Shown here piece by piece: positions 1 through 64,000 of a stretch of 64,000 bases of DNA (position 1 is its first letter; each line of letters begins with the position of its first letter). Location: assembly GCA_003281315.1 (NCBI GenBank), contig QCCH01000001.1, forward strand, positions 124,001 to 188,000. Reading direction: 5' to 3'. Origin of the DNA: Prochlorococcus sp. AG-347-K20 (GTDB lineage: Bacteria; Cyanobacteriota; Cyanobacteriia; PCC-6307; Cyanobiaceae). Under the pieces are notes generated by a model. That model did not search any database. It was not told the DNA's origin and worked only from the letters and a program-made list of their open reading frames with translations. A program made the translations under genes and the position numbers.

Positions 1-74
1 CCCAAAACTCTGGTATAACTAAAAGAAAATCTAGTTTTCAAGACTAGAGCCTTAAACCACTCGACCACCCCTCT
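1..74 (-). tRNA. tRNA-Ser(UGA), 3' end cut by window edge
   Basis: On the minus strand the sequence starts with a 7-nt acceptor strand, the D arm (GTCGAGTGGTTTAAGGC) and an anticodon stem CTAGT/ACTAG closing the loop CTTGAAA, giving anticodon TGA. A long variable arm follows, as in class II tRNAs. The T arm and CCA end lie beyond position 1. UGA anticodon with a long variable arm identifies serine. Confidence 0.9.
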
Positions 75-365
75 AAGAGAAAATGTTAAATTTTAACCTC
101 ATGATTATGTCAAATGGTTGTTGAATTTTTTGGAAATAATCTTTAACTGCCTGTCAAGTTTATTTCCATTGATAGATGTAACTAAAACATAAATTAGCTT
201 TGAAAAAATTAAATCCTAAATAATTCGAAGAGTCCTCCATTGAGGGTAAATATTTTTTTTATTTTAAAAATAAAATTTAAGGCAAAGTTCTTACCTATTA
301 AATAATGTGTAGCTCACAAGTAAATCATGCAAATAACTTTTAAAATGGAATTATTTTAATGAAAA

Positions 366-614
366 ATGTTTGGTTCAAAAGAAACAGAATCCTCAGATAA
401 TGAGAGCAAAAAATCCGCAATACTAGACTTTAATGGAAAAAAATATGATATAAATACATTGCCTGATGATGCTAAAGAGATAATTAAAGGCCTCCAAATT
501 GCTGATACTCAATTTAAGATGCAACAGGACAATTTGAAATTGATAGATATAAGTAGAAAAACACTTGGAGCTCAGTTAAATCAAAAATTAAAGGATCTGC
601 CTACTGTTGATTAG
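366..614 (+). CDS. DUF6447-like small protein (82 aa)
   Basis: The 82-aa product has a charged, disordered N terminus (about 1-18), then FNGKKYDINTLPDDAKEII followed by a long helix (about 40-80) rich in Lys and Gln. The pattern 'F-NGK-Y-I-LP-AKE-I-GLQ' with a trailing coiled coil matches my memory of the DUF6447 family found in picocyanobacteria and cyanophages; the function is unknown. No membrane segment. It stands alone between AT-rich spacers. The family assignment is from recall and was not searched. Confidence 0.7.
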   Translation: MFGSKETESSDNESKKSAILDFNGKKYDINTLPDDAKEIIKGLQIADTQFKMQQDNLKLIDISRKTLGAQLNQKLKDLPTVD

Positions 615-868
615 ACAAACTGGGATAATTGTTATACAAAAATTTTCTAGAAAGATTAAAAAGTTATCCTAATATTTTTATTTTTTCTCTTGAAATTAAA
701 TTGAAATGATATTTTAAAATGAATTCATCAAATCTTTTTTGCCACTACATTACTTTCTTCTTTGCCAAGTGAGGTAGTTTTAATTGATTTAAATGATTAA
801 TTCAAAACAATAAAGATTAGCAACGCTATTGAGCTTGTTGAATAAAAATTAAACGCTTACTAATACCA

Positions 869-1018
869 CTATCCGAAATTTACATTTTCTTGAAATAAAC
901 CAAATAAATTATTACCAATTATGGCAGCGATTATTAAAACGAATGCAACTATGGCGAAAAGAGCTCCTACATCTTTTATGTCATATGGTGCTTTAAATAA
1001 AGGTTTTTGGTCTGCCAT
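869..1018 (-). CDS. single-helix membrane protein, 49 aa
   Basis: ATG at 1018, TAG ending at 869. The product is 49 aa: a soluble N terminus (MADQKPLFKAPYDIKDVG), one strongly hydrophobic helix (about residues 19-35, ALFAIVAFVLIIAAIIG) and a short tail. Length and topology resemble small photosystem or cytochrome subunits, but no known family is recognised. I believe it real because of its clean membrane topology and the lack of a competing frame. Confidence 0.55.
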   Translation of the reverse strand: MADQKPLFKAPYDIKDVGALFAIVAFVLIIAAIIGNNLFGLFQENVNFG

Positions 1019-1104
1019 AGTTATCAAATATATAAATGCAATTAAATCATATTAGTTTAATACTTGTTATAAATATTAAGTCATTTTTTTAGTCAAAAAT
1101 TGGA

Positions 1105-1136
1105 CAATAAAAAAAGCCACTTATAGTGGCTTTTCC
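1105..1136 (-). terminator. intrinsic terminator of the DUF4278 gene
   Basis: Perfect hairpin AAAGCCACT-TAT-AGTGGCTTT about 20 nt after the stop codon of the minus-strand DUF4278 gene; on that strand it is followed by a run of T residues. It probably ends the riboswitch-DUF4278 transcript. Confidence 0.75.
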
Positions 1137-1155
1137 TTTTTATTTTATAAATGAA

Positions 1156-1257
1156 CTAGCTTGTATAAGTTTTTCCTCTATAAGTTAGTTCGTTGTGCTG
1201 CTTTTTAACTGCTTCTTTGTTCTGGACGTACTTTTGTCCTCTGTAAATTAGAGTCAT
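1156..1257 (-). CDS. DUF4278 (YRG-repeat) peptide, 33 aa
   Basis: ATG at 1257, TAG at 1156. The 33-aa product starts MTLIYRGQKY and ends LTYRGKTYTS, so it contains two copies of the 'L-YRG--Y' element that defines cyanobacterial DUF4278 proteins; the function is unknown. It is basic with no membrane segment. CCGGAG about 9 nt upstream of the ATG is the likely ribosome-binding site. The leader is far richer in G+C than the rest of the region and folds into a possible glutamine-II riboswitch. A strong terminator follows, making this a one-gene unit of about 200 nt. Confidence 0.8.
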   Translation of the reverse strand: MTLIYRGQKYVQNKEAVKKQHNELTYRGKTYTS

Positions 1258-1274
1258 TGTTTAAGCTCCGGTTT

Positions 1275-1335
1275 CGCTTAAGTCCCCGTTCCATGGCTTA
1301 AGTCGATTTGCGGCTTGCTATACGCAAGTTGAACG
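1275..1335 (-). promoter_or_regulatory. candidate glutamine-II (downstream-peptide) riboswitch
   Basis: Read on the minus strand: P1 CGTTC (1335-1331) pairs with GAACG (1291-1287). Inside it is hairpin P2, CTTGC-GTATA-GCAAG (about 1328-1314), then CGCAAATCGA. CTTAAG (1302-1297) in the P2-P1 joiner pairs with CTTAAG (1282-1277) downstream of P1, giving an H-type pseudoknot. The 3' strand ends 19 nt before the ATG of a 33-aa peptide gene. Known: the downstream-peptide RNA of marine picocyanobacteria is a pseudoknot upstream of short ORFs and belongs to the glutamine riboswitches. Assignment is from architecture and context; a covariance-model search was not run. Confidence 0.55.
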
Positions 1336-1563
1336 TTTTGGTAGCGGTTGCTACAATTTTATAATAACATTCAAGAAAATTATTTGTCTAGGCCTTTAAT
1401 AAACAAACTTAATACTTTAATTAATAAAATGTGTTCCTACTAAAGAAATTTATGTTTTTCTTTATGTAGTTTCTTGCAGGTTACATTTTGTTCGTTTTTG
1501 AGAAGTATTTTTTATTTAATGAACTTTTAAATGTAAAATTCTTAGGATTATAAAATTTGTTTT

Positions 1564-1758
1564 ATGTTTTCTAGAAGCAAAAAACCTACAGTAAAAAAAT
1601 CTGCAATAGTTGAAGAAACTCCATTATTTGCTCAATTACTACCATTCGCAAACAGAATGAATGATAAGGTTCAGTTGGTAAATGCTTTAGCTTTTACTTT
1701 TATTATGGGATTCTCAATTTTTGGAATTGCTTTATGGAAACTTTCAGGGCTCACCTAG
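1564..1758 (+). CDS. single-helix membrane protein, 64 aa
   Basis: 64 aa with a basic N terminus (FSRSKKPTVKK), an amphipathic middle containing PFANRMNDKVQ, and one transmembrane helix at about residues 41-60 ending WKLSGLT. The N-R-M-N--VQ-V-ALAF segment is loosely reminiscent of HLIP helices but lacks the E--NGR-AM-G signature, so I do not call it one. Its stop codon overlaps by 4 bp the 3' end of the convergent gene that follows. Confidence 0.55.
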   Translation: MFSRSKKPTVKKSAIVEETPLFAQLLPFANRMNDKVQLVNALAFTFIMGFSIFGIALWKLSGLT

Positions 1759-2021
1759 TTATTTAGTTTTTGCAAAGCATTAATTTTTGATTCTTTGTTC
1801 TTAATTATTGTTAACAACCACTTAGAGGCAAGCCCCCTTGATATCGATCTATTTTTAAGAAATCTACATATATAAATGTGTAGATTTTTTTCATTTTTGG
1901 AGTTAAATTTTTCTTCAAAGTCTAATATTTCTTCTTCTGAGGTCCTTTTTCTTAGCTCATCAACTAAAGCATGACTAGAGGAATCATTAAATAAGTTCCC
2001 AATATTTAAGCTTAATGTCAT
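1755..2021 (-). CDS. hypothetical protein, 88 aa
   Basis: 88-aa soluble, helical and strongly charged protein (for example ELRKRTSEEEILDFEEKF near residue 25) with no signal peptide or membrane segment. Unrecognised. Convergent with the preceding membrane protein, sharing 4 bp at the stop codons. Kept because the frame is clean over its whole length and the composition is that of a normal Prochlorococcus protein. Confidence 0.6.
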   Translation of the reverse strand: MTLSLNIGNLFNDSSSHALVDELRKRTSEEEILDFEEKFNSKNEKNLHIYICRFLKNRSISRGLASKWLLTIIKNKESKINALQKLNN

Positions 2022-2108
2022 AAATAATTTATGTACCTAATAAATAGGTAGCCATAAATTAAATTTTTATAAACTAATTTATGTTTTTTTTTACAAATTA
2101 TTTAAAAC

Positions 2109-4442
2109 TTAATCTTTCGGTTTAGCCAGAGGAAGCAGACATTTATCTGAATCGCATCCAGCTGGGCCAGCTTCAGATAGTTCTCCAACATCATATTTAT
2201 TAAGAGCGTCAAAGAAATCGTTATTAACTTTCCTTTCTATTACTTTATTCTGCAATGATAAATATTCCTCTTTACTTATTGGTTCAAAGGGTAATCTTGG
2301 GAAAGTAGCGTTAGCACTAAATCTAGCCAGCAATGCTGCTGAAATATAGCCCTCATTATTTTCTATTGAATTATGAATAGCCTTAGCTAAATCCTCGATT
2401 TCATTCTCTCTAAATTCTACGGTTGCAGAGGTATTATGCTCTGTGTAAAATTTCTGCACTTGCATATAAAAATCAAATTGAGCTAATGCTGAGAAATTAT
2501 TGATGTCTATTTGGTCTGCGCCGTCAATATTTGCCCAACTAACTTCTGTAGGGATTTCAACTAACCATTCTGTACATCTTGGATCAAATGGATTATCGAG
2601 CAAGCAACCATTTTCATCTTTATCAGATTGAGATGGAACTACTGAGTAACCATAATCCATGCAAGCTAAAGCGATTGGGTCATTTTTCCTGAAAGTTATT
2701 CTTCTTATGAATCTTTGAGCCTTTGGAGGATGCCAGCCTGGAGCTGCTCCAGTAAGAAGACTTTTAGTTCCAGCTGGCTGAACTGTTGTGCATCTATTTG
2801 GTCTCCTTAGATTATGCTTATCACAATATTCCCATACAGTTTCTTTTACTATTTTTCTCCAAGAATCTAAGAATTTAGCTTCCTTTTCTTTGAAAGCCTT
2901 CCCTTCTTCGCTATTTGGCCTTCCTGCTTCCCACCATTTCAACCATGGCGTCCCAAAGGCATGGACACAAAAATCAAATAATCCAGTGAAACTTACTCCT
3001 ACGATAGGATCATATTCCCTACTTTTTCTGTAACGCTCAACTTCAAATTCATGATTAAGTAAGCATGCTACAGAAAGAGCGGCTGCTTTAAAAGCTTTTT
3101 TTTGCTCTTCAAAATTACCTGGATCAATCTGATTTAAATGAACTTCAGCCAAATTGCAGTGGAAATCATTTCCCAAGATCTCCCCACAAGGGTTGAGTCC
3201 ATATCGGCTCATCCTGTGGTCTAACTCTTCTTCTGAAAAAGGACCATAACTACTATTTATCCAATTTCTCGCTTCATCCTTGCCTTGTTCTGAGTATATT
3301 TCAATAAATTCCTTTCTCAATTCATCATCTTTGAGAATATCTGCATTTGACCTTGCGATTGCTTCTGGAGCAAATTGAATGGCTCCCTCACCTGAATGGA
3401 ATTGTTTTGTTACTGCATCCAAAACAGTTTGGTATGTGGGTTTTGTATGGTAAACCCTAGTATGATTGGCCATTCTGAGGGCATCTTTTTCAGGATCTAT
3501 TCTCCAATTACCATTCTCATCTTGACTCCATAAATTTTCTTTTGCTGATGCGGCTTCCTTATCATCTGAAGCAAATTGTCTCATTCCAGCACTTCTTCTT
3601 ATATTCCCAGCAACTATGGTTACTGCAGCTTCATCAATTAATAAACAACACTCTACTGTACTTAATTTCCTACCAATTGCCTTTCCAAGAAGTGATGCGA
3701 CTCTAGAGTAAAGATCTTTCAATTTGATAGGATTTGCCATACCACCAAAACCTTTTAATGATTCTCCAGCAGGCCTAATATCTTCCAAATCAATGTAAAC
3801 ATCAATTTCTCTTTCAAGACTCTCGTTACTTGATGCCTCAAGAAGATATTTATAGCTATCTACCCATCCTCTTCTGCTATCTCCAACTTTGATATGAAGA
3901 TCTTTTCCTTTAATTTCTAATGATGACTTTTCTTCTCTTTGATCTTTAGGAGTTATTCCAACTTCACTGACTGATTTAATATTTATTTTGTTAATTACCG
4001 TAGGTAGATTATTTATAAAATGAGGCTCAATTATTGCACCAGTTCCACATCCCATCATTGCTAAGTCCATCATTAATGCAAAGGCTTCCCAATCAATTAA
4101 GTTTGTTGAGGTACAGTTGTAAGCTCCTGAGAAATTTTGGTTCTTATTAATCCAAGGGGTTCCTCCTATCCATAACCATCTTCCTGAAGGTTGAGCTTTT
4201 TGGTTACTTTGCATCTCTCTCATTAGGATTAATTCTTCTTCAGAAAGTTTTCCTAATTCTTTTAATCCCGATAAATTCCTTTCGCCTACTTCGCTCCAGT
4301 TCTCCCTTTTGCCAGATGAAGTTTTTCTACTATAAGATCTGAAAAAAACTGGGTAAGCAGCTGGCGCAGTCTTTGGAAAATCATCTTTTTTAAGATTATT
4401 GGAATTGCTCTCTGAAGAAGCTTTATTTGGTGCAACAGTCAC
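2109..4442 (-). CDS. nrdJ: adenosylcobalamin-dependent (class II) ribonucleotide reductase
   Basis: Reduces ribonucleotides to deoxyribonucleotides using coenzyme B12 as radical source. The 777-aa product is the monomeric NrdJ type. Visible residues: the first active-site cysteine in NCTSTN (about 110), the catalytic loop NPCGEI (about 417-422) with a second cysteine in FHCNLAE (about 429), and a C-terminal redox pair GCDSDKC (about 763/768) that would be re-reduced by thioredoxin. I chose the GTG at 4442 (VTVAPNK...). The frame is open to an ATG at 4505, but the 21 extra residues form a hydrophobic stretch not expected in this soluble enzyme. Divergent from the methyltransferase at 4577. Confidence 0.95.
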   Translation of the reverse strand: MTVAPNKASSESNSNNLKKDDFPKTAPAAYPVFFRSYSRKTSSGKRENWSEVGERNLSGLKELGKLSEEELILMREMQSNQKAQPSGRWLWIGGTPWINKNQNFSGAYNCTSTNLIDWEAFALMMDLAMMGCGTGAIIEPHFINNLPTVINKINIKSVSEVGITPKDQREEKSSLEIKGKDLHIKVGDSRRGWVDSYKYLLEASSNESLEREIDVYIDLEDIRPAGESLKGFGGMANPIKLKDLYSRVASLLGKAIGRKLSTVECCLLIDEAAVTIVAGNIRRSAGMRQFASDDKEAASAKENLWSQDENGNWRIDPEKDALRMANHTRVYHTKPTYQTVLDAVTKQFHSGEGAIQFAPEAIARSNADILKDDELRKEFIEIYSEQGKDEARNWINSSYGPFSEEELDHRMSRYGLNPCGEILGNDFHCNLAEVHLNQIDPGNFEEQKKAFKAAALSVACLLNHEFEVERYRKSREYDPIVGVSFTGLFDFCVHAFGTPWLKWWEAGRPNSEEGKAFKEKEAKFLDSWRKIVKETVWEYCDKHNLRRPNRCTTVQPAGTKSLLTGAAPGWHPPKAQRFIRRITFRKNDPIALACMDYGYSVVPSQSDKDENGCLLDNPFDPRCTEWLVEIPTEVSWANIDGADQIDINNFSALAQFDFYMQVQKFYTEHNTSATVEFRENEIEDLAKAIHNSIENNEGYISAALLARFSANATFPRLPFEPISKEEYLSLQNKVIERKVNNDFFDALNKYDVGELSEAGPAGCDSDKCLLPLAKPKD

Positions 4443-4576
4443 GATAAAAAAAACGTATGTGAATAACCCGTACTGGAAGAATAACTCTACCTGTGGCGTC
4501 TGCAACTATTCTTACCACTATTTAACGGTTTGTGTAGAATTATGTTTAATATGAAATCTTTGTTTCAAGAAAGGAT

Positions 4577-5272
4577 ATGGAAAGAGTCCCCGAACCTGAA
4601 TTAATGGAAGAAAAAGAGCAGGTCATTTCTTATGACGAAGCTGATTTTTCAGAAGGGGAAGTTAATCTAATTAATCAAATAAATCAATATCTTTTGAAAA
4701 AAAATATTTCTTTAGGTGAAAAAGATTTAATAGTTGATTTAGGATGTGGCCCAGGAAATATTTCTGAGAAGTTAGCAAAAAAATGGCCTAATACTGCAGT
4801 AGTAGGAATAGATGGTTCTAAAGAGATGATTTTGAGAGCAGAATATAATAAAAGTATTTCTAATAATCAAAAAAAATTAAAAAATTTACGTTACATTTGT
4901 TCTGACATCAAAGACATTAAATCAAATAATTTTTTATTTAAAAAAAGAATTAGTTTACTTGTAAGCAATAGTTTGATTCATCACATTACCAATCTTGAGG
5001 ATTTCTTCAACACAATAAGAAGTTTATCTAGTAATATCACTGTAAATTTTCACAAGGACTTAAAAAGGCCATTAGATGAAAAGTCTGCTTTAGAACTCAA
5101 AGCACAATGTTCAACTAAATATAATGAGATTTTAACTAATGATTATTACGCATCTTTAAGAGCTTCTTATACTTTTAAAGAGTTAAAAAATTTCACCTTA
5201 GAGAATGATCTATCCTCTTTAGATGTGTTTGAAGAAGGTGAAAATTATTTAATAGTCTATGGTAATGTTTAA
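4577..5272 (+). CDS. class I SAM-dependent methyltransferase, substrate unknown
   Basis: 231-aa soluble protein. SAM-binding motif I is DLGCGPGNISEKL (about residue 54-66), followed by the acidic end of strand 2 in VVGIDGSKEM (about 77-86) and a possible motif in YICSDIKDI (about 109). The fold and motifs support a small-molecule or protein methyltransferase; the substrate cannot be read from sequence. AAGGA lies just upstream of the ATG. It sits 31 nt before prfC in the same direction and may be co-transcribed. Confidence 0.75.
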   Translation: MERVPEPELMEEKEQVISYDEADFSEGEVNLINQINQYLLKKNISLGEKDLIVDLGCGPGNISEKLAKKWPNTAVVGIDGSKEMILRAEYNKSISNNQKKLKNLRYICSDIKDIKSNNFLFKKRISLLVSNSLIHHITNLEDFFNTIRSLSSNITVNFHKDLKRPLDEKSALELKAQCSTKYNEILTNDYYASLRASYTFKELKNFTLENDLSSLDVFEEGENYLIVYGNV

Positions 5273-5303
5273 GAACTAAGTGAAAGGCCCTTATATTATA
5301 TAA

Positions 5304-6941
5304 ATGAGCTTAGGTACTAAAATTCTAAATAATAAAGAAATACTGGACGCGGTAAATAAAAGAAGAAATTTTGCTATTATTTCACATCCAGATGCTGGGA
5401 AAACGACTCTTACCGAGAAGCTTCTTTTGTATGGAGGTGCCATTCAACAGGCAGGAGCAGTAAAAGCTAGGGGTAATCAGAGAAAAGCCACCTCAGACTG
5501 GATGGAACTTGAGAAACAAAGAGGTATTTCTATTACATCAACTGTATTGCAATTTGAATATGAAAGATCAGTAATTAATCTATTAGATACACCAGGACAC
5601 CAAGATTTCTCCGAAGATACTTATAGAACATTAGCTGCTGCTGATAATGCAGTTATGTTGGAAGATGCTGCTAAAGGACTAGAACCTCAAACTAGAAAAT
5701 TGTTTGAAGTTTGCAAGATGCGAAAAATACCAATATTTACTTTCATAAATAAAATGGATAGACCAGGAAGAGAGCCATTTTCTTTACTTGATGAAATTGA
5801 ATCAGAACTTGGATTAAATACCCTACCTATAAACTGGCCAATTGGGAGTGGCGAGGAATTTAGAGGGGTTATTGATAGATTTTCAAGAGAGGTGATTTTA
5901 TTTGATAAAGCAGTGAGAGGGAAACAATCGAATGAGAAAAGATTAAGTCTTGAAGATAAAGAGCTATCAAAATATGTAGAGAGAGATTTACTTGAAAACT
6001 CACTTGAAGAATTGGAGGTTCTTGATGAGGTAGGATCTAAATTTGAAAAAGAAAAAGTTTTTAATGGCTCTTTAACCCCAGTTTTTTTTGGATCTGCCAT
6101 GACTAATTTTGGCGTAAGGCCATTTTTAGATAGTTTTTTAAAAATGGCACAAAAACCAACTTCAAGAAATAGTAATAAAGGGGATATTGAACCTGCAAGC
6201 GATGAATTTAGTGGGTTTGTTTTTAAGCTTCAGGCAAATATGGATCCAAAGCACAGAGATAGGGTTGCTTTTATAAGAGTTTGTAGTGGTAAATTTGAAA
6301 AGGATATGTCAGTTAAACATTCCAGAACTGGTAAAACAATTAGATTATCAAGACCCCAAAAAATATTTGGGCAGGATAGAGAAGTAGTTGATGATGCCTA
6401 TCCTGGAGATGTTATTGGTTTAAATAATCCAGGGATGTTTTCTATTGGAGATACTCTTTATACTGGAGCTCATCTGGAATATGAGGGCATACCATCCTTT
6501 AGTCCTGAAATATTCAGCTGGCTAAGAAATCCAAATCCCTCAGCATTTAAAAACTTTAGAAAGGGAGTTAATGAACTTCGAGAAGAAGGTGCTGTTCAGA
6601 TTCTTTATGACTTTGATGAGAGTAAAAGAGACCCTATACTCGCAGCCGTTGGTCAATTGCAGTTGGAGGTAGTAACTCACAGATTAAAAAGTGAATATGG
6701 TGTAGATGCAAATCTTGAAGCAATGCCATATCAATTGGCTAGATGGATTTCTGATGGATGGCCAGCCATTGAAAAACTAGGCAGAATATTCAACTGTAAA
6801 ATAGTTAAAGATTGTTGGAATAGGCCAGTTATTCTTTTCAAAAATGAGTGGAATCTAAATCAATTTGTTGAAGACAATAATCAATTAAATTTAAACAAAG
6901 TTGCGCCCGTTGTTAGTGGAGTCGAACCAATTGTTTTATAA
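5304..6941 (+). CDS. prfC: peptide chain release factor 3
   Basis: GTPase that releases RF1/RF2 from the ribosome after peptide release. 545 aa, near the usual 520-550. G1 P-loop [10 protein letters not shown] (about 27-36), G3 [14 protein letters not shown] (about 96-109; the [13 protein letters not shown] signature separates RF3 from EF-G), G4 [12 protein letters not shown] (about 150), then domain II and the RF3 C-terminal domain ending with [11 protein letters not shown]. The ATG at 5304 follows the methyltransferase by 31 nt. Confidence 0.97.
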
Positions 6942-6992
6942 AGTCTTAATGGATTATAAAATTAGTTAATCTGTTACTATTGGTAAAAAATT

Positions 6993-7667
6993 TTGGATTC
7001 AAACAGTAATAAAAATAATAACGAAAAATCACCTTATGAAATTTTAGGTGTAAAAGAAGGTGCTGCTTTTGAGGATATTCAGAAGGCTAGAGATATTAAA
7101 GTTAAAGAGGCTGGTGAAGATTTAATTTTAAAAGCGAAAATAGAATCTTCCTTTGATCAATTACTTATGGGGAGTTTGAAAGCTAGGCAATCAGGAAATG
7201 TAAGCTATGAAGCTGTGAGTGCCTCAAAAAAAGAAAAACAAATTAATCAATTTACCAATAATAATTTCCCACTTCTTTCTAAGATAAAAAATTTAAATAA
7301 AAACTCTAACAATTCAATTCAGTATAGTCTGCCAAAAATAACTACCCCCTCATTTGATAATCTTTCAATAAAAATATCTGTTGGGCTATTATTTTTAATT
7401 TTGTTATTTATCAGTCCAGACTCTAATAATAGACTGTTACTCTCTATCTCAACATTAATACTTACCTATACTCAAATTAAATCGGGGAAAAGATTTATAG
7501 GTTCTCTGGGTTGGAGTGTTACCTTTCTCTCGATAGGATTAATATTTGGTGGATTGCTTGAAAATAATTCTTTCATTCAGGAAGTATCAAACAACTCTTT
7601 ATCAATACAAAAAATTCAAAGTATTCCGGCCATGGTTATTTTATGGCTAGGCGTATGTTTTTTATGA
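6993..7667 (+). CDS. CPP1-like (J-like domain) membrane chaperone
   Basis: 224 aa, starting at TTG (6993). The N terminus [22 protein letters not shown] (about 13-34) is the J-like domain of the cyanobacterial/plastid CPP1 family (DUF3353; related to the chaperone-like protein of protochlorophyllide oxidoreductase), without the HPD motif of true DnaJ. A hydrophilic linker is followed by three or four transmembrane helices (about 125-224). By homology it would help membrane-associated tetrapyrrole enzymes. Its last 6 bp overlap the convergent hslO gene. Confidence 0.8.
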
Positions 7668-8570
7668 TTGATTTTCTATCATAGATTTAATTTCTTCATA
7701 ATTTATAAGATATTTATTTTTACAAAATTCACAAACCAACTCTGCTTTGCCATCTTTCTTGAGGATGTCCTCTAACTCGCTCTTATCAAGCATTTTCATC
7801 GCATTTAAACTTCTTTTTTTGGAACACTTGCATTTAAAACTCACTTCTTGAGAACGAGCTTTTTCAGAGATTGATTTATCGTCAATATCGGGAAATATAT
7901 TTCTAATTAACGAAAGAAGATTATCTTTTGACTTAAATAGGTCTTCGCTGAAAGAATTAATTTCTTTACATCTTTCTTCAAGTAGTGAGATTAGTAGTGG
8001 GTCAGTATCTTTTTTAGGTAGAACTTGAGCTAATAAGCCACCACTACAAATAACACTTTTATTCTGGATTTTTTCTCCAATAAATACAGCAGAGGGAGTT
8101 TGCTCTGAATGATATAAATATGAAGCTAAGTCTTCAGCAATATTTCCATTTACTAATTCAACAGTGCTTGTAAAGGGTTCTCCAAATCCACTATCTCTAA
8201 TTACATTTAAATATCCTCTACCTAACGCTTTTGTAAAATCAAAAGAATATTTATTATTACCTTTTTTGACTAGGTCTAATTCTAAATTAGGATTCCCTAC
8301 ATAACCCCTAACTTTTCCGTCTCTACCTGCATCAACTAGTAATCCTTTTAAAGGTCCGTCAGATCTAACTCTTAAAGTAACTCTCCCATGCATTATCTTC
8401 ATCGAGCTTGCCAAAAGTAGTGAAGCACTAAATGCTCTTCCTAAGATACAGGTGGTTAAATAAGAAAGACCGTGTCTTGTTTTTGCTTCTAAAGAAGATT
8501 CTGTTGTTAAGACCGCAACTAATCTTATTCCTCCATTTGCTGCAGTAGCCCGAACTATCCTATCCTGCAT
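7662..8570 (-). CDS. hslO: Hsp33 redox-regulated chaperone
   Basis: Redox-activated holding chaperone that protects unfolded proteins under oxidative stress. 302 aa with the Hsp33 N-terminal domain ([17 protein letters not shown] at the start; [15 protein letters not shown] near 60) and the C-terminal zinc switch: CKC at about 245 and CEFC at about 280, which gives the four cysteines CxC...CxxC. The start codon overlaps the end of the upstream ABC ATPase gene by 11 nt, so translation is probably coupled. Confidence 0.95.
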
Positions 8571-9207
8571 GATTTTCTTTCATAAAATTTTTGATTTTCC
8601 CTTTTTCCAAGAATAATATCCTAGAAGGAATTCCCTCAAATAAGGCAGGTTCATGAGTAACAATAATAATTGTATTTTTATTTTTTAAATCAAGAATTAA
8701 ATTCTTTACATCATTTCTCATTGAATAGTCTAATCCAGCAGTTGGTTCATCAAGTAAAAGAATTGAGGGGTTTCTAAGTAGTTGAACTGCTACAGCTAAT
8801 CGCCTTTGTTGTCCGCCACTTAGTTGTTCTGGTGGTTGGGTCAGATTAATTTTTTTTAAACCAACTTTATTTAAAACTATTTCTATATTTTTTTCTCTTA
8901 AAGATTTATGGCCTATTTTTAATTCTTTCCCAATGGTTGTACCTATAAAGTATCTTTCAGGAAATTGGAATACTACTCCACAAAACCATCTTCTTTGTCT
9001 AGAAGACAAAATTTTATTCTTCCAAGTAATTTTTCCTTTTTGTGGATTTATTAATCCGCTTATTATTTCGAGTAGTGTTGTTTTCCCAGAACCACTATTA
9101 CCGCAAATTAAAATGATTTCATTTTCATGAACTTTTAAATTTAAATTGTCTATTATTTTTCTTTCACCAGTTTGGGGTTGATAAGATATTTCTTTTAAAT
9201 CAAGCAT
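8560..9207 (-). CDS. ABC transporter ATP-binding protein, EcfA/ABCI11-like
   Basis: 215-aa stand-alone ABC ATPase. Walker [10 protein letters not shown] (about 36-44), Q-loop in [13 protein letters not shown] (about 75-87), signature [12 protein letters not shown] (about 124-135), Walker [13 protein letters not shown] (about 144-155), H-loop VTHEP. The VFQFPE Q-loop is typical of ECF-type cobalt/nickel/vitamin importers and of the plastid ABCI11/NAP14 proteins, suggesting metal or cofactor transport. No permease gene is adjacent, so the partner is unknown. Overlaps hslO by 11 nt on the same strand. Confidence 0.8.
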
Positions 9208-9290
9208 TATTAATTAAGTTATAGGTATGAATTTGAATCTAGTAATAACTTACTTATAATAGCTGTAGATCTAAAAAGATATTAGTCAAT

Positions 9291-9735
9291 ATGAATATTA
9301 TTTTTAGGGAAGTTGATCCTTTTAATTGTTGGATATGGATCAGGTTTTCAGAATCACCAACTCAAGATGAAAAAAATTATTTAGATGGTGTTTTTGATAG
9401 TTGGTACGTTTTAGGAAGGTTAGGTGGATTTAATTCTGAAAATTTGCAAACTCATGAAGAGGGTTCCGATCTAAGTTGGATGTCCTATGATAATGAACAA
9501 AAAAAATGCATCTCTTCCAGCCTTAATGCATAATTTAGGAGTTATGGAATATCAAAACCTGTGGGGAAGATGTTGGGTTGATTTTGGAACTTCAGACTCC
9601 ATTTCAATAGATATATTAATTAATTCTTTGAATGAGATATCAAATAATTATGTAAAAATTGAAGAGTTAATTATTGGGGGTGAAAATAATGATTGGGAAA
9701 TTGAAGAACATGAAGATTTAGTTTTTAAAGATTAA
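9291..9735 (+). pseudogene. DUF3531 family gene with a one-base frameshift
   Basis: The first frame encodes 80 aa (MNIIFREVDPFNCWIWIRF...) and stops at 9533; the second carries the rest (ALMHNLGVMEYQNLWGRCWVDFG... to FKD at 9735). Together they give one continuous DUF3531 protein of about 148 aa, the usual family size. The frame change falls in a run of eight A residues (9499-9506) after GATAATGAAC; seven A would restore one frame. It may be a sequencing error, a recent indel, or a slippage-tolerated site. Nine nt later comes rsmE, then the DUF92 gene, so it leads an operon. Confidence 0.8.
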
Positions 9736-9744
9736 GTGTTTTAG

Positions 9745-10518
9745 ATGGAAGACTTAACAAGATTAATTATTTCCCATGAGAGAATTGAAAATATTAAGAA
9801 CAATAACTTAGAACTTTCTAAAGAAGAGGCTCATTATTTAAATAAAGTAATGAGGATAAAAAATGGTGAAGAAATATTTATAGGTAACGGAGAGGGTTCA
9901 TTATGGAGAGCTATAAAAGTTAAAAATGATTGTTTAGAAATAATTCAATTAAAAAAACCTTACTTATTTCAAGCAAAAGAAATTTTCTTATTAGGCATAG
10001 CTGTTGTTATACCAAAAAGTGGGTTTGAGGATATTTTAAAAATGTGTACTGAAATAGGAATTGATTTTATACAACCATTATTTTCAGAAAGACAGGTAAA
10101 CAAAAATTTAAATTTTTCTAGAAAACTTTTGAGATGGAATTTAATTATCAAAGAAGCAGTTGAGCAAAGTGAGAGATTATGGAAACCATCTATTTTAAAT
10201 GGAATGGATATTATTGAATGGCTAAAAATCAGAGATAATCAAGAAAGAGTTTCAATTTCTATAACAAGAGAAGAAACAATATATGACTTAAATCAATGGT
10301 TAAGAAAACAACAAGAATTTGGAAATAAAAAAGGAGGTATTTTTTGGAATGTTATTGGTCCTGAAGGAGGTTGGTCCTCTAAAGAAATTGATTTTTTTAA
10401 TAAAAATAATATTACCTTTGTTAAACTTTCTGACACTATCTTGAGAACTTCGACAGCTAGTATTAACGCATCATCAATTCTAAATCAGTGGAGAATTGAT
10501 TTGAAATTAACGAATTAA
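9745..10518 (+). CDS. rsmE: 16S rRNA (uracil1498-N3)-methyltransferase
   Basis: SPOUT-class methyltransferase that makes m3U1498 in 16S rRNA. 257 aa. N-terminal PUA-like part (KEEAHYLNKVMRIKNGEEIFIGNGEG, about 25-52, in pieces) followed by the knot domain with IGPEGGWSSKEIDFF (about 208) and the C-terminal LSDTILRTSTASI (about 230), both characteristic of RsmE. Lies 9 nt after the DUF3531 gene and 6 nt before the DUF92 gene, in one operon. Confidence 0.93.
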   Translation: MEDLTRLIISHERIENIKNNNLELSKEEAHYLNKVMRIKNGEEIFIGNGEGSLWRAIKVKNDCLEIIQLKKPYLFQAKEIFLLGIAVVIPKSGFEDILKMCTEIGIDFIQPLFSERQVNKNLNFSRKLLRWNLIIKEAVEQSERLWKPSILNGMDIIEWLKIRDNQERVSISITREETIYDLNQWLRKQQEFGNKKGGIFWNVIGPEGGWSSKEIDFFNKNNITFVKLSDTILRTSTASINASSILNQWRIDLKLTN

Positions 10519-10524
10519 GTAAAT

Positions 10525-11268
10525 ATGGATTTAATTAGAAATCAATTTTTAATAGGTTTTTGCATTAATTTTATTTTGATTTATATATTTTGCAAGATTC
10601 CTTTGATGACGAAAAGTGGTTGGGTAAGTGCAGGCATCTTAGGCACAATTTTGTGGGGATGTTTGTCTTGGCAGGGATGGATGTCAGTCGTAATTTATTT
10701 ATTATTTGGTTCTCTCGTTACCAAAATAGGTTTTAAATTTAAAAAAGCACAAGGCATTGCTGAAAAAAGAGGCGGGAGAAGAGGTCCTGAGAATGTATGG
10801 GGCTCTGCAGCTACAGGCTTATTTCTTGCCATTATGACCAAATTTAATGCTGTCAACATAGTGATGTTTAAAGTAGGTTTTGCTGCAAGTTTTGCTGCAA
10901 AGTTGGCGGATACTTTTGGTAGCGAAATTGGGAAAAGATTTGGTAAAGACACATACTTAATTACTTCACTTAAAAAGGTGGATAGAGGAACTGAAGGAGG
11001 AATAAGTATAGAGGGAACATTAGCTAGTTTTTTGGGATCAATATTTATGGCTTTTATAATGCTTCGTCTATCAATTATTTCTACAAAATATCATTTTATA
11101 GTTGTTGTAGTTTCTGGATTCTTGGCAACACTTTCTGAAAGTATTATTGGTGCTAAATTTCAAAACAAATATAAATTAAGTAATGAATTGGTAAATGCTA
11201 TTCAGACAAGTATTGCTTCTGTTTTTGCTATCTTTGCGCTTATTTTATATTCATATTTTTTAAATTAA
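10525..11268 (+). CDS. DUF92/TIGR00297 membrane protein, VTE6-like phytyl-phosphate kinase candidate
   Basis: 247-aa polytopic membrane protein with about six hydrophobic helices. Conserved family elements are KSGWVSAGI (about 30), RGGRRGPENVWGSAATG (about 86-102), AADTFGSEIG-like ADTFGSEIGKRFG (about 128) and GTEGGISIEGTLAS (about 153). DUF92 includes plant VTE6 and its Synechocystis homologue, which phosphorylate phytyl phosphate to recycle phytol into tocopherol or chlorophyll. Enzyme activity here is inferred from the family only. It follows rsmE by 6 nt. Confidence 0.8.
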   Translation: MDLIRNQFLIGFCINFILIYIFCKIPLMTKSGWVSAGILGTILWGCLSWQGWMSVVIYLLFGSLVTKIGFKFKKAQGIAEKRGGRRGPENVWGSAATGLFLAIMTKFNAVNIVMFKVGFAASFAAKLADTFGSEIGKRFGKDTYLITSLKKVDRGTEGGISIEGTLASFLGSIFMAFIMLRLSIISTKYHFIVVVVSGFLATLSESIIGAKFQNKYKLSNELVNAIQTSIASVFAIFALILYSYFLN

Positions 11269-11284
11269 TAATATTTGGAAAGAT

Positions 11285-11929
11285 CTAGGATTCCTTCCAT
11301 TTTGTAAGAATCTCCCAGCTTTTAAGTCTTTGGAAAAGCCAGAAATGACCTTCGGAATTTAGATGAATTCCATCATGCGTAATCCAATTTTTACTCCTTT
11401 TATCAAAGTACATTTCTCTAAAAGTAGGAAGAAATGGGACATTCTGATTGAGGCATACTTCCTCCATTCTCCTTTCATAAGAATTACAAAAATCATTTGA
11501 GTACCATAGACATCCTGCGAACGGCATTTTACTTTCGTCAACTGGTGTTAGACCAATAACAAATACATTTGTTTGAGAGTTCATTTCATTAATTAGCCTC
11601 TCTAATCCATATTCAAATCCATCTATATCTAATTGATGTCTTCCATTTATCTGACCAATTGTTGCGGTGTCGTTAAGACCTACATTTAGTAGGATTGCTT
11701 TAGGTTTATTTCTTCTCGTTTCCCCTCTAGATGACCATTCTTTTTCCCATCTAGATGAAACTTTTTCTATCCCATCTCCCCTAACGCCAAGTTGATAAAT
11801 AACTGGCCCATTGTGGTTATTGCACCAATCTTTTCTAAGCCTCTCACACCATCCACCACCCTCATTATCTCCCCATCCATAAACTGAGCTATCTCCAATT
11901 ACAACTAGCTGTTTTGGTAAACTAATCAC
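11285..11929 (-). CDS. SGNH/GDSL-family hydrolase
   Basis: 214-aa soluble protein. Block I VVIGDSSVYGWGD (about 9-21) holds the nucleophile Ser, block II glycine is in YQLGVRGDG (about 45), block III Asn is in NVGLNDTA (about 82), and block V HDGIHLNSEGH (about 188) supplies the catalytic Asp and His. That complete set supports an esterase or lipase-type hydrolase; the substrate is unknown. No signal peptide, so probably cytoplasmic. Convergent with the DUF92 gene. Confidence 0.85.
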   Translation of the reverse strand: MISLPKQLVVIGDSSVYGWGDNEGGGWCERLRKDWCNNHNGPVIYQLGVRGDGIEKVSSRWEKEWSSRGETRRNKPKAILLNVGLNDTATIGQINGRHQLDIDGFEYGLERLINEMNSQTNVFVIGLTPVDESKMPFAGCLWYSNDFCNSYERRMEEVCLNQNVPFLPTFREMYFDKRSKNWITHDGIHLNSEGHFWLFQRLKSWEILTKWKES

Positions 11930-11978
11930 TATTACCGGAAAAAAATAATTACTTGATTTAACAAATTATTCTTACAAA

Positions 11979-13481
11979 TCAAGTTAAACTATTTTTGATT
12001 TTACCATTGATTAATTCGCCAACTACTGCGATGGAGCTATAAGCTATCAAAACTATGGTAACTTCTTGCCATGCGAAGGAACTTAGTGATTCTTGCAATT
12101 GCCAACCTAGACCAACACTTCCAATAACCCCAACAATTGCAGTTTCTCTAATAATGATGTCAGATCTATAAGCGCAATATACTAAGTAACTTTTTGCTTG
12201 TTGAGAAAATATACCTAAAAGCCAACTAGTCTTTTTTGAGATTCCTAGAGATTTCATCGCAATATAATTTCTCTTGTCTTGGCTATCTAGATTTGTAAAA
12301 AGTAATTTGCTAGTAATACCAGCGTTGTGGAGACCTAATGTTAAAGCTGCTAAAGATAAAGAAGGATTATTAAAAGTTAATAGAGTTAGAAGTATTACAG
12401 GTGTAGGTATTAAACGTAATAAAAATGCAAAAATTTTTATAAAAATTTTAGAAGTATTGTTGTTAAAAATTCCTATTACTAATGGAGGTAAACTAATTGC
12501 GACTCCTGTTGATAAAAGACTTAAAATTATTGTTTCTAATATAAGTTTTAAGAAATCAAATAATCCTAAATCTGAGCTTGATTTAAATAGAGAACTAACG
12601 GAATTAAAATTTTCAAAATTATTATTAAAAATAAAATAAAGAAAATAAGAAAAAGAAAATAAAATTGTTATGAAAAAAAATGCAATAAAAAAAATAGATA
12701 AGATTTTATTTGTAGTATTAAATTTTATTTTTTTGAATATTAATCCAGAAATAATTATCAAAATTGCTAAGGACCATAAATAAGTCCATAACTCTCTAAA
12801 ATTCAAAGTCTGGAAAGATAAAAAGATACTAGTACCTATTCCTCCAATCCCAAAAAGCCCCAAAATCACAGTACTTCTTATTGAACACTCTAATCGATAT
12901 AAACCAAAGTTTTTAAATGTATTTATTATTGGATTCCATATTAAAGTTAGTAAAGAAGAAAATTTAGGTGCATTTATTTGATTTATAGATTCAAAACTTT
13001 TGAAGTCAATATTTTCTAATTGTTCAGCAAAAACTTTTGAATTTACAGCAATATAAGGTATACATATAGCTATTATTCCTATCGAAAAATTTATTCCATA
13101 TATTTGCATTAATAGTATTCCCCAAACCACTTCGTGGATAGATCTAATTATTGTTAGAAAAAACTTTATTATGCGATAGAAAAAATTTGGAATATTAAAG
13201 ATTTTATAAAAAATATTTGAGGAAATTATTCCAAAAATTGCTCCAAAAATAATACTTATTAACCAACTAAAAAAACCAATTAAGATAGTTTCATTTAATC
13301 GCTTAATTACGGTAATAATAATTTCATTATCGATCTTGGGATTAAATGCAGAAATTAAGAATTCTTGGAATAATTTAAATCCTCCAAAATGAATATTGTT
13401 TATTAATTGATATCCTAGAGGTATGCATACCAAAATAGGAAGAAAAGATAATGAGGTATAGTTTAATTTTAATTTGTTCAA
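11979..13481 (-). CDS. phnE: phosphonate/phosphite-type ABC permease, fused double domain
   Basis: 500-aa integral membrane protein made of two homologous permease halves. Half one (about 1-250) has the coupling region around ESINQINAPKFSSLLTLIWNP and RSTVILGLFGIGGIGT; half two (about 300-500) has MKSLGISKKTSWLLGIF and RETAIVGVIGSVGLGW. PhnE proteins usually have one such domain of about 260 aa, so this is a tandem fusion that can form the whole channel. It lies 4 bp after phnC in a phnD-phnC-phnE operon. Substrate (phosphonate, phosphite or another oxyanion) is inferred from the binding protein. Confidence 0.85.
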   Translation of the reverse strand: MNKLKLNYTSLSFLPILVCIPLGYQLINNIHFGGFKLFQEFLISAFNPKIDNEIIITVIKRLNETILIGFFSWLISIIFGAIFGIISSNIFYKIFNIPNFFYRIIKFFLTIIRSIHEVVWGILLMQIYGINFSIGIIAICIPYIAVNSKVFAEQLENIDFKSFESINQINAPKFSSLLTLIWNPIINTFKNFGLYRLECSIRSTVILGLFGIGGIGTSIFLSFQTLNFRELWTYLWSLAILIIISGLIFKKIKFNTTNKILSIFFIAFFFITILFSFSYFLYFIFNNNFENFNSVSSLFKSSSDLGLFDFLKLILETIILSLLSTGVAISLPPLVIGIFNNNTSKIFIKIFAFLLRLIPTPVILLTLLTFNNPSLSLAALTLGLHNAGITSKLLFTNLDSQDKRNYIAMKSLGISKKTSWLLGIFSQQAKSYLVYCAYRSDIIIRETAIVGVIGSVGLGWQLQESLSSFAWQEVTIVLIAYSSIAVVGELINGKIKNSLT

Positions 13482-13485
13482 CTAA

Positions 13486-14226
13486 TTAATATATTTTGTC
13501 TAAATGAATCTTCTTTAAGTTATTTCTTTTAATATTGAAAAAAATTTTACCATCCCTGATTCCAATAACTTTATCGAAATCGTTCAGCAAATCTAATCGA
13601 TGTAATGCAACTAATGTCGTCTTTGGGGATTTTTTTGTATTATTTTTATCTACATTTTCTAGAAGCAGGTTTTTAATTGTTTTTATTAATTTGGGATCTA
13701 GATTATTAAAAGGCTCATCTGCAAGTAATATATTTGATCCTTGAATTAATGATCTAGCTATAGCCACCCTTTGTTTTTGCCCCCCAGATAGTTTTCTGAT
13801 TTCTTTGTCGTAAATAGAGTAATGAAGTCTACATAATTCCATATATTTATGCGCCTTCTTAAAAGAACTTATATTTAGTAAATTTTTAAAAGCGAAATAA
13901 AAATTGTTTTCCGCTAATAGTCCACAATTTACATTTTGTTCTGCAGAGAGATCTTCTATTAATCTTAAATCCTGCCATATAGTTGTTATTTTATTTTTCT
14001 GATTTCTATTTAATTCCTCGAAACTTTTATTGAATAATTTAACCTCACCTTGAGTTGGCTTGATAGTGCCATTAAGTACTGATATAAGTGTAGTTTTTCC
14101 TGAACCGCTTTTACCTAAAAGTGCAATTTTTTCCCCAGAATTTATTTTTAAATTTATTTTATTTAGGATCAGATCATTTTTGTATTTATAAGATATATTT
14201 TCTAATTCTAAGACAGTATTATTCAT
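13486..14226 (-). CDS. phnC: phosphonate/phosphite-type ABC ATPase
   Basis: 246-aa ATPase that powers the import system. Walker A GKSGSGKTT (about 37-45), Q-loop in TIWQDLRLIEDL (about 83), signature KLSGGQKQRVAIARSL (about 147-162), Walker B ILLADEPFNNLD (about 169), H-loop ALHRLD (about 210; the family commonly has H-LH or THxx here). Its start overlaps the end of phnD by 4 nt (ATGA), showing tight operon coupling. Confidence 0.88.
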   Translation of the reverse strand: MNNTVLELENISYKYKNDLILNKINLKINSGEKIALLGKSGSGKTTLISVLNGTIKPTQGEVKLFNKSFEELNRNQKNKITTIWQDLRLIEDLSAEQNVNCGLLAENNFYFAFKNLLNISSFKKAHKYMELCRLHYSIYDKEIRKLSGGQKQRVAIARSLIQGSNILLADEPFNNLDPKLIKTIKNLLLENVDKNNTKKSPKTTLVALHRLDLLNDFDKVIGIRDGKIFFNIKRNNLKKIHLDKIY

Positions 14227-15116
14227 CTAATTTTATTTAATTTCCTCCCGATTTCCTCTATATTTTTATATTGTTTTGATTCTGCCTTTATAAATCTTTT
14301 TGAATTGAACATATCTAATATCTGTTTATGTGATTTTTGCTTTATATCTAAATTTAGAATTACTGATTTAAGTTCTTTTGTAAACCCTTCACCGAATCTA
14401 TTTTCAAGATCACCTTGAGCTACCCAATGATAGTCAACATATTCTGGTGTGATCCAGAATAATTCTAAATTACTTGTTCTTTTGGGATTATTTTTAAGAT
14501 TGTTTTCCCAAACCTGTTTATTTAAAGCTCCGGCATCAAATGCCCCACTATTAACTAAAGCTATAGTGGCATCATGACTCCCACTAAAACCTGCTTTTTT
14601 TCCTTTAAAATGTTTAATTTCTACCCCTGCTTGATTTAAAAAATATTCTGGCATTAATCTTCCAGAAGTTGAGTTTTCAGAGCCAAAAGTAAATCTTAAA
14701 TTCTTTAGTTTTTTAAGCCCTTTAATGTTTGAAATTGAGCTAAGTTCTAAATTTTTGTTTACTATAAAAACACTTTTAAATTCCTTATCGATATCTCTTT
14801 GAGCCATGACAATTGAATTAGGTGTTTGTAATCTTGCTTGAACTCCTGATAAACCGCCAAACCAAACTAAATCTAAATCTTTAGTTCTAAATCCAGTTAC
14901 TGCTGCAACATAATTAATAACAGGAATGTATTTAACTTCTACATCAAGTTGTTTGGATAATTCTTTTGAAAATAAATTAAATCTTTTGTCCAAAACATCT
15001 TGGTTTTGATCAGGTATTGCTCCAACTTTTAAAACTTTGGGATTTGAAAATACAGGTGATGAAAAAACAGAAAATAATAGAGAAGTACTTAGTAGGAAAT
15101 TCTTTAAATTAAACAT
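14223..15116 (-). CDS. phnD: PhnD-type periplasmic binding protein (phosphonate/phosphite; PhnD1-like)
   Basis: 297 aa with a signal peptide (LLSTSLLFSVFSSPVFS, cleavage about 24). The mature part begins KVLKVGAIPDQNQD and contains LDLVWFGGLSGVQAR (about 81-95) and AGFSGSHDATIALVNSGAFDAGAL (about 165-188, in pieces), the ligand-binding signatures of the PhnD/PtxB group. Related proteins are also annotated as putative selenate-binding. Known: Prochlorococcus has PhnD1 and PtxB paralogues with differing phosphite and methylphosphonate affinity; the paralogue cannot be fixed by eye. First gene of phnDCE. Confidence 0.85.
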   Translation of the reverse strand: MFNLKNFLLSTSLLFSVFSSPVFSNPKVLKVGAIPDQNQDVLDKRFNLFSKELSKQLDVEVKYIPVINYVAAVTGFRTKDLDLVWFGGLSGVQARLQTPNSIVMAQRDIDKEFKSVFIVNKNLELSSISNIKGLKKLKNLRFTFGSENSTSGRLMPEYFLNQAGVEIKHFKGKKAGFSGSHDATIALVNSGAFDAGALNKQVWENNLKNNPKRTSNLELFWITPEYVDYHWVAQGDLENRFGEGFTKELKSVILNLDIKQKSHKQILDMFNSKRFIKAESKQYKNIEEIGRKLNKIR

Positions 15117-15128
15117 AACTTAGTTAAA

Positions 15129-16325
15129 TTAATAGTATTCAGAGATTGCTTTTTCAATCCTCTGTATTCCATCTTTTATTTTAATTTCTGAAGCTGCACA
15201 AGATATTCTAATATATTGATCAGCTCCAAAAGCTTTTCCAGGTACAACAACTAATCCGTAATCTTGAAGAGCTTTATTGCAGAAATCAACAGAAGCAATT
15301 GAGGAGTTGGGTAATTTTGGAAATGCGTAAAATGCTCCGTTAGGTTCTTCAATATAAATCCCATTTATATTATTCAGGCCCTCATAGAGAAGTCTTCTTC
15401 TTTGATCATAATGGCTATTTATCATTGAGAAAAACTCATTATTAATTTTTAAAGCCTCTAAAGCACCTTTTTGAACAAAAGAGCAAACATTACTTGTACT
15501 TTGACTTTGTAATGCTGAGGATGCTTTGATTACATCTTTGGGACCTACTAAATAACCTATCCTCCAGCCAGTCATAGCCCATCCTTTCGCAAACCCATTT
15601 ATTATAAAAATTCTATTTTTTAAGTCATTTGCTAATGAAGATAAACTGTAGTGTTTAAATTCTTTTTTAAGGATTAGTTCGTAAATCTCATCAGAAAGAA
15701 TATTGATATTTGGATTTTCTCTAGCTAAATCGGCAATTTGTAATAATTCTTCCTTTGACATAACTCTTCCAGTAGGGTTATTAGGAGAATTGATAATTAT
15801 AAATTTAGTTTTTGAAGAGATTTTAGACTTCAAATCTTCTATATTTATTTTGAATCCATCTTCTGCAGAAGAATTTGTAAAAATTGGCTTCCCACCGGCC
15901 AATCTAACCATCTGGGGATAACTTAACCAATATGGAGAAGGAATAATAACTTCGTCTCCAGTATTTAACAATACTTGGAAAAGATTATATATTGCTTGCT
16001 TAGCACCATTTGTGACCATTACATTTTCAAATTCATAATTTAAATCGTTTTGAATTTGAAGTTTATTTGCAATTGCTTTTCGGAGATCTAAATTCCCCGC
16101 TGCGGGCCCGTACTTTGTAAATCCATCAAATATAGCTTTACTTGTAGCCTCTATAACTTCTTTTGGGGCATCAAAATCAGGTTCACCTGCACTTAAATTG
16201 CAAATATCTACTCCTTCTGCAGATAATTGATTTGCTTTAGCACTTATCTGCAATGTAAGAGAAGGCTCAATTGAAAGTGCCCGATCAGATAAATTAACTT
16301 GACTCATTGACTTATGACTTTTCAA
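15129..16325 (-). CDS. aspC: class I/II aminotransferase, aspartate aminotransferase type
   Basis: 398-aa PLP enzyme of fold type I, subgroup I-beta. Substrate loop NLSAGEPDFDAP (about 43-54), NSPNNPTGRVM (about 178), DEIYELIL (about 215), and the Schiff-base lysine in NGFAKGWAMTGWRIGY (about 244-259). The last residues carry the arginine motif YIRISCA (about 378). Enzymes of this group act as aspartate or prephenate aminotransferase. A second ATG at 16307 (MSQVNL) is an equally good start. It lies 13 nt before phnD on the same strand, but the functions look unrelated. Confidence 0.9.
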   Translation of the reverse strand: MKSHKSMSQVNLSDRALSIEPSLTLQISAKANQLSAEGVDICNLSAGEPDFDAPKEVIEATSKAIFDGFTKYGPAAGNLDLRKAIANKLQIQNDLNYEFENVMVTNGAKQAIYNLFQVLLNTGDEVIIPSPYWLSYPQMVRLAGGKPIFTNSSAEDGFKINIEDLKSKISSKTKFIIINSPNNPTGRVMSKEELLQIADLARENPNINILSDEIYELILKKEFKHYSLSSLANDLKNRIFIINGFAKGWAMTGWRIGYLVGPKDVIKASSALQSQSTSNVCSFVQKGALEALKINNEFFSMINSHYDQRRRLLYEGLNNINGIYIEEPNGAFYAFPKLPNSSIASVDFCNKALQDYGLVVVPGKAFGADQYIRISCAASEIKIKDGIQRIEKAISEYY

Positions 16326-16468
16326 ATATGACTTTTAATAATGACAAATGCATAAATTAAGAATAAATAAAAGTATCACACTATGGTTTAATTTAGTTCA
16401 TTTTCTTAATCTATTTTATTTTCATGTTTTGAGTTCTTAAGATAAAAATATTTAAAGTTTTATTTTCG

Positions 16469-16972
16469 GTGAAAAGGTTAGTAATTGGAAGAGGAAGTGT
16501 ATTTGCAGATTTGTTAGTAATTGGTGAGGCACCTGGAGCCCAGGAAGATTTAGAAGGAAAACCTTATGTAGGTAAATCTGGTAAGTTATTAAACGAATTA
16601 TTAATACAAGCTGGAATTGATTATAAGAAGGATGTTTATTTTTGTAATGTAATTAAATGTCGTCCACCAAATAATAGAAAACCCACTGCTAGAGAAATTA
16701 ATATTCATAAACCTTGGTTATTACAGCAAATAAAGTTAGTCGATCCAAAATTTATATTACTTACTGGTTCTACTGCTATGAGAGCTATTTTAGAAGTTAA
16801 AGATCCTATTAGTAATTTAAGAGGTCAATGGATTAAAAAAGATGGGAGAGAAATTATGGTAATTTTTCATCCATCTTATTTGTTGAGATTTCCTTCAAAA
16901 GAAATCAATAAACCTTACCATCTAACTTTGAAAGACCTAGAGAATGTAAGTGGTAAACTATATGCCGTATAA
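16469..16972 (+). CDS. family-4-like uracil-DNA glycosylase lacking Fe-S ligands
   Basis: Removes uracil from DNA. 167 aa from GTG. Active-site GEAPGAQEDLEGKPYVG (about 19-35) and the second motif HPSYLLR (about 138-144) are those of family 4. The family normally binds a 4Fe-4S cluster through CxxC near the N terminus and C-x15-C in the middle. Here the N-terminal pair is absent; upstream sequence in frame (open to 16433) has no cysteine, and the central motif reads C64-x15-His80. Cluster loss is therefore visible in the sequence. Confidence 0.85.
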   Translation: MKRLVIGRGSVFADLLVIGEAPGAQEDLEGKPYVGKSGKLLNELLIQAGIDYKKDVYFCNVIKCRPPNNRKPTAREINIHKPWLLQQIKLVDPKFILLTGSTAMRAILEVKDPISNLRGQWIKKDGREIMVIFHPSYLLRFPSKEINKPYHLTLKDLENVSGKLYAV

Positions 16973-17007
16973 TTTAGTGAAATCCTTTTTGAATATCAAG
17001 AATTTTA

Positions 17008-18225
17008 ATGTCATTAACTCAATCTAAAGAGGTTAATAGTCTCTCCAAAAGATATTCAACTCATATTGAGAGAAGGATAACTAGAACAGTAATGGTGGGT
17101 GATATAGCTATTGGAAGTGATTATCCAGTAAGAGTTCAATCGATGATAAATGAAGATACTATGGATGTCGAAAATGCTTACTTAGCTATCAAAAGACTTC
17201 ATGATGTGGGTTGTGAAATAGTAAGGTTAACTGTCCCTTCCTTAGCACATGCCAAAGCAGTAGGAGATATAAAGGCAAAATTACTAGATAATAATATCAA
17301 TACCCCCTTGGTGGCTGATGTTCACCATAATGGTATGAAAATTGCAATGGAAGTTGCAAAACATGTTGATAAAGTAAGAATTAATCCTGGATTGTTTGTT
17401 TTTGAAAAATCAGACCCTACAAGAACTGAATATACAGATGAGGAATTTGAAACTATTAAGCAAACAATACTTAAAAGATTTACCCCTTTAGTTGAAGTTT
17501 TAAAGGCTGAAAACAAAGCTCTAAGGATTGGAGTTAATCATGGGTCTCTATCTGAGAGGATGCTTTTTACTTATGGAGATACTCCATTAGGAATGACAGA
17601 ATCTGCGATGGAGTTCGTCAAAATTTGTGATGAGCTTGATTTTCATAACATAATTATTTCTATGAAAGCTTCTAGGGCTCCGGTCATGATGGCAGCTTAC
17701 AGAATGATTGCAGATAGGCTTGACTCAGAAGGATATAACTATCCCTTACATTTAGGAGTGACCGAAGCTGGTGATGGTGATTATGGAAGGATTAAAAGTA
17801 CTGCTGGAATTGGAACGCTTTTAGCAGAGGGATTAGGAGATACCATCAGGGTTTCCTTAACAGAAGCTCCAGAAAAGGAAATACCAGTGTGCTATTCAAT
17901 TTTGCAATCTTTAGGATTAAGAAAAACAATGGTTGAATACATCAGTTGCCCCAGTTGTGGTAGAACACTTTTCAACCTAGAAGAAGTTGTAGATAAAGTT
18001 AGGAACGCTACCTCACATTTGACGGGTCTAGATATAGCAATAATGGGATGTATTGTTAATGGGCCAGGAGAAATGGCAGATGCTGATTATGGTTATGTTG
18101 GAAAAGGTAAAGGAACTATTGCCTTATATAGAAGAAAAGAAGAGATAAAAAGAGTACCTGAAGATGAGGGTGTTAATGCTTTAATCCAACTTATTAAGGA
18201 TGATGGGAAGTGGATTGATCCTTAA
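17008..18225 (+). CDS. ispG: 4-hydroxy-3-methylbut-2-enyl diphosphate synthase (ferredoxin)
   Basis: Penultimate step of the MEP isoprenoid pathway: converts MEcPP to HMBPP using a 4Fe-4S cluster. 405 aa. [16 protein letters not shown] (about 43), TIM-barrel part with LVADVHHNG and VRINPG (about 98-127), and cluster ligands in [12 protein letters not shown] (about 311-322) and [11 protein letters not shown] (about 347-357) with the conserved glutamate. The cyanobacterial enzyme takes electrons from ferredoxin. It follows the UDG gene by 35 nt. Confidence 0.97.
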
Positions 18226-18286
18226 GGATTTGTCAAATTTTTGAATTATAAATAAATTCTTTTTATAATAAAAAATATCGAATTAT

Positions 18287-19621
18287 TTGAAGATAAGAAA
18301 ATTGATTAAAAAAAAATATATATTTCTGTTTGCGACATCCTTTTCTGCGTTATTTTTAAATAATTTTGCAGAGGCAACAGTTTTAAATAATAGTTATAAA
18401 GAAGTAATTGATCATGTTTGGCAAATTGTATATAGAGATTTTCTTGATTCAAACGGCAAATTTCAAAAGTCCAATTGGATTAATCTAAGAAAAGAAGTTT
18501 TATCAAAAACATATTCAGACAGCAATGAAGCATATGATGCGATTAGAGATATGCTTTCTAATTTAGATGATTCTTATACAAGATTTTTAGAACCTAAGGA
18601 ATTTAATCAAATGAGAATTGATACCTCTGGCGAATTAACTGGAGTTGGTATCCAAATAGTTAAAGATAAAGAATCTGATGATTTAATAATTATTTCTCCC
18701 ATAGAGGGCACCCCTGCATTTGATGCTGGAATTAAAGCTAGAGATAAAATATTATCCATAGATGATATTTCTACTGAAGGTATGAATATTGAGGATGCCG
18801 TGAAATTAATAAGAGGACAAAGAGGTACTAAAGTAAAGCTTGAAATTCTTAGAGGTTCTCAATCCTTTTTTAAGACTTTATCAAGAGAAAAAATTGAAAT
18901 AAAATCTGTATCAAGTAAAGTCAATCAAACCAAAAATGGCTTATCAATTGGCTATGTAAGAATTAAACAATTTAATGCAAATGCATCCAAAGAAACTAGA
19001 GATGCTATTAAGGATTTAGAAACAAAAAAAGTCGCAGGATATGTTCTTGACTTGAGAAGTAATCCTGGGGGTTTATTAGAATCAAGCATTGATATCTCAA
19101 GGCACTTCATTAACAAAGGAGTAATAGTAAGTACAGTAAGTAAAGATGGTTTAAAAGAAACAAAAAAAGGAAACGGTCAAGCTCTAACAAAAAAGCCCTT
19201 AGTTGTCTTAGTTAATGAGGGTTCTGCTAGTGCTAGTGAAATAGTTTCTGGTGCAATAAAAGATAACAAAAGAGGAAAATTAGTTGGGAAGAAAACATTT
19301 GGTAAAGGTCTAGTTCAATCCATGAGAACTTTAGTTGATGGTTCAGGTCTAACTGTTACAGTCGCTAAGTATTTAACTCCGAACGGCACTGATATAAACA
19401 AATCTGGAATTATTCCAGACATAGAAGTAAGAATGAATATAAACCCTATACTTCAAAGAGAGATAGGAACTAGAAAAGATAAACAATATAGAGCTGGTGA
19501 AAAAGAGCTAATAAATATAATTAATAGAAAGAATCAGATAAGCGAATTTAATCCCAACACCACAAACCTTAATGCATTCCTAAAAATTAATAAGGAAGAT
19601 AAAGTATTTTCATTAAATTAA
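18287..19621 (+). CDS. ctpA: carboxyl-terminal processing protease
   Basis: 444-aa S41 peptidase starting at TTG (18287). Signal peptide (about 1-29), N-terminal helical part with LDDSYTRFLEP (about 94), PDZ domain (GVGIQIV... to GTKVKLEILRG, about 118-185), and the protease core with the serine/lysine dyad in NEGSASASEIVSGAI (about 310-324) and GKKTFGKGLVQS (about 334-345). Probably lumenal or periplasmic; CtpA-type enzymes mature the D1 protein of photosystem II, CtpB/C have other substrates, and the paralogue is not settled here. Its end overlaps nadA by 4 bp. Confidence 0.93.
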   Translation: MKIRKLIKKKYIFLFATSFSALFLNNFAEATVLNNSYKEVIDHVWQIVYRDFLDSNGKFQKSNWINLRKEVLSKTYSDSNEAYDAIRDMLSNLDDSYTRFLEPKEFNQMRIDTSGELTGVGIQIVKDKESDDLIIISPIEGTPAFDAGIKARDKILSIDDISTEGMNIEDAVKLIRGQRGTKVKLEILRGSQSFFKTLSREKIEIKSVSSKVNQTKNGLSIGYVRIKQFNANASKETRDAIKDLETKKVAGYVLDLRSNPGGLLESSIDISRHFINKGVIVSTVSKDGLKETKKGNGQALTKKPLVVLVNEGSASASEIVSGAIKDNKRGKLVGKKTFGKGLVQSMRTLVDGSGLTVTVAKYLTPNGTDINKSGIIPDIEVRMNINPILQREIGTRKDKQYRAGEKELINIINRKNQISEFNPNTTNLNAFLKINKEDKVFSLN

Positions 19622-20532
19622 TTACTCATATCCAGCATTCTCTTTATTGGCAGATAGGCTCTTCTTATTATTTCTGGGTCTAGTTCAATAGATGGGGAAT
19701 TATTTTTCAAACAATCAAGAATTTTTTCTAAAGTATTTAATTTCATATATGGACACTCGTTACATTTACAACCTTCTACATCGGGAACTTCAATAAAAAT
19801 TTTATTAGGTTCTTTCTTTTTCATTTGATGAATTATTCCAGGTTCAGTTAGTACCATGTAAGTTTTAGATGGATCTTTACTTACGAAATCAAGCAGCTTA
19901 CTTGTTGATCCAATAAAGTCTGAGAGAATTAGTAAATTTTGACTACATTCAGGGTGAGCAATTACTTTTGATCCTGGATTTTGATATTTTAATTTTAGAA
20001 GTGCTTCTTCACTAAATGATTCATGAACAATGCAGCTGCCAGGCCATAATTTAAGATCTCTTCCTGAATTTTTCTGTACCCATCTCCCAAGGTTCTGATC
20101 TGGCGCAAATATTATCTTTTTATCTTCAGGTATCTTTTTAATTAATGAGACTGCATTACTGCTTGTACATATCAGATCACTTTGAGCTTTTACTTCTGCA
20201 GTGCAATTTATATAACTTACGACATAGTGATCTGGATTTTCTTCCCTGAATTTTTGAAATTTATCTGAAGGACAATCGTCTGCTAATGAGCATCCTGCAT
20301 CAATATCTGGTAATAGGACTGTTTTATTAGGGCTAAGTATTTTTGCGGTTTCGGCCATAAAGTGCACACCGCAAAAAATTATTATATCTGCGTCATTATT
20401 CGCAGCTTTCCTAGATAGATCTAATGAATCGCCAATAAAATCTGCAATTTCCTGAATCTCTGGAGCTTGATAATAGTGCGCAAGAATAATTGCATTAGCT
20501 TTTCCGCAACGCTCCTTTATTTCAGAAATCAA
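19618..20532 (-). CDS. nadA: quinolinate synthase A
   Basis: Condenses iminoaspartate with dihydroxyacetone phosphate to quinolinate for NAD synthesis, with a 4Fe-4S cluster. 304 aa from TTG at 20532. Motifs AIILAHYYQAPEIQ (about 14), IIFCGVHFMAETAK (about 51), NCTAEVKAQSDLICTSSNA (about 108) and the terminal cysteines in GCKCNECPYMKLNTLE (about 253). The frame stays open upstream to 20589 with plausible sequence (KLKSVQNEENL) but no ATG, GTG or TTG, so the true start may be an unusual codon (CTG or ATA) or this TTG. Confidence 0.93.
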   Translation of the reverse strand: MISEIKERCGKANAIILAHYYQAPEIQEIADFIGDSLDLSRKAANNDADIIIFCGVHFMAETAKILSPNKTVLLPDIDAGCSLADDCPSDKFQKFREENPDHYVVSYINCTAEVKAQSDLICTSSNAVSLIKKIPEDKKIIFAPDQNLGRWVQKNSGRDLKLWPGSCIVHESFSEEALLKLKYQNPGSKVIAHPECSQNLLILSDFIGSTSKLLDFVSKDPSKTYMVLTEPGIIHQMKKKEPNKIFIEVPDVEGCKCNECPYMKLNTLEKILDCLKNNSPSIELDPEIIRRAYLPIKRMLDMSN

Positions 20533-20635
20533 ATTCTCTTCGTTTTGAACTGATTTCAGTTTTGCAGTAGTAGTTATACTGGTCAGGATTTAGAATATCA
20601 CTAAATAGATTATATGCCTTTAAACAGAAAAAACT

Positions 20636-21469
20636 CTGACAAATTTAAAAATTGCTATTGTTGGTGACTGTCATGGTCAATGGTCTGAATTAGACTTGAA
20701 AGTTTTATCGATTATCAAACCAAATATTGTTTTATTTGTTGGTGATATTTCTGATGGAAGTGTCAAAATAATTAAAAAAATCAATGAGATCAAAATTCCT
20801 ACTTTTGTGATTTTAGGAAATCATGATAGAGGGAAAGATTCTACAGGCGAAACTCTCTCAAAGCAGATACGTGTTCTTGGTGAAAAATATTGTGCATGGA
20901 ATTTGAAAGTTTTTAATAATCAAATAAATTTATTGTCTGCTAGACCATGTAGTTCTGGCGGCGGCTATTATCTTTCAAAAGAAGTTAAAGGCGTTTATGG
21001 ACCTATAACCGAACAAGATTCAATAAATAGAATTATCAAATGTTCACAAGAGACTATTGAAGAAATACCTCTAATAATTATGTCTCATGCTGGTCCTTCG
21101 GGTTTAGGTTCAGAACCTAAAAGCATTTGTGGGAAAGACTGGAAATTACCCTCTTTAGATTGGGGAGATAGAGATTTGTCTGCTGCTATTTCTCAAATAC
21201 AAAAGAGAAGAAAAGTTGATCTTGTAATTTTTGGTCATATGCACAACCGGCTTAAAAGAAATCTTGGTTTAAGAGAGATGTTTAAAATTGATAGCAAAGG
21301 AACAATTTATTTCAACACTGCTGTAGTACCAAGATATAAGACTGATGAAGATGGGAAATTGCTAATTAACTTTTCATGGATTGAGTTTGAAAATAAGGAA
21401 TTAAGGCATGTTTCTCATCGATGGTATTCAGAGTCTGGTGAAATTCGTGAAGAAGAAAAATTTTTTTAG
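20636..21469 (+). CDS. TIGR04168-type metallophosphoesterase
   Basis: The calcineurin-like motif I is IVGDCHGQW at 20660-20686, so the gene must begin upstream of 20660. The only codons available after the stop at 20621 are non-ATG; I place the start at CTG 20636 (TNLKIAIVGDCHG), giving 277 aa. Motif II LFVGDISDG, motif III ILGNHDRG, later MSHAGPSG and FGHMHNR complete the two-metal centre. The family is cyanobacterial and plastid; the substrate is unknown. Divergent from nadA with about 45 nt between them. Confidence 0.8.
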   Translation: MTNLKIAIVGDCHGQWSELDLKVLSIIKPNIVLFVGDISDGSVKIIKKINEIKIPTFVILGNHDRGKDSTGETLSKQIRVLGEKYCAWNLKVFNNQINLLSARPCSSGGGYYLSKEVKGVYGPITEQDSINRIIKCSQETIEEIPLIIMSHAGPSGLGSEPKSICGKDWKLPSLDWGDRDLSAAISQIQKRRKVDLVIFGHMHNRLKRNLGLREMFKIDSKGTIYFNTAVVPRYKTDEDGKLLINFSWIEFENKELRHVSHRWYSESGEIREEEKFF

Positions 21470-21492
21470 GATTTGATATTTTTGTTTATATT

Positions 21493-22290
21493 TTAAGTAT
21501 TTTTGGGCTTTTCATATCTTGAAAATAATGTTTGAGACAAGATATAACCCGCAATTCCTGCGGCTGTAAAAGCTAAACCATTTTTAAATAAAGGTAATAA
21601 ATCATTTGTCCTGGATATTATCGGTGCCAAACCAAAAATTCCAAATAACATTCCCCATAAGGGAGAAAGAAGAGCTAAAAATCCAATTGATATGACTTGA
21701 CCTTCTTTTCTTGGGGCAGATGCAAAACCTGCTACTAAACCTCCAAGAATAGATGTACATAAAGTCCAAATATATTGCTCTTTGGGTAGGCCAGGGACAA
21801 CTTGGCATCCTCCTCTTTCGAGGCAAATTTTTACTGAATCAATTGCATCTAATACTGCACCATCCTCACCGTGATCTTTAACATAGTATTGGTTACCAAA
21901 TCTCGTTTGAAGTTCAACCCAAAATAACCTTGGCATAAAATTAAAATAAGCCTCTCCGACGTTAAAGTTCAGCAAATTTCCCCCTCTAGGATCCGCAACT
22001 ATCAACAAACTTGTCTCATCTAAATCCCAATAGTCCTTTATTGCACTACCAGGAGAACTTTCAAACTGAGATAAATATTTAATTTTCCACCCACTTTCAA
22101 TTTCTAGTTTATTGAGCTTTTCCTCTAAAGATTTTTTCTGATTAGGGCTTAATGTTTTAGCTAAATCAATTACTGGTGTTTTTTCTTCTGGTAAGAGATT
22201 TGGATTATTTATAGCGAAAACGGGTTTATGTGAAATTAAAACTAATATAGATAGAAATATTCCTAATAAATAGTTAATCTTTGAAGGCAT
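21493..22290 (-). CDS. TPM-domain protein (Psb32/TLP18.3-like)
   Basis: 265 aa. Signal peptide (LLGIFLSILVLISHKPVFA, about 8-26), a TPM domain (VIDLAKTLSPNQKKSLEEKL at about 40 and LLIVADPRGGNLLNF at about 95), and two C-terminal transmembrane stretches (about 176-195 and 200-255). Related thylakoid proteins (TLP18.3, Psb32) assist photosystem II repair, so a thylakoid-lumen role is likely but not proven. Confidence 0.8.
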   Translation of the reverse strand: MPSKINYLLGIFLSILVLISHKPVFAINNPNLLPEEKTPVIDLAKTLSPNQKKSLEEKLNKLEIESGWKIKYLSQFESSPGSAIKDYWDLDETSLLIVADPRGGNLLNFNVGEAYFNFMPRLFWVELQTRFGNQYYVKDHGEDGAVLDAIDSVKICLERGGCQVVPGLPKEQYIWTLCTSILGGLVAGFASAPRKEGQVISIGFLALLSPLWGMLFGIFGLAPIISRTNDLLPLFKNGLAFTAAGIAGYILSQTLFSRYEKPKNT

Positions 22291-22321
22291 AAATAAGTTC
22301 TGTCTTTTTATATTTTCGCCG

Positions 22322-23512
22322 ATGAATAGCTTACCCGCGAATAATCCAGATTGGTTAGTAAAAAAAATAATAAAAATGGGTGGGACTATAAGTTTTTATG
22401 ACTTTATGAATTTCGCATTAAATGATCCTATTAATGGTTATTACGGCAGCGGTAAAGCTCAATTAGGCGTTCGAGGGGATTTTGTCACATCACCCTCTTT
22501 ATCTGATGACTTTGCTTTTTTGGTGGGTAAACAAATAGAAGATTGGTTGATTCAGTTCAAAAATAGTTTTTTATCTAATCAGAAATTAGCTGTAATTGAA
22601 TTTGGAGCAGGAGATGGAAGCTTTATGAGTGGATTAATTAAATATTTTTTAGAAAATAACAAGAATTTTTTGGAAGGAGTTTCTTTTGTAATTATTGAAC
22701 CTAATGAAGGGATGGTAGAAAAACAAAAGAATAAATTGGAAGAATTTTTAAAATTAGGCATTGATATCTTATGGAAAGGTTTGGAAGAAGTAGAGGACAA
22801 TAATATAAATGGAATAGTTATTGCAAATGAGGTTTTGGATGCTTTGCCAGTAGAGAGAATAACCTTCTCAAAAGGAAAATTACTTCGACAAGCAGTTTCC
22901 ATAGACAAAAAATCTCAAAAATTATATTTTGATGAAATGCCAATTATAAGTGAATTGAGAAAAAGTATTGAACTTGCTAAAAGTAAGTTGGGAATTACTA
23001 TTCCGCCTGAAGATGCTCTTGAAGGATGGACGACAGAATGGCATATAGATAACTCAAAATGGTTAAAAGCTATTAATCAAAAAATTAATAATGGTATTTT
23101 ATTGATAATTGATTACGCAAAAGAAGCCAAAAAATACTATACCTCTAAAAATTCTGATGGGATGATAGTTTCTTATGAAAATCAAAAAATGACGAATAAT
23201 GTCCTAGATTTTTCTGGAAATTGCGATTTAACATCTCATGTTTGCATAGAAACTTTAATTAATGATGCTGAGACTCTTGGATTTGATACTGTTGGAATAA
23301 CTAAACAAGGAGAGGCTTTGTTGGCACTTGGATTGGCAGAGAGACTTTATGGGATTCAGAAAGAAATTAAAGAGGATTTATCAAATGCCCTTCTAAGAAG
23401 AGAGGCATTACTTAGACTTGTTGATCCTGTTTGTTTAGGTGATTTTAAGTGGTTTGTTTTTAAAAAGTTTAATGAGAAGAAAATGAATATAAATTCAACC
23501 TGTTTGCGTTAA
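22322..23512 (+). CDS. MidA/NDUFAF7-family SAM-dependent methyltransferase
   Basis: 396 aa. N-terminal [21 protein letters not shown] (in pieces, about 39-59) and [15 protein letters not shown] (about 93-107, SAM motif I), [17 protein letters not shown] (about 160-176) and [14 protein letters not shown] (about 259) are diagnostic of the DUF185/MidA family. The eukaryotic relative NDUFAF7 dimethylates an arginine of respiratory complex I; the cyanobacterial target could be NDH-1 but is unproven. Its end overlaps convergent aroB by 4 bp. Confidence 0.88.
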
Positions 23513-24600
23513 GAAAAAAACTTTAAAAATAATGAATCCTCTACGTCATCAAATATATCAACAGCACCAATTTCTTTCGGTAATATAAATCTCATTTTGC
23601 CATCACGAACTTTTTTATCGCCCATAAGTATTGTTAGAACGTCTTCTTTATTTATTTTGGGGATCTCGGTCGGAAGATCGTAACTCTTCAAAAGATTCTT
23701 CTGTCTCTCTAATTCTTCTTGAGACCATAACCCTTTCTCAATTGCTATTTTCCCCGCAATATTCATACCAATTGATATTGCTTCTCCATGTAGAAATTTG
23801 CCGTATCCACATAAATTTTCAATAACGTGACCAAAAGAATGACCATAATTCAATATTGCTCTAACACCATTCTCATGTTCGTCTTGTGAAACAATATAAG
23901 ACTTTGTTTTAATTGAACTATTAATTATTTTAATTAGATATTCATTTTTGAGATTTATAAGTTCATTTTTGTTTTTTTCAATTTCTAAGTATTCGAAAAG
24001 TTCTTTATCTCTTATTACTCCGTATTTTATTACTTCTGCCATGCCTGCATTAAATTCTCTTTTGGGCAAACTTTTTAAAGTTTCTGGATCAATAAAAACT
24101 GCTTTAGGTTGATTGAAGGCTCCAATTAAATTCTTACCTTTTGGATGATTTACTCCTGTTTTTCCTCCCACAGATGAATCAACCATCGATAATAATGTTG
24201 TTGGAATCTGTATATATTCGATGCCTCTTAGCCAAGTAGCAGCTGCGAAGCCACTTACATCTCCAACAATTCCTCCTCCAAGTGCAATAATTATTGAATT
24301 TCTATCTAAGCCAAATTCAAATGCTACATCATATATTTCACTTAAGGTTTTTAAGTTTTTATATGATTCTCCAGCCTTGATAAGGAACATTTTGGCCTGG
24401 TATTGATTATCTTTTAAATTATTTAAGAATTTTTCTCCATACAAATTTGATATTTCTTCATTTGATATCACAAGTATTTTTCTATTCTTTGTTATTCCAA
24501 TTTTTAAAAGTTCTTCGCTGATATTATTCAGTATTCCTGCTTTTAGAGTTACTTCGTATGACTTATCACCTAATGGGACTAATATTTTTCTCTTATTCAC
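23509..24600 (-). CDS. aroB: 3-dehydroquinate synthase
   Basis: Second step of the shikimate pathway; NAD- and metal-dependent cyclisation of DAHP. 363 aa. NAD-binding [21 protein letters not shown] (in pieces, about 106-126), [22 protein letters not shown] (about 135-156, in pieces), metal ligands in [12 protein letters not shown] (about 248) and [10 protein letters not shown] (about 268). Full length. Confidence 0.96.
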
Positions 24601-24725
24601 AATTGATTACCTAGTTAAAATTTATAAATATTTGGTATTAAATACTTTATATATTAGCAAAATCTAAGCTTTAGATACCTAAAAATTCAGTTGTTAAGAA
24701 TTAGAAATGGTAATAAAATCATGCT

Positions 24726-25916
24726 ATGAGTTTTAAAAAAAATATAAACGATATTAAGAAAAATTATTCCCTAGGAATAATTGGAGGTGGTCAACTGGCA
24801 TTGATGTTAACCGAGGCAGCAAAAAAAAGAGATTTAGAAGTATGTGTGCAAACAAAATCTTGTGATGATCCTGCTGGTTCAAAAGCAGATCATGTCATAG
24901 AAGCTGATCCTTTAAAGATAAGAGGTAATAAATCATTAATTAACGAGTGTGAAAAAATAATTTTTGAAAATGAATGGATAAAAATTGATAAATTAAATTT
25001 AATTGGCAATAACGATATTTTTGTTCCAAGCCTTAATGCAATTAAGCCATTAGTAGATAGGTTTTCTCAAAAAAAATTAATAGATAGAATGAATATTCCC
25101 TGTCCAAAATGGATAAGTATTGAAGATTTTAAAAATCTCTCGGATGAGGAAATCAAAAATTGGACTTTTCCTCTAATGGCAAAATCAAATAAAGGTGGAT
25201 ATGACGGTAAAGGGAACAAAAAAATAAAGACAAAAGAAGATTTAGATTCTTTTTTAACAGAAAATAATTCTGATGAATGGATGATAGAAGAATGGATAGA
25301 GTATGAAAAAGAACTGGCTCTTGTTGGTTCCAGAGATAGGACCGGTAAGATAAAATTCTTTCCAATAGTTGAGACATTCCAATCAAACCATGTTTGTGAT
25401 TGGGTTCTTGCACCTGGAACAAATGAATATGATTTGAACTTATTTGCAATAAATATATTCTCTTCAATAGTCAATGAACTTAATTACGTTGGAGTTTTAG
25501 CTATTGAATTCTTCTATGGAGATAATGGTCTTTTAATTAATGAAATAGCTCCTAGAACACATAACTCAGCTCATTTCTCTATTGAAGCTTGCACTTCAAG
25601 TCAGTTTGATCAATATGTTTGCATTTCTTCTGGGATAATGCCACCTGAAATTAAAATGAACTGTGAAGGGGCAATTATGATAAATCTATTGGGATTAAAA
25701 AAGAATTTCCCAATCTCAATGGAAACTAGAATTAAAATGTTATCTGAAATTGAGGGTTCTCATATTCATTGTTATGGCAAATCTCGCGAAATTCTGGGAA
25801 GAAAAATGGCTCACATCACATTTTTATTAAATGGTAAAACGCATTCAGAAAGGTATGATGAAGCTCAAATTTTATTAACTATGGTAAGAGACATTTGGCC
25901 ATCTCCAAATGGATAA
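24726..25916 (+). CDS. purK: 5-(carboxyamino)imidazole ribonucleotide synthase
   Basis: ATP-grasp enzyme that carboxylates AIR in purine synthesis. 396 aa. LGIIGGGQLALMLTEAA (about 16-32), FPLMAKSNKGGYDGKGN (about 148-164), EEWIEYEKELALVG (about 182) and the catalytic NEIAPRTHNSAHFSIEAC (about 270-287), all standard PurK motifs. The 6S RNA gene starts about 22 nt downstream, the arrangement known from other cyanobacteria. Confidence 0.96.
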   Translation: MSFKKNINDIKKNYSLGIIGGGQLALMLTEAAKKRDLEVCVQTKSCDDPAGSKADHVIEADPLKIRGNKSLINECEKIIFENEWIKIDKLNLIGNNDIFVPSLNAIKPLVDRFSQKKLIDRMNIPCPKWISIEDFKNLSDEEIKNWTFPLMAKSNKGGYDGKGNKKIKTKEDLDSFLTENNSDEWMIEEWIEYEKELALVGSRDRTGKIKFFPIVETFQSNHVCDWVLAPGTNEYDLNLFAINIFSSIVNELNYVGVLAIEFFYGDNGLLINEIAPRTHNSAHFSIEACTSSQFDQYVCISSGIMPPEIKMNCEGAIMINLLGLKKNFPISMETRIKMLSEIEGSHIHCYGKSREILGRKMAHITFLLNGKTHSERYDEAQILLTMVRDIWPSPNG

Positions 25917-25937
25917 AAAAATAAGTTAGAGTTAGAT

Positions 25938-26113
25938 TACTGGATCTTTGGTTAAGTTCTTCTTTATGTGCTCTGATCTGACTCTCTTTCGACATGAGGA
26001 GACTGTCGTGATGCGGTAGTAAACCGATCTTGTAATCGGAAACGAAAGCCCACTTTGAATCCTCTTCTGGCATTTCCAGGTCGATGCAGCAGAGAACTGA
26101 CGGGGATCCGGTG
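25938..26113 (+). ncRNA. ssrS: 6S RNA
   Basis: About 176 nt immediately downstream of purK, the conserved cyanobacterial location of 6S RNA (ssaA). Closing stem ACTGGATC (25939-25946) pairs with GATCCGGT (26105-26112); between lie a long interrupted double-stranded stem and a large central bubble flanked by CTGATCTGACTCTC and GAATCCTC-type strands. It has no open reading frame and a raised G+C content. 6S RNA mimics an open promoter and binds sigma70 RNA polymerase. Ends are approximate. Confidence 0.8.
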
Positions 26114-26165
26114 TTACCTATCAGAATGCTTGCTATAACAAGCTTTTGGTAGGTATTTTATTTTT
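26114..26165 (+). terminator. hairpin downstream of 6S RNA
   Basis: Outer stem TACCTA (26116-26121) with TAGGTA (about 26149-26154) encloses a perfect inner hairpin GCTTG-CTATAA-CAAGC; a T-rich stretch TATTTTATTTTT follows. Probably the transcription terminator or a 3' processing signal for 6S RNA. Confidence 0.6.
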
Positions 26166-26251
26166 ACGCATTTAGTCTGTAGGATCAAAGTATTACAACT
26201 GCCTAGATTAGCTAATAGAGATGAGTGTAAATAATTTGTTTACCAAAATAC

Positions 26252-26299
26252 TTGACGATCCATTTCTAATGTATCTATATTAATAGTACACATGTATTA
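26252..26299 (+). promoter_or_regulatory. sigma70 promoter with LexA-like operator (DUF1651 operon 1)
   Basis: -35 TTGACG (26252-26257), 18-bp spacer, -10 TATATT (26276-26281), then AGTACACATGTATT (about 26285-26298) at the expected start of transcription. The last element is an imperfect palindrome AGTACA-N2-TGTATT matching the cyanobacterial LexA (SOS) box pattern AGTAC...GTNCT in one half and with one change in the other. A repressor here would block open-complex formation. Confidence 0.65.
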
Positions 26300-26306
26300 C
26301 TAGCTA

Positions 26307-26606
26307 ATGACTTTAGGAGGAGCTAATGTTTGGACTAATTTTTCTTACGGTTATCGTAATGAGTCCCCAAGTGGTTGGTTGCTTAGCCCAGACCGCAGCA
26401 GATTAATTTTATTTATAAGGAATAAAAAATCTCCAAGAAATAGTATGAGAATTTTTGCTCATACATATTATGCAAATGATCTTGGTGAGCCATTGGCAAT
26501 TAAATCATCAACTCAAATGTATTTGGATAATGCTTGGGATAAATGGCATGACCTTCAATTAGAAGGTTGGACTTTTGAAGAACTTGAATTACCTGAATCT
26601 GTATGA
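26307..26606 (+). CDS. DUF1651 domain protein, copy 1 (99 aa)
   Basis: 99 aa. Shared with the copy at 28753: start MT-G-ANV-T-F, then P-GWL near residue 22, 'FAHTYYANDLGEP' (about 50-62) and a tail with a conserved W. This is the DUF1651 pattern of marine picocyanobacteria; the function is unknown. Only 8 nt separate it from the LexA-like box. Its stop overlaps the ATG of the next gene (ATGA), so it heads a three-gene operon. Confidence 0.8.
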   Translation: MTLGGANVWTNFSYGYRNESPSGWLLSPDRSRLILFIRNKKSPRNSMRIFAHTYYANDLGEPLAIKSSTQMYLDNAWDKWHDLQLEGWTFEELELPESV

Positions 26607-26743
26607 CTAACTTAAATCCAATTAAAAAGAAATTATCAAAAGTAGATAGAAAGATATCTATGCAAGACCCATCAAAATTATTAGCAGAATTTTTTAATGG
26701 TGTTGTCATTGAACTTGATGAAGAATATAAATATGACTCATAA
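26603..26743 (+). CDS. hypothetical protein, 46 aa, DUF1651 operon 1
   Basis: ATG at 26603 overlaps the stop of the DUF1651 gene (ATGA). The 46-aa product has a basic N terminus (NPIKKKLSKVDRK) and an acidic C terminus (LAEFFNGVVIELDEEYKYDS). Unrecognised. Tight coupling upstream and an 11-nt overlap with the next gene argue that it is translated. Confidence 0.55.
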   Translation: MTNLNPIKKKLSKVDRKISMQDPSKLLAEFFNGVVIELDEEYKYDS

Positions 26744-26885
26744 AGAATTGATAGATCAAGTTTCCGCAAATTTATTTAAACAAAGTGGAAAGTTAGAAAG
26801 CAGAAGATCTTGGTTGGCAATGAGAAATTATCTTGAGCAATTAGATGCCGAACAACTTAAATCCATGCTTAAGAACCACGGATGA
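26733..26885 (+). CDS. hypothetical protein, 50 aa, DUF1651 operon 1
   Basis: I place the start at ATG 26733 (MTHKELIDQV), inside the end of the preceding gene; an in-frame ATG at 26697 would add 12 residues. The 50-aa product is helical and charged (SRRSWLAMRNYLEQLDAEQL near the middle). Unrecognised. Last gene of the putative LexA-controlled unit. Confidence 0.55.
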   Translation: MTHKELIDQVSANLFKQSGKLESRRSWLAMRNYLEQLDAEQLKSMLKNHG

Positions 26886-26895
26886 TTTAAAAACT

Positions 26896-27009
26896 TTATT
26901 TAGTTTTTATTTTTTTCTTAATTCTTAGATAACCGTAAATTGCAAAGCCAACCAAAAACATATCCAAGTAAATATGCCAAGTAGGAAAAATCTGGTGTAT
27001 TAATTCCAT
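26896..27009 (-). CDS. small membrane protein, 37 aa
   Basis: ATG at 27009 shares one base with the stop codon of the upstream ligase-like gene (TAATG), so it is probably translationally coupled. The 37-aa product has one transmembrane helix (about 13-29) and a very basic tail (RIKKKIKTK). Unrecognised. Confidence 0.5.
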   Translation of the reverse strand: MELIHQIFPTWHIYLDMFLVGFAIYGYLRIKKKIKTK

Positions 27010-27758
27010 TAACGTTTTATTGCAACTTGCCAATAAGGATAATCTAAATTTGATTTTTCTCTAATCAATTGTAATTTTCTAGAATTTATTTTTACTACTA
27101 TTCCATCTGTTGGATATTTACTAAAAAGCTTCCCTTCTAGCCATTGTTTTCTAAATACTTCAACTTGGCTCGTAAAGTTGCATGAAATATCCTGAGGGAT
27201 CTTGAAGCCAAGCTTTGAAAGACTCTTTTTGGACTCATATTGGTTAAGTGTTGAATTAAGTATTTGAAATGCGCAGAAGCTAAGATTTTCAGAAAATCCT
27301 TCTTTAGCTCTTAGAAATCTAGAAGCGATTCTCTGGGATATATTTGGACTTTGTTTGGGTGCATATAATTCACCTCTAACTTGAAGAACTCCTCGTAAAG
27401 GGAGATTATTGGGAATGTCTGGGACTTTAAAAAGTTTACTAGTAACGTCTGTCCCTTTTCTTGAAATTGCTTTTTCCAAGGTGCCATCCCTATATTGCAA
27501 AGCAACAGCACAACCATCAATTTTCGGTTCAATTAATAATCTGGTATCTCCTAATAATCCTTTCAAAAATTCATCTAATGAATCCTTTTCTAGTGAAGGT
27601 AAAACTAGTTTATTTTTCTTTTTAAAGTAATCACAATTAGTGTTTGTTCTTAATAAATTCTTTTCAAGTTGGTCAAACTGCTTATCAGAGATTAAAGCAT
27701 TACCATTTCTATAATTATCGTCATACCATTCAATTCTTTCTTCTAGATAAGTCTTCAT
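27009..27758 (-). CDS. stand-alone NAD+-dependent DNA ligase adenylation domain
   Basis: 249 aa, a third of a normal LigA (about 670). N-terminal Ia-like part YDDNYRNGNALISDKQFDQLE (in pieces, about 13-33) binds NMN in LigA; nucleotidyltransfer motif I EPKIDGCAVALQYRDG (about 97-112) has the lysine that is adenylated; VRGELYAP (about 148-155), TDGIVVKIN (about 217-225, motif IV) and WQVAIKR (about 243-249, motif V) follow. It ends exactly at motif V, so OB-fold, zinc finger, HhH and BRCT domains are missing. It may adenylate but not seal nicks, or act with a partner. Confidence 0.8.
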   Translation of the reverse strand: MKTYLEERIEWYDDNYRNGNALISDKQFDQLEKNLLRTNTNCDYFKKKNKLVLPSLEKDSLDEFLKGLLGDTRLLIEPKIDGCAVALQYRDGTLEKAISRKGTDVTSKLFKVPDIPNNLPLRGVLQVRGELYAPKQSPNISQRIASRFLRAKEGFSENLSFCAFQILNSTLNQYESKKSLSKLGFKIPQDISCNFTSQVEVFRKQWLEGKLFSKYPTDGIVVKINSRKLQLIREKSNLDYPYWQVAIKR

Positions 27759-27965
27759 TTAATACGATGGCTTAAGTTTTTGGCTAGGCATCCAACTTGG
27801 TTTATCTATGATCCATTTTTCTCTATCTTCATATTTAACAGTCCATAAAAGAAATGAAGAAATTTCTTTTAGAGTTATGCCAACCAAATATTTTGTCTTT
27901 GGACTTATTGATATAAATCCAAATAATAATATTAATAATATAAGTTTAAACATGCCTTTGATCAT
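27759..27965 (-). CDS. small membrane protein upstream of ligase-like gene, 68 aa
   Basis: 68 aa with a hydrophobic segment (LILLILLFGFISI, about 8-20) and a hydrophilic tail with tryptophans and prolines (WIIDKPSWMPSQKLKPSY). Its stop directly abuts the ATG of the ligase-like gene (stop 27759, ATG 27758). Unrecognised; context suggests a three-gene unit with the ligase-like protein and the 37-aa membrane protein. Confidence 0.55.
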   Translation of the reverse strand: MIKGMFKLILLILLFGFISISPKTKYLVGITLKEISSFLLWTVKYEDREKWIIDKPSWMPSQKLKPSY

Positions 27966-27995
27966 TTAACACTCAGCGTAATTTTTGCAAAACTT

Positions 27996-28253
27996 TTAAT
28001 TAATGCAATTCTTATAACCTTCAATCTTTGCTAGTTCATCAATGTTCAAACCTGTTTCCTCGAGTAAAGTTTTTCCTATATCGTCTTTATTAAATTTAGT
28101 TAAAGCTCCTTTAGTGGAGTACTTAATACATTGGTTTTTATATTTTGATTCTTTGACAACAGGAGATAAATAAAAACCAAACAAGATGATAAAAACCCCA
28201 TAGGTTACAACTTTTCTATGGTTTTTCCACCATTCATAAAATTTATTGGACAC
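27996..28253 (-). CDS. one-helix, two-cysteine protein, 85 aa
   Basis: 85 aa: a short cytoplasmic N terminus (FYEWWKNHRK), one helix (about 15-31), then SPVVKESKYKNQC and a C-terminal GYKNC. The same plan, helix followed by K--K---C and a terminal Cys, is seen at 35663 and 56508. Function unknown; the two cysteines would lie on the outer side and could form a disulfide. Confidence 0.6.
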   Translation of the reverse strand: MSNKFYEWWKNHRKVVTYGVFIILFGFYLSPVVKESKYKNQCIKYSTKGALTKFNKDDIGKTLLEETGLNIDELAKIEGYKNCIN

Positions 28254-28322
28254 GAAAAATAAATGACTATTCTCTATTTTAAATTGACTGTCAACAAATT
28301 ACTTTAGTAATTGAAGGATTGA

Positions 28323-28631
28323 TTAATTTATTGTTTTTTCATTAATTGATCTAACCCAAGAATAATATCTTGATTTTCTAATCCTTTGCTCTTTCGAGAC
28401 TAATCTATCTGCAGATTCTAGGGGTGATTCTCCTTTCTCAACTTTTGTTGTAATAGAAATACCAAAACCTTTTGCTTCAATTTTTGCAATGCCACCCTCT
28501 AAAAAAAATAAAAAAGACCAACCTTTGTTCCATCCTAAATAGAAGGGATTTCGATACATTGCATTCTTTTGGAGATAGTCTTTAAATGATATTTTCCTTT
28601 TCAAGGAGTTACTTGTATTCACTATTACCAA
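28323..28631 (-). CDS. hypothetical protein, 102 aa
   Basis: 102-aa soluble, basic protein. Notable segments are YRNPFYLGWNKGWSFLFF (about 26-43), a beta-like AKIEAKGFGISITTKVEKGE (about 49-68) and a basic tail. No family recognised. Divergent from the second DUF1651 unit, with its start about 120 nt from that ATG. Confidence 0.55.
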   Translation of the reverse strand: MVIVNTSNSLKRKISFKDYLQKNAMYRNPFYLGWNKGWSFLFFLEGGIAKIEAKGFGISITTKVEKGESPLESADRLVSKEQRIRKSRYYSWVRSINEKTIN

Positions 28632-28700
28632 ATAAGAAGTTTACGGCTGATTATTTTTAGAAAGTAATTTTAGTATTTAAATAATTACTTTTAGGAACAC

Positions 28701-28747
28701 TTGACGCTCGGAAGTAGTACATTTATATTTGTAGTACAACTGTATTA
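28701..28747 (+). promoter_or_regulatory. sigma70 promoter with LexA-like operator (DUF1651 operon 2)
   Basis: -35 TTGACG (28701-28706), 17-bp spacer, -10 TATATT (28724-28729), then AGTACAACTGTATT (28733-28746), ending 6 nt before the ATG. Both hexamers are identical to those at 26252/26276, and the palindrome differs from the first box only in its two central bases. An extra AGTAC half-site lies in the spacer (about 28716-28720). Confidence 0.65.
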
Positions 28748-28752
28748 TCTTC

Positions 28753-29043
28753 ATGACTTCAGGAGTCGCTAATGTTCGGACTTATTTTTATCGTGGCAGC
28801 CTTATTGACCCCCCAACTGGCTGGTTGTTTAACAAAAAAAGTGGTTTATTAATTTTTTTTGAGAGTTATAAGAAATCTGTATCTAATAACTTAAAAGTAT
28901 ATACTCATCTTTTCTATGCAAATGAATTAGGTGAACCAGCCCAAATTAAAAATTCAAGACTTCATTCTATTGAGTGTGCTTGTGAAACATGGAATGAATT
29001 AATTTCAGGAGGTTGGCAAATTGTTACTAATAAATTCCAGTAA
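28753..29043 (+). CDS. DUF1651 domain protein, copy 2 (96 aa)
   Basis: 96 aa, a diverged paralogue of the product at 26307: matching MT-G-ANV-T, PPTGWLFN (about 20-27), THLFYANELGEPAQIKNS (about 47-64) and W-L---GW near the end. The two are clearly related but far from identical, so duplication is old or they arrived separately. It lies 6 nt after a LexA-like box. The Cys-containing protein at 29046 follows 2 nt later. Confidence 0.8.
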   Translation: MTSGVANVRTYFYRGSLIDPPTGWLFNKKSGLLIFFESYKKSVSNNLKVYTHLFYANELGEPAQIKNSRLHSIECACETWNELISGGWQIVTNKFQ

Positions 29044-29045
29044 TC

Positions 29046-29279
29046 ATGATCAAGGTAAATCCGTCAAAATGGGAATATCTAAAAGAATCTGCCCTAAAAA
29101 GAAAACGAACAAAGATTTGTATTACTTGCAATCATTTTCGCTACAGCACTACAGAAACTTTTGCTACTATCTTGATCTGTCCAAAATACGAAAAATGCAT
29201 ACCACATGGTGATCATTTACTTAAAGGCTGTGAGTATTGGCAAAAAAATAGGGCGATATTTTCTCCTGAAGCATCTTAA
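29046..29279 (+). CDS. cysteine-rich small protein, 77 aa, DUF1651 operon 2
   Basis: 77 aa starting at ATG 29046, 2 nt after the DUF1651 stop. N terminus is basic (ALKRKRTKI); the middle has cysteines in ICITCNHFR, LICPKYEKC and KGCEYW plus histidines (IPHGDH), a spacing that could bind zinc or an Fe-S cluster. No named family recognised. It differs from the two genes that follow DUF1651 copy 1. Confidence 0.6.
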   Translation: MIKVNPSKWEYLKESALKRKRTKICITCNHFRYSTTETFATILICPKYEKCIPHGDHLLKGCEYWQKNRAIFSPEAS

Positions 29280-29379
29280 TTATTCTTTAATTAACCTTCT
29301 CTAGGTTGAGACATTTAATTATGTAAACAAAGCATTATTTTATACAACTTAAAAAACTCTTTTTAAGTAATTTTGAAGC

Positions 29380-29481
29380 ATGATTCAATTCTACTTTTCC
29401 ATATTTTTATTAGTTGTGCTTACATTTTTTGCACTTTTATTAGATGCACCAGAATTGGCATCCTTAATCCAAACATTTTAG
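29380..29481 (+). CDS. single-helix membrane peptide, 33 aa
   Basis: ATG 29380 to TAG 29481. 33 aa, almost wholly a transmembrane helix (FYFSIFLLVVLTFFALLL) with a short polar tail. A terminator follows 8 nt later, which supports a real transcript. Unrecognised. Confidence 0.5.
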   Translation: MIQFYFSIFLLVVLTFFALLLDAPELASLIQTF

Positions 29482-29488
29482 AAAATAA

Positions 29489-29514
29489 TAAATCAGCATT
29501 TTTACTGATTTACT
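29489..29514 (+). terminator. intrinsic terminator
   Basis: Hairpin AAATCAG-CATTTTTA-CTGATTT directly after the 33-aa membrane peptide gene, followed by a moderately T-rich stretch. Confidence 0.55.
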
Positions 29515-29563
29515 TTCTTAATAAGTAAGGCGTAGGTTTAACTTGTTGAATAGGAGGGATCTA

Positions 29564-29605
29564 ATGATTGACAGTCCACCAGAGGAGTTAAATTATAAAA
29601 TTTAA
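29564..29605 (+). CDS. candidate 13-aa peptide with strong ribosome-binding site
   Basis: ATG at 29564 is preceded by AGGAGGG with 6-nt spacing, one of the best Shine-Dalgarno sequences in the window. The product would be MIDSPPEELNYKI. A strong terminator lies 26 nt after the stop. The unit could be a micro-ORF mRNA, a leader peptide, or a small RNA whose purine-rich motif is not for translation. Confidence 0.35.
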   Translation: MIDSPPEELNYKI

Positions 29606-29631
29606 ATCTAGATAAAACTAATGCTAAATCT

Positions 29632-29666
29632 GGAATGAATCTTCTATTTGAGATTCATTCCTTTTT
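29632..29666 (+). terminator. strong intrinsic terminator
   Basis: Perfect 10-bp stem GGAATGAATC (29632-29641) / GATTCATTCC (29652-29661) with a 10-nt loop, followed by TTTTT. It ends whatever transcript begins near 29.53 kb. Confidence 0.75.
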
Positions 29667-29774
29667 AATTTCTTTCTAAAAAATGTAACTTATAAATATT
29701 AAATTTTAAAAGTAAAAAATCTGTTCATATTAAAATGATTCGATGAAAAAGACACTTGTAGAAAGTGATTAACT

Positions 29775-29957
29775 TTACCTAAATCCAAAACCAGTTTTTT
29801 GTTCTTCTTTTTCTTCCCATTCATTAATAATTAGTTTTAGTAAACTTTTAAGTTCTGAGTTCGAAGCATCAGTATCTTTTTGAAGATTTATACAAATGTT
29901 TTTTATTTCCTCAAAAGCATTATCAATTAATATTGTTTTTTGATCTGGATTGGCCAT
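29775..29957 (-). CDS. hypothetical protein, 60 aa
   Basis: 60-aa acidic helical protein (AFEEIKNICINLQKD; LIINEWEEKEEQKTGFGFR at the end). No membrane segment and no recognised family. It resembles the 69-aa protein at 31701 in general plan (helical, with an I-EW motif late), which may only reflect composition. Probably follows the 65-aa membrane protein gene on the same strand. Confidence 0.5.
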   Translation of the reverse strand: MANPDQKTILIDNAFEEIKNICINLQKDTDASNSELKSLLKLIINEWEEKEEQKTGFGFR

Positions 29958-29963
29958 AGAATT

Positions 29964-30161
29964 TTAAAATGCTCCATTACAGTTGAACCCACTGCAGTTA
30001 ATAACCCTGAAAATATTCATTACAAAGTTGTGGAATCTTTCATCAAAAAAAAATGCCCAGGTTGTAAATATAGCAAAACCAGAGACAGCAAAAGCAACAT
30101 ATTGAAGCCAGTGTATTCCATAACTGTCCAAGCCATTTTTATCAAAATCAGAATTACTCAA
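29964..30161 (-). CDS. small membrane protein, 65 aa
   Basis: 65 aa: a soluble N terminus, one helix (WLQYVAFAVSGFAIFTTWAFFF, about 19-39) and a tail with two cysteines (INCSGFNCNGAF). Unrecognised. Lies 6 nt upstream of the 60-aa gene on the same strand. Confidence 0.5.
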   Translation of the reverse strand: MSNSDFDKNGLDSYGIHWLQYVAFAVSGFAIFTTWAFFFDERFHNFVMNIFRVINCSGFNCNGAF

Positions 30162-30259
30162 TGGTTTTTTTTACTTATAATAAAAATTTTTTTTTAAAAA
30201 GGAGAGTTTGTTTTGAACGAGAGATTTTTTTTCTTTAAGACCTTAATTTATTGATAGTT

Positions 30260-30514
30260 TTAAATAAAACCAGGTATTATCCACCCAAAAAAACCGTAGT
30301 TTATTATCAAGGCTAAAAAACCAATCATAGCTAATCTCCCATTTGTTATTTCGGCATTTTTCCAAAATTTACCCATGTAGTTTTTTATTTTTTTCGAATT
30401 TTTATCTATTAAATAATTTGGTTCAAAAGGTTCCTGCAACCTTTTGATGGCGTATAAAGAGAATTGAATAGTAATTGCGATGATAACAACTATAAAACTA
30501 GTAAGAGCATCCAT
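30260..30514 (-). CDS. high-light-inducible protein (HLIP) with an extra N-terminal helix
   Basis: Thylakoid chlorophyll-binding stress protein. 84 aa. The C-terminal CAB-like helix NAEITNGRLAMIGFLALIIN (about 53-72) has the chlorophyll-binding E-x2-NGR-x-AMIGF signature. HLIPs usually have this single helix; here a second, N-terminal transmembrane helix (about 4-24) precedes it. HLIPs protect photosystem II assembly intermediates under high light or nutrient stress and are often carried in Prochlorococcus islands and cyanophages. Confidence 0.85.
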   Translation of the reverse strand: MDALTSFIVVIIAITIQFSLYAIKRLQEPFEPNYLIDKNSKKIKNYMGKFWKNAEITNGRLAMIGFLALIINYGFFGWIIPGFI

Positions 30515-30863
30515 TTTTAAATTTCATGTGTGATCAATTAGTAAGACAAAGAGTAAATGACATTTGTATTTATCAAACATTTCCTTATTTCTGCTTTATT
30601 GACAGAGGAAACCTTAACTTGAATTATTAATGAATGTAACATATTTAAAAAAAATTAGTATGAATTCTTACTTTTTCTTTGGATTTAAAACTTTTAAAGA
30701 CTAAAATGTCACATTAATGTGTTAATTATATCCTATGGCTTTTCTTGATTGAAATGCAGAAAGCTTTAAAATTTGTTTTGTCAAATCAGATAATGTTTTA
30801 AATTTTACTAGGAAAATACATTTAATATAATTTATTTAAAATATATTCAATAATTAGAAATTA
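30515..30863. other. 349-bp spacer upstream of the HLIP gene
   Basis: Very AT-rich. A 34-codon frame (30526-30630, +) is present but has no good ribosome-binding site and an unremarkable product, so I do not call it. Presumably holds the HLIP promoter reading leftward; no clear operator was seen. Confidence 0.4.
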
Positions 30864-30983
30864 TTACTTTTGTTTGATTTCAGGAAGGTAAAATTTATTG
30901 CCTAATGTATAACCAATTGACATAAGTACGAACCCGATAAGTTGAGGCAAATGAGAATTTGCTAGAGAGATTTTTTCAATCAT
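30864..30983 (-). CDS. small hydrophobic protein, 39 aa
   Basis: ATG at 30983, TAA at 30864. 39 aa with a moderately hydrophobic segment (PQLIGFVLMSIGYTLGN, about 13-29) and a basic tail (KQK). Unrecognised; the membrane segment is weak. Confidence 0.45.
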   Translation of the reverse strand: MIEKISLANSHLPQLIGFVLMSIGYTLGNKFYLPEIKQK

Positions 30984-31024
30984 TACTCAAACTATAAAAC
31001 AATATAATAATAAAAAAATTTTAA

Positions 31025-31219
31025 TTATGTAAATTTATTTTTTTTTGATTCTTTAATTTCCCCAGATTTTTTTAGTGAATTAACAAGTCTTTCATTTTCT
31101 GTTTTTAGATTTTCTAATGCAGATTTTGTGAATTGCTCTTTAGCCTCAAATTTTGCTGAACTTATAACTTTTTTATTGGGAAGTTTTTTCTTCGGCTCTG
31201 GCTTCATTTTAAAAAGCAT
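31025..31219 (-). CDS. lysine-rich hypothetical protein, 64 aa
   Basis: 64 aa, very rich in Lys and Glu, with a predicted coiled coil (FEAKEQFTKSALENLKTENERLV, in pieces, about 24-46). It resembles the 41-aa product at 35004 (both have LKTEN/LTNEN followed by -LV--LKK). An opposite-strand hydrophobic frame overlaps it; I prefer this one for its composition. Confidence 0.5.
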   Translation of the reverse strand: MLFKMKPEPKKKLPNKKVISSAKFEAKEQFTKSALENLKTENERLVNSLKKSGEIKESKKNKFT

Positions 31220-31305
31220 TTTAGAAATACTAGAAGTTATTTTTGTCGTACTAGGTATTATTTTTTACATTTTTCTGGTTAATAATAATTGTTTACATAA
31301 ACAAA

Positions 31306-31518
31306 TTAATATTTCTCTTTTGGGAGCCTTAACCATCCTGTCTTCCATTCTGATTTAAGTTTTGCCCATGAAATCCTTTTAATATCTTTTTTGTTTTTGG
31401 TAGGAAAAATATCTACCCATCTATCTTCATTTTTACCACCATAAGCTTTAACTTGAAAATGCCTGTTACCATTAATAGTTTTGGGTGCTGTCCAACAAAG
31501 AGTAGGAGGCCATTTCAT
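31306..31518 (-). CDS. TIGR02450-family tryptophan-rich protein
   Basis: 70 aa with six tryptophans (MKWPPTLCWTAP, DRWVDIFPT, ISWAKLKSEWKTGWLRLP), the pattern of the small TIGR02450 family of cyanobacteria and marine bacteria. Function unknown. Full length, starting at ATG 31518. Confidence 0.75.
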   Translation of the reverse strand: MKWPPTLCWTAPKTINGNRHFQVKAYGGKNEDRWVDIFPTKNKKDIKRISWAKLKSEWKTGWLRLPKEKY

Positions 31519-31544
31519 AAGAGATTTTTAAAAGTTTAAAAAAA

Positions 31545-31631
31545 CTAAAGGTTGCTTTGGCCAGTCAAAACTAAACCATAATATGCAATCGTACCAAGGA
31601 TAAGTACTATACCTAGTATTCTAATAATCAT
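31545..31631 (-). CDS. single-helix membrane peptide, 28 aa
   Basis: ATG 31631 to TAG 31545. MIIRILGIVLILGTIAYYG followed by LVLTGQSNL: one helix and a short polar tail. Size and topology match tiny photosynthetic-complex subunits, but it is not PetN, PsbT, PsbI or another that I recognise. It lies 26 nt upstream of the TIGR02450 gene on the same strand. Confidence 0.45.
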   Translation of the reverse strand: MIIRILGIVLILGTIAYYGLVLTGQSNL

Positions 31632-31700
31632 GCTTTAATATTTTAAATTCAAATTATATTAAAGAAGTTTTATAAATTTGAGTTGAAGATTTAATATTTT

Positions 31701-31910
31701 CTAATTTTTCTTTTTGTTATTTCTAACTATGGAGTGGCAAGATTCAGGGTGCCATTCATTCTGAATCTTGCCAATAAAATCATAAATAAATGAATCGGGA
31801 CATCCAGTGTTTTTTTGAAGTTCTGAAAGTTCTTCTTTAATGAATTCATAAACACTCGTTATTACCCCAAGATTTTCTTCTTGGGAGGGAGCCCATTTTT
31901 TATTCTCCAT
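31701..31910 (-). CDS. hypothetical protein, 69 aa
   Basis: 69-aa soluble helical protein, with TGCPDSFIYDFIGKIQNEWHP (in pieces, about 35-55) and a basic end (RNNKKKN). Its start overlaps the preceding gene by 11 nt, so the two are probably translated together. No family recognised. Confidence 0.55.
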   Translation of the reverse strand: MENKKWAPSQEENLGVITSVYEFIKEELSELQKNTGCPDSFIYDFIGKIQNEWHPESCHSIVRNNKKKN

Positions 31911-32088
31911 TATTTTTTAAATTATTTTCCACAATATCGTAATAGGTTATGTCTCCATAATCAGCATCTGAACAACATAAATCTCCATATAGTTCCTCTA
32001 ACAAATCGTATGCATCTGAATACTTAACAAAACTTTGAGTGGTTAATTCATCCTCTTTCCCGTCAATTCTAATTATTTTGTAAGTCAT
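31900..32088 (-). CDS. hypothetical acidic protein, 62 aa
   Basis: 62-aa acidic protein (MTYKIIRIDGKEDEL; SDAYDLLEELYGDLCCSDADY, in pieces, about 24-44). Resembles small phage-encoded proteins in size and composition. Overlaps the following 69-aa gene by 11 nt. No family recognised. Confidence 0.55.
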   Translation of the reverse strand: MTYKIIRIDGKEDELTTQSFVKYSDAYDLLEELYGDLCCSDADYGDITYYDIVENNLKNNGE

Positions 32089-32148
32089 ATTTTACTTAGA
32101 TGCAAAAAGTATTTTTTTGATTCATTAGATCAACTTATAAATAAAATC

Positions 32149-32355
32149 TCATTTAGGATTATTAGTTGGGTAAAGCTTCTGAATTTTATTTTTTTGAATT
32201 TCTATTTTTCTTCGTTCATATTTTTTTGCCATTATTTTTCTGATAAATAATTGTGGGATAAACCAAACTAATGCAATAGCAATAGCCATGAAAGCAGGAT
32301 TTCTCCACGTTAACCTAATTATCTCTTGCAAAAGTTCTTGATTCAAAATTTCCAT
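32149..32355 (-). CDS. small membrane protein, 68 aa
   Basis: 68 aa with one helix (NPAFMAIAIALVWFIPQLFI, about 19-38) followed by a highly basic amphipathic tail (KKYERRKIEIQKNKIQK). Positive-inside rule puts the tail in the cytoplasm. Unrecognised. Confidence 0.55.
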   Translation of the reverse strand: MEILNQELLQEIIRLTWRNPAFMAIAIALVWFIPQLFIRKIMAKKYERRKIEIQKNKIQKLYPTNNPK

Positions 32356-32526
32356 ACATTAATTTTTATGATAAAAATATCTTTGCTTTCTTTTATAAAA
32401 TCTTTTAATTATCAAGTTTATTATAACCTTAAAAAATCATATAAGGATTTTTATAAATTTTTTCTTTTTCCAGTCTCTTTTTTTTATATTTGGATTTAGA
32501 TTAATTTCTAATTTTTTAGTTTAGAG

Positions 32527-33192
32527 ATGTCGACTTATCTAATTACTGGATCAAATAGGGGTATTGGATTAGAACTATGTAGGCAAATTCATAAGAGGGG
32601 AGATAACGTAATTGCAACGTGTAGGAAAGCTTCAAAAGAACTTAGAGATTTAGGAGTGAGAATTGAAGAGAATATAGAAATTTCTTCTGAAGAGTCGATA
32701 ACAAATTTGTGTAACAAACTGTCTGGAGTTAATTTAGATTGCTTAATTCATAATGCAGGAATTTATGAATTTAATTCTTTCGAAAACTTAGATAAAAAAA
32801 GTATTTTGCGGCAATTTGAAGTCAATGCATTGAGTCCAATATGTATGACTCAATTACTTAAACATCTTTTAAAAAGATCTTCTAAAGTTGCTTTTATCAC
32901 AAGTAGAATGGGATCTATTGAAGATAATACATCAGGAAGTTCTTATGGTTACAGGATGTCTAAGGTAGCCTTGTCCATGGCAGCAAAATCACTTTCTATA
33001 GATTTATCAAGAGAAGATATTTATGTAGCTATTTTGCATCCTGGGTTAGTGAGTACAAGAATGACTGGCTTTACAAGAAATGGAATTAGTCCTGAAGAAT
33101 CAGCAAGTGGAATTTTAAAACGTATTGATTCTTTAAATAAAAATAACTCGGGTACGTTTTGGCATGCCAACGGAGAAGTTTTGCCCTGGTAA
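32527..33192 (+). CDS. short-chain dehydrogenase/reductase
   Basis: 221-aa SDR. Cofactor motif TGSNRGIGLEL (about 7-17), NAG in LIHNAGIY (about 74-81), catalytic S/Y/K in FITSRMGS (about 122) and YGYRMSKVAL (about 140-149; Y-x3-K), then ILHPGLVSTRMT (about 168). It resembles C-factor/carbonyl-reductase-like SDRs. Substrate unknown. It is the only clearly enzymatic gene of normal size in the small-gene region besides the ligase-like one. Confidence 0.88.
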   Translation: MSTYLITGSNRGIGLELCRQIHKRGDNVIATCRKASKELRDLGVRIEENIEISSEESITNLCNKLSGVNLDCLIHNAGIYEFNSFENLDKKSILRQFEVNALSPICMTQLLKHLLKRSSKVAFITSRMGSIEDNTSGSSYGYRMSKVALSMAAKSLSIDLSREDIYVAILHPGLVSTRMTGFTRNGISPEESASGILKRIDSLNKNNSGTFWHANGEVLPW

Positions 33193-33323
33193 TATCTTTA
33201 TTTTGAATTAATAGAGATTTATATCATTAATTTATTAAAAAACTTTTAAATTTTTTACGAATTTCTTTCCTTGTTCAATACTTTTAGTTATCTTTAAAAA
33301 AACATTAGTAAAGGAGGTGATTC

Positions 33324-33413
33324 ATTGTCGTATCTACCGAAAAATGCGGTTATCAAAGGGACCGTGAATTTAGTATCTTCATCACATTCATCGGTCTCTT
33401 TTTCTTTAATTAA
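33324..33413 (+). CDS. candidate 29-aa peptide with near-perfect Shine-Dalgarno, non-ATG start
   Basis: AAAGGAGGTGAT (33310-33321) is complementary to the whole 3' tail of 16S rRNA, the strongest such match in the window. Six nt later is ATT GTC GTA..., encoding (I/M)VVSTEKCGYQRDREF followed by a hydrophobic SIFITFIGLFFF. Alternatively TTG at 33325 opens another frame (LSYLPKNAV...) to 33447. Neither has an ATG. A hairpin with T-run lies inside the frame end, so the message may be attenuated. Confidence 0.35.
   Translation: MVVSTEKCGYQRDREFSIFITFIGLFFFN
33356..33404 (+). terminator. hairpin plus T-run inside the candidate peptide
   Basis: GGGACCG-TGAA (33359-33369) pairs with TTCA-T-CGGTCTC (about 33387-33398), one bulged T, followed by TTTTTCTTT. 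It looks like an intrinsic terminator or attenuator lying before the stop codon of either reading frame. Confidence 0.5.
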
Positions 33414-33470
33414 GAAAAAAGGTTTTATTATTAATAGATTTATATAAATTAATCACTTAATAATCAAAAG

Positions 33471-33502
33471 CTCTGCATCTCAAGTAGTTGCAGAGTTTTT
33501 TT
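33471..33502 (+). terminator. strong intrinsic terminator
   Basis: CTCTGCA (33471-33477) / TGCAGAG (33489-33495) with an 11-nt loop, followed by seven T. Ends rightward transcripts from the SDR/33.3-kb unit; on the other strand the T-run is weak. Confidence 0.75.
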
Positions 33503-33532
33503 ATGAATTTAAATACTCTTTAAAAATTTACT

Positions 33533-33634
33533 CTATCTTTTTTGACCGAAGTAAATTAAGGCTAAAAAAGATAAAGTGCTTACTGAAGCGATTAAGTACC
33601 ACCCAGTTGAGGAGTTGCTAGTTACTTCCGTCAT
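33533..33634 (-). CDS. single-helix membrane peptide, 33 aa
   Basis: ATG 33634 to TAG 33533. Polar N terminus (MTEVTSNSSTGW), one helix (YLIASVSTLSFLALIYFG), basic end. Its ATG directly follows the stop of the next upstream gene (33635), so it is the last member of a chain of abutting membrane-protein genes. Confidence 0.5.
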   Translation of the reverse strand: MTEVTSNSSTGWYLIASVSTLSFLALIYFGQKR

Positions 33635-33724
33635 TTATTTTGATTTATCGGAGGAATTGATTATTTGAGTGAAAAATACAATTGATATCATTAAAAAAAT
33701 TAAAAGGATATAAGTTACGTTCAT
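33635..33724 (-). CDS. single-helix membrane peptide, 29 aa
   Basis: ATG 33724 to TAA 33635. One helix (VTYILLIFLMISIVFF) and a polar tail (TQIINSSDKSK). It fits without any gap between the 84-aa gene (stop at 33725) and the 33-aa gene (ATG at 33634); this packing is the main reason to believe it. Confidence 0.5.
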   Translation of the reverse strand: MNVTYILLIFLMISIVFFTQIINSSDKSK

Positions 33725-33979
33725 TTATAGAAAAATGCTAATTATCAAAAAGATTATTCCTAGAACTACCGAAATAATTGCTCCATCTACTAATAAGTCT
33801 TTCCATGTATAACTTTTAAGCATCCTTGATTTATCTTCTTCACTCATAAGGTTCTTTAGCCAAGTCCAATCTAAAAGCTTTGTTAATGCAACACCAAAAA
33901 TTAAATGGCCAAACAAAATACCAATTAGATCAATTCTAGAAATATCTTTTGTGAGACTTGTAATAATAAAAAAGTCCAC
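33725..33979 (-). CDS. small membrane protein, 84 aa
   Basis: 84 aa with two hydrophobic stretches, about 18-36 (DLIGILFGHLIFGVALTKLL) and about 66-84 (GAIISVVLGIIFLIISIFL), separated by a charged loop (SEEDKSRMLKSYTWKDLL). Unrecognised. Its start overlaps the preceding gene by one base. Confidence 0.6.
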   Translation of the reverse strand: MDFFIITSLTKDISRIDLIGILFGHLIFGVALTKLLDWTWLKNLMSEEDKSRMLKSYTWKDLLVDGAIISVVLGIIFLIISIFL

Positions 33980-34206
33980 TAGCTTTTTTCTTTATTAGAT
34001 AAGGCACCACCTTCTTCTCTATATTTTTCCCAAGCTTCGCTTATTTTTGCTTTAGAGAAATTTTGTTTTCCCTCAGAGAATTTATCTTTCAGCTTATTTA
34101 AACTATTAGTCAGCTCTTTTTTTGTTGGTTCATCAAGAAAGTTTGATGTTAATTTCCATAAATACCAGCTACTAGCTAGTAAAAGAATTAATCCAAGTAG
34201 TTGCAT
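33979..34206 (-). CDS. small membrane-anchored helical protein, 75 aa
   Basis: 75 aa: one N-terminal helix (LLGLILLLASSWYLW, about 3-17) and a long charged amphipathic helix (NSLNKLKDKFSEGKQNFSKA, about 34-53, with SEAWEKYREEGG after). First gene of the abutting chain 34206-33533, all small membrane proteins on one strand. Unrecognised. Confidence 0.6.
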   Translation of the reverse strand: MQLLGLILLLASSWYLWKLTSNFLDEPTKKELTNSLNKLKDKFSEGKQNFSKAKISEAWEKYREEGGALSNKEKS

Positions 34207-34296
34207 ATTAGTTTTTCTACTATGTTACAACTTTTCAAATGATTTCGATAAATTAATTAATTTAATACCTTAATAATTTTCAGAGAATAATCAAAA

Positions 34297-34452
34297 TTAA
34301 AACTTTAACCAGTGGAAAAATACTCTATCCAGCAACCATATAGTTAAACCCCCTTCCAGGAAAGCCAACCAGTACATCCCGTAATCAGAAAACCCCATTT
34401 GTTCTTTTACGGTCTTAATTAATTTTTTGTGAGCTTGAATGAGATCTTTCAT
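34297..34452 (-). CDS. small membrane protein, 51 aa
   Basis: ATG 34452 to TAA 34297. 51 aa: basic N terminus (IQAHKKLIKTVKEQMGF), then a tryptophan-rich hydrophobic stretch (YWLAFLEGGLTIWLLDRVFF, in part). It ends KF. Unrecognised; no competing frame. Confidence 0.5.
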   Translation of the reverse strand: MKDLIQAHKKLIKTVKEQMGFSDYGMYWLAFLEGGLTIWLLDRVFFHWLKF

Positions 34453-34466
34453 GAATAATCAAATTT

Positions 34467-34718
34467 TTAAACCTGCTGAATTTCTTTAATTAAAAACCCC
34501 TTCCCGTAGCAAGATAGACATGTTTTAGTCTCATCTAATGAAATTCTTAGAAAACCTGCTCCATTACATCTAAAACAATTTACTTTAGAATTTGAATAGA
34601 TTTTTGATTTAATTTTAGCAGCACGATTTAAGTAAGAAACAGTTTCTTTTCGACCGTATGCTTTGGCGGCTTTGTTTAAAAGCTTTTTGTAGTTGACTTT
34701 AAGTTCTTGGGTATTCAT
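34467..34718 (-). CDS. DnaJ-type zinc-finger protein, 83 aa
   Basis: 83 aa. The C-terminal half has two copies of the DnaJ zinc-finger repeat, CFRCNGAGF (about 48-56) and CLSCYGKGF (about 66-74), i.e. CxxCxGxG twice, forming one zinc site. The N-terminal half is a basic helical region. Plastid BSD2-type proteins with such fingers act as assembly chaperones; that role here is only a suggestion. Confidence 0.7.
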   Translation of the reverse strand: MNTQELKVNYKKLLNKAAKAYGRKETVSYLNRAAKIKSKIYSNSKVNCFRCNGAGFLRISLDETKTCLSCYGKGFLIKEIQQV

Positions 34719-35003
34719 CTTTAATAGGGACTATGATACTGATACAGGAAAACTGAGTGTTTAAGTAATTTAAAAAGCTTTGTATGTCCTGTTTATATTT
34801 CTAATCTGATCTCTAACTGAGATCTGATTAATATAACTAGTATTTGTTTTAAATGTTTAGTTTTAAGAGTATTAATTTATATATTTAATAGAAATTTTAT
34901 AATTGATAAACTTTTTGGGTGATCATTCAAGAAAATATTATTTGTCTAAGAAAGGAAGTTTAGAAGATTTATTGTTTAAAAAATATTTTTAAGCTCTAGT
35001 AGG

Positions 35004-35129
35004 TCATCCGGCCTTTTTTAGGTTTTTAACTAGAAAATCATTTTCATTAGTAAGAACTTCGAGCTTAGATTTCTCCAACTCTTTTTTGATTTCTGGATTT
35101 AAATCTTTTTTTGTCTCATTTAGATTCAT
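35004..35129 (-). CDS. hypothetical coiled-coil peptide, 41 aa
   Basis: ATG 35129 to TGA 35004. 41 aa, Lys/Glu-rich helix (NPEIKKELEKSKLEVLTNEN) then DFLVKNLKKAG. Similar in layout to the C-terminal half of the 64-aa product at 31025. Unrecognised. Confidence 0.4.
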   Translation of the reverse strand: MNLNETKKDLNPEIKKELEKSKLEVLTNENDFLVKNLKKAG

Positions 35130-35662
35130 AAGATTTGTACTTAAAATTTATTTAAGAGTCATAAGAAATCATAGTGATCCCAAAAAAAATTTGTGGATAG
35201 TTTTTCCTAAAAGAAAATAATATTTTATTTTGCACATAAGAATTCAAATTTAATCAACATATTGTGGAAAAACCTGTTGAAAAATGCTTAAAAAGTGGAT
35301 AACTCTTCGGGAGCATTATCAAAACAAGCTTCTCTAGAAAATTTTTTAAGTATTAATACTTCATCAAAAAAAATAAAATATACTTTAAAAAGTATCATAA
35401 TCTGTTGTTATAACTGTGGGATCATTACTTTTAAAAAAAGGCAAAATATCTGTACTAAAAGCTCATGTTGATAAAAAATTAAAAAAGTTTTTTCTTCATC
35501 ATGTATCAAATTGAAAATTAAAGTGAAGAAAAATCAATCTAAACTTGAAATTTTTAATTTTTGTCATAGCTGATTAAAAATTGTTTAATTCGGTTTTCTC
35601 TATGGCAACACTTCCCAAACGCAAGATTAATCAAATAGGTTTGTATGAGTTAAATATTTAAA
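35130..35662. other. 533-bp gene-free AT-rich stretch with DnaA-box-like sites
   Basis: Contains TTGTGGATAG (about 35191), TTGTGGAAAA (about 35263; its complement TTTTCCACAA fits the DnaA box TTWTNCACA) and AGTGGATAAC (about 35295) within some 110 bp of AT-rich DNA. Two short frames (GTG 35417, 32 aa; ATG 35602, 19 aa) are present but not convincing. No dnaN or dnaA is nearby. Confidence 0.4.
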
Positions 35663-35899
35663 ATGACAGAAGACAAAAAGGATTCAAAAAAATGTTCTGG
35701 AAAGAAAAACATTATGTTTGCCTATGGTTTTATGCAACTTGGTTCTAGTTTCGTATCTGCACTTGCTTTAGCTGCAATCGCTTTTGGATTGTGTTCAGTA
35801 AAAAAGGAATCTAAACTTTTTAATGAATGTGTTGCAGAAATAATTGAAGATGGTGGCACTAATTCTGAGGCCGTAAGGTATTGCAATGGGGGCAATTAA
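35663..35899 (+). CDS. one-helix, two-cysteine protein, 78 aa
   Basis: 78 aa: a lysine-rich N terminus (DKKDSKKCSGKK), one helix (about 18-44), then SVKKESKLFNEC and a terminal RYCNGGN. Helix, K-ES-K---C, and a late Cys match the proteins at 27996 and 56508, suggesting a dispersed family. Function unknown. Confidence 0.65.
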   Translation: MTEDKKDSKKCSGKKNIMFAYGFMQLGSSFVSALALAAIAFGLCSVKKESKLFNECVAEIIEDGGTNSEAVRYCNGGN

Positions 35900-35920
35900 A
35901 ATCTTTCTCAGATTAATTAA

Positions 35921-36163
35921 ATGGATTCAACTTGTGATTTGATTATTGATTCTTTAAAAGAAGAGCCAATTGGAGAAACTGATCATTTTATTTGGTTCAT
36001 AACAGATATTGGCATTGTTGCCCTTTTTAAAAGAGAGGAAAACTTTGAAACTTATATTTCAAATGTCGAAATTGAGGCAAATAAAATTGCTTTAGATATA
36101 ACTAAAGAAGAGAAAGAGTACCTCAAAATAAAAGAGAGACAGCTTTTCTTGTTTTATTCATAA
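35921..36163 (+). CDS. hypothetical acidic protein, 80 aa
   Basis: 80-aa acidic soluble protein (LIIDSLKEEPIGETDHFIWF at the start; IALDITKEEKEYLKIKERQ late). Follows the 78-aa gene by 21 nt on the same strand. No family recognised. Confidence 0.55.
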   Translation: MDSTCDLIIDSLKEEPIGETDHFIWFITDIGIVALFKREENFETYISNVEIEANKIALDITKEEKEYLKIKERQLFLFYS

Positions 36164-36183
36164 TCTAGGATTTAGTTCTTGAT

Positions 36184-36378
36184 TTAGTAAGATGGCTCAA
36201 GGTTAAAGGCCGTCTCTATAATATTGTTTTCGCTAATTAATTCGTAGGTTAGCTCTTTATTTAGGGCATTTATATAAGATGTATAAAGTTTTCCCCAAAC
36301 AAATTCAAATTCATCTTTACTTAAATTCTTGAAAAGAATTTCTCCTTTGAAGTAAATGTGATAAGAATCATTCATCAT
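36184..36378 (-). CDS. hypothetical protein, 64 aa
   Basis: 64-aa soluble acidic protein beginning MMNDSYHIYFKGEILFKNLS, with an alternating beta-like start and a helical middle (DEFEFVWGKLYTSYIN). This looks like one of the small conserved picocyanobacterial proteins, but I cannot name a family. Either of two adjacent ATGs could be the start. Confidence 0.55.
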   Translation of the reverse strand: MMNDSYHIYFKGEILFKNLSKDEFEFVWGKLYTSYINALNKELTYELISENNIIETAFNLEPSY

Positions 36379-36473
36379 GGAAAATTAAACTTATCCTTTT
36401 TAACGCAGTAAAATATGTATGTAGTATTAGCTGCTACCAAAAAAAAATTTATATTTAGAAGTTAGAAATACTT

Positions 36474-36785
36474 TTAGACTATCCGTGTATTCATTTTTTG
36501 TTTTTTGAATAAACCGACTGTCTCATCAAGATCCATACAAGGCTGAATACTTATATCCATTAACCTTCTCCAGGGGTGCCATTGCTTCCAAATTGTCTCA
36601 AGAGAATCTGCACTCACTACAGAATGACCAATCCCATTTTGAACCATAAAAATCCAAGAATGAACCTCATAGTTTTCAGGTCTGTTTTGGGGACCACCTG
36701 ATTCATACCAATTAATTAGCATTTCTGCCCCTTCTTCTTGATCCTCGCCATCATTAAATTCGTAGGAAATCAAATACCTTTGCAT
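36474..36785 (-). CDS. DUF3303-family protein
   Basis: 103 aa. MQRYLISYEF, NWYESGGPQNRPENYEVHSW (about 26-45) and SLETIWKQWHPWRRLMDISI (about 62-81) fit DUF3303, a small ferredoxin-like-fold family of cyanobacteria and cyanophages with no known function. Complete. Confidence 0.7.
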   Translation of the reverse strand: MQRYLISYEFNDGEDQEEGAEMLINWYESGGPQNRPENYEVHSWIFMVQNGIGHSVVSADSLETIWKQWHPWRRLMDISIQPCMDLDETVGLFKKQKMNTRIV

Positions 36786-37068
36786 ATAGATTATTATTAA
36801 AATCTCTAAACTATTTTAACTCTAGATTTAGATATTGCCTCCAAATTTAATTAATGCTATGAAGTTTATAGAAGTGATTTTTTAAAATGACCGAAAAATT
36901 TGGGAAAATTAAAAAGAATATTTTGACTAATTTATCTTTTATAAATAAGACAATCTTGAAGTATTTTCAAAACCACGATCTGTTCATATAGCTCCAGTTA
37001 AGAGATAAAATTTGATACTTTTTAAAATACCTTAAATTAGTTACCATATTTGTACTGTATAGATACCA

Positions 37069-37452
37069 ATGATGAATAAAAAGGATCAAAGCGATCCAAT
37101 TGATAATTTAGAGTATGAAAAAGTTCTAGAAGAAGAAATAATTAATTCGTACGAAAGTAAATTTCAGAAAGATACTGAAGAAGATATTAAAAAGATTAAA
37201 TTCTACAGACTTAAAAGAACTCCATTAGAAATATTAAATAGGTCATTTTTCTTTTTCTTTATTGGAAGTTTTCTTTTCTCTTTGTTTTTAGCTTATTCAG
37301 AAAGTAAGTTATGGTTCATACTTTATGTAATAAGTGCATTGTCATGTGTTTTCTATACTCCTAATAGAAAGGCACTTAAAGAATTAATAGCAGCTTGGCC
37401 AAATATAGAGGATCTCATTAAAGGGAGGAGTATGTGGAGAAAAGGCAAGTAA
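37069..37452 (+). CDS. two-helix membrane protein, 127 aa
   Basis: 127 aa. Charged N-terminal half with acidic helices (EYEKVLEEEIINSYESKF), then two transmembrane segments (FFFFFIGSFLFSLFLAY, about 59-75; LWFILYVISALSCVFY, about 81-96) and a basic tail. No family recognised. It heads a run of three small genes, the next starting 7 nt later. Confidence 0.6.
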   Translation: MMNKKDQSDPIDNLEYEKVLEEEIINSYESKFQKDTEEDIKKIKFYRLKRTPLEILNRSFFFFFIGSFLFSLFLAYSESKLWFILYVISALSCVFYTPNRKALKELIAAWPNIEDLIKGRSMWRKGK

Positions 37453-37459
37453 ATAGATT

Positions 37460-37552
37460 ATGAAACCTTTAAGTTCATTTAAAAAATGGTTATTAAATAT
37501 CCTTGTGCCATACATAGAGGGCACCAACAAGAAAAAAGAGGATAAAAAATGA
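37460..37552 (+). CDS. basic peptide, 30 aa
   Basis: ATG 37460 to TGA 37552. 30 aa: MKPLSSFKKWLLNILVPYIE then a Lys/Glu-rich end. An amphipathic helix is likely. It lies 7 nt after the 127-aa gene and overlaps the next gene as ATGA, which supports translation. Confidence 0.45.
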   Translation: MKPLSSFKKWLLNILVPYIEGTNKKKEDKK

Positions 37553-37686
37553 GTTTAATTAAGGTTGGAATTATTGTTGAAATTTTTTTGTTTTTAGGAG
37601 TTTTTTTATGGGTTAGGAAACTAAATAGTAAACAAAGTAGGCAACCATCTTTATCAAAAAAAACAATAAAAAATCTCAAATTTTAG
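37549..37686 (+). CDS. single-helix membrane protein, 45 aa
   Basis: ATG 37549 overlaps the preceding stop. 45 aa with one N-terminal helix (VGIIVEIFLFLGVFLWV) and a strongly basic tail (RKLNSKQSRQPSLSKKTIKN). Unrecognised. Confidence 0.5.
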   Translation: MSLIKVGIIVEIFLFLGVFLWVRKLNSKQSRQPSLSKKTIKNLKF

Positions 37687-37760
37687 AATTTTGATCACAA
37701 AATAAGGAATCTTTATAAAGAGATCAAATTTTTGGAAAATTCTTTATTTTTTCTCTCACT

Positions 37761-38159
37761 TTGTATGTGAAATCGGTTAGAACATCAGCATCGTTCTTAA
37801 AAAATATGGTTTCCTCCATTCAAGGTCTTGCTCCAATAACCAATCCATTAAACAGTGTCTTAATAGAAAAGAAACTAATAAATGTTGATCAAAAGTTTAT
37901 TCAACTTGTTTCTCTGGCAGAAGGGTTACCTCGGACAGAAGTTATTGAAAGTGGAAGGAATTATTGGAGAGGTGTTTGTAGAAGCTTGATTTTTAGATTT
38001 CCTGACGATCTTGAAATTTTAAAACTTGATGTAAGAAGTTATGTAGATAGATCAAAAGGAATTATTCAGATAAGATCTGCAGCAAGATTAGGGCAATCAG
38101 ATTTAGGCGTTAATCTAAGAAGAGTGGAATACTTGTTTAATCAATTAGAAAAATTTTAA
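37761..38159 (+). CDS. DUF1499-family protein
   Basis: 132 aa from TTG 37761; ATG 37806 (MVSSIQGLAPITNP) would give 117 aa and is a good alternative. The second half, YVDRSKGIIQIRSAARLGQSD followed by LGVNLRRVEYL (in pieces, about 99-128), carries the DUF1499 signature. Related proteins are found in cyanobacteria and plants; the function is unknown. Confidence 0.7.
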   Translation: MYVKSVRTSASFLKNMVSSIQGLAPITNPLNSVLIEKKLINVDQKFIQLVSLAEGLPRTEVIESGRNYWRGVCRSLIFRFPDDLEILKLDVRSYVDRSKGIIQIRSAARLGQSDLGVNLRRVEYLFNQLEKF

Positions 38160-38236
38160 TTAATCTATTTTTTATAAATTTAAGGTTCTTTTTACTAAAT
38201 AGTTGTGCTTTAATTCATAAGAATATTTGAATTGCC

Positions 38237-38368
38237 ATGGTAAAGATAATCTTAGTTGGAATAATTGTCGCGCTTGTATATTCTCAACCTGACCTTCGTC
38301 TTACAGTCGCTGATTGGTTAAAAGCAGCTTCTGATTTTCTTATTGAATCAGTACAAGTAAAACCTTGA
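38237..38368 (+). CDS. small protein with N-terminal helix, 43 aa
   Basis: ATG 38237 to TGA 38368. 43 aa: a hydrophobic start (KIILVGIIVALVYS, about 3-16), then QPDLRLTVADWLKAASDFL, an amphipathic helix. Could be secreted or membrane-anchored. Unrecognised. Confidence 0.5.
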   Translation: MVKIILVGIIVALVYSQPDLRLTVADWLKAASDFLIESVQVKP

Positions 38369-38551
38369 ATTAATTTTTAATGAAACATTAAAAAAGACCT
38401 GAGACAGTAATCATTTGTTTAATGCATACAGCTACGAAAATAAATATTATTATCCTGCTTAATATGTATTTCACTTAAACAAATAAATAGTTTTAGGAAC
38501 ATAATAGAAAATTTTTTTGAAATTTTTGAATAGTTAACGATAATAAGGGAT

Positions 38552-39607
38552 ATGAAGCTTAGATTATTTGAGTTCTATTTTATTAAAGACTATTTAAGGC
38601 CTTGGTTTGGTCTTATTTATTCTTTATTCTTTCTGTTTTTTTTAGGTGCAATTGGCTATCGAATAACGGAGGGATGGGAATGGAGCGATTGCTTATGGAT
38701 GGTTCTGATCACGATAACCACAATTGGTTTTGGAGAAGTTCAACCTTTAAGTCCTGAAGGCAGGATAGTAACTGTTTTAGTAATCGTTGGCGGATTGATC
38801 TTTATTCAATTTACCTTTCAAAAAGCTGTTAGATTATTCGAATCCGGCTATTTTCAAAGAGTAAACGAATTACGTTTTAAAAGACTTCTTAGAAAAATGG
38901 AAAATCATGTAATTTTGTGCGGATATGGGAGGGTAGGTCAGGAAATATCTAATCAGATAAAAACGCAAAATATTCCAATTATCGTTGTTGAGAGCGATGA
39001 AGATAGAAAAAAGATTGCTGAAGAAAATGGCTTAGAAGTACTTTGTGCTGATGCAACTCTTGACGAGACTTTAAAACTAGCAGGATTAGAAAAATGTAAA
39101 AGCTTGGTTGTTACCTTACCTAATGACGCTGCAAATTTATATGTTGTTTTAAGTGCTAAAGGTATAAGAAGTTCTATCAGAGTAATTGCAAGAGCTGGAA
39201 CTGAAGAGGCGGCTAGTAAGTTGAGATTAGCTGGGGCAAGTATAGTTGTAAGCCCTTATATTGCAGCAGGAAGAGCAATGGCATCAATGGCTTTAAGACC
39301 TATTGCTATTGATTTTCTTGATTTGCTTGCAGGAAGTGAATGTGAGATTGAAGAATTTGAATTAAGTAATGATATTAGTCTTTTTGAAACAGCAGAGAAA
39401 AGATCACTTTCTGAACTCGGAATAGGTAAAAAAAGCGGTGCAAAAATTTTAGCTATTAAAGAAAATGAAAAGTTGTTCACTAATCCTGGCGGTAATTTCA
39501 TACTTCAACCAGGTCAGGTATTAATAGCATTTGGTAGTAAAGAACAGCTAAATATTTTGAACGGTTTGTTGGGCAATCTTGTAGTAGCAGTAGAACTATT
39601 AAAATAA
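38552..39607 (+). CDS. two-TM potassium channel with TrkA-N (RCK) domain
   Basis: 351 aa. Two transmembrane helices (about 17-35 and 70-90) flank a pore loop with selectivity filter TTIGFGEV (about 57-64; the usual form is TVGYGD). The RCK Rossmann domain starts HVILCGYGRVGQEI (about 114-127) and binds nucleotide; a TrkA-C domain follows (about 265-351). Probably a K+-selective, ligand-gated channel in the plasma membrane. Selectivity and gating are inferred. Confidence 0.88.
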   Translation: MKLRLFEFYFIKDYLRPWFGLIYSLFFLFFLGAIGYRITEGWEWSDCLWMVLITITTIGFGEVQPLSPEGRIVTVLVIVGGLIFIQFTFQKAVRLFESGYFQRVNELRFKRLLRKMENHVILCGYGRVGQEISNQIKTQNIPIIVVESDEDRKKIAEENGLEVLCADATLDETLKLAGLEKCKSLVVTLPNDAANLYVVLSAKGIRSSIRVIARAGTEEAASKLRLAGASIVVSPYIAAGRAMASMALRPIAIDFLDLLAGSECEIEEFELSNDISLFETAEKRSLSELGIGKKSGAKILAIKENEKLFTNPGGNFILQPGQVLIAFGSKEQLNILNGLLGNLVVAVELLK

Positions 39608-39661
39608 ATAGATCGAGATTCAGAATTAATTGCTAAATTGATTTTGGGTGGAATAAATTAA

Positions 39662-40015
39662 ATGAAAATATTTAAATTTCTATTCGTTATTCCTGTAATA
39701 ACTTTAATAATTATTTTTCAGACCTCTTTGCAAAACAGATATCTAATGGCTTCTGATATTAGAAATGGAGAAACAATTTTTAGAAATGTTTGTGCAGGCT
39801 GCCATGTAAGAGGTGGATCAGTAGTTCTTAAAGGATCCAAATCATTAAAACTTTCCGACCTTGAAAAAAGAGGAATAGCAGATGTAAATTCAATAACAAT
39901 TATTGCCAATGAAGGGATTGGTTTTATGAAGGGTTATAAAAATAAATTGAAGGATGGAGAGGATAAGGTTCTTGCGCAATGGATTATTCAAAATGCAGAA
40001 AAGGGTTGGGAGTAA
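39662..40015 (+). CDS. cytochrome c6-family protein
   Basis: 117 aa. Signal or anchor helix (about 1-28), then class I cytochrome c: haem-binding CAGCH (about 44-48) and the distal Met in IGFMKGYKNKL (about 87). The region resembles c6-like proteins, but it lacks several residues typical of the main PetJ, so it may be a c6B/c6C or other minor type. Lumenal electron carrier by inference. Abuts the LptA-like gene (ATG directly after TAA). Confidence 0.8.
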   Translation: MKIFKFLFVIPVITLIIIFQTSLQNRYLMASDIRNGETIFRNVCAGCHVRGGSVVLKGSKSLKLSDLEKRGIADVNSITIIANEGIGFMKGYKNKLKDGEDKVLAQWIIQNAEKGWE

Positions 40016-40384
40016 ATGAAAAGCGTACTTCTTGCATCTTTTTTATTTCTATTAGCTGAATTTTCTTTTGCTGAGGAATTAACTAATTACACAATTACAT
40101 CTGATTCTCAAATAAATACTTTAGAAGGTGATTTTGAAGCTAAGGGAAATGTAGTCATTAAGAGTAATAGTGGTAATTTTGAGGCTTATTCAGACAAGCT
40201 TTCTTTTGACAAGGATGATAAATCTCTAAAACTTATTGGTAATGTTTATGTTAAAAATTTAGAGTCTGAGGGAATTGCAATTGAAGAAACATCTGGAGAT
40301 GAATTGACAATATTTACTGAAACAGGACTTTTTGAATTCAAATCTCAAAATAAAAACAGAGTAACAACAAAAATTAAATTCTAA
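40016..40384 (+). CDS. OstA/LptA-like periplasmic protein
   Basis: 122 aa. Signal peptide (LLASFLFLLAEFSFA, about 4-18), then a beta-rich OstA_N domain with the repeated pattern YTITSDSQINTLEGDFEAKG, VVIKSNSG and LKLIGNVYVKN. LptA-type proteins bridge lipopolysaccharide from inner to outer membrane. No other lpt gene is adjacent, so an outer-membrane role rests on family membership. Begins immediately after the cytochrome gene. Confidence 0.75.
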   Translation: MKSVLLASFLFLLAEFSFAEELTNYTITSDSQINTLEGDFEAKGNVVIKSNSGNFEAYSDKLSFDKDDKSLKLIGNVYVKNLESEGIAIEETSGDELTIFTETGLFEFKSQNKNRVTTKIKF

Positions 40385-40487
40385 ATAAAGGCTTGATATT
40401 TAATTGAAAATTTTAATTTCTAGCTGAGCTCTTAATGCTGACATATACATAATAATTTTTTATATCAAAATAATTTGATTTATATAT

Positions 40488-40510
40488 CTTAAAAATTTTA
40501 AATTACCTTT
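40488..40510 (+). promoter_or_regulatory. possible Pho-box-like sequence upstream of pstS
   Basis: CTTAAAAATTTTAAATTACC about 50 nt upstream of pstS loosely matches the cyanobacterial Pho-box unit (Py-TTAA-Py-Py) repeated at short intervals. The match is weak in such AT-rich DNA. Confidence 0.25.
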
Positions 40511-40552
40511 TGGCTGTAATTTATATTTAACAGACTCATTTCTCATTACAAA

Positions 40553-41524
40553 GTGGGCATTTTAAAAAAAATACTTATTTTTTCTTCTGCTATCTCATTA
40601 GTTCTCTCTCATGAAGCTATTGCTTCAAAAAGATTGAGTGGAGCTGGTGCAACATTTCCTTCGAAAATTTATACCAGGTGGTTTTTTGACTTAGCTAAAT
40701 CTGGAGGCCCTAGAGTTAATTATCAAGCAGTAGGTTCTGGATCTGGAAGAAAAGCTTTCATAGACGAAACTGTAAATTTTGGTGCATCAGATGATCCTAT
40801 GAAAGATTCTGATATAGAGAAAGTTAAAAGAGGACTTGTTCAAATACCTATGGTTGGGGGAACTATTGCTTTCGGATATAACTATGATTGTGATTTGAAA
40901 CTTACTCAAGAGCAAGCAGTACAAGTTGCTATGGGAATGATTAAAAATTGGAAAGAATTAGGTTGTAAATCAGGGAAATTGACTTGGACTCATCGTTCTG
41001 ATGGTTCAGGAACTACTAAGGCTTTCACAAACTCTATGGAATCATTTTCACCAACATGGACTTTAGGAACTGGTAAATCAGTTAAGTGGTTAGCAGGCGT
41101 TGGAGCAAAAGGTAATTCTGGTGTTGCAGGTGTAATTCAAAACACTCCAGGCGCAATTGGTTATGTAAATCAGTCATATATTAAGGGTAATGTTAAGGCT
41201 GCTGCACTTCAAAATCTTTCAGGGGAGTTTCTAAAACCATCTGCAGAAGCAGGAGCTAAAGCTCTTAATGGTATTACTTTAGATGAAAATCTTGCGGGTA
41301 AAAATCCTAATCCAACAGCAAAAGGAGCGTACCCTATCGCTTCATTGACATGGATACTTGCTTACGAAAAAGGTAATGGCAGAAACACTAAAGCAATCAA
41401 ACAAGCCTTTAATACATTGTTAAGTGATGAGTATCAAGATAAGGCTTCATCCCTTGGATTTATCCCCTTAAAAGGGAATATCCTTTTGAAATCAAGAGCT
41501 GCCGTTGAAAAAATAGGTAGTTAA
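40553..41524 (+). CDS. pstS: phosphate ABC transporter substrate-binding protein
   Basis: Captures phosphate in the periplasm. 323 aa from GTG. Signal peptide (about 1-23), then LSGAGATFPSKIYTRW (about 28-43), GSGSGRKAFIDETVNFGASDDPM (about 60-82, in pieces) and HRSDGSGTTKAFT (about 144-156), the phosphate-binding loops of PstS. First gene of pstS-pstC-pstA-pstB, separated from pstC by about 105 nt; it is usually the most strongly expressed. Confidence 0.96.
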   Translation: MGILKKILIFSSAISLVLSHEAIASKRLSGAGATFPSKIYTRWFFDLAKSGGPRVNYQAVGSGSGRKAFIDETVNFGASDDPMKDSDIEKVKRGLVQIPMVGGTIAFGYNYDCDLKLTQEQAVQVAMGMIKNWKELGCKSGKLTWTHRSDGSGTTKAFTNSMESFSPTWTLGTGKSVKWLAGVGAKGNSGVAGVIQNTPGAIGYVNQSYIKGNVKAAALQNLSGEFLKPSAEAGAKALNGITLDENLAGKNPNPTAKGAYPIASLTWILAYEKGNGRNTKAIKQAFNTLLSDEYQDKASSLGFIPLKGNILLKSRAAVEKIGS

Positions 41525-41629
41525 ATTTTTTAATAGATGTCAAATTATCATGACTTTCATATACCTTTAAGTCCTCTTAAAGTCTTTTACAGCATTTAGT
41601 AGTAGATTTATAGAGATATTCTTTTTTTA

Positions 41630-42577
41630 ATGGAAGAGAAATTAACTCTTTTCAAGAATCGTAAAAGATTCGGTATCGAAAAAAATATTGATATTATCTT
41701 CAAGAATACTGCTCTAGTCTTGTCTAGTTTCGTAGCAATAATACTTTTAGGAATTATTTTAGTAGTCTTTTTTCAGTCATTTGAATCCTTTTCAAGGTAT
41801 GGCTTGAAGTTTTTAGTAACCTCTGAATGGAATCCTGTAAAAGATGAATACGGAGCTTTTACCGCAATATATGGCACATTAGTAACCTCATTTCTTTCGT
41901 TATTAATAACTATCCCTTTGGGCGTTGGAACTGCAATATTTATTACCGAGGACTTTGTACCGAAAGTTTTTAGAGAAATAATAGGTTCTTTTGTTGAATT
42001 ATTAGCAGCAATTCCATCAGTTGTATTGGGACTTTGGGCAATATTTGTTATAGAACCTTTTTTTAGACCCTTTTTTGTCTTTTTGCATAATTTCTTTGGT
42101 TGGATACCTTTATTCAGTACAGAACCTACAGGCAGGAATTCTTTGTTAGCAATATTGATTTTAGTAGTAATGCTTTTGCCAATAGTGACTTCTATTGCAA
42201 GGGATTCACTTAATCAGGTTCCTAAAAAGCTAAGAAATGCGGCTTATGGCATTGGAGCAAGTAGATGGAAAACAATATTTTCAGTAATTTTGCCTGCAGC
42301 ATTATCAGGAATTATGGCAGGTGTTCTATTGGCTTTAGGTAGGGCAATGGGAGAAACAATGGCCGTGACAATGATTATTGGTAATTCAAATGCATTTAGT
42401 TGGTCTCTATTATCTCCTGGATATACCATTTCCTCCATGCTCGCAAATCAGTTTGGTGAGGCTGATGGAAGTCAGGTTTCATCACTGTTTTATGCGGCTT
42501 TTGTACTTATGATCCTTTCTTTGGTAGTAAATATCTTTGCGCAGTGGCTAGTTAAGAAATTTAGTCTCAAATATTAG
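41630..42577 (+). CDS. pstC: phosphate ABC transporter permease PstC
   Basis: 315 aa with about six transmembrane helices. Typical PstC sequence: TSEWNPVKDEYGAFTAIYGTL (in pieces, about 63-83), AAIPSVVLGLWAIF (about 124-137), and the coupling loop RNAAYGIGASRWKTIFSVILPAALSG (about 200-225, in pieces). Pairs with PstA to form the channel. PstA follows 6 nt later. Confidence 0.96.
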   Translation: MEEKLTLFKNRKRFGIEKNIDIIFKNTALVLSSFVAIILLGIILVVFFQSFESFSRYGLKFLVTSEWNPVKDEYGAFTAIYGTLVTSFLSLLITIPLGVGTAIFITEDFVPKVFREIIGSFVELLAAIPSVVLGLWAIFVIEPFFRPFFVFLHNFFGWIPLFSTEPTGRNSLLAILILVVMLLPIVTSIARDSLNQVPKKLRNAAYGIGASRWKTIFSVILPAALSGIMAGVLLALGRAMGETMAVTMIIGNSNAFSWSLLSPGYTISSMLANQFGEADGSQVSSLFYAAFVLMILSLVVNIFAQWLVKKFSLKY

Positions 42578-42583
42578 ATAATT

Positions 42584-43477
42584 ATGAATTCACTTTATTA
42601 CCAGAAAAGATTATCAAGAAATATAGGAGATAAATTCTTTACTTCTTTATCAGTAATTTGTGCATTGATCGCAATACTTCCCTTGATTTTTCTGGTGACT
42701 TATATTCTTATCAAAGGTGGATCCCAAATTACACCCGAACTATTTACTTTAGAACCAAATCCCCCTGGAGATGATTTAGATGCAGGTGGTATTAATCCTG
42801 CATTGATCGGAACATTAATAATAACTACCATTGCTTCAATTATCGCCATTCCAGTTGGGGTTGGTGGTGGAATATATTTAGCTGAATACTCTAAAGGTGG
42901 AGCTTTTTCAAGATTTATTAGATTCGGAGTTAATGTTCTGGCGGGAGTCCCCTCAATTATTGCCGGTGTCTTTATTTATGCCTTAATTGTTTCTACAAAG
43001 ATCTTGTTTGGGAGTATGTACAGCGGTTTGGCAGGAGGGATGGCGCTTTCAATATTGATGTTGCCTACTGTGATTAAGACCACTGACGAAGGTTTAAAGT
43101 TAGTTCCTAACGAATTAAGATATGCGTCTCTTGGTGTTGGAGCAAGTATGTATACAACCATATTGAAAGTTACTTTGCCATCTGCCTTTAGGTCTATTGC
43201 TACTGGAGTTGTACTTGGTATCGCAAGAGCTGCAGGTGAAACTGCACCTTTAATATTTACGGCTTTATTTTCTTACTACTACATAACAGGCATTGGGGAC
43301 TTGTTTTATGAGATGGGTTCTTTGGCTGTATTGATATATAACTTTGCCCTTGAACCTTATGATGCTCAAAATAAATTAGCCTGGGCAGCTTCCTTTATTC
43401 TTGTTTTGTCGATACTATCAGTAAATATATTTTCAAGGATATTGGCCGCTTTTACAGAGAAAACTAAGAGAGTATAA
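42584..43477 (+). CDS. pstA: phosphate ABC transporter permease PstA
   Basis: 297 aa, about six helices. GGINPALIGTLIITTIASII (about 69-88), GVGGGIYLAEYSKGG (about 91), LAGVPSIIAGVF (about 122) and the coupling loop RYASLGVGASMYTTILKVTLP (in pieces, about 180-200) identify it. Its stop codon is followed directly by the pstB ATG. Confidence 0.96.
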   Translation: MNSLYYQKRLSRNIGDKFFTSLSVICALIAILPLIFLVTYILIKGGSQITPELFTLEPNPPGDDLDAGGINPALIGTLIITTIASIIAIPVGVGGGIYLAEYSKGGAFSRFIRFGVNVLAGVPSIIAGVFIYALIVSTKILFGSMYSGLAGGMALSILMLPTVIKTTDEGLKLVPNELRYASLGVGASMYTTILKVTLPSAFRSIATGVVLGIARAAGETAPLIFTALFSYYYITGIGDLFYEMGSLAVLIYNFALEPYDAQNKLAWAASFILVLSILSVNIFSRILAAFTEKTKRV

Positions 43478-44287
43478 ATGATTAAAACTAATAAAAAAAT
43501 ACCAAAGAATATCATTTTGTCTCTTGAGAATGTTTCTATTAGCTATGGAACTTTCGAAGCAGTAAGAAATGTTTTTTGTAATTTTAAAAAAGGAAATATA
43601 ACTTCCCTTATTGGCCCCTCCGGTTGTGGCAAATCAACTGTTCTTAGATCATTAAATAGGATGAACGATTTAATTCCTAATTGCTCACTGAAGGGTAATG
43701 TCCTTTTTGATGGAACTAATATTTACGATAAAAGAGTAGATCCAGTAGAAGTAAGAAGAAGAATTGGAATGGTTTTTCAACAGCCTAATCCTTTTCCTAA
43801 ATCTATTTACGAAAATATCGCATTTGGAGCAAGAATTAATGGCTTTACGGGAGATATGGATGAATTAGTAGAAAGTTCACTAAAAAAGGCTGCTTTATGG
43901 GATGAATGTAAGGATAAATTAAATGATAGTGGTTACTCTTTATCTGGTGGACAACAACAAAGATTATGTATTGCTCGAACCATCGCAATTGAGCCTGAAA
44001 TAATTCTAATGGATGAGCCATGCTCAGCATTAGATCCAATCTCTACCTTGAAAATAGAAGAGACGATGCATGAACTTAAGAAGAATTACACAATAATAAT
44101 CGTTACCCATAATATGCAGCAGGCTTTAAGAGTTAGTGATATGACTGCATTTTTTAATGCTATTGAATATGAAGATGGTGATGGAGGAAAAGTTGGTTAT
44201 CTTGCAGAATTTAATTCCACTAAGAAAATTTTTAATTCTCCCAAAGAAAAAACTACTCAGGAATACATATCAGGTAAATTTGGTTGA
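43478..44287 (+). CDS. pstB: phosphate ABC transporter ATPase PstB
   Basis: 269 aa. Walker [20 protein letters not shown] (about 48-66), [19 protein letters not shown] (about 102-120, the PstB-specific Q-loop), signature [16 protein letters not shown] (about 156), Walker [13 protein letters not shown] (about 175). Begins directly after pstA, so the operon is tightly coupled. Confidence 0.97.
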
Positions 44288-44293
44288 TGTTTA

Positions 44294-44329
44294 ATTTTTA
44301 CCTTTAAAAAGAAAAATTTTTACCTTTAA
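44294..44329 (+). repeat. 14-bp direct repeat, 22-bp period, after pstB
   Basis: ATTTTTACCTTTAA occurs exactly twice, at 44294-44307 and 44316-44329. A 22-bp period puts both copies on one face of the helix and equals two 11-bp Pho-box units, so it could be a regulator site; it lies just after pstB. Confidence 0.5.
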
Positions 44330-44394
44330 GAAAGGCAAGGGTAGACAAACAGTATAAATACCTATATAGTTATTTCGTATTAGTAAGTTTATCT

Positions 44395-44484
44395 TTGAAA
44401 AACTACCCTTTTCTACCTTTCTTGATTTTTGCAGGGGCTCTCATAACAACTGCAACAATAGGATTGCCCGTATTTACTTCATAA
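44395..44484 (+). CDS. possible 29-aa membrane peptide
   Basis: TTG 44395 to TAA 44484: KNYPFLPFLIFAGALITTAT then IGLPVFTS, one helix. No clear ribosome-binding site, so weakly supported; the membrane character is the only argument for it. Confidence 0.3.
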   Translation: MKNYPFLPFLIFAGALITTATIGLPVFTS

Positions 44485-44514
44485 TTTAAGAGTATTGATA
44501 TTTCAGGTAATCTT

Positions 44515-44670
44515 ATGGTTTCAATAATAAATAAAGAATTAATTGGAAGTCCTCATAAAACCTTAATAAAGGGAAATTTATTTGACTTTGTAAAAAAAAG
44601 AGAGAATATGAATCTGTGTGGGAGTGAAAAATCTGTATTAAAACCATTTTTAAAAGTGGTTAATTTCTAA
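44515..44670 (+). CDS. hypothetical protein, 51 aa
   Basis: ATG 44515 to TAA 44670. 51-aa basic protein (LIGSPHKTLIKGNLFDFVKK). No family recognised and no membrane segment. Lies 10 nt before the 48-aa coiled-coil gene on the same strand. Confidence 0.4.
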   Translation: MVSIINKELIGSPHKTLIKGNLFDFVKKRENMNLCGSEKSVLKPFLKVVNF

Positions 44671-44680
44671 TTTATTTATC

Positions 44681-44827
44681 ATGGATAAAACTAAAGAACA
44701 GTTAGAAAAATTAAGAGAAGTAGCAGAAGCATCTCTTACAAAAACGGATGAACTTCAAAAAGTTCTTGCTCAAATTGAAGCTTTAATGTCTAGAGAAGAA
44801 TCACAAACATTATCAAAGAAGAAATAA
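44681..44827 (+). CDS. small coiled-coil protein, 48 aa
   Basis: ATG 44681 to TAA 44827. 48 aa, a single amphipathic helix with heptads (EQLEKLREVAEASLTKTDEL, then QKVLAQIEALMSREE). A coiled-coil oligomer is likely. Composition and codon use look like a real gene. Function unknown. Confidence 0.55.
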   Translation: MDKTKEQLEKLREVAEASLTKTDELQKVLAQIEALMSREESQTLSKKK

Positions 44828-44884
44828 TTATTTAAAAAATAATTTTAGGTTTTGTACTTTTAATTACACCTATACAATTTTATT

Positions 44885-44972
44885 GTAGTTATTAATTGGG
44901 TATGCAGAACCCGTTCCAAAGTTTTCTGTTAGGTCTCGAGGTCTTACCTTCTTTAAGTAAAAGACCTTTTTA
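44885..44972 (+). ncRNA. candidate small RNA with two stem-loops
   Basis: A hairpin GGGT-ATGCAGA-ACCC (44898-44912), a linker CGTTCCAAAGTTTTCTG, then a terminator hairpin AGGTCTT...AAGACCT (44939-44945 / 44961-44967) followed by TTTTTAATTT. There is no reading frame. The raised G+C and paired elements in an AT-rich spacer suggest an independent sRNA of about 80 nt; 5' end uncertain. Confidence 0.45.
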
Positions 44973-45010
44973 ATTTGTTTGTTTTTATTATATTTTTATA
45001 ACCTGCTTAT

Positions 45011-45313
45011 TTAGTTGATTACTTTATAGATTTCTTTCAAGCAGACATTTACATCAAAAGATTCAGTATTTACCACCTCTAATCCTGTTTTTTCTGTAAC
45101 TTCAACAGTTGCATTACATTCGTCTTGTCTAAGAGCCATATAACTTGGCTTTATGTCTTCAATATCTAATTCAACACTTGATTCAGTATCTTCCTTATAT
45201 TGTTCCATTACTAATGTAAGTGCCTCTATCTCAACGGAAAAATTATCATTTGCTTTTGCTCCAAATGAAATTACAAGAAATGGAAATAAAATCAAGGCTA
45301 TTAATTTTTTCAT
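45011..45313 (-). CDS. secreted hypothetical protein, 100 aa
   Basis: 100 aa with a clear signal peptide (KKLIALILFPFLVISFGAKA, cleavage about residue 21). The mature part is acidic (VMEQYKEDTESSVELDIEDI) and has two cysteines (about 66 and 90), possibly a disulfide. No family recognised. Confidence 0.6.
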   Translation of the reverse strand: MKKLIALILFPFLVISFGAKANDNFSVEIEALTLVMEQYKEDTESSVELDIEDIKPSYMALRQDECNATVEVTEKTGLEVVNTESFDVNVCLKEIYKVIN

Positions 45314-45516
45314 TTCTATAAAATGTGTTTATTTTTTTTATAACGTGGATTGTCTGCTAAGGAAAGGGTCATTAGCTGTAAATAATTTTTTTTCTATTTC
45401 TACTAGTAGAGAATGATTTATAGCAATAAAATAATTGATAAAAAAAATAATCGAGACTTTTAAGTATAAATTGGCATATCTAAATGAAAAATTTAAGTCA
45501 CTTCAATAGGATTTTT

Positions 45517-46167
45517 TTAAGATTTTATTTCGATAATTTCTTCTTCAGAAACAATTGCCCATTTTTTAAATGACTTTTTGCAGGGATATCCTCCTGTTAA
45601 GTCTCCAAATGCAGGCAGATATAAAACTTTTTTATTCTTATCCATGGCAAAGCACCTAAATGATAATTTATCTCCATTGTTTGTTATGTAGATTTTTGGA
45701 TGATAATGTCCACAAATATTCAAGGTATTTTTGTTTTCTGATTTAACTGGCTCATGACTAAAAGTAATATTTTTAGTTTTCCTAATATCAAAAATTTTTA
45801 TATTTTTAATATCACAACCTACATCGTGATTACCGAGGATTAGTTCAACATTAGTTTTTAGTAGCTCAGGAAGATCCTCAACTTTTTTTTGAAGAGTTTT
45901 ATCTATTGAATATTTGCTGTGGAATAAATCTCCCAATATTATTAACTTTTCAGGACTATATTTTTTTACTATTTTTTTTATTCTTGCGAAATTGTTTTCA
46001 TCTGAATTATTAGTAAGAGGTATACCATTTTGCTGAAAATACTCAGCTTTCCCAAGATGAATATCGCATATTAACAACTCTTTTGTTTCTGGTAGAAATA
46101 ACGCTCTTGAAGAAAGCATCTCTAACAATGTATCTTCCCAACAAAATTTAAAAGAACTTTTTTTCAT
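45517..46167 (-). CDS. pdeM: ligase-associated DNA damage response endonuclease PdeM
   Basis: 216-aa calcineurin-like phosphoesterase. Metal motifs CDIHLGKAEYFQQNGIP (about 29-45), ILGDLFHSKYS (about 77), LILGNHDVG (about 109) and NICGHYHPKIY (about 149) match PdeM (SbcD-like). Last gene of the four-gene ligase-helicase-nuclease cluster; it begins immediately after the helicase gene. Proposed role: endonuclease in repair of double-strand or bulky lesions. Confidence 0.9.
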   Translation of the reverse strand: MKKSSFKFCWEDTLLEMLSSRALFLPETKELLICDIHLGKAEYFQQNGIPLTNNSDENNFARIKKIVKKYSPEKLIILGDLFHSKYSIDKTLQKKVEDLPELLKTNVELILGNHDVGCDIKNIKIFDIRKTKNITFSHEPVKSENKNTLNICGHYHPKIYITNNGDKLSFRCFAMDKNKKVLYLPAFGDLTGGYPCKKSFKKWAIVSEEEIIEIKS

Positions 46168-48654
46168 TTAATCACTATATTTTTTTATAAGTTTTTCTAC
46201 TCTTTTTTCTATTGGTTCATTGCTTAAAGTATTTTTAAGTCTTTCAACTAATAAAGGGAAAGCAAAAGGCGTTGGAGTTTTTATCTCGTTTAATATAATT
46301 TTTAAATTTTTTAATCTTTCTAATGATCTAGATATTCTTTTATTTTCTAATTGATATTCTTTCACTTCTTGATGCGATTGTTTTATCAAAAGATGGCCTT
46401 CTTCATATTTAGTAAAGACATCGTAGAAAAGACTTGAACTTATTTGAAGTTGAGAGGAGGTTTTTGTTTTGGTTGGATTATTTTGATTTACAAGTCCACT
46501 TATTTGGGCAATATTTTTAAATCTACGTTTTGTTAACTCTGAAAAATTAATTGCATTTTCTAGATCTTCTTCTAATTTTTTGTTATTCAAAAAGTAATCA
46601 GCTTCTTTTTTTATTATGGAAAAATCATAATCTTCTGCGGTAGTTAAGCTGAATCCAAAATCATTAGCAGTAATACTAAATGTAGATTGTTTTAATTTTG
46701 CCAATCTCAAAGCCCATAAAAATGCAATTCCTTCATTTACAAATTTGCCATCAAGTGTAAAAACAAAAAGATTTGATAAATCTTTGGTTTTATATATTTC
46801 TATGAGGAATTCATCTTTCTTTGGAATATTTGAAAGAACTTTTTGTTTCTTCAATATTGGTCGTAATGAATTGAGTTCAGGATTTAAGTAATCATAATTT
46901 TCTAGTTCGTTGCATATATCTATTTCATTTCTCAAACTCTCACAAAGTAGATCAGAAATTGCCATTTGACCTCCAACCCATGCAGGAATTAGAGAACTTT
47001 TTTTTGTTGATTTTTTAACGTATAAGATCATATCTCTTATTCTTACAAATTGAAGCATCTTGCCAGCAAAGTAAAATGTATCTCCAGGATTTAATTTTGA
47101 AGCAAAATTCTCCTCTAAATTGCCTAAGGATTTACCTTTCATATATTTGACATTCACAAATTTGTCACTTGTTATTGTCCCGATATTGAACTTATGCATT
47201 CTTATTAAAGATTTGTCTTTTACAAAATATTTAAAGTTTTCATTATTATTTTGTGATTCTTCTTTAACTATCTTTTTATATTTTGGGTATGCTTTAAGAC
47301 ATTTTCCTCCATATTCTAAAAAGTCAAGACACCAATTCCAATCTTGATCTTTTAAGTTTCTATAACTCCAGCAATTTTTAATTCTTTCTTTCTCAATTTT
47401 CGGATCAAAGCCATTTCCACATGCCAAACTTATTAGATGTTGTAGAAGCACATCATAAGATAATTCAGGAAGTCTAATTTCCTCATATATACCACTTTTT
47501 ATTATTCTTCTCATTGCACTAATCTCTAACAACTCCAAAGAATTTGTAGGCATAAAAATTATTTTTGATTTTCCACCTGGTCTATGAGCACTTCTTCCCG
47601 CTCTTTGGATAAGTCGAGCTAAATTCTTTGCGCTTCCAATTTGAACTATTTGATCTACAGGTTGGAAGTCAACTCCCAAATCTAACGAGCTGGTGCAGAC
47701 TACCCATTTTATTAATCCTTCTTTAACCCCTTCTTCAACTCTTTTTCTATCTTCTTTATCTAGGGAGCCGTGATGAAGTGCGATTTTGTCTTCCATTTCT
47801 GGCAGAAAAAATTTAAGACATTGATACCATCTTTCAGATTGGTTTCTTGTATTGGTGAATAATAAGGTGCTTTTATTTTTATCTAGGATTTTTAAAAGTG
47901 AAGAATTACTTCTGATTCCTAGATGGCCACTCCATGGAAATGTCGTTTCCTCCTCTGGCAAAACGCTTATAATTTCTATCTCTTTTTGAATATTTGTACT
48001 TATAATTTTGGGTTTAATAGCCCTCATCCCAACTATTGCTCTTGCTGCTTCTTCAATATTTCCTATAGTTGCAGACATTGCCCAAATTTGTAAATTTTTT
48101 ATATTACCTCTTAGCCAACTTATAGATAACTCGCACTGATTTCCTCTTTTACTACCCATCAATTCATGCCATTCGTCAATAATTATTGATGACAACCCCT
48201 TGAAGAGATTATTAGATTCTTTATTAGAAAGTAAAAGAGATAAAGACTCTGGAGTGGTAATAAGAATATTAGGTGGTTTAGCTAGTTGCTTTTTCTTTTC
48301 ATATGGGGTTGTATCCCCGTTCCTAATTTCAACAGTGATTTCTTTATTAAAATGTAAAGCTGCTAATTGTATAGAATTTTTTAGATCTCTACTTAGCGCT
48401 TTTAAAGGCGTTATTAATAATATTTGCACACTTTTATTATTTTTGGGATCTTCTATCTGTGATAAAGGTCCCATTAATGCAGCGTAAGTTTTGCCGCATC
48501 CAGTAGGAACTTGTATTACTCCGTTTTCCCCGTTTAAAAATGCTTCCCAAGATTCGATCTGATACGGTAGTGGCTCCCATCCATTTGAGAAGAAAAACTG
48601 CTCAATTTTAGAAATGAAATAATTTGGTGTACTATTTCGCGTAATATTTTTCAT
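46168..48654 (-). CDS. ligase-associated Lhr-like DEXH helicase
   Basis: 828-aa superfamily 2 helicase of the Lhr-Core type. Walker A VPTGCGKTYA (about 49-58), DEWHE (about 167-171), SAT (MSATIGN, about 200), and motif VI QRAGRSAHRPGG (about 348-359), followed by the Lhr winged-helix and C-terminal regions. It probably translocates 3' to 5' on single-stranded DNA. Its start overlaps the ligase stop by 4 nt, which together with flanking genes defines the repair operon. Confidence 0.92.
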   Translation of the reverse strand: MKNITRNSTPNYFISKIEQFFFSNGWEPLPYQIESWEAFLNGENGVIQVPTGCGKTYAALMGPLSQIEDPKNNKSVQILLITPLKALSRDLKNSIQLAALHFNKEITVEIRNGDTTPYEKKKQLAKPPNILITTPESLSLLLSNKESNNLFKGLSSIIIDEWHELMGSKRGNQCELSISWLRGNIKNLQIWAMSATIGNIEEAARAIVGMRAIKPKIISTNIQKEIEIISVLPEEETTFPWSGHLGIRSNSSLLKILDKNKSTLLFTNTRNQSERWYQCLKFFLPEMEDKIALHHGSLDKEDRKRVEEGVKEGLIKWVVCTSSLDLGVDFQPVDQIVQIGSAKNLARLIQRAGRSAHRPGGKSKIIFMPTNSLELLEISAMRRIIKSGIYEEIRLPELSYDVLLQHLISLACGNGFDPKIEKERIKNCWSYRNLKDQDWNWCLDFLEYGGKCLKAYPKYKKIVKEESQNNNENFKYFVKDKSLIRMHKFNIGTITSDKFVNVKYMKGKSLGNLEENFASKLNPGDTFYFAGKMLQFVRIRDMILYVKKSTKKSSLIPAWVGGQMAISDLLCESLRNEIDICNELENYDYLNPELNSLRPILKKQKVLSNIPKKDEFLIEIYKTKDLSNLFVFTLDGKFVNEGIAFLWALRLAKLKQSTFSITANDFGFSLTTAEDYDFSIIKKEADYFLNNKKLEEDLENAINFSELTKRRFKNIAQISGLVNQNNPTKTKTSSQLQISSSLFYDVFTKYEEGHLLIKQSHQEVKEYQLENKRISRSLERLKNLKIILNEIKTPTPFAFPLLVERLKNTLSNEPIEKRVEKLIKKYSD

Positions 48655-50291
48655 GATATTTTTTTCATCAGTTCATAAGCATTCTCTAGGCTATCTGCAT
48701 CATTGATTTTTTTATCTTTTCTCCATTTTGTTATTCTTGGAAATCTAACTGCTATGCCTGACTTGTGACGTTTTGAAATTTGTATTTTCTCAAAAGATAT
48801 TTCGAATACCATTTCTGGTTTTAACGATCGAACAGGACCAAATTTTTCTATTGTATTTTTCCTTATCCATTTATCTAGCTCTTTAATCTCAATATTCGTT
48901 AAACCAGAATATGCACTTGCAAATTTAATTAATTCTTGGTCTTTCCATAGTGCAAAACTATAATCTGTATAAAGACCGGCTCTTCTACCGCTACCGCCCC
49001 TAGCGTAAATTAGAACAGCATCCAGTTGCATAGGATCAACTTTATATTTCCACCAAATACCTTTTTTTCTACCAGAGGAGTATATAGAATTCTTTTTCTT
49101 AATTATTAATCCTTCAGTATTATTTTCTCTAGATTTTTCTTTATAAGTTAAAGCATCAGTCCAATCTTTAGGAAAGATTAAATCACATATCTTGAAAATA
49201 TCAGAGATATTATTCTCAGTTTTATTTTGCCATTTTGAAAAATATTTTTCTAGCTCAATTCTTCTATTTTCTAATTTAATTTCTCTTATATCTCTTCCAT
49301 TAATTTCTAAAAGATCATAAGCAATAAAAATAATTGGATATTTTATTTGGATTGATCTAGTGGGAGACTTTCTATTTATTCTTTTTTGAAGTAAAGAAAA
49401 ATCAAAAGCAACTTGTTCTTTAAAATCCCAAACTAATAATTCCCCATCAAGAACAAAATTATCTTTTATATACGACATTTTCTCTACTAATTCTGGGAAA
49501 GATTCATTGACTAATTCTTGCCCTCTTGTCCATAACGAAACATTGCCTGATCTTTTAATTAATTGCATCCTTATACCGTCGTATTTCCATTCAAATTGAA
49601 AATCATTTATTGAATGTTTGAAGATTTTATCTTCAATTGTATTCGCTAGAAGAAATGGAAATGGTTTGGAATTTAACTCTTGAAGATTGATATTCTTATT
49701 AATTAAAAATTCATATGAATTAATTGAAGGCTTGAAATTACCCATCAACCTATGAGAAATAACTTCTTCATCAATATTAATTAGTTTTGCTATTGATTTT
49801 GTAATTAATCCGATAGAGACTCCTACTCTAAAAGTACCTGTAAGAATTTTATTAAAAATTAAATGGTAATCTTCAGGTAATCTTTCCCAAATATTTTTAA
49901 TTTGTAAATTTTTCTCCTCCTCACTAAGTTTTGATAACTCAGGTATTGTTTTGCTTAGTAATTCATTGAGACTTATATTTGATAATTTTTTATTTCTTAA
50001 AGTAGTTTTATTTTTAAGTAATAATGTTATTACCTCAGCAGAATCTCCAACTTTTAGATAACAGGTATCAATTAACCATTGAGGATATTCATATATTTGA
50101 GAAAAAAGATTTTTTAAATATCTTCCACTAATAAATCTTTTATTACTTTTTCCAGTTAGTAAATATATTGCCCATGAATTATCTATTGGTTCATTTGATA
50201 AAAAATATCTTTTTAAAACTTCAATTTTATTATTTGTACTATTAATTGAATCTAGATCTTCAAATAATTCTGAAAACTTTTTTAAACTCAT
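48651..50291 (-). CDS. ATP-dependent DNA ligase (ligase-associated cluster)
   Basis: 546 aa. N-terminal DNA-binding domain (about 1-200), nucleotidyltransferase domain with adenylated Lys in EWKYDGIRMQL (motif I, about 229-239), LDGELLVWD (about 277), EGLIIKKKNSIY (motif IV, about 385) and KYKVDPM (motif V, about 407), then the OB domain (AYSGLTNIEIKELD). Seals nicks using ATP, unlike cellular LigA which uses NAD+. It overlaps the helicase by 4 nt and follows the nuclease by 2 nt. Confidence 0.95.
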   Translation of the reverse strand: MSLKKFSELFEDLDSINSTNNKIEVLKRYFLSNEPIDNSWAIYLLTGKSNKRFISGRYLKNLFSQIYEYPQWLIDTCYLKVGDSAEVITLLLKNKTTLRNKKLSNISLNELLSKTIPELSKLSEEEKNLQIKNIWERLPEDYHLIFNKILTGTFRVGVSIGLITKSIAKLINIDEEVISHRLMGNFKPSINSYEFLINKNINLQELNSKPFPFLLANTIEDKIFKHSINDFQFEWKYDGIRMQLIKRSGNVSLWTRGQELVNESFPELVEKMSYIKDNFVLDGELLVWDFKEQVAFDFSLLQKRINRKSPTRSIQIKYPIIFIAYDLLEINGRDIREIKLENRRIELEKYFSKWQNKTENNISDIFKICDLIFPKDWTDALTYKEKSRENNTEGLIIKKKNSIYSSGRKKGIWWKYKVDPMQLDAVLIYARGGSGRRAGLYTDYSFALWKDQELIKFASAYSGLTNIEIKELDKWIRKNTIEKFGPVRSLKPEMVFEISFEKIQISKRHKSGIAVRFPRITKWRKDKKINDADSLENAYELMKKIS

Positions 50292-50293
50292 AT

Positions 50294-51280
50294 TTATTTA
50301 CCGAATAAAAGGACATTTATTGATTCCTTCTCATCTAAATATTTACTTAAGGCTTCACTATCTCCATGATGAAAAAATACATTTTTTGCTTCAGACTTTT
50401 TTATTACTTCCAGAATTCCATCCCAATCCGCATGATCAGAGATTGCGAATCCTTTATCATATCCTGATCTTTTTCTTAGAGCTCTTATTGACATCCATCC
50501 ACTCGCGAAAGCTGTTTGAATATTTTTGAAATTTTTTAGATAAGAGCCCTTACTTAAAGATGGCGGTAATAATATTAGACTTCCTTTAAGTTCATCTATC
50601 TTTTTTTTATTTTCAATTTTTATAGTATCTTTAATATCAATTCCAAGTTCCCTATAACTATTGTTCATTTTATGAATACTGCCATGGGAATAAATATTGC
50701 CTTTAAAATTTGTTTGACTAATTTCGTTTAACAATCTCTGAGCTTTTCCAAGTGAATAGCAGAAAAGTAAAGAAGTTTTTTCTGGTGAATTAGTTATCCA
50801 TTTTGAAATATCATTTGCTATTTTATTTGGTTCATCCCACTTATATATTGGCAAACCAAAAGTACATTCGCTTATTAAATAATCAGTTTTTACTAGTTCA
50901 TATTGCTTGCAAGTCTCATCTTTTTGAAGCTTAAAGTCACCTGAAACAAGCCATTTTTCTTCAGCAAAAACAAACCTTATTTGACTAGATCCAAGGATGT
51001 GACCGGATGGATGAAAAGAAATATTAATTCCATTTATCTTAAATTCTTCTCCATATTCAAAAGTCTTAATTTTGATATTATCTCCAACTCTTTCTTTAAG
51101 AAGTATCGCAGTTTCCTTAGTAGAAATGTATTCTTCACAGCCAAAAGTGAAGTGATCAAAATGAGCATGAGTTATTAATGCCTTTTTTACTGGCTTGCTT
51201 GGATCAATCCAAATATCAGCAAGTTCACAATAAAGATTTCCATCTTTATATCTAATTAAATATTCTTGTTTAGTTCTCAA
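50294..51280 (-). CDS. ligase-associated exonuclease (metallo-beta-lactamase/SNM1 type)
   Basis: 328 aa. HxHxDH metal motif in LITHAHFDHFTFG (about 35-47), FHPSGHILGSSQ (about 88-99), SGDFKL (about 113) and SDHADWDG (about 286) mark the beta-CASP/SNM1 fold. First gene of the cluster. In related bacteria the four proteins act together in a DNA-damage response; the precise pathway is not settled. Confidence 0.9.
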   Translation of the reverse strand: MRTKQEYLIRYKDGNLYCELADIWIDPSKPVKKALITHAHFDHFTFGCEEYISTKETAILLKERVGDNIKIKTFEYGEEFKINGINISFHPSGHILGSSQIRFVFAEEKWLVSGDFKLQKDETCKQYELVKTDYLISECTFGLPIYKWDEPNKIANDISKWITNSPEKTSLLFCYSLGKAQRLLNEISQTNFKGNIYSHGSIHKMNNSYRELGIDIKDTIKIENKKKIDELKGSLILLPPSLSKGSYLKNFKNIQTAFASGWMSIRALRKRSGYDKGFAISDHADWDGILEVIKKSEAKNVFFHHGDSEALSKYLDEKESINVLLFGK

Positions 51281-51315
51281 AACTACATATCTTACAATGA
51301 AGTTAATTTAGCTAA

Positions 51316-51729
51316 TTATGCCCAAGCTTGTTTTGATAAAGCTATGGCTGAAATTGTGAGTAAAGCAATAACTACAAATTTGTTACTCCAATTAATCATG
51401 AATGAAGTAATTTTGTTAAAAGAAACTCTATTAGATGGCACAATATTTTTCTTATTCAGAATTTGATTATCTTCATTATTTTTTAAGTAATTTAAATTTT
51501 TAATCGCATTTATTAATTTAGATTCGCAAGTTGAGAGTTGTTCTACTTGATTTAATAAATCAATATCTTCTGGTCTTAATAAAGAATTTAATTCTTTAAT
51601 TTGCCTTTCGTTTTTCATAAGAAATTCATTAACTATCTCATCTGTTCCTAGTCCCTTCTTTAAATTTAAAAGAATATCGTCTCTTTCCCACGACTTTTCG
51701 AGTGAATTTAAAATTTTGCTTATGCTCAT
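51316..51729 (-). CDS. tail-anchored hypothetical protein, 137 aa
   Basis: 137 aa: a long helical soluble part (EKSWERDDILLNLKKGLGTD at about 11-30; LLRPEDIDLLNQVEQLSTCE about 50-70) and a single helix near the C terminus (about 113-133, VVIALLTISAIALSK), so probably anchored to a membrane with its bulk in the cytoplasm. No family recognised. It lies 36 bp after the exonuclease start region, divergent from nothing obvious. Confidence 0.6.
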   Translation of the reverse strand: MSISKILNSLEKSWERDDILLNLKKGLGTDEIVNEFLMKNERQIKELNSLLRPEDIDLLNQVEQLSTCESKLINAIKNLNYLKNNEDNQILNKKNIVPSNRVSFNKITSFMINWSNKFVVIALLTISAIALSKQAWA

Positions 51730-51813
51730 TTTAAGTATTTTTACTTATGATAATTTATTATTTTTTTCTTCTGTGGCTTATTCCTTTAAGTAATTAAAAA
51801 AAATTATTTTTAT

Positions 51814-52095
51814 TTAAGATTTGCGAATGAGTCTGTTTGCAAAATATTTTATCTTTACTTTTTCTACAATTTTACTTGAACTGGTTTTGTTTTTAACCTT
51901 TTTAAAATTGATCACTTCATCTGAAACATTTTTGCCCGTTTCGAAATAACTTTTAATTTTTTCTAATTCTTCTTTATTTAATCTTTTTGTCGCCCCTTTT
52001 GCGTTGATTCCAAGTTTCTTGCAGGCTAATAATACTCTATTACTTTCGACATTAAGATCTTTGGCAATAGTGAAAATAGGAGTGTTGATTGACAT
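51814..52095 (-). CDS. stand-alone IF2 N-terminal-domain protein
   Basis: 93 aa. The start TPIFTIAKDLNVESNRVLLA (about 5-24) followed by CKKLGINAKGATKRLNKEEL (about 25-44) is the IF2_N domain found at the beginning of translation initiation factor 2. No GTPase domain follows; the rest is a basic tail (VKIKYFANRLIRKS). A separate, free IF2_N domain could bind ribosomal RNA or protein. Complete, with a clear stop. Confidence 0.7.
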   Translation of the reverse strand: MSINTPIFTIAKDLNVESNRVLLACKKLGINAKGATKRLNKEELEKIKSYFETGKNVSDEVINFKKVKNKTSSSKIVEKVKIKYFANRLIRKS

Positions 52096-52193
52096 TATTT
52101 TCTTTACTATGGAATTTTATATTTATAATATATTTATAAATAATAAATTAAATATTTTTTTAATTATTATTAATTTCTAAAATTTTTTTTTAA

Positions 52194-53513
52194 TTAAGCC
52201 ACTTCATCCTCGAAATTGTTTAAATCATTAAACTTTTTTTTCATGGTTGGGTTATTTCTAGTTAATTTCTTTACTGTTAAATCTTGAGATTTACTGTCTG
52301 CGGACAAAAGATGTTTTTTCGAGAGAATTAAAGCTTCTTTAGTTTTTTGTAAATGGGTTATTGATTTATCAATTTCTGAAATTGCATCATTAAATCTATC
52401 TTGGGCCAATGAAACATTTTTACCAACGGCATTTTTGAATTGCTCAAGAGTACTTTCAAAATTAGTTATATCAAAATTTTCTCGTTTCATTAAATCAATC
52501 TGTGATTTGTATTTTAAGGTTTCCATAGATGCATTTCTTAATAGCGAAATAATCGGCAAGAAAAATTGTGGTCTTATGACATACATCTTTGGAAATCTAT
52601 GTGAAACATCTACTATGCCAGCATTGTATAGTTCACTACTTGGTTCTAACAGAGAAACGAGTACTGCGTACTCACAAGATTTTTGTCTTCTATCTTTATC
52701 TAATTCTTTTAAAAAATCTTCGTTTTTTCTTTTGTTAATTCCATTTAAACTTTCGTTCTTCATCTCAAACATTATAGATACGATTTCGGTTTTATTTTCA
52801 TCAAATTCTCTAAAAATGTAGTCACCTTTACTTCCAGAGGTGGCATCATTATCTTTTTCGAAATATGAGTTTTTAAACGCAGAGGCGCGATTAAGATTAA
52901 ATTGGTTTTCACAATGTATTTCTAATGTTTCCCCGACCATCTTTGTAGATAATCTAGATTTCATTTCTCTCAGCTCCTGAATAGTTAAGTCCCTTTCACT
53001 AATTTTGCTTTTAAACTTTTCTTCAATTAATTTTTCATTAATTGAATGTTCAAGTCTCATCTTTTCAATTGAATTTGTTAATGATGAGTTTTCTTTTTCT
53101 AAATTACTAACAGCTTCATTGACTTTGTTTTTTAAAGACAATTCTGAAATTAAAGACTGGTTTTTAATTTCATCCTTTAACTTGATTAATTCATTATTGA
53201 GTGAGTTAATTTTATTTGTTGCTTGATTTTTTAAATCATTAAGAGCATTTGTTTTCTTTTCTTCAGTTATTTTTAATTTAGATTCAAGAGTTTGGATCTC
53301 AGACTCTTTAAGGCGATTTTGCTCTATAAACTGTATTTTTAACTCACTTTTTAAAATTTCCATAGCTTTTTTATTATCTTCTTCAGCCAAAATTAATCTT
53401 TCTTTTATTTGTTTGTTAAATTCTTCGTCTTTTATCTGCAGAAGTATTTCTTCAAAGCTACTGGGATCAATTCTGAACGTTTTCCCGCATGAAGGGCATT
53501 TAATATCTTTCAT
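52194..53513 (-). CDS. DUF2130 domain protein
   Basis: 439 aa. An N-terminal zinc-ribbon-like start (KCPSCGKTF), a long coiled coil (about 30-180), then a globular DUF2130 region with LREMKSRLSTKMVGETLE (about 175), GSKGDYIFREFDENKTE, KNEDFLKELDKDRRQKSCEYAVL and RFPKMYVIRPQFFLPII. Such proteins resemble a nuclease-like fold in some predictions; the function is unknown. In other bacteria they occur near restriction or phage-defence genes, but none is beside it here. Confidence 0.85.
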   Translation of the reverse strand: MKDIKCPSCGKTFRIDPSSFEEILLQIKDEEFNKQIKERLILAEEDNKKAMEILKSELKIQFIEQNRLKESEIQTLESKLKITEEKKTNALNDLKNQATNKINSLNNELIKLKDEIKNQSLISELSLKNKVNEAVSNLEKENSSLTNSIEKMRLEHSINEKLIEEKFKSKISERDLTIQELREMKSRLSTKMVGETLEIHCENQFNLNRASAFKNSYFEKDNDATSGSKGDYIFREFDENKTEIVSIMFEMKNESLNGINKRKNEDFLKELDKDRRQKSCEYAVLVSLLEPSSELYNAGIVDVSHRFPKMYVIRPQFFLPIISLLRNASMETLKYKSQIDLMKRENFDITNFESTLEQFKNAVGKNVSLAQDRFNDAISEIDKSITHLQKTKEALILSKKHLLSADSKSQDLTVKKLTRNNPTMKKKFNDLNNFEDEVA

Positions 53514-53644
53514 TTTTTAATTACAACATTAATATTAGAAGTGATTTAATATTCTAATTATGTAAGTAGAATATTATTCTTGACTAAGAATAAACAATGA
53601 TCTAATGTTATGCATTAAAAAATAAAATAATTACTCAAAGAAAG

Positions 53645-54013
53645 TTATATTAATCCAGATTCCTTAAGAATATTAATTTTATTTGCTAATTCAATATCTG
53701 CAGAAGATATTGAGCGATCCAATGTTTTGTGGGAAGAAACTGTGTAACCACTATCATCAACAAATTCATCTTCAGCATTTTTTAAGCCGGCATTATCATT
53801 TTGGAGATCTTTATAATTATCCGATTTGTATATATTTGACTTACTGATATTACTATATCCAAAATTCGCAATTCCTCTTGCATCTAATGCTTCCTCAACT
53901 AATATTCCAACTACCTTAGATCTACTTATAGATTCGCTCTTGGATATTTCATCAATAATTTCAAGTACTCTTTTTCTAGGGAGGTATCCTATTCTTTTAA
54001 CTTTAATTTCCAT
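53645..54013 (-). CDS. possible ribbon-helix-helix protein, 122 aa
   Basis: 122 aa. The first 50 residues (KVKRIGYLPRKRVLEIID, then SISRSKVVGILVEEALDARG) read as a ribbon-helix-helix DNA-binding domain: a basic strand and two helices with the 'S-S-VV--LV-EAL' pattern. The remainder is polar and probably flexible (NISKSNIYKSDNYKD). A small transcription regulator is plausible, not proven. Confidence 0.5.
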   Translation of the reverse strand: MEIKVKRIGYLPRKRVLEIIDEISKSESISRSKVVGILVEEALDARGIANFGYSNISKSNIYKSDNYKDLQNDNAGLKNAEDEFVDDSGYTVSSHKTLDRSISSADIELANKINILKESGLI

Positions 54014-54097
54014 AAGTCTTTACATATGTCGTTATTGTAACACTTCTGTCAAATCAAGTCAGATTTTGATTGATAGTACTTATGTTTTAATTTAATA

Positions 54098-54226
54098 ATG
54101 AGATTAAAGTATAATTTTAAAGAACACTCGTACAAAGTTATTTCTCAAATAGGCATGAGGATAGTTTTATATGCTTCTAAGTTCTTTTTCAGATTTGGTC
54201 GGATTTCTGAAATTTTCTTAATTTAA
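54098..54226 (+). CDS. possible basic peptide, 42 aa
   Basis: ATG 54098 to TAA 54226. 42 aa, basic with a hydrophobic second half (MRIVLYASKFFFRFGRISEIF). An amphipathic helix is possible. Weak: no ribosome-binding site stands out. It lies 12 nt before the next gene. Confidence 0.3.
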   Translation: MRLKYNFKEHSYKVISQIGMRIVLYASKFFFRFGRISEIFLI

Positions 54227-54238
54227 ATTTCCAATATT

Positions 54239-54442
54239 ATGAAAAATAAATTTTATGATAATGCTGATAGCTTTGCAATGTCATTTGATGAGGAATGGGA
54301 AAATATTGTTTGCGATGATTTACGATTAAAGATAGATAAGGTGTTCGAAATTTTATCAGACCACCCTTTTTTTATATCTAATCCAGAAAATGCAAGGAAA
54401 ATGGCAGAATTTAGGATATTTTCATTGAAAAAACTTAAATAA
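54239..54442 (+). CDS. hypothetical acidic protein, 67 aa
   Basis: 67 aa: DEEWENIVCDDLRLKIDKVF (about 20-39) and a helical end (NARKMAEFRIFSLKKLK). Soluble; no family recognised. Confidence 0.5.
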   Translation: MKNKFYDNADSFAMSFDEEWENIVCDDLRLKIDKVFEILSDHPFFISNPENARKMAEFRIFSLKKLK

Positions 54443-54498
54443 TTATTTTTAAATTTTATTGAAATTTATTATTTTAATTTAAATTAATTGCTTAAGAT

Positions 54499-54696
54499 TT
54501 AAATAGTTGGTGAATTAAAAAATCCCTTACTGTATAAAAATATTATTATGCCAATAATTGGACCTATCCCAAAAACAAAAAGTACTAATTTTGCAGAATT
54601 TTTTGTTTGACCTAATTTTTGATCTTTTAAATTTGAATTAGTTTGATTTTTTTTTGATTTTTTCTTTTTCATGAAAGACATATTACTACAACGCAA
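54499..54696 (-). CDS. small membrane protein, 65 aa
   Basis: 65 aa: a lysine-rich N terminus (KKKKSKKNQTNSNLKDQK) and one helix (LVLFVFGIGPIIGIIIFLY, about 38-56). Unrecognised; ATG at 54696 or 54684 (MSFMK / MKKKK region). Confidence 0.5.
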   Translation of the reverse strand: MRCSNMSFMKKKKSKKNQTNSNLKDQKLGQTKNSAKLVLFVFGIGPIIGIIIFLYSKGFFNSPTI

Positions 54697-54808
54697 CTTT
54701 AAAAGATCTTAATATGTTATCGAGTTTGAAATAATTTTTAAATTTAACAGAATTAATATGTTAGTAAAAAAAGACCGTGTTGTATAATGTAAAGACTGTA
54801 AAGTAAAC

Positions 54809-55006
54809 ATGAGTGCAACCAAGAGGGAAGAGGTATGTTCTCACCTTAGATATATAAGGTTAGAGCTCAGAGAAATGCATCAAATGCTCATTAAAGAAGA
54901 TTTATTGCCGGATCTTAATGAAGCAAAGGAAGTACATGCACAGCTTGATGCTTTAATGGATTTATTATCAGAAAAAAGAGTAAAGAAGATAAAAAGTCAA
55001 TTTTAA
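54809..55006 (+). CDS. small helical protein, 65 aa
   Basis: 65 aa, all helical: HLRYIRLELREMHQMLIKED and LNEAKEVHAQLDALMDLLSE. It may pair as a coiled coil. The leader GACCGTGTTGTATAATGTAAAG holds a good -10 (TATAAT, about 54784). Unrecognised. Confidence 0.55.
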   Translation: MSATKREEVCSHLRYIRLELREMHQMLIKEDLLPDLNEAKEVHAQLDALMDLLSEKRVKKIKSQF

Positions 55007-55028
55007 AACTTTTATAACTTGAATATAT

Positions 55029-55223
55029 TTAAAGATAATTTGTAGCAGATTCTATTTTTTTTCTATTATCATGCATCTGTTCTAATTTATTGTAAATTTC
55101 TTTAATTTGGATTTCTATAAGATCGGTTGAATTTATATTGCTTAACGCATCTAATGCTGATAAAAGGCTTTCCTTAGCTTCAATTAAATGTCTACATTCT
55201 TTACTGCCTGCTTCGTATGACAT
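55029..55223 (-). CDS. small helical protein, 64 aa
   Basis: 64 aa: HLIEAKESLLSALDALSNIN and IEIQIKEIYNKLEQMHDNRK. It resembles the divergent 65-aa protein in being a two-helix protein (E-KE-L-ALDAL in both), but the similarity is slight. Convergent with it, only 22 bp apart. Confidence 0.5.
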   Translation of the reverse strand: MSYEAGSKECRHLIEAKESLLSALDALSNINSTDLIEIQIKEIYNKLEQMHDNRKKIESATNYL

Positions 55224-55329
55224 GGATTTATTAAAAAAAATAATTATCTCAAATATATTAAAAAATCTTCCGTATTGCTTGATACTCTTATCAAATCAAC
55301 GCTTATTATTGTAATTTTCAATACAGAAT

Positions 55330-55548
55330 ATGAAATTATTTTTACTAATATTTAATAAAAAACTTATGAAAGAAAAATCCAATGACTATAAATTCTGTAT
55401 TAAGTTAGCTTTAGATAATGCAAAAAAAAGAATTAATCTACTAGATAATTCTGATAAAAAGTGCGTCTTAGAAGAATATAAGGAATGGATTAATGATGGT
55501 TTAAGTAAGCATACAGTTTTACTGCTAAGAGATGATCCTATAATCTAA
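55330..55548 (+). CDS. hypothetical protein, 72 aa
   Basis: 72 aa; ATG 55366 (MKEKSNDYKFCIKLALDN) would give 60 aa and may be the true start, as the first 12 residues are a hydrophobic extension. Helical and charged: KKCVLEEYKEWINDGLSKHT. Unrecognised. Confidence 0.5.
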   Translation: MKLFLLIFNKKLMKEKSNDYKFCIKLALDNAKKRINLLDNSDKKCVLEEYKEWINDGLSKHTVLLLRDDPII

Positions 55549-55564
55549 AGTTAAAAAAATATTT

Positions 55565-55660
55565 CTAATTCTTTGTATTCGAAGTAACCCTAAATAAAAA
55601 ATAAAGACTTGCAATAAAAATAACTGCCAGGATAACAGTTAATGAAGAAAAATTACCCAT
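55565..55660 (-). CDS. single-helix membrane peptide, 31 aa
   Basis: ATG 55660 to TAG 55565. 31 aa: NFSSLTVILAVIFIASLYFL then FRVTSNTKN, one helix with a basic tail. Unrecognised. Confidence 0.45.
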   Translation of the reverse strand: MGNFSSLTVILAVIFIASLYFLFRVTSNTKN

Positions 55661-55720
55661 ATATATATCTATTTAAAATATTATTTTAACTATAGCAGTT
55701 AAATTAAATACTTCTTTCAT

Positions 55721-55849
55721 TCAGTTCTCTTTGAAAAGAGAAAGAATAAATTTATTCAAACTTTCTTTTTCTAAAAATATTTTTTTATTTTTGTAACTTT
55801 TCAATTTATTAAAAATTAAATCAACTAAGTGTTCTGATTTTGGAGTCAT
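55721..55849 (-). CDS. hypothetical basic peptide, 42 aa
   Basis: ATG 55849 to TGA 55721. 42 aa, basic and helical (LVDLIFNKLKSYKNKKIFLE). It follows the lipoprotein gene by 9 nt on the same strand, which supports it. Unrecognised. Confidence 0.45.
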   Translation of the reverse strand: MTPKSEHLVDLIFNKLKSYKNKKIFLEKESLNKFILSLFKEN

Positions 55850-55858
55850 GTATTAAAT

Positions 55859-56209
55859 TTATTTTTCCAATAAATAGATTTTCTCTTCACCTATTTTATC
55901 TGGCATTGTTATTTTACATCCTTTATCTTTTTCCATATTACAATCTTTTGTGGCAGGAACAGATTTCCAGGTGCAAATTTTTTCTTGGGAATCTTCTTTT
56001 AAAATATTCCATCCATCATCTAAGTACTCCTTAATACCATTCTCTCCACAAGAAAAATTTATTTCCATTCTTTTCTTTTCTGAAGAAGGATTTTCATTTG
56101 TATTTTTTTCCAAATTTTTTATGGGATACTCTTTATTGATTGATGTCCTACAGGAACTTACTAAAATTGCAATTAGAATTAATTGCGGAAATTGTTTTAT
56201 TATTTTCAT
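55859..56209 (-). CDS. putative lipoprotein, 116 aa
   Basis: 116 aa. N-terminal signal with lipobox LVSSC (Cys about 20), then a polar segment and a region with four more cysteines (FSCGENG, EKICTWKS, KDCNM, KGCKI), possibly two disulfides. No family recognised. It would be anchored to a membrane facing the periplasm. Confidence 0.65.
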   Translation of the reverse strand: MKIIKQFPQLILIAILVSSCRTSINKEYPIKNLEKNTNENPSSEKKRMEINFSCGENGIKEYLDDGWNILKEDSQEKICTWKSVPATKDCNMEKDKGCKITMPDKIGEEKIYLLEK

Positions 56210-56249
56210 TTTTTAACTTTTGATGATTCCAAATTACTTAAATTAAAAT

Positions 56250-56426
56250 TTACTTTGATTCTATTAATTTTAATAGTTTATCCATTTTATTCATCAATCT
56301 TTTTACATCGTCTGGCTTCGGTAATATTAATTCTTCCGTAACTTCTAAATGCATTTTCTTTAAATTTTGTCTCAAATCTTTTAAATGCATTTTTACATTT
56401 TCTTTCTTTTCTTTTATATCAGTCAT
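56250..56426 (-). CDS. hypothetical helical protein, 58 aa
   Basis: ATG 56426 to TAA 56250. 58 aa, highly charged: KENVKMHLKDLRQNLKKMHL and LPKPDDVKRLMNKMDKLLKL. Two amphipathic helices joined by a proline-rich turn. Unrecognised. Same strand as the lipoprotein gene downstream. Confidence 0.55.
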   Translation of the reverse strand: MTDIKEKKENVKMHLKDLRQNLKKMHLEVTEELILPKPDDVKRLMNKMDKLLKLIESK

Positions 56427-56507
56427 AGGAATAAAATTTAAACTTTTTTTAAGTTAAAATTACTATCATAATATTAAGCTAGTTATTTATAGAAAATAAT
56501 TAAAAAT

Positions 56508-56945
56508 TTAATTTTTTAAATTTTCTATTTCATAGATTTCTTCGCCACCATTACAAAAATTTGTAGATATCATTTTTATTTCCCTATTATTAATTCCGAT
56601 TGTATTTTTATTTTTAATAATATAATTTTTAGCAATTACTTCACAATCTAATTTGTTTTTTGCATTTTTAATAACCGGATAAAAATATGCCAATGTAGCA
56701 ATTACAAAAAAAAATGTTATTAATGATTTTTTATCATTTTTAATGAATTCTCTAGATGTTTTTTTTGCTTTTAAAAATTTTATTAGTAACTTATCTGGCA
56801 ATCCTATTTGAACAAATAATAACTCTACCCACCATGGAAGATCCCTTTCTTTATTTTTATTTGATTTTTCGTGAGAATTCATTTTCTTAGCTTCAAAGTT
56901 TTGATTTCTAATCTCTTTAGGATTTGTTGTTTCTTTTTTACTCAT
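56508..56945 (-). CDS. one-helix, two-cysteine protein, 145 aa
   Basis: 145 aa: a charged N-terminal half including WWVELLFVQIGLPDKLLIKF (about 38-57), a helix (LITFFFVIATLAYFYPVI, about 75-92), then KNAKNKLDC and a late NFCNGGEE. The part from the helix on parallels the proteins at 27996 and 35663. Function unknown. Confidence 0.6.
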   Translation of the reverse strand: MSKKETTNPKEIRNQNFEAKKMNSHEKSNKNKERDLPWWVELLFVQIGLPDKLLIKFLKAKKTSREFIKNDKKSLITFFFVIATLAYFYPVIKNAKNKLDCEVIAKNYIIKNKNTIGINNREIKMISTNFCNGGEEIYEIENLKN

Positions 56946-57073
56946 ATCATCGAATGATTCATTTGGAATGTTGAGGTTTTATTTTGATTTGGAAACTATA
57001 TTTTTATTTTATAAGTTTTAATTTAATTTATCTATGAATTTTAGTATTGTTAATTTGTATTTAAAAATTTTAA

Positions 57074-57343
57074 ATGGCAAAAAAAAGAAGGAAGTTAAAT
57101 AAAGATTTTGAGAGAAAAATATATTCATCAAAAAAAAATGTCGAATTAGTATTGGCAAAAATCTATGATATCGATGATGAAGACATACAAAAAGAATATA
57201 TGAGTGCTTTTAATAGAGTGGTTTACTTATATGATGAATTAAAAGAAGATTATGAACGACAAGGATTTTCTGATAATTCAGAAGAACTTCTCACAAGCTA
57301 TGAAAATGCTTTTAATCTTTTCGAATCAGAATTTGAAATTTAA
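57074..57343 (+). CDS. hypothetical protein, 89 aa
   Basis: 89 aa: a basic start (KKRRKLNKDFERKIYSSKK), then acidic helices (IYDIDDEDIQKEYMSAFNR; ELLTSYENAFNLFESEFEI). Soluble. No family recognised. Convergent with the 68-aa secreted protein. Confidence 0.55.
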   Translation: MAKKRRKLNKDFERKIYSSKKNVELVLAKIYDIDDEDIQKEYMSAFNRVVYLYDELKEDYERQGFSDNSEELLTSYENAFNLFESEFEI

Positions 57344-57356
57344 ATTCGATTTCTAA

Positions 57357-57563
57357 TTACTGTTTGTAAGGTTCTACAGGTATTTCAATAAGCTTTCCTT
57401 TTTGGAGATTAGATCTTTTTTCTTTTAAATCTCTTATACACAAGGATACTCTTTTCTCTTTTTTGCAATATTTTTTTATTTGGTAGTCAGTAAGTGAAAC
57501 TGATTCAGTACTTAATGAAAAAAAAACCAATAAAAACAAAGAAAAATTAAATCCCAATTTCAT
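57357..57563 (-). CDS. secreted hypothetical protein, 68 aa
   Basis: 68 aa with a signal peptide (LGFNFSLFLLVFFSLSTESVS, cleavage about 23) and a basic mature part with two cysteines (KKYCKKEKRVSLCIRDLKEKR is split here: KKYCKKE, then SLCIRD). A good AGGAGAG site precedes the ATG. Unrecognised. Confidence 0.6.
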   Translation of the reverse strand: MKLGFNFSLFLLVFFSLSTESVSLTDYQIKKYCKKEKRVSLCIRDLKEKRSNLQKGKLIEIPVEPYKQ

Positions 57564-57603
57564 TGTTTCTCTCCTAACTGTTTTCTAAGTCTCTTTTATT
57601 TAA

Positions 57604-57882
57604 TTACCTTTTATTATAAATATCTATAATTTGTTTTAATTCATCTTTGCTTAAGTCTGTTGAAATAAAAACTTCTTGAGCTGTTTTACCCTTTCTTGCT
57701 ATTGCTTTATATCCATTTATAGTTTTAACTGATAATCTAATTATCAATTTAGAAGATCTTCCCCTAACTCTTGATATAGCAGCTGGAGTTATTGTCTTGA
57801 TATTTATGTTTACTGCTAACTTTTTGAGTACTGGAATTAGACCTTCTATATTTGTACTATGATTTAAGACTAATCTTCCCAA
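57604..57882 (-). CDS. DUF2103 family protein
   Basis: 92 aa. GRLVLNHSTNIEGLIPVLKK (about 2-21), TITPAAISRVRGRSSKL (about 30-46) and KAIARKGKTAQEVFISTDLS (about 59-78) match DUF2103, sometimes described as a predicted metal-binding protein. The function is unknown. Complete. Confidence 0.75.
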   Translation of the reverse strand: MGRLVLNHSTNIEGLIPVLKKLAVNINIKTITPAAISRVRGRSSKLIIRLSVKTINGYKAIARKGKTAQEVFISTDLSKDELKQIIDIYNKR

Positions 57883-57997
57883 TTTTAATTTTTATCTATT
57901 CTATTGAGATTATTTTTTTTCGGAGAAATAAACTTTAGCTTCGAAATTTTAAAAAATTTTGAAGTTCTGTTATATTTATAAAAGCGATTTAAATCTG

Positions 57998-58099
57998 ATG
58001 ATCTTTCAAATAGGTTGGGCAGCATTGGCTGCAATTTTTACTTTTTCAATTGCCATGGTTGTTTGGGGAAGAAATGGTGACGGATCCATTGATATATGA
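57998..58099 (+). CDS. petN: cytochrome b6-f complex subunit VIII
   Basis: ATG 57998 to TGA 58099. 33 aa: [20 protein letters not shown] followed by [13 protein letters not shown], the conserved PetN sequence with one helix. A small stabilising subunit of cytochrome b6f in the thylakoid. Its stop overlaps the next ATG (ATGA). Confidence 0.95.
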
Positions 58100-58236
58100 T
58101 TTCATTTTTAACTTTTGAAGTCTATTTAAATAAGTTTCTTATATTAACATCATTCGTTTTACTCATATTCATAACTTTCGCTGTAATTTATATATCCTAT
58201 GTCTCTTGGAAAGATAAAAAAAGATTAAACAAATAG
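58096..58236 (+). CDS. single-helix membrane protein coupled to petN, 46 aa
   Basis: ATG 58096 overlaps the petN stop. 46 aa with one helix ([20 protein letters not shown], about 14-33) and a basic end (WKDKKRLNK). Overlap with petN suggests co-translation, so a role linked to the cytochrome b6f complex is possible. Unrecognised. Confidence 0.55.
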
Positions 58237-58242
58237 AAATTA

Positions 58243-58896
58243 TTACTTTTGGTCTATTTTCTTATCCTTAATTCTGAGCTCTTCAATTAATTCTTTTGCC
58301 TGTTCCATTTTTGATATGCTGCTTTTATAAATCCCAATATCTTTTTCTGCTTTATTAGTAGACAAGCTTAACTTCTCAAAAATATCAGAGGTCATCTTAT
58401 TTATATCTGTTTCATTTTTCTCTTTGAGATCTTGGGAGTTTGAAATTAATATATATATCCCTAAGTTCAAGATCCTTGAAGGATAATGTTTAGAATTGCT
58501 TTTTTCTTTAAGTAATTTCAAAATTTCTTTAGATGTTTTCCCCTGGAATTCCTTTTGTGAAGTTTGAGATATTTTGTTAATGTCCTTCGCTTCAAAATTT
58601 GTAGAACTGCATAAAGATTCAAAAAGAAGATCCAAATGTTTCTCGGGTTTGTATCCTTTCATTAATTCTTTGAATGTTTCAGTGAGACCAATACAAAAGA
58701 GATAATCTTGAGTAAATTCATTTTGATGATTTAGAAGATTTAGTTCGACAAGCATTTCATCAACTATTCTTTTATATAAGCCTGGAATAACGTAAGGGAA
58801 TTGTTCATGAAATAACTTTTTGCTATCTGAAACAGTCAATTTTTCTTTCAATTTTTTATATGTAAACCTTAATAAGGTTAGCGTATGTTGACTCAA
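58243..58896 (-). CDS. Psb29/THF1 thylakoid formation protein
   Basis: THF1 proteins help photosystem II repair and interact with FtsH. 217 aa from ATG 58896; TTG at 58848 (LKEKLTVSDSKKLF) gives about 201 aa and matches the usual family start better. TVSDSKKLFHEQFPYVIPGL (about 21-40), VDEMLVELNLL (about 45-55) and GLTETFKELMKGYKPEKHLD (about 70-90) are typical of THF1. The C terminus is helical. Divergent from clpP, and ftsH is next but one. Confidence 0.88.
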   Translation of the reverse strand: MSQHTLTLLRFTYKKLKEKLTVSDSKKLFHEQFPYVIPGLYKRIVDEMLVELNLLNHQNEFTQDYLFCIGLTETFKELMKGYKPEKHLDLLFESLCSSTNFEAKDINKISQTSQKEFQGKTSKEILKLLKEKSNSKHYPSRILNLGIYILISNSQDLKEKNETDINKMTSDIFEKLSLSTNKAEKDIGIYKSSISKMEQAKELIEELRIKDKKIDQK

Positions 58897-58932
58897 TATC
58901 GTTAAAATCTAATAACACAGATAAATATTATT

Positions 58933-59517
58933 ATGATCCCTTTAGTCTTAGAAGAATCTGGCGGCAGTGAAAGAGTCTTTGATATTTATTCGAGATTATT
59001 AAGAGAAAGAATAATCTTTTTGGGAGAACAAGTTACTAGTGAAACTGCTAATAGAATCGTTGCTCAATTATTATTCCTTGAAGCAGAGGACCCAGACAAG
59101 GATATCTATATGTACATAAATTCTCCAGGAGGATCTGTCTATGATGGGTTGGGTATCTTCGACACAATGCAGCATGTTAAACCTGATATACATACAGTTT
59201 GTGTAGGTTTGGCAGCTAGTATGGGTGCATTTTTGCTGGCAGCAGGTACTAAAGGTAAAAGAAGCAGCCTTAGACATTCAAGAATAATGATTCATCAGCC
59301 ACTTGGAGGAGCTAGAGGTCAAGCAAGTGACATAAGGATTCAAGCAGATGAAATTTTGTTCTTAAAAGAGCGACTTAATACTGAATTATCAGAAAGAACT
59401 GGAAAAGATTATGACACTATCAAAGAAGATACTGATAGAGATTTTTACATGTCTCCAAACGAAGCTGTTGAATACGGATTAATCGATTTGGTATTGGATA
59501 AAAAACCTAAAGGCTAA
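58933..59517 (+). CDS. clpP: ATP-dependent Clp protease proteolytic subunit
   Basis: 194 aa. Catalytic Ser in [11 protein letters not shown] (about 97), His in [16 protein letters not shown] (about 122) and Asp near DRDFYMSP (about 168): all of the ClpP triad is present, so it is an active ClpP and not ClpR. Forms the peptidase barrel used with ClpX/ClpC. It overlaps the ftsH end by 4 bp (convergent). Confidence 0.96.
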
Positions 59518-61427
59518 CTTAATAATTGAGGTGTTCTCTCTTTCTCAGGAATTTTTGTGAATTTTGAAAGAATACTTACAAACTCTTCACCGTCTAGTGT
59601 TTCTTTTTCAATTAGTAAATCTACTATTTTATCCATAGCTTCTCTATTATTGCTGACTATATCGTAAGTTTCTTTATAACATTCCTTTACCATTACTCTT
59701 ACGCTTTCATCTATTTGTTTAGAGATAGAATCAGAAACTTCACTTCTAGTCATTAAATCTCTACCAACGAATACTTCTTGATTACCACTTTCTAAAGCTA
59801 TCGGACCTAAATTACTCATTCCAAATCTTGTAACCATTTGACGAGCCATGGAAGCAACCTGTTGGAAATCACCTCCCGCACCTGTTGTAATCTCACCTTT
59901 TCCAAAAACTACATCCTCAGCAGCTCTTCCACCTAAAGCGCCCATTATTCTCGCCTTTAGTTGAGCTCTGCTAACAAGGGTTTGTTCATCGTCTGGGGTA
60001 AACCAAGTTAATCCTTTAGCCTGGCCTCTTGGAATGACTGTCACTTTTTGAACAGGATCATGAGCTTTTACAAGTGAACCTATAAGAGCATGGCCAACTT
60101 CATGATAAGCAATTAATCTCTTGCTTCTACCATCTGTTAATGGAGAACCTTCCATTCCTGCAACAATTCTATCTACAGAGTCATCTATTTCTGAAATACT
60201 GATAGAGTCCTTTCTCCTCCTTGCAGTTAATATGGCAGCCTCATTTAATAAATTTGCTAAATCTGCTCCAGTAAACCCTGGTGTTCTTCTCGCAATGCTT
60301 TCAAGTGTTAAATCCTCTTGTAATTTCTTATTCCTAGCATGAACTTCCAATATTGATAATCTGCCCTTGATATCAGGAGCATCTACTGTTACTTGTCTAT
60401 CAAATCTGCCAGGTCTCATTAGAGCTGAATCTAGAACATCGGGTCTGTTTGTGGCGGCGATAATAATTATGCCACTATTCCCTTCGAAACCATCCATTTC
60501 AGTAAGCAATTGGTTGAGAGTTTGTTCTCTCTCGTCATTACCCCCACCAATACCAGCACCTCTTTGTCTCCCGACAGCATCGATTTCATCAATAAAGATT
60601 AAACAAGGACTATTTTCTTTGGCTCTTTTGAAAAGGTCTCTAACTCTACTAGCACCTACACCAACAAACATTTCAACAAATTCAGAACCTGATAAAGAGA
60701 AAAAAGGTACACCTGCTTCACCTGCTATTGCTTTTGCTAATAGTGTTTTACCAGTACCAGGAGGTCCTACCAATAGAACACCTTTTGGAATCCTTGCCCC
60801 TACAGAAGTAAATTTTTCTGGTTTTTTCAGAAAAGTGACAACTTCTTCTAAATCCTGTTTGGCTTCATTTACACCTGCAACATCATCAAAAACAACTCCT
60901 GTTTCAGCTTCCATAGCAAATCTTGCCTTTGTTTTCCCAAATTGCATCGCTTGGCCAGGTCCTCCAGGCATACCATTTGACCTCCTAGCTAATAAAATTA
61001 AACCCCCAATTAAAATAGCTGGGAATAGTAAATTACCCAAAATTCCTAATGCGGGAGGGGCTGTTTTAACTGGATGCACATCAAAACTAATTCCCTCATT
61101 TTTTAAAATGTTTATAAGTTCTGGTGTTAAGCCTGGAAGATCTACACGCAACCTTTGAACTTTATTATCTAAATCAGAATCTATTGTCTCGATGACTGCA
61201 TTTCTACCTCCTTCAAAGATATCAACAGATGTAACCCTTCCTGAATTGATGTAATCTAAAAATCTTCCATAACTTACTCTTGCTACCGCAGAATTTCTTG
61301 GCGCAACAGTAGTCCCATTAGATTTTAGTGAATCAACATTGCTTGAAGATAAAAATTGGTAGGAAAGTGCTATTACTAAAAGTATAGGTAATGCCCATAA
61401 AATTAATGTTTTAAATTTCTGATTCAT
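59514..61427 (-). CDS. ftsH: ATP-dependent zinc metalloprotease FtsH
   Basis: 637 aa. Two transmembrane helices (about 8-25 and 126-146), AAA module with Walker A GPPGTGKT (about 218-225), Walker [12 protein letters not shown] (about 271-281), SRH ([10 protein letters not shown], about 337), and the zinc motif HEVGH (about 441-445; HExxH). Thylakoid FtsH degrades photodamaged D1 and works with Psb29/THF1, whose gene is 0.6 kb away. The start ATG is at 61427. Confidence 0.97.
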
Positions 61428-61534
61428 TAATTTGTAGAAAGTTAATTATAGGATTCTAGAATGAATCAATGCATTTCGTTGATATTTTCTCTAACTTTAT
61501 GTTTATACTACCCTTGAGTGTATCCGATTTATAA

Positions 61535-61744
61535 ATGAAATTTGAGATAAACGACAAGGTTAAATTGATTGCGCCAGTCTCTTACTTGAAGACTTCAGAT
61601 AATATGCCTATGTTAAGACCACCTGATCTAGTAGGAATTGATGAAATTGGAGAAATCCTATCAATCAAATCTCTTAATACTGTTGAAGTAAAGTTTAGAA
61701 GAGGTTCGTTTTTAATCGATATTGATAAGATTGAGAAAAACTAA
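61535..61744 (+). CDS. sipA: NblS-interacting protein SipA (DUF3148)
   Basis: 69 aa. KVKLIAPVSYLKTSDNMPML (about 9-28) and RPPDLVGIDEIGEILSI then VEVKFRRGSFLIDIDKIE match SipA/DUF3148, a small SH3-like protein that binds the sensor kinase NblS (Hik33) and modulates high-light/nutrient signalling. ATG at 61535; convergent with the M16 gene, 1 bp apart. Confidence 0.85.
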   Translation: MKFEINDKVKLIAPVSYLKTSDNMPMLRPPDLVGIDEIGEILSIKSLNTVEVKFRRGSFLIDIDKIEKN

Positions 61745-61745
61745 C

Positions 61746-62966
61746 TTAAAAGTTTTTCTTCCACCTTTTAGAAATTTCTAAACATATTTTTTCCTTGCCA
61801 GAAATAGTCAAAAAAGGTTTTGAAAAATACTTATTAGTTAATTTAAGAATATCTAACGAGGATATTTCCTCTATTTTTGAATTTAAATCTATCTCAGAAA
61901 TTGGAAAAATTCCATAGCTAATTAATTGTATCTTTCGCTGTAAAATTTCATCTAGTGACTGATTTCCTAATAAAAAAGAACCTTTTAGTTTTTCTTTTGC
62001 TAAAAATATTTTAGAATCTGGCAACGGATTAAAAAGTAAATTTTTTAATAACGTTGATAAAAGTTCATAGGCAAAAAGGGCTTTTTTATTGGATACTGAT
62101 AAGTAAATTAAAAATGGAGCATTCCCACTCCTGATAGGATAATAAACACCTAAATCGTAAGTTATACCATGTTTTTCTCTAAAAAGTTTAAATAAAGCAG
62201 CGCTCATTCCATAAGATAAATATGACTCCAAAACTTTAAGTGGCAAATATTCACTACTTCTTCGCGAGCAAGTTTGGTCCCCGACCATTATTATTGTTTG
62301 ATTTGAATCATTATTAATGTAATCAAATCTACTCATTGCACTTAAATTATGATTTACACGTCCTAATGATTTTTCTTTTAAGATTTTTTTTTCTAATTTT
62401 CCAAAATTTTCTCCATTTATTTCGGGATTATTTGAAATTAAATACTTTTCTCTATTTTTAAAGTTTTTAAACTCAAGCAGAACTTCTTCATAGGAAATCT
62501 TTGAGACATCTACTGCATTGCCAATTGTGTTAAAAGCATAAGGATGATTTGAGTAAACAATTTTTCTCCATTTTTCAAAACAGATATTGAATGGATTCTC
62601 TTTATCTTTTTTTATAAAATTAATTGAGGATTTTTTTACTTTTTGAAATTCAATTTCTGAGAGAGTTGGTTTATTAATTATTAAATCTAATAAAGGGAAT
62701 AATTTGCTGAAATGTTCATTTAGGGATTTAATGCTTATTGAAATACCATCTTCAAATACTTCTTGATTTAATTCTGCTCCATAGTACTCGATATACTCCG
62801 AAAGAGTGAAATTATTAAAACCCTCACATCCTCTGGTAAGTAATGAACTGAGGATCTTGTTTATACCTTTTTTGCCAACACTATCCAAATCACTGCCTCC
62901 TTTAATCCAAATTGAAGCCGTTGAAAAATCTCTTTTTTTATTATTTAAAAAATATCTTTTTAACAT
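61746..62966 (-). CDS. M16-family peptidase-like subunit (second of a pair)
   Basis: 406 aa. WIKGGSDLDSVGKKGINKIL (about 22-41) and the later YLSYGMSAALFKLFREKHGI followed by TYDLGVYYP (about 248-276) are M16 domain features. The first domain lacks the HxxEH zinc motif (LTRGCEGFNN in its place), so this partner is probably inactive and works with the upstream one, as in many M16B pairs. Its start overlaps the upstream gene by 7 nt. Confidence 0.85.
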   Translation of the reverse strand: MLKRYFLNNKKRDFSTASIWIKGGSDLDSVGKKGINKILSSLLTRGCEGFNNFTLSEYIEYYGAELNQEVFEDGISISIKSLNEHFSKLFPLLDLIINKPTLSEIEFQKVKKSSINFIKKDKENPFNICFEKWRKIVYSNHPYAFNTIGNAVDVSKISYEEVLLEFKNFKNREKYLISNNPEINGENFGKLEKKILKEKSLGRVNHNLSAMSRFDYINNDSNQTIIMVGDQTCSRRSSEYLPLKVLESYLSYGMSAALFKLFREKHGITYDLGVYYPIRSGNAPFLIYLSVSNKKALFAYELLSTLLKNLLFNPLPDSKIFLAKEKLKGSFLLGNQSLDEILQRKIQLISYGIFPISEIDLNSKIEEISSLDILKLTNKYFSKPFLTISGKEKICLEISKRWKKNF

Positions 62967-64000
62967 TTACCAGGGGATGCAACTAAAGTGAATTTTTCTC
63001 CACGAATATATTCCATGATCTCTTTGAAGTTATCCAAGTCATTCCAATATTTTAAATGACTCTCTAAATTATTGATTGAAGATTTTCTCCCCCAAAGAAG
63101 TTCATTCCCAAAGAATGAAGAGAGTTGTGTAGATGTCTCTAAATTAAAGATATAATTACTTTTCACAATATTTATTGCTTTTTTTATTTCATCCAAAGTC
63201 AAGGCTTTACAATTTGAGATCTCATCAATTTTTTTATTAATTTGCTTTTCTACTAAATCAATATCTTTGGACTCACAACTTGCTTCCATTATAAATAATC
63301 CACCTAATTCGCCAGCATTTACATCTACATATACCGATTCAACAAGATTATTATCTTCTTTTAAAAATTTAACTAATCTGCTGTTTCTTCCCACAGAGAG
63401 GATAGAAGCTAATATCTCTAGTCCAATAATATTTTTTTGATCATTTAGGTTTGGGATAAACCAAGCCATAAATATTCTTGAAAACTCTAAATTATCAAAC
63501 CTAACTGACTCTCTACCATTCCTAATTTTTAAAGAAGGTTTATTTTTTAGATTTATTAAATTTGGACTTTTTTTTATGCCAGATAGATCACTTTTTTCAA
63601 AAATTTTATAAATTTCTTCAGAAAGATTCCCAGCAATTGCAATACAAATTTTTTCGGTAGTGTAATGTTTGCTATGAAATTTCACAAGGTCATTTATTTC
63701 TAAGTTTTTAATACTATGTTCAGTTCCCAGAATCGAATTGGCATAATTTGGACTTAACCAAACCCTTTTTAAAAAATAATTAAATAATCTTTCTTCAGGC
63801 TGATCATTTTGTTGTTTTATTTCATCAATAACCACCCCTTTTTCTTTTATAAACTCATCAGGATTGAAATCTGGAGCAACGACAATATTTGTCAAAAGAG
63901 CAAGTGATTCTTTAAAGTTATTAGGTGGAACTAAGACATGGTAATGTACATCATCATAACCTGTTGAAGCGTTACTTAATCCGCCTAGTGATTCAATTTT
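62960..64000 (-). CDS. M16-family zinc peptidase, 5' end beyond the window
   Basis: Reading on the minus strand from the edge: ESLGGLSNASTGYDDVHYHV, then VVAPDFNPDEFIKEKGVVIDEIKQ with the downstream zinc-ligand region E---VI-E. The HxxEH motif and the start codon lie beyond position 64000. At least 347 aa are present. The next gene overlaps its end. Probably the catalytic half of a heterodimeric M16B peptidase. Confidence 0.85.
   Translation of the reverse strand, partial: KIESLGGLSNASTGYDDVHYHVLVPPNNFKESLALLTNIVVAPDFNPDEFIKEKGVVIDEIKQQNDQPEERLFNYFLKRVWLSPNYANSILGTEHSIKNLEINDLVKFHSKHYTTEKICIAIAGNLSEEIYKIFEKSDLSGIKKSPNLINLKNKPSLKIRNGRESVRFDNLEFSRIFMAWFIPNLNDQKNIIGLEILASILSVGRNSRLVKFLKEDNNLVESVYVDVNAGELGGLFIMEASCESKDIDLVEKQINKKIDEISNCKALTLDEIKKAINIVKSNYIFNLETSTQLSSFFGNELLWGRKSSINNLESHLKYWNDLDNFKEIMEYIRGEKFTLVASPGKC

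Follow-up and report, generated by a model that had tools for sequence, protein, structure and literature searches.

The SOS effectors SulA, YneA, SidA and TisB are small, lineage-specific proteins that are directly controlled by LexA. The LexA operator of cyanobacteria has been described as RGTACNNNDGTWCB, or AGTACWNWTGTACT (PMC3091678). In two marine Synechococcus strains, mitomycin C increases the transcripts of recA, lexA and umuC, and only 10 of 46 computer-predicted LexA-box genes in WH8102 and 15 of 27 in CC9311 respond to the drug (PMC3744912), a low response that we count against the assignment proposed below. The use of an SOS response by Prochlorococcus was called unknown in 2010 (PMC2955971). 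Separately, the DUF1651 family includes the phage host-response genes PMM0684, PMM0819 and SYNW1658 (PMC5490813, PMC2518516), and the reason why cyanobacteria keep such genes was called unclear in 2017 (PMC5490813). The main text of the latter study contains neither the term LexA nor SOS, and PMM0684 and PMM0819 are absent from Table 1 of the regulon study and unmentioned in its main text (PMC3091678). A shared LexA operator connects both questions and allows them to be tested on a small set of promoters.

The window analyzed here comprises 64,000 nucleotides of the Prochlorococcus sp. AG-347-K20 genome and contains two DUF1651 operons, A and B (Table 1). Re-reading of the coordinates confirmed the design noted in the first-pass annotation, in which TTGACG, a spacer of 18 (A) or 17 (B) bp and TATATT are followed by AGTACA-N2-TGTATT upstream of each operon. 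The two DUF1651 proteins share 38% identity and are thus diverged paralogues, and the genes that follow them differ, as had been noticed. Operon B carries, in addition, a second box that had been overlooked, and this tandem arrangement resembles that found at lexA in the same genome. The adenylation fragment does lie between the two units; the gene displays no box within 200 nt upstream and the listed stretch of the MED4 locus contains no ligase-like ORF, so it shows no sign of belonging to the box-linked set.

Table 1. Features of the two DUF1651 operons (positions refer to the window).
Feature	Position	Strand	Remarks
Promoter A, sigma-70-type	26252-26281	+	-35 TTGACG 26252-26257, 18-bp spacer, -10 TATATT 26276-26281
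LexA box A (predicted operator), AGTACACATGTATT	26285-26298	+	spans the expected transcription start
DUF1651 paralogue A, 99 aa	26307-26606	+	PF07864, 40.5 bits (cut-off 22)
46-aa small protein, operon A	26603-26743	+	ORF
50-aa small protein, operon A	26733-26885	+	ORF listing places the start upstream, at 26697
Ligase-like adenylation fragment, between operons A and B	27009-27758	-	
Promoter B, sigma-70-type	28701-28729	+	-35 TTGACG 28701-28706, 17-bp spacer, -10 TATATT 28724-28729
Second, upstream LexA-like box of B, AGTACATTTATATT	28716-28729	+	overlaps the -10 of promoter B
LexA box B (predicted operator), AGTACAACTGTATT	28733-28746	+	
DUF1651 paralogue B, 96 aa	28753-29043	+	PF07864, 51.3 bits (cut-off 22)
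77-aa Cys-rich protein, operon B	29046-29279	+	ORF

The perfect sequence AGTACANNTGTAYT occurs exactly twice in the window, at operons A and B, against a mean of 0.01 in Markov-generated windows with matching dinucleotide composition. Five perfect sites were found in the whole genome, which precede recA, the two DUF1651 genes, an orphan Cys-rich paralogue and a 76-aa gene whose product is probably a small, membrane-bound protein. Two near-perfect boxes lie upstream of lexA, and the recA and lexA boxes are those printed for relatives in Table 1 of the regulon study (PMC3091678). The expected sharing of the box with SOS promoters therefore holds for recA and lexA, while umuD displays it only in an altered, weaker form, AGTACATTTATACT, to which the upstream box of operon B is close. 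A third DUF1651 gene of this genome has a box with one mismatch. When one mismatch was allowed, AGTACANNTGTATT gave 23 matches genome-wide versus 20 for the reversed control pattern; this lack of enrichment is counted against LexA control, and the informative sites are consequently limited to near-perfect ones located at promoters.

The operons thus resemble the LexA regulon of cyanobacteria (PMC3091678) in the sequence of the operator, in its position across the promoter and in sharing it with recA, lexA and, more weakly, umuD; they differ in that the genes are uncharacterised small proteins. Since regulators can share short palindromes and LexA binding is predicted here, the sites might belong to a different repressor with a similar palindromic operator. 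The distribution of the box makes this extremely improbable: near-perfect sites precede lexA, and every perfect site of two genomes, five here and six in MED4, lies in the promoter region of either recA or one of these genes for small proteins. In MED4, the six correspond to recA, two DUF1651 genes, a Cys-rich gene, a 65-aa SPYA ORF and a small membrane-protein-like gene.

A search for the same box before DUF1651 genes of other strains had been suggested, and the box was found there. Box B, written as [AG]GTAC-N4-GTA, is present in all 80 related loci, and box A, as AGTAC-N4-GTA with a variable centre, in 79 of 79; the upstream box of B is exact in 71 of 80. In the alignment at locus A, the arms of the box are conserved and its centre and the spacer vary, and the -35 element of promoter A is conserved across the 80 aligned rows. 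The operators are thus conserved in relatives beyond the surrounding sequence. Each of the two small proteins of operon A, of 46 and 50 aa, has a counterpart in 79 of 80 loci. In operon B, 17 of 80 loci have a truncated Cys-rich gene, which is counted against the LexA assignment. As a control, a match was found for only one of 82 ORFs of at least 150 aa in the 80 related loci, and the stretch searched for it contains box A itself.

Across the wider DUF1651 family, a box with no more than one mismatch lies within 250 nt of 14 of 44 matches and is perfect in 7 cases, compared with an expectation of 0.07; 30 of the 44 are matches with loci, out of 39 listed in seven genomes. Another listing gave 65 matches, 30 of them with loci. 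For the Cys-rich genes, the figures rise to 25 of 30 (11 perfect; 0.1 expected) in the 30 loci of the best matches among well over 100 listed. This family was detected in at least 71 of 81 sampled genomes. Searches of Pfam, NCBIfam and PHROG gave it no name at a usable E-value, and the finding thus draws attention to a family that these libraries do not name. Box-bearing DUF1651 and Cys-rich loci occur in strains of many genera. In mechanically listed ORFs of the same loci, 9 of 123 had a match with at most one mismatch (2 perfect); with the upstream stretch of the target masked, 1 of 76 had a match and none was perfect. On the basis of the masked control, the Markov windows and the expected family counts, a chance origin of the boxes was rejected. 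Locus L133, whose contig ends early, was counted for nothing; the tree omits L217, which is too short, and L114–L116, L119, L127, L133, L136, L139, L140, L219 and L222–L224, which are near-duplicates, fragments, truncated or weak. The box therefore marks part of the DUF1651 family and, more strongly, the Cys-rich family. A link to DUF1651 as a whole does not hold, as 3 of the 7 matches in this genome are box-linked, and the more constant box-linked member is the Cys-rich partner.

Related box-bearing operons in other marine cyanobacteria include genes that were reported as phage-induced. The corresponding position in MED4 displays purK, the 6S RNA, a DUF1651 gene, an ORF similar to the 46-aa protein and a Cys-rich gene under a perfect box. 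A DUF1651 gene closely similar to paralogue A is located at 774489-774689 on the minus strand of MED4, with a perfect box upstream. By its position after purK and the 6S RNA, the MED4 gene is PMM0684, a member of the same protein family that was reported to be induced by phage P-SSP7 (PMC5490813, PMC2518516). The genes could instead be primarily phage-response genes, activated in the host by phages to their own benefit through another route, with the box adding little. The WH8109 DUF1651 gene at 420 kb, perhaps the phage-induced Syncc8109_0491 judging from its position, agrees with this alternative and is counted against LexA control, as no box with up to two mismatches was found within 1500 nt and only a three-mismatch box is present. 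Nevertheless, a perfect box lies upstream of both the probable PMM0819 and the gene that occupies the place of PMM0684 and is absent from the four MED4 DUF1651 copies of other clades, and the retention of the box in strains of many genera likewise renders a phage-first origin very unlikely. SYNW1405/sync1474, a mitomycin-induced gene of unassigned function (PMC3744912), might, at a guess, be the Cys-rich gene.

A viral origin of the genes was rejected: the sole viral-contig match for DUF1651 (L113) is located at a contig end and has the same box, the Cys-rich family has no viral-contig match, and no PHROG matches DUF1651. The sequence before the L113 gene resembles a tRNA 3' end, and ARAGORN finds no tRNA there.

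The LexA of this genome retains VAAGG, GDSM and TTLK, which correspond to the cleavage site and the catalytic Ser and Lys, and judging from these motifs it is apparently capable of self-cleavage. Operons A and B are therefore very probably repressed by LexA and part of the SOS regulon of Prochlorococcus, an assignment from sequence that concerns their regulation and not the function of the products. Rather than the separate SOS-type response that had been proposed, both units appear to be additional members of the usual LexA regulon. LexA might also bind these promoters and respond to redox, carbon or light state instead of damage, as in Synechocystis PCC 6803, with the operons following the diel cycle. 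The lexA RNA of PCC9511 does follow nearly the same diel cycle with and without UV; in the Synechocystis LexA, however, both the nucleophile and the cleavage bond are missing (PMC2921402), whereas they are preserved here. Given, in addition, the mitomycin C response of recA, lexA and umuC in the two Synechococcus strains (PMC3744912), this alternative is unlikely.

In the proposed SOS regulation, LexA positioned on the box would block RNA polymerase. Damage to the DNA, or degradation of the host chromosome by a phage, would allow RecA on single-stranded DNA to trigger the self-cleavage of LexA, and both operons would then be switched on together with recA, lexA and umuDC. With low confidence, the targets of the small products may be damaged DNA, replicating DNA or the replication of such DNA, and their induction by phage infection would be explained in this way; the Cys/His protein may bind metal. 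As small lineage-specific proteins predicted to be under LexA, they would be analogous to SulA, YneA, SidA and TisB. In a farther-reaching proposal, which we regard as doubtful, a picocyanobacterial SOS response would have two core effectors, DUF1651 as a DNA-binding beta4-alpha protein (WGR/Pur-alpha/PC4-like) and the Cys-rich protein as its zinc-binding partner, which halt or protect replication when DNA breaks. Part or all of the later wave of cyanophage-induced host genes would then represent this SOS response, which the phage triggers by destroying the host chromosome and subsequently exploits.

The structural model of DUF1651, a beta4-alpha fold, resembles WGR, Pur-alpha and PC4 domains only weakly. 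The top four rows of the structure alignment (VIA-align) are WGR domains (PF05406), known from PARP1/PARP2 and bacteria, with Z values of 5.4, 5.1, 4.8 and 4.5, a range that may reflect only a common arrangement. The WGR Pfam model returned no row for the proteins of the window up to an E-value of 0.1, nor for 12 diverse DUF1651 proteins up to 5, in a search where the HMMER filters drop many weak matches. Profile comparisons gave probabilities of 1.1% and 0.6%, and WGR homology was accordingly set aside as a fold-search lead. Foldseek found no PDB or viral match at E ≤0.001, and sequence searches of solved structures with DUF1651 and the Cys-rich family gave nothing usable; the matches of A7 to a few designed repeat proteins (best E 6.9e-05) cover an 18-residue stretch and were taken as spurious. 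The Cys-rich protein was modelled poorly (mean pLDDT 43.3), and the 77-aa member lacks one Cys that is kept by six of the seven other aligned members. The PADLOC models of known anti-phage defence systems gave no row up to an E-value of 1 for either DUF1651 protein or for the two Cys-rich proteins, and only weak rows for the 50-aa protein (0.017) and the ligase-like protein (0.0005). By eye, the 50-aa protein is similar to a 54–59-aa ORF after DUF1651 in L130 and L134, and a terminator-like hairpin lies between the box and DUF1651 in L118 and similar loci, with a fold z-score of -1.40 in L118, the sole locus folded.

Both DUF1651 (PF07864) operons of the window display the promoter-plus-box design that the first-pass annotation had described, and the sequence bears that out. 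In operon B, the tandem boxes are AGTACATTTATATT, which overlaps the -10 hexamer, and AGTACAACTGTATT. The fragment lying between the two operons encodes 249 residues of an NAD-dependent DNA ligase adenylation domain (PF01653, 70.1 bits). It was found in 79 of the 80 related loci (the best 80 of 284 relatives, all from other genomes), and no LexA box was seen in the 200 nt upstream of it. Yfr17 and a glutamine-II riboswitch were also located in the window.

Positions of the features (L-numbers denote individual compared loci)
Feature	Record	Position	Strand	Remarks
purK	window			upstream of operon A
6S RNA	window	25934-26118		adjoins operon A, upstream
Operon A	window			promoter, box AGTACACATGTATT, DUF1651 (99 aa), 46 aa, 50 aa
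Ligase-like fragment	window	27009-27758	minus	between operons A and B
Operon B	window			promoter, two tandem boxes, DUF1651 (96 aa), 77-aa Cys-rich protein
Cys-rich gene of operon B	window	29046-29279
Yfr17	window	35165-35418
Glutamine-II riboswitch	window	1277-1338	minus
Small membrane-protein-like gene, own genome	L003	1520-1750		C2:33809-34039
Small membrane-protein-like gene, MED4	L267	after 1501
Stand-alone SPYA ORF, MED4	L268	1522-1719		65 aa; 326.7 kb
End of viral-contig record	L113	3400-4290		box-bearing copy close to DUF1651-A

A genome-wide scan for the box, as proposed in the first-pass annotation, returned three perfect AGTACANNTGTATT sites and five perfect AGTACANNTGTAYT places, which precede operons A and B, a 76-aa ORF, recA and an orphan Cys-rich paralogue. 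Two boxes, GGTACAAATGTATT and AGTACATATGTTTT, are positioned immediately 5' of the lexA start, and umuD has AGTACATTTATACT, which resembles the more upstream of the two operon B boxes. Weak matches mean little, because at one mismatch the pattern occurs 23 times in the own genome and its reversed control 20 times, and other open frames contain many of these imperfect sites; in MED4, AGTACANNTGTAYT with one mismatch gave 27 versus 16. The recA box is the same as those printed for AS9601, MIT9215, MIT9301 and MIT9312, and the first lexA box is that of MED4; by these identities the window looks like high-light Prochlorococcus. The LexA of the own genome retains the Ala-Gly bond as well as the serine and lysine residues that are listed as required for cleavage (PMC2921402). 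By the available sequence tests, the box of operons A and B is the LexA box of its own genome.

The arrangement is maintained in close relatives. The sequence [AG]GTAC-N4-GTA precedes DUF1651-B in 80 of the 80 loci, and AGTAC-N4-GTA precedes DUF1651-A in all 79 that have this gene, which is intact in each. In the aligned loci, the two bases at the box centre and the spacer between the hexamers of B vary, while the box arms and both hexamers hardly change. Truncation affects the operon B Cys-rich gene in 17 of the 80 loci, one further copy runs off its contig, and the copy in the window lacks one Cys kept by most aligned relatives. Judged from the truncations and the missing Cys, this gene is decaying.

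Seven DUF1651 matches (six over the cut-off) are present in the own genome, three with the box and four, of other clades, without it. MED4 also has seven (six over the cut-off); the box is perfect at two of them, has two mismatches at one and is missing at four. Across nine genomes, a box with no more than one mismatch lies within 250 nt of 14 of the 44 examined matches, and in seven cases it is perfect; Markov shuffles gave expectations of 0.07 and 0, respectively. In a 60-protein DUF1651 tree, computed from few alignment columns and with many forks open, the box label (33 rows) takes 10 changes; shuffled labels required a mean of 19.9, and 0 of 500 were as low as 10. Seven rows without a box lie amid box rows (L132, L137, L138, L150, L196, L200 and L205), and all carry a 2-mismatch site except L200, which has only a 3-mismatch one. 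In L118 and L120-L125, from several genera, inspection by eye showed what resembles a hairpin, with a run of T after it, separating the box from DUF1651; it could serve as an attenuator or give a LexA-driven short RNA. Folding of L118 gave a z-score of -1.40. In L113, a stretch before the DUF1651 copy has by eye the look of a tRNA 3' end, though ARAGORN yields no tRNA.

The association extends to the Cys-rich family. An eight-member profile has matches in 71 of the 81 genomes sampled and in 36 of the 40 genera; Pfam, NCBIfam and PHROG contain no corresponding family at useful E-values. Among 30 loci, the best matches of more than 100 listed, 25 have a box upstream of the Cys-rich gene that departs from the pattern by no more than one mismatch (11 perfect), where 0.1 and 0 are expected. 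For control ORFs of at least 120 aa, picked mechanically in the same loci, with the target upstream masked, the box occurred in 1 of 76, and none was perfect. The positions invariant in the eight members (C-x2-C-x-H-F, C, P-x-G-x-H-L and C-x2-W) suggest that the protein may bind metal. In several other genera the box is followed by a 65-72-aa ORF (SPYAxFxAxxW...HVQLAFA), which runs out of frame into the 5' end of the Cys-rich gene (L126, L134 and L135 included). The stand-alone MED4 copy (SPYAxFxAxxW...QLAF) sits behind a perfect box, which argues that the SPYA ORF is a real gene. DUF1651 comes after the Cys-rich gene in L126, L130, L134 and L135, with an additional 54-59-aa ORF beyond it in L130 and L134.

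The operator, the promoter-like hexamers, the regulator and their conservation are evident at the sequence level, and the observation is real; the sequence supports well that operons A and B are new members of the LexA regulon. LexA would repress the operons and RecA would lift the repression after damage; the effectors might conceivably act on DNA. For DUF1651, the fold model shows a beta4-alpha core predicted with confidence (mean pLDDT 77.8; 81-92 in the core blocks). Among solved structures, PARP WGR domains come nearest to it (Z 5.4 to 4.5), and its first Foldseek rows are Pur-alpha and PC4 (E at least 0.2); neither result is significant, and profile tests gave no support for these likenesses. 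Neither LexA nor SOS appears in the main text of PMC5490813, the single paper found with DUF1651, and the LexA, SOS, Prochlorococcus and cyanophage literature found does not name these genes as LexA targets in the portions covered; an earlier listing may exist.

The point of interest is the extension to a probable Cys-rich/DUF1651 SOS module, which occurs across the family and overlaps the phage response. The MED4 order is purK, 6S RNA, a perfect box (AGTACACCTGTATT), DUF1651, a 46-aa-like ORF (45 aa as listed) and a 76-aa Cys-rich gene, and PMM0684 is described directly after purK and yfr7 (PMC1242208). PMM0684 and PMM0685 are reported to be phage-induced in MED4, and PMM0686, close by, to be the most induced host mRNA (PMC2518516). 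PMM0819 has been added to the phage-induced genes, and the host response includes DUF1651 genes in three marine cyanobacteria (PMC5490813). The MED4 DUF1651 gene at 774 kb has a perfect box and, by position, is probably PMM0819. No good box was found at a WH8109 DUF1651 gene, which may be Syncc8109_0491, and this counts against the link to phage infection. In a SAR11 host, phage infection is reported to be able to raise SOS genes (PMC12753301).

The six perfect boxes of MED4 lie before recA, these two DUF1651 genes, an orphan Cys-rich gene, the SPYA ORF and a small membrane-protein-like gene. The last of these also follows a perfect box in the own genome; the 76-78-aa products are alike (the MED4 protein by eye), with one hydrophobic stretch and the pattern FKFYQKLF...IFPESP...C...VW. 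It is a candidate for a small membrane protein induced in the SOS response, and might inhibit division.
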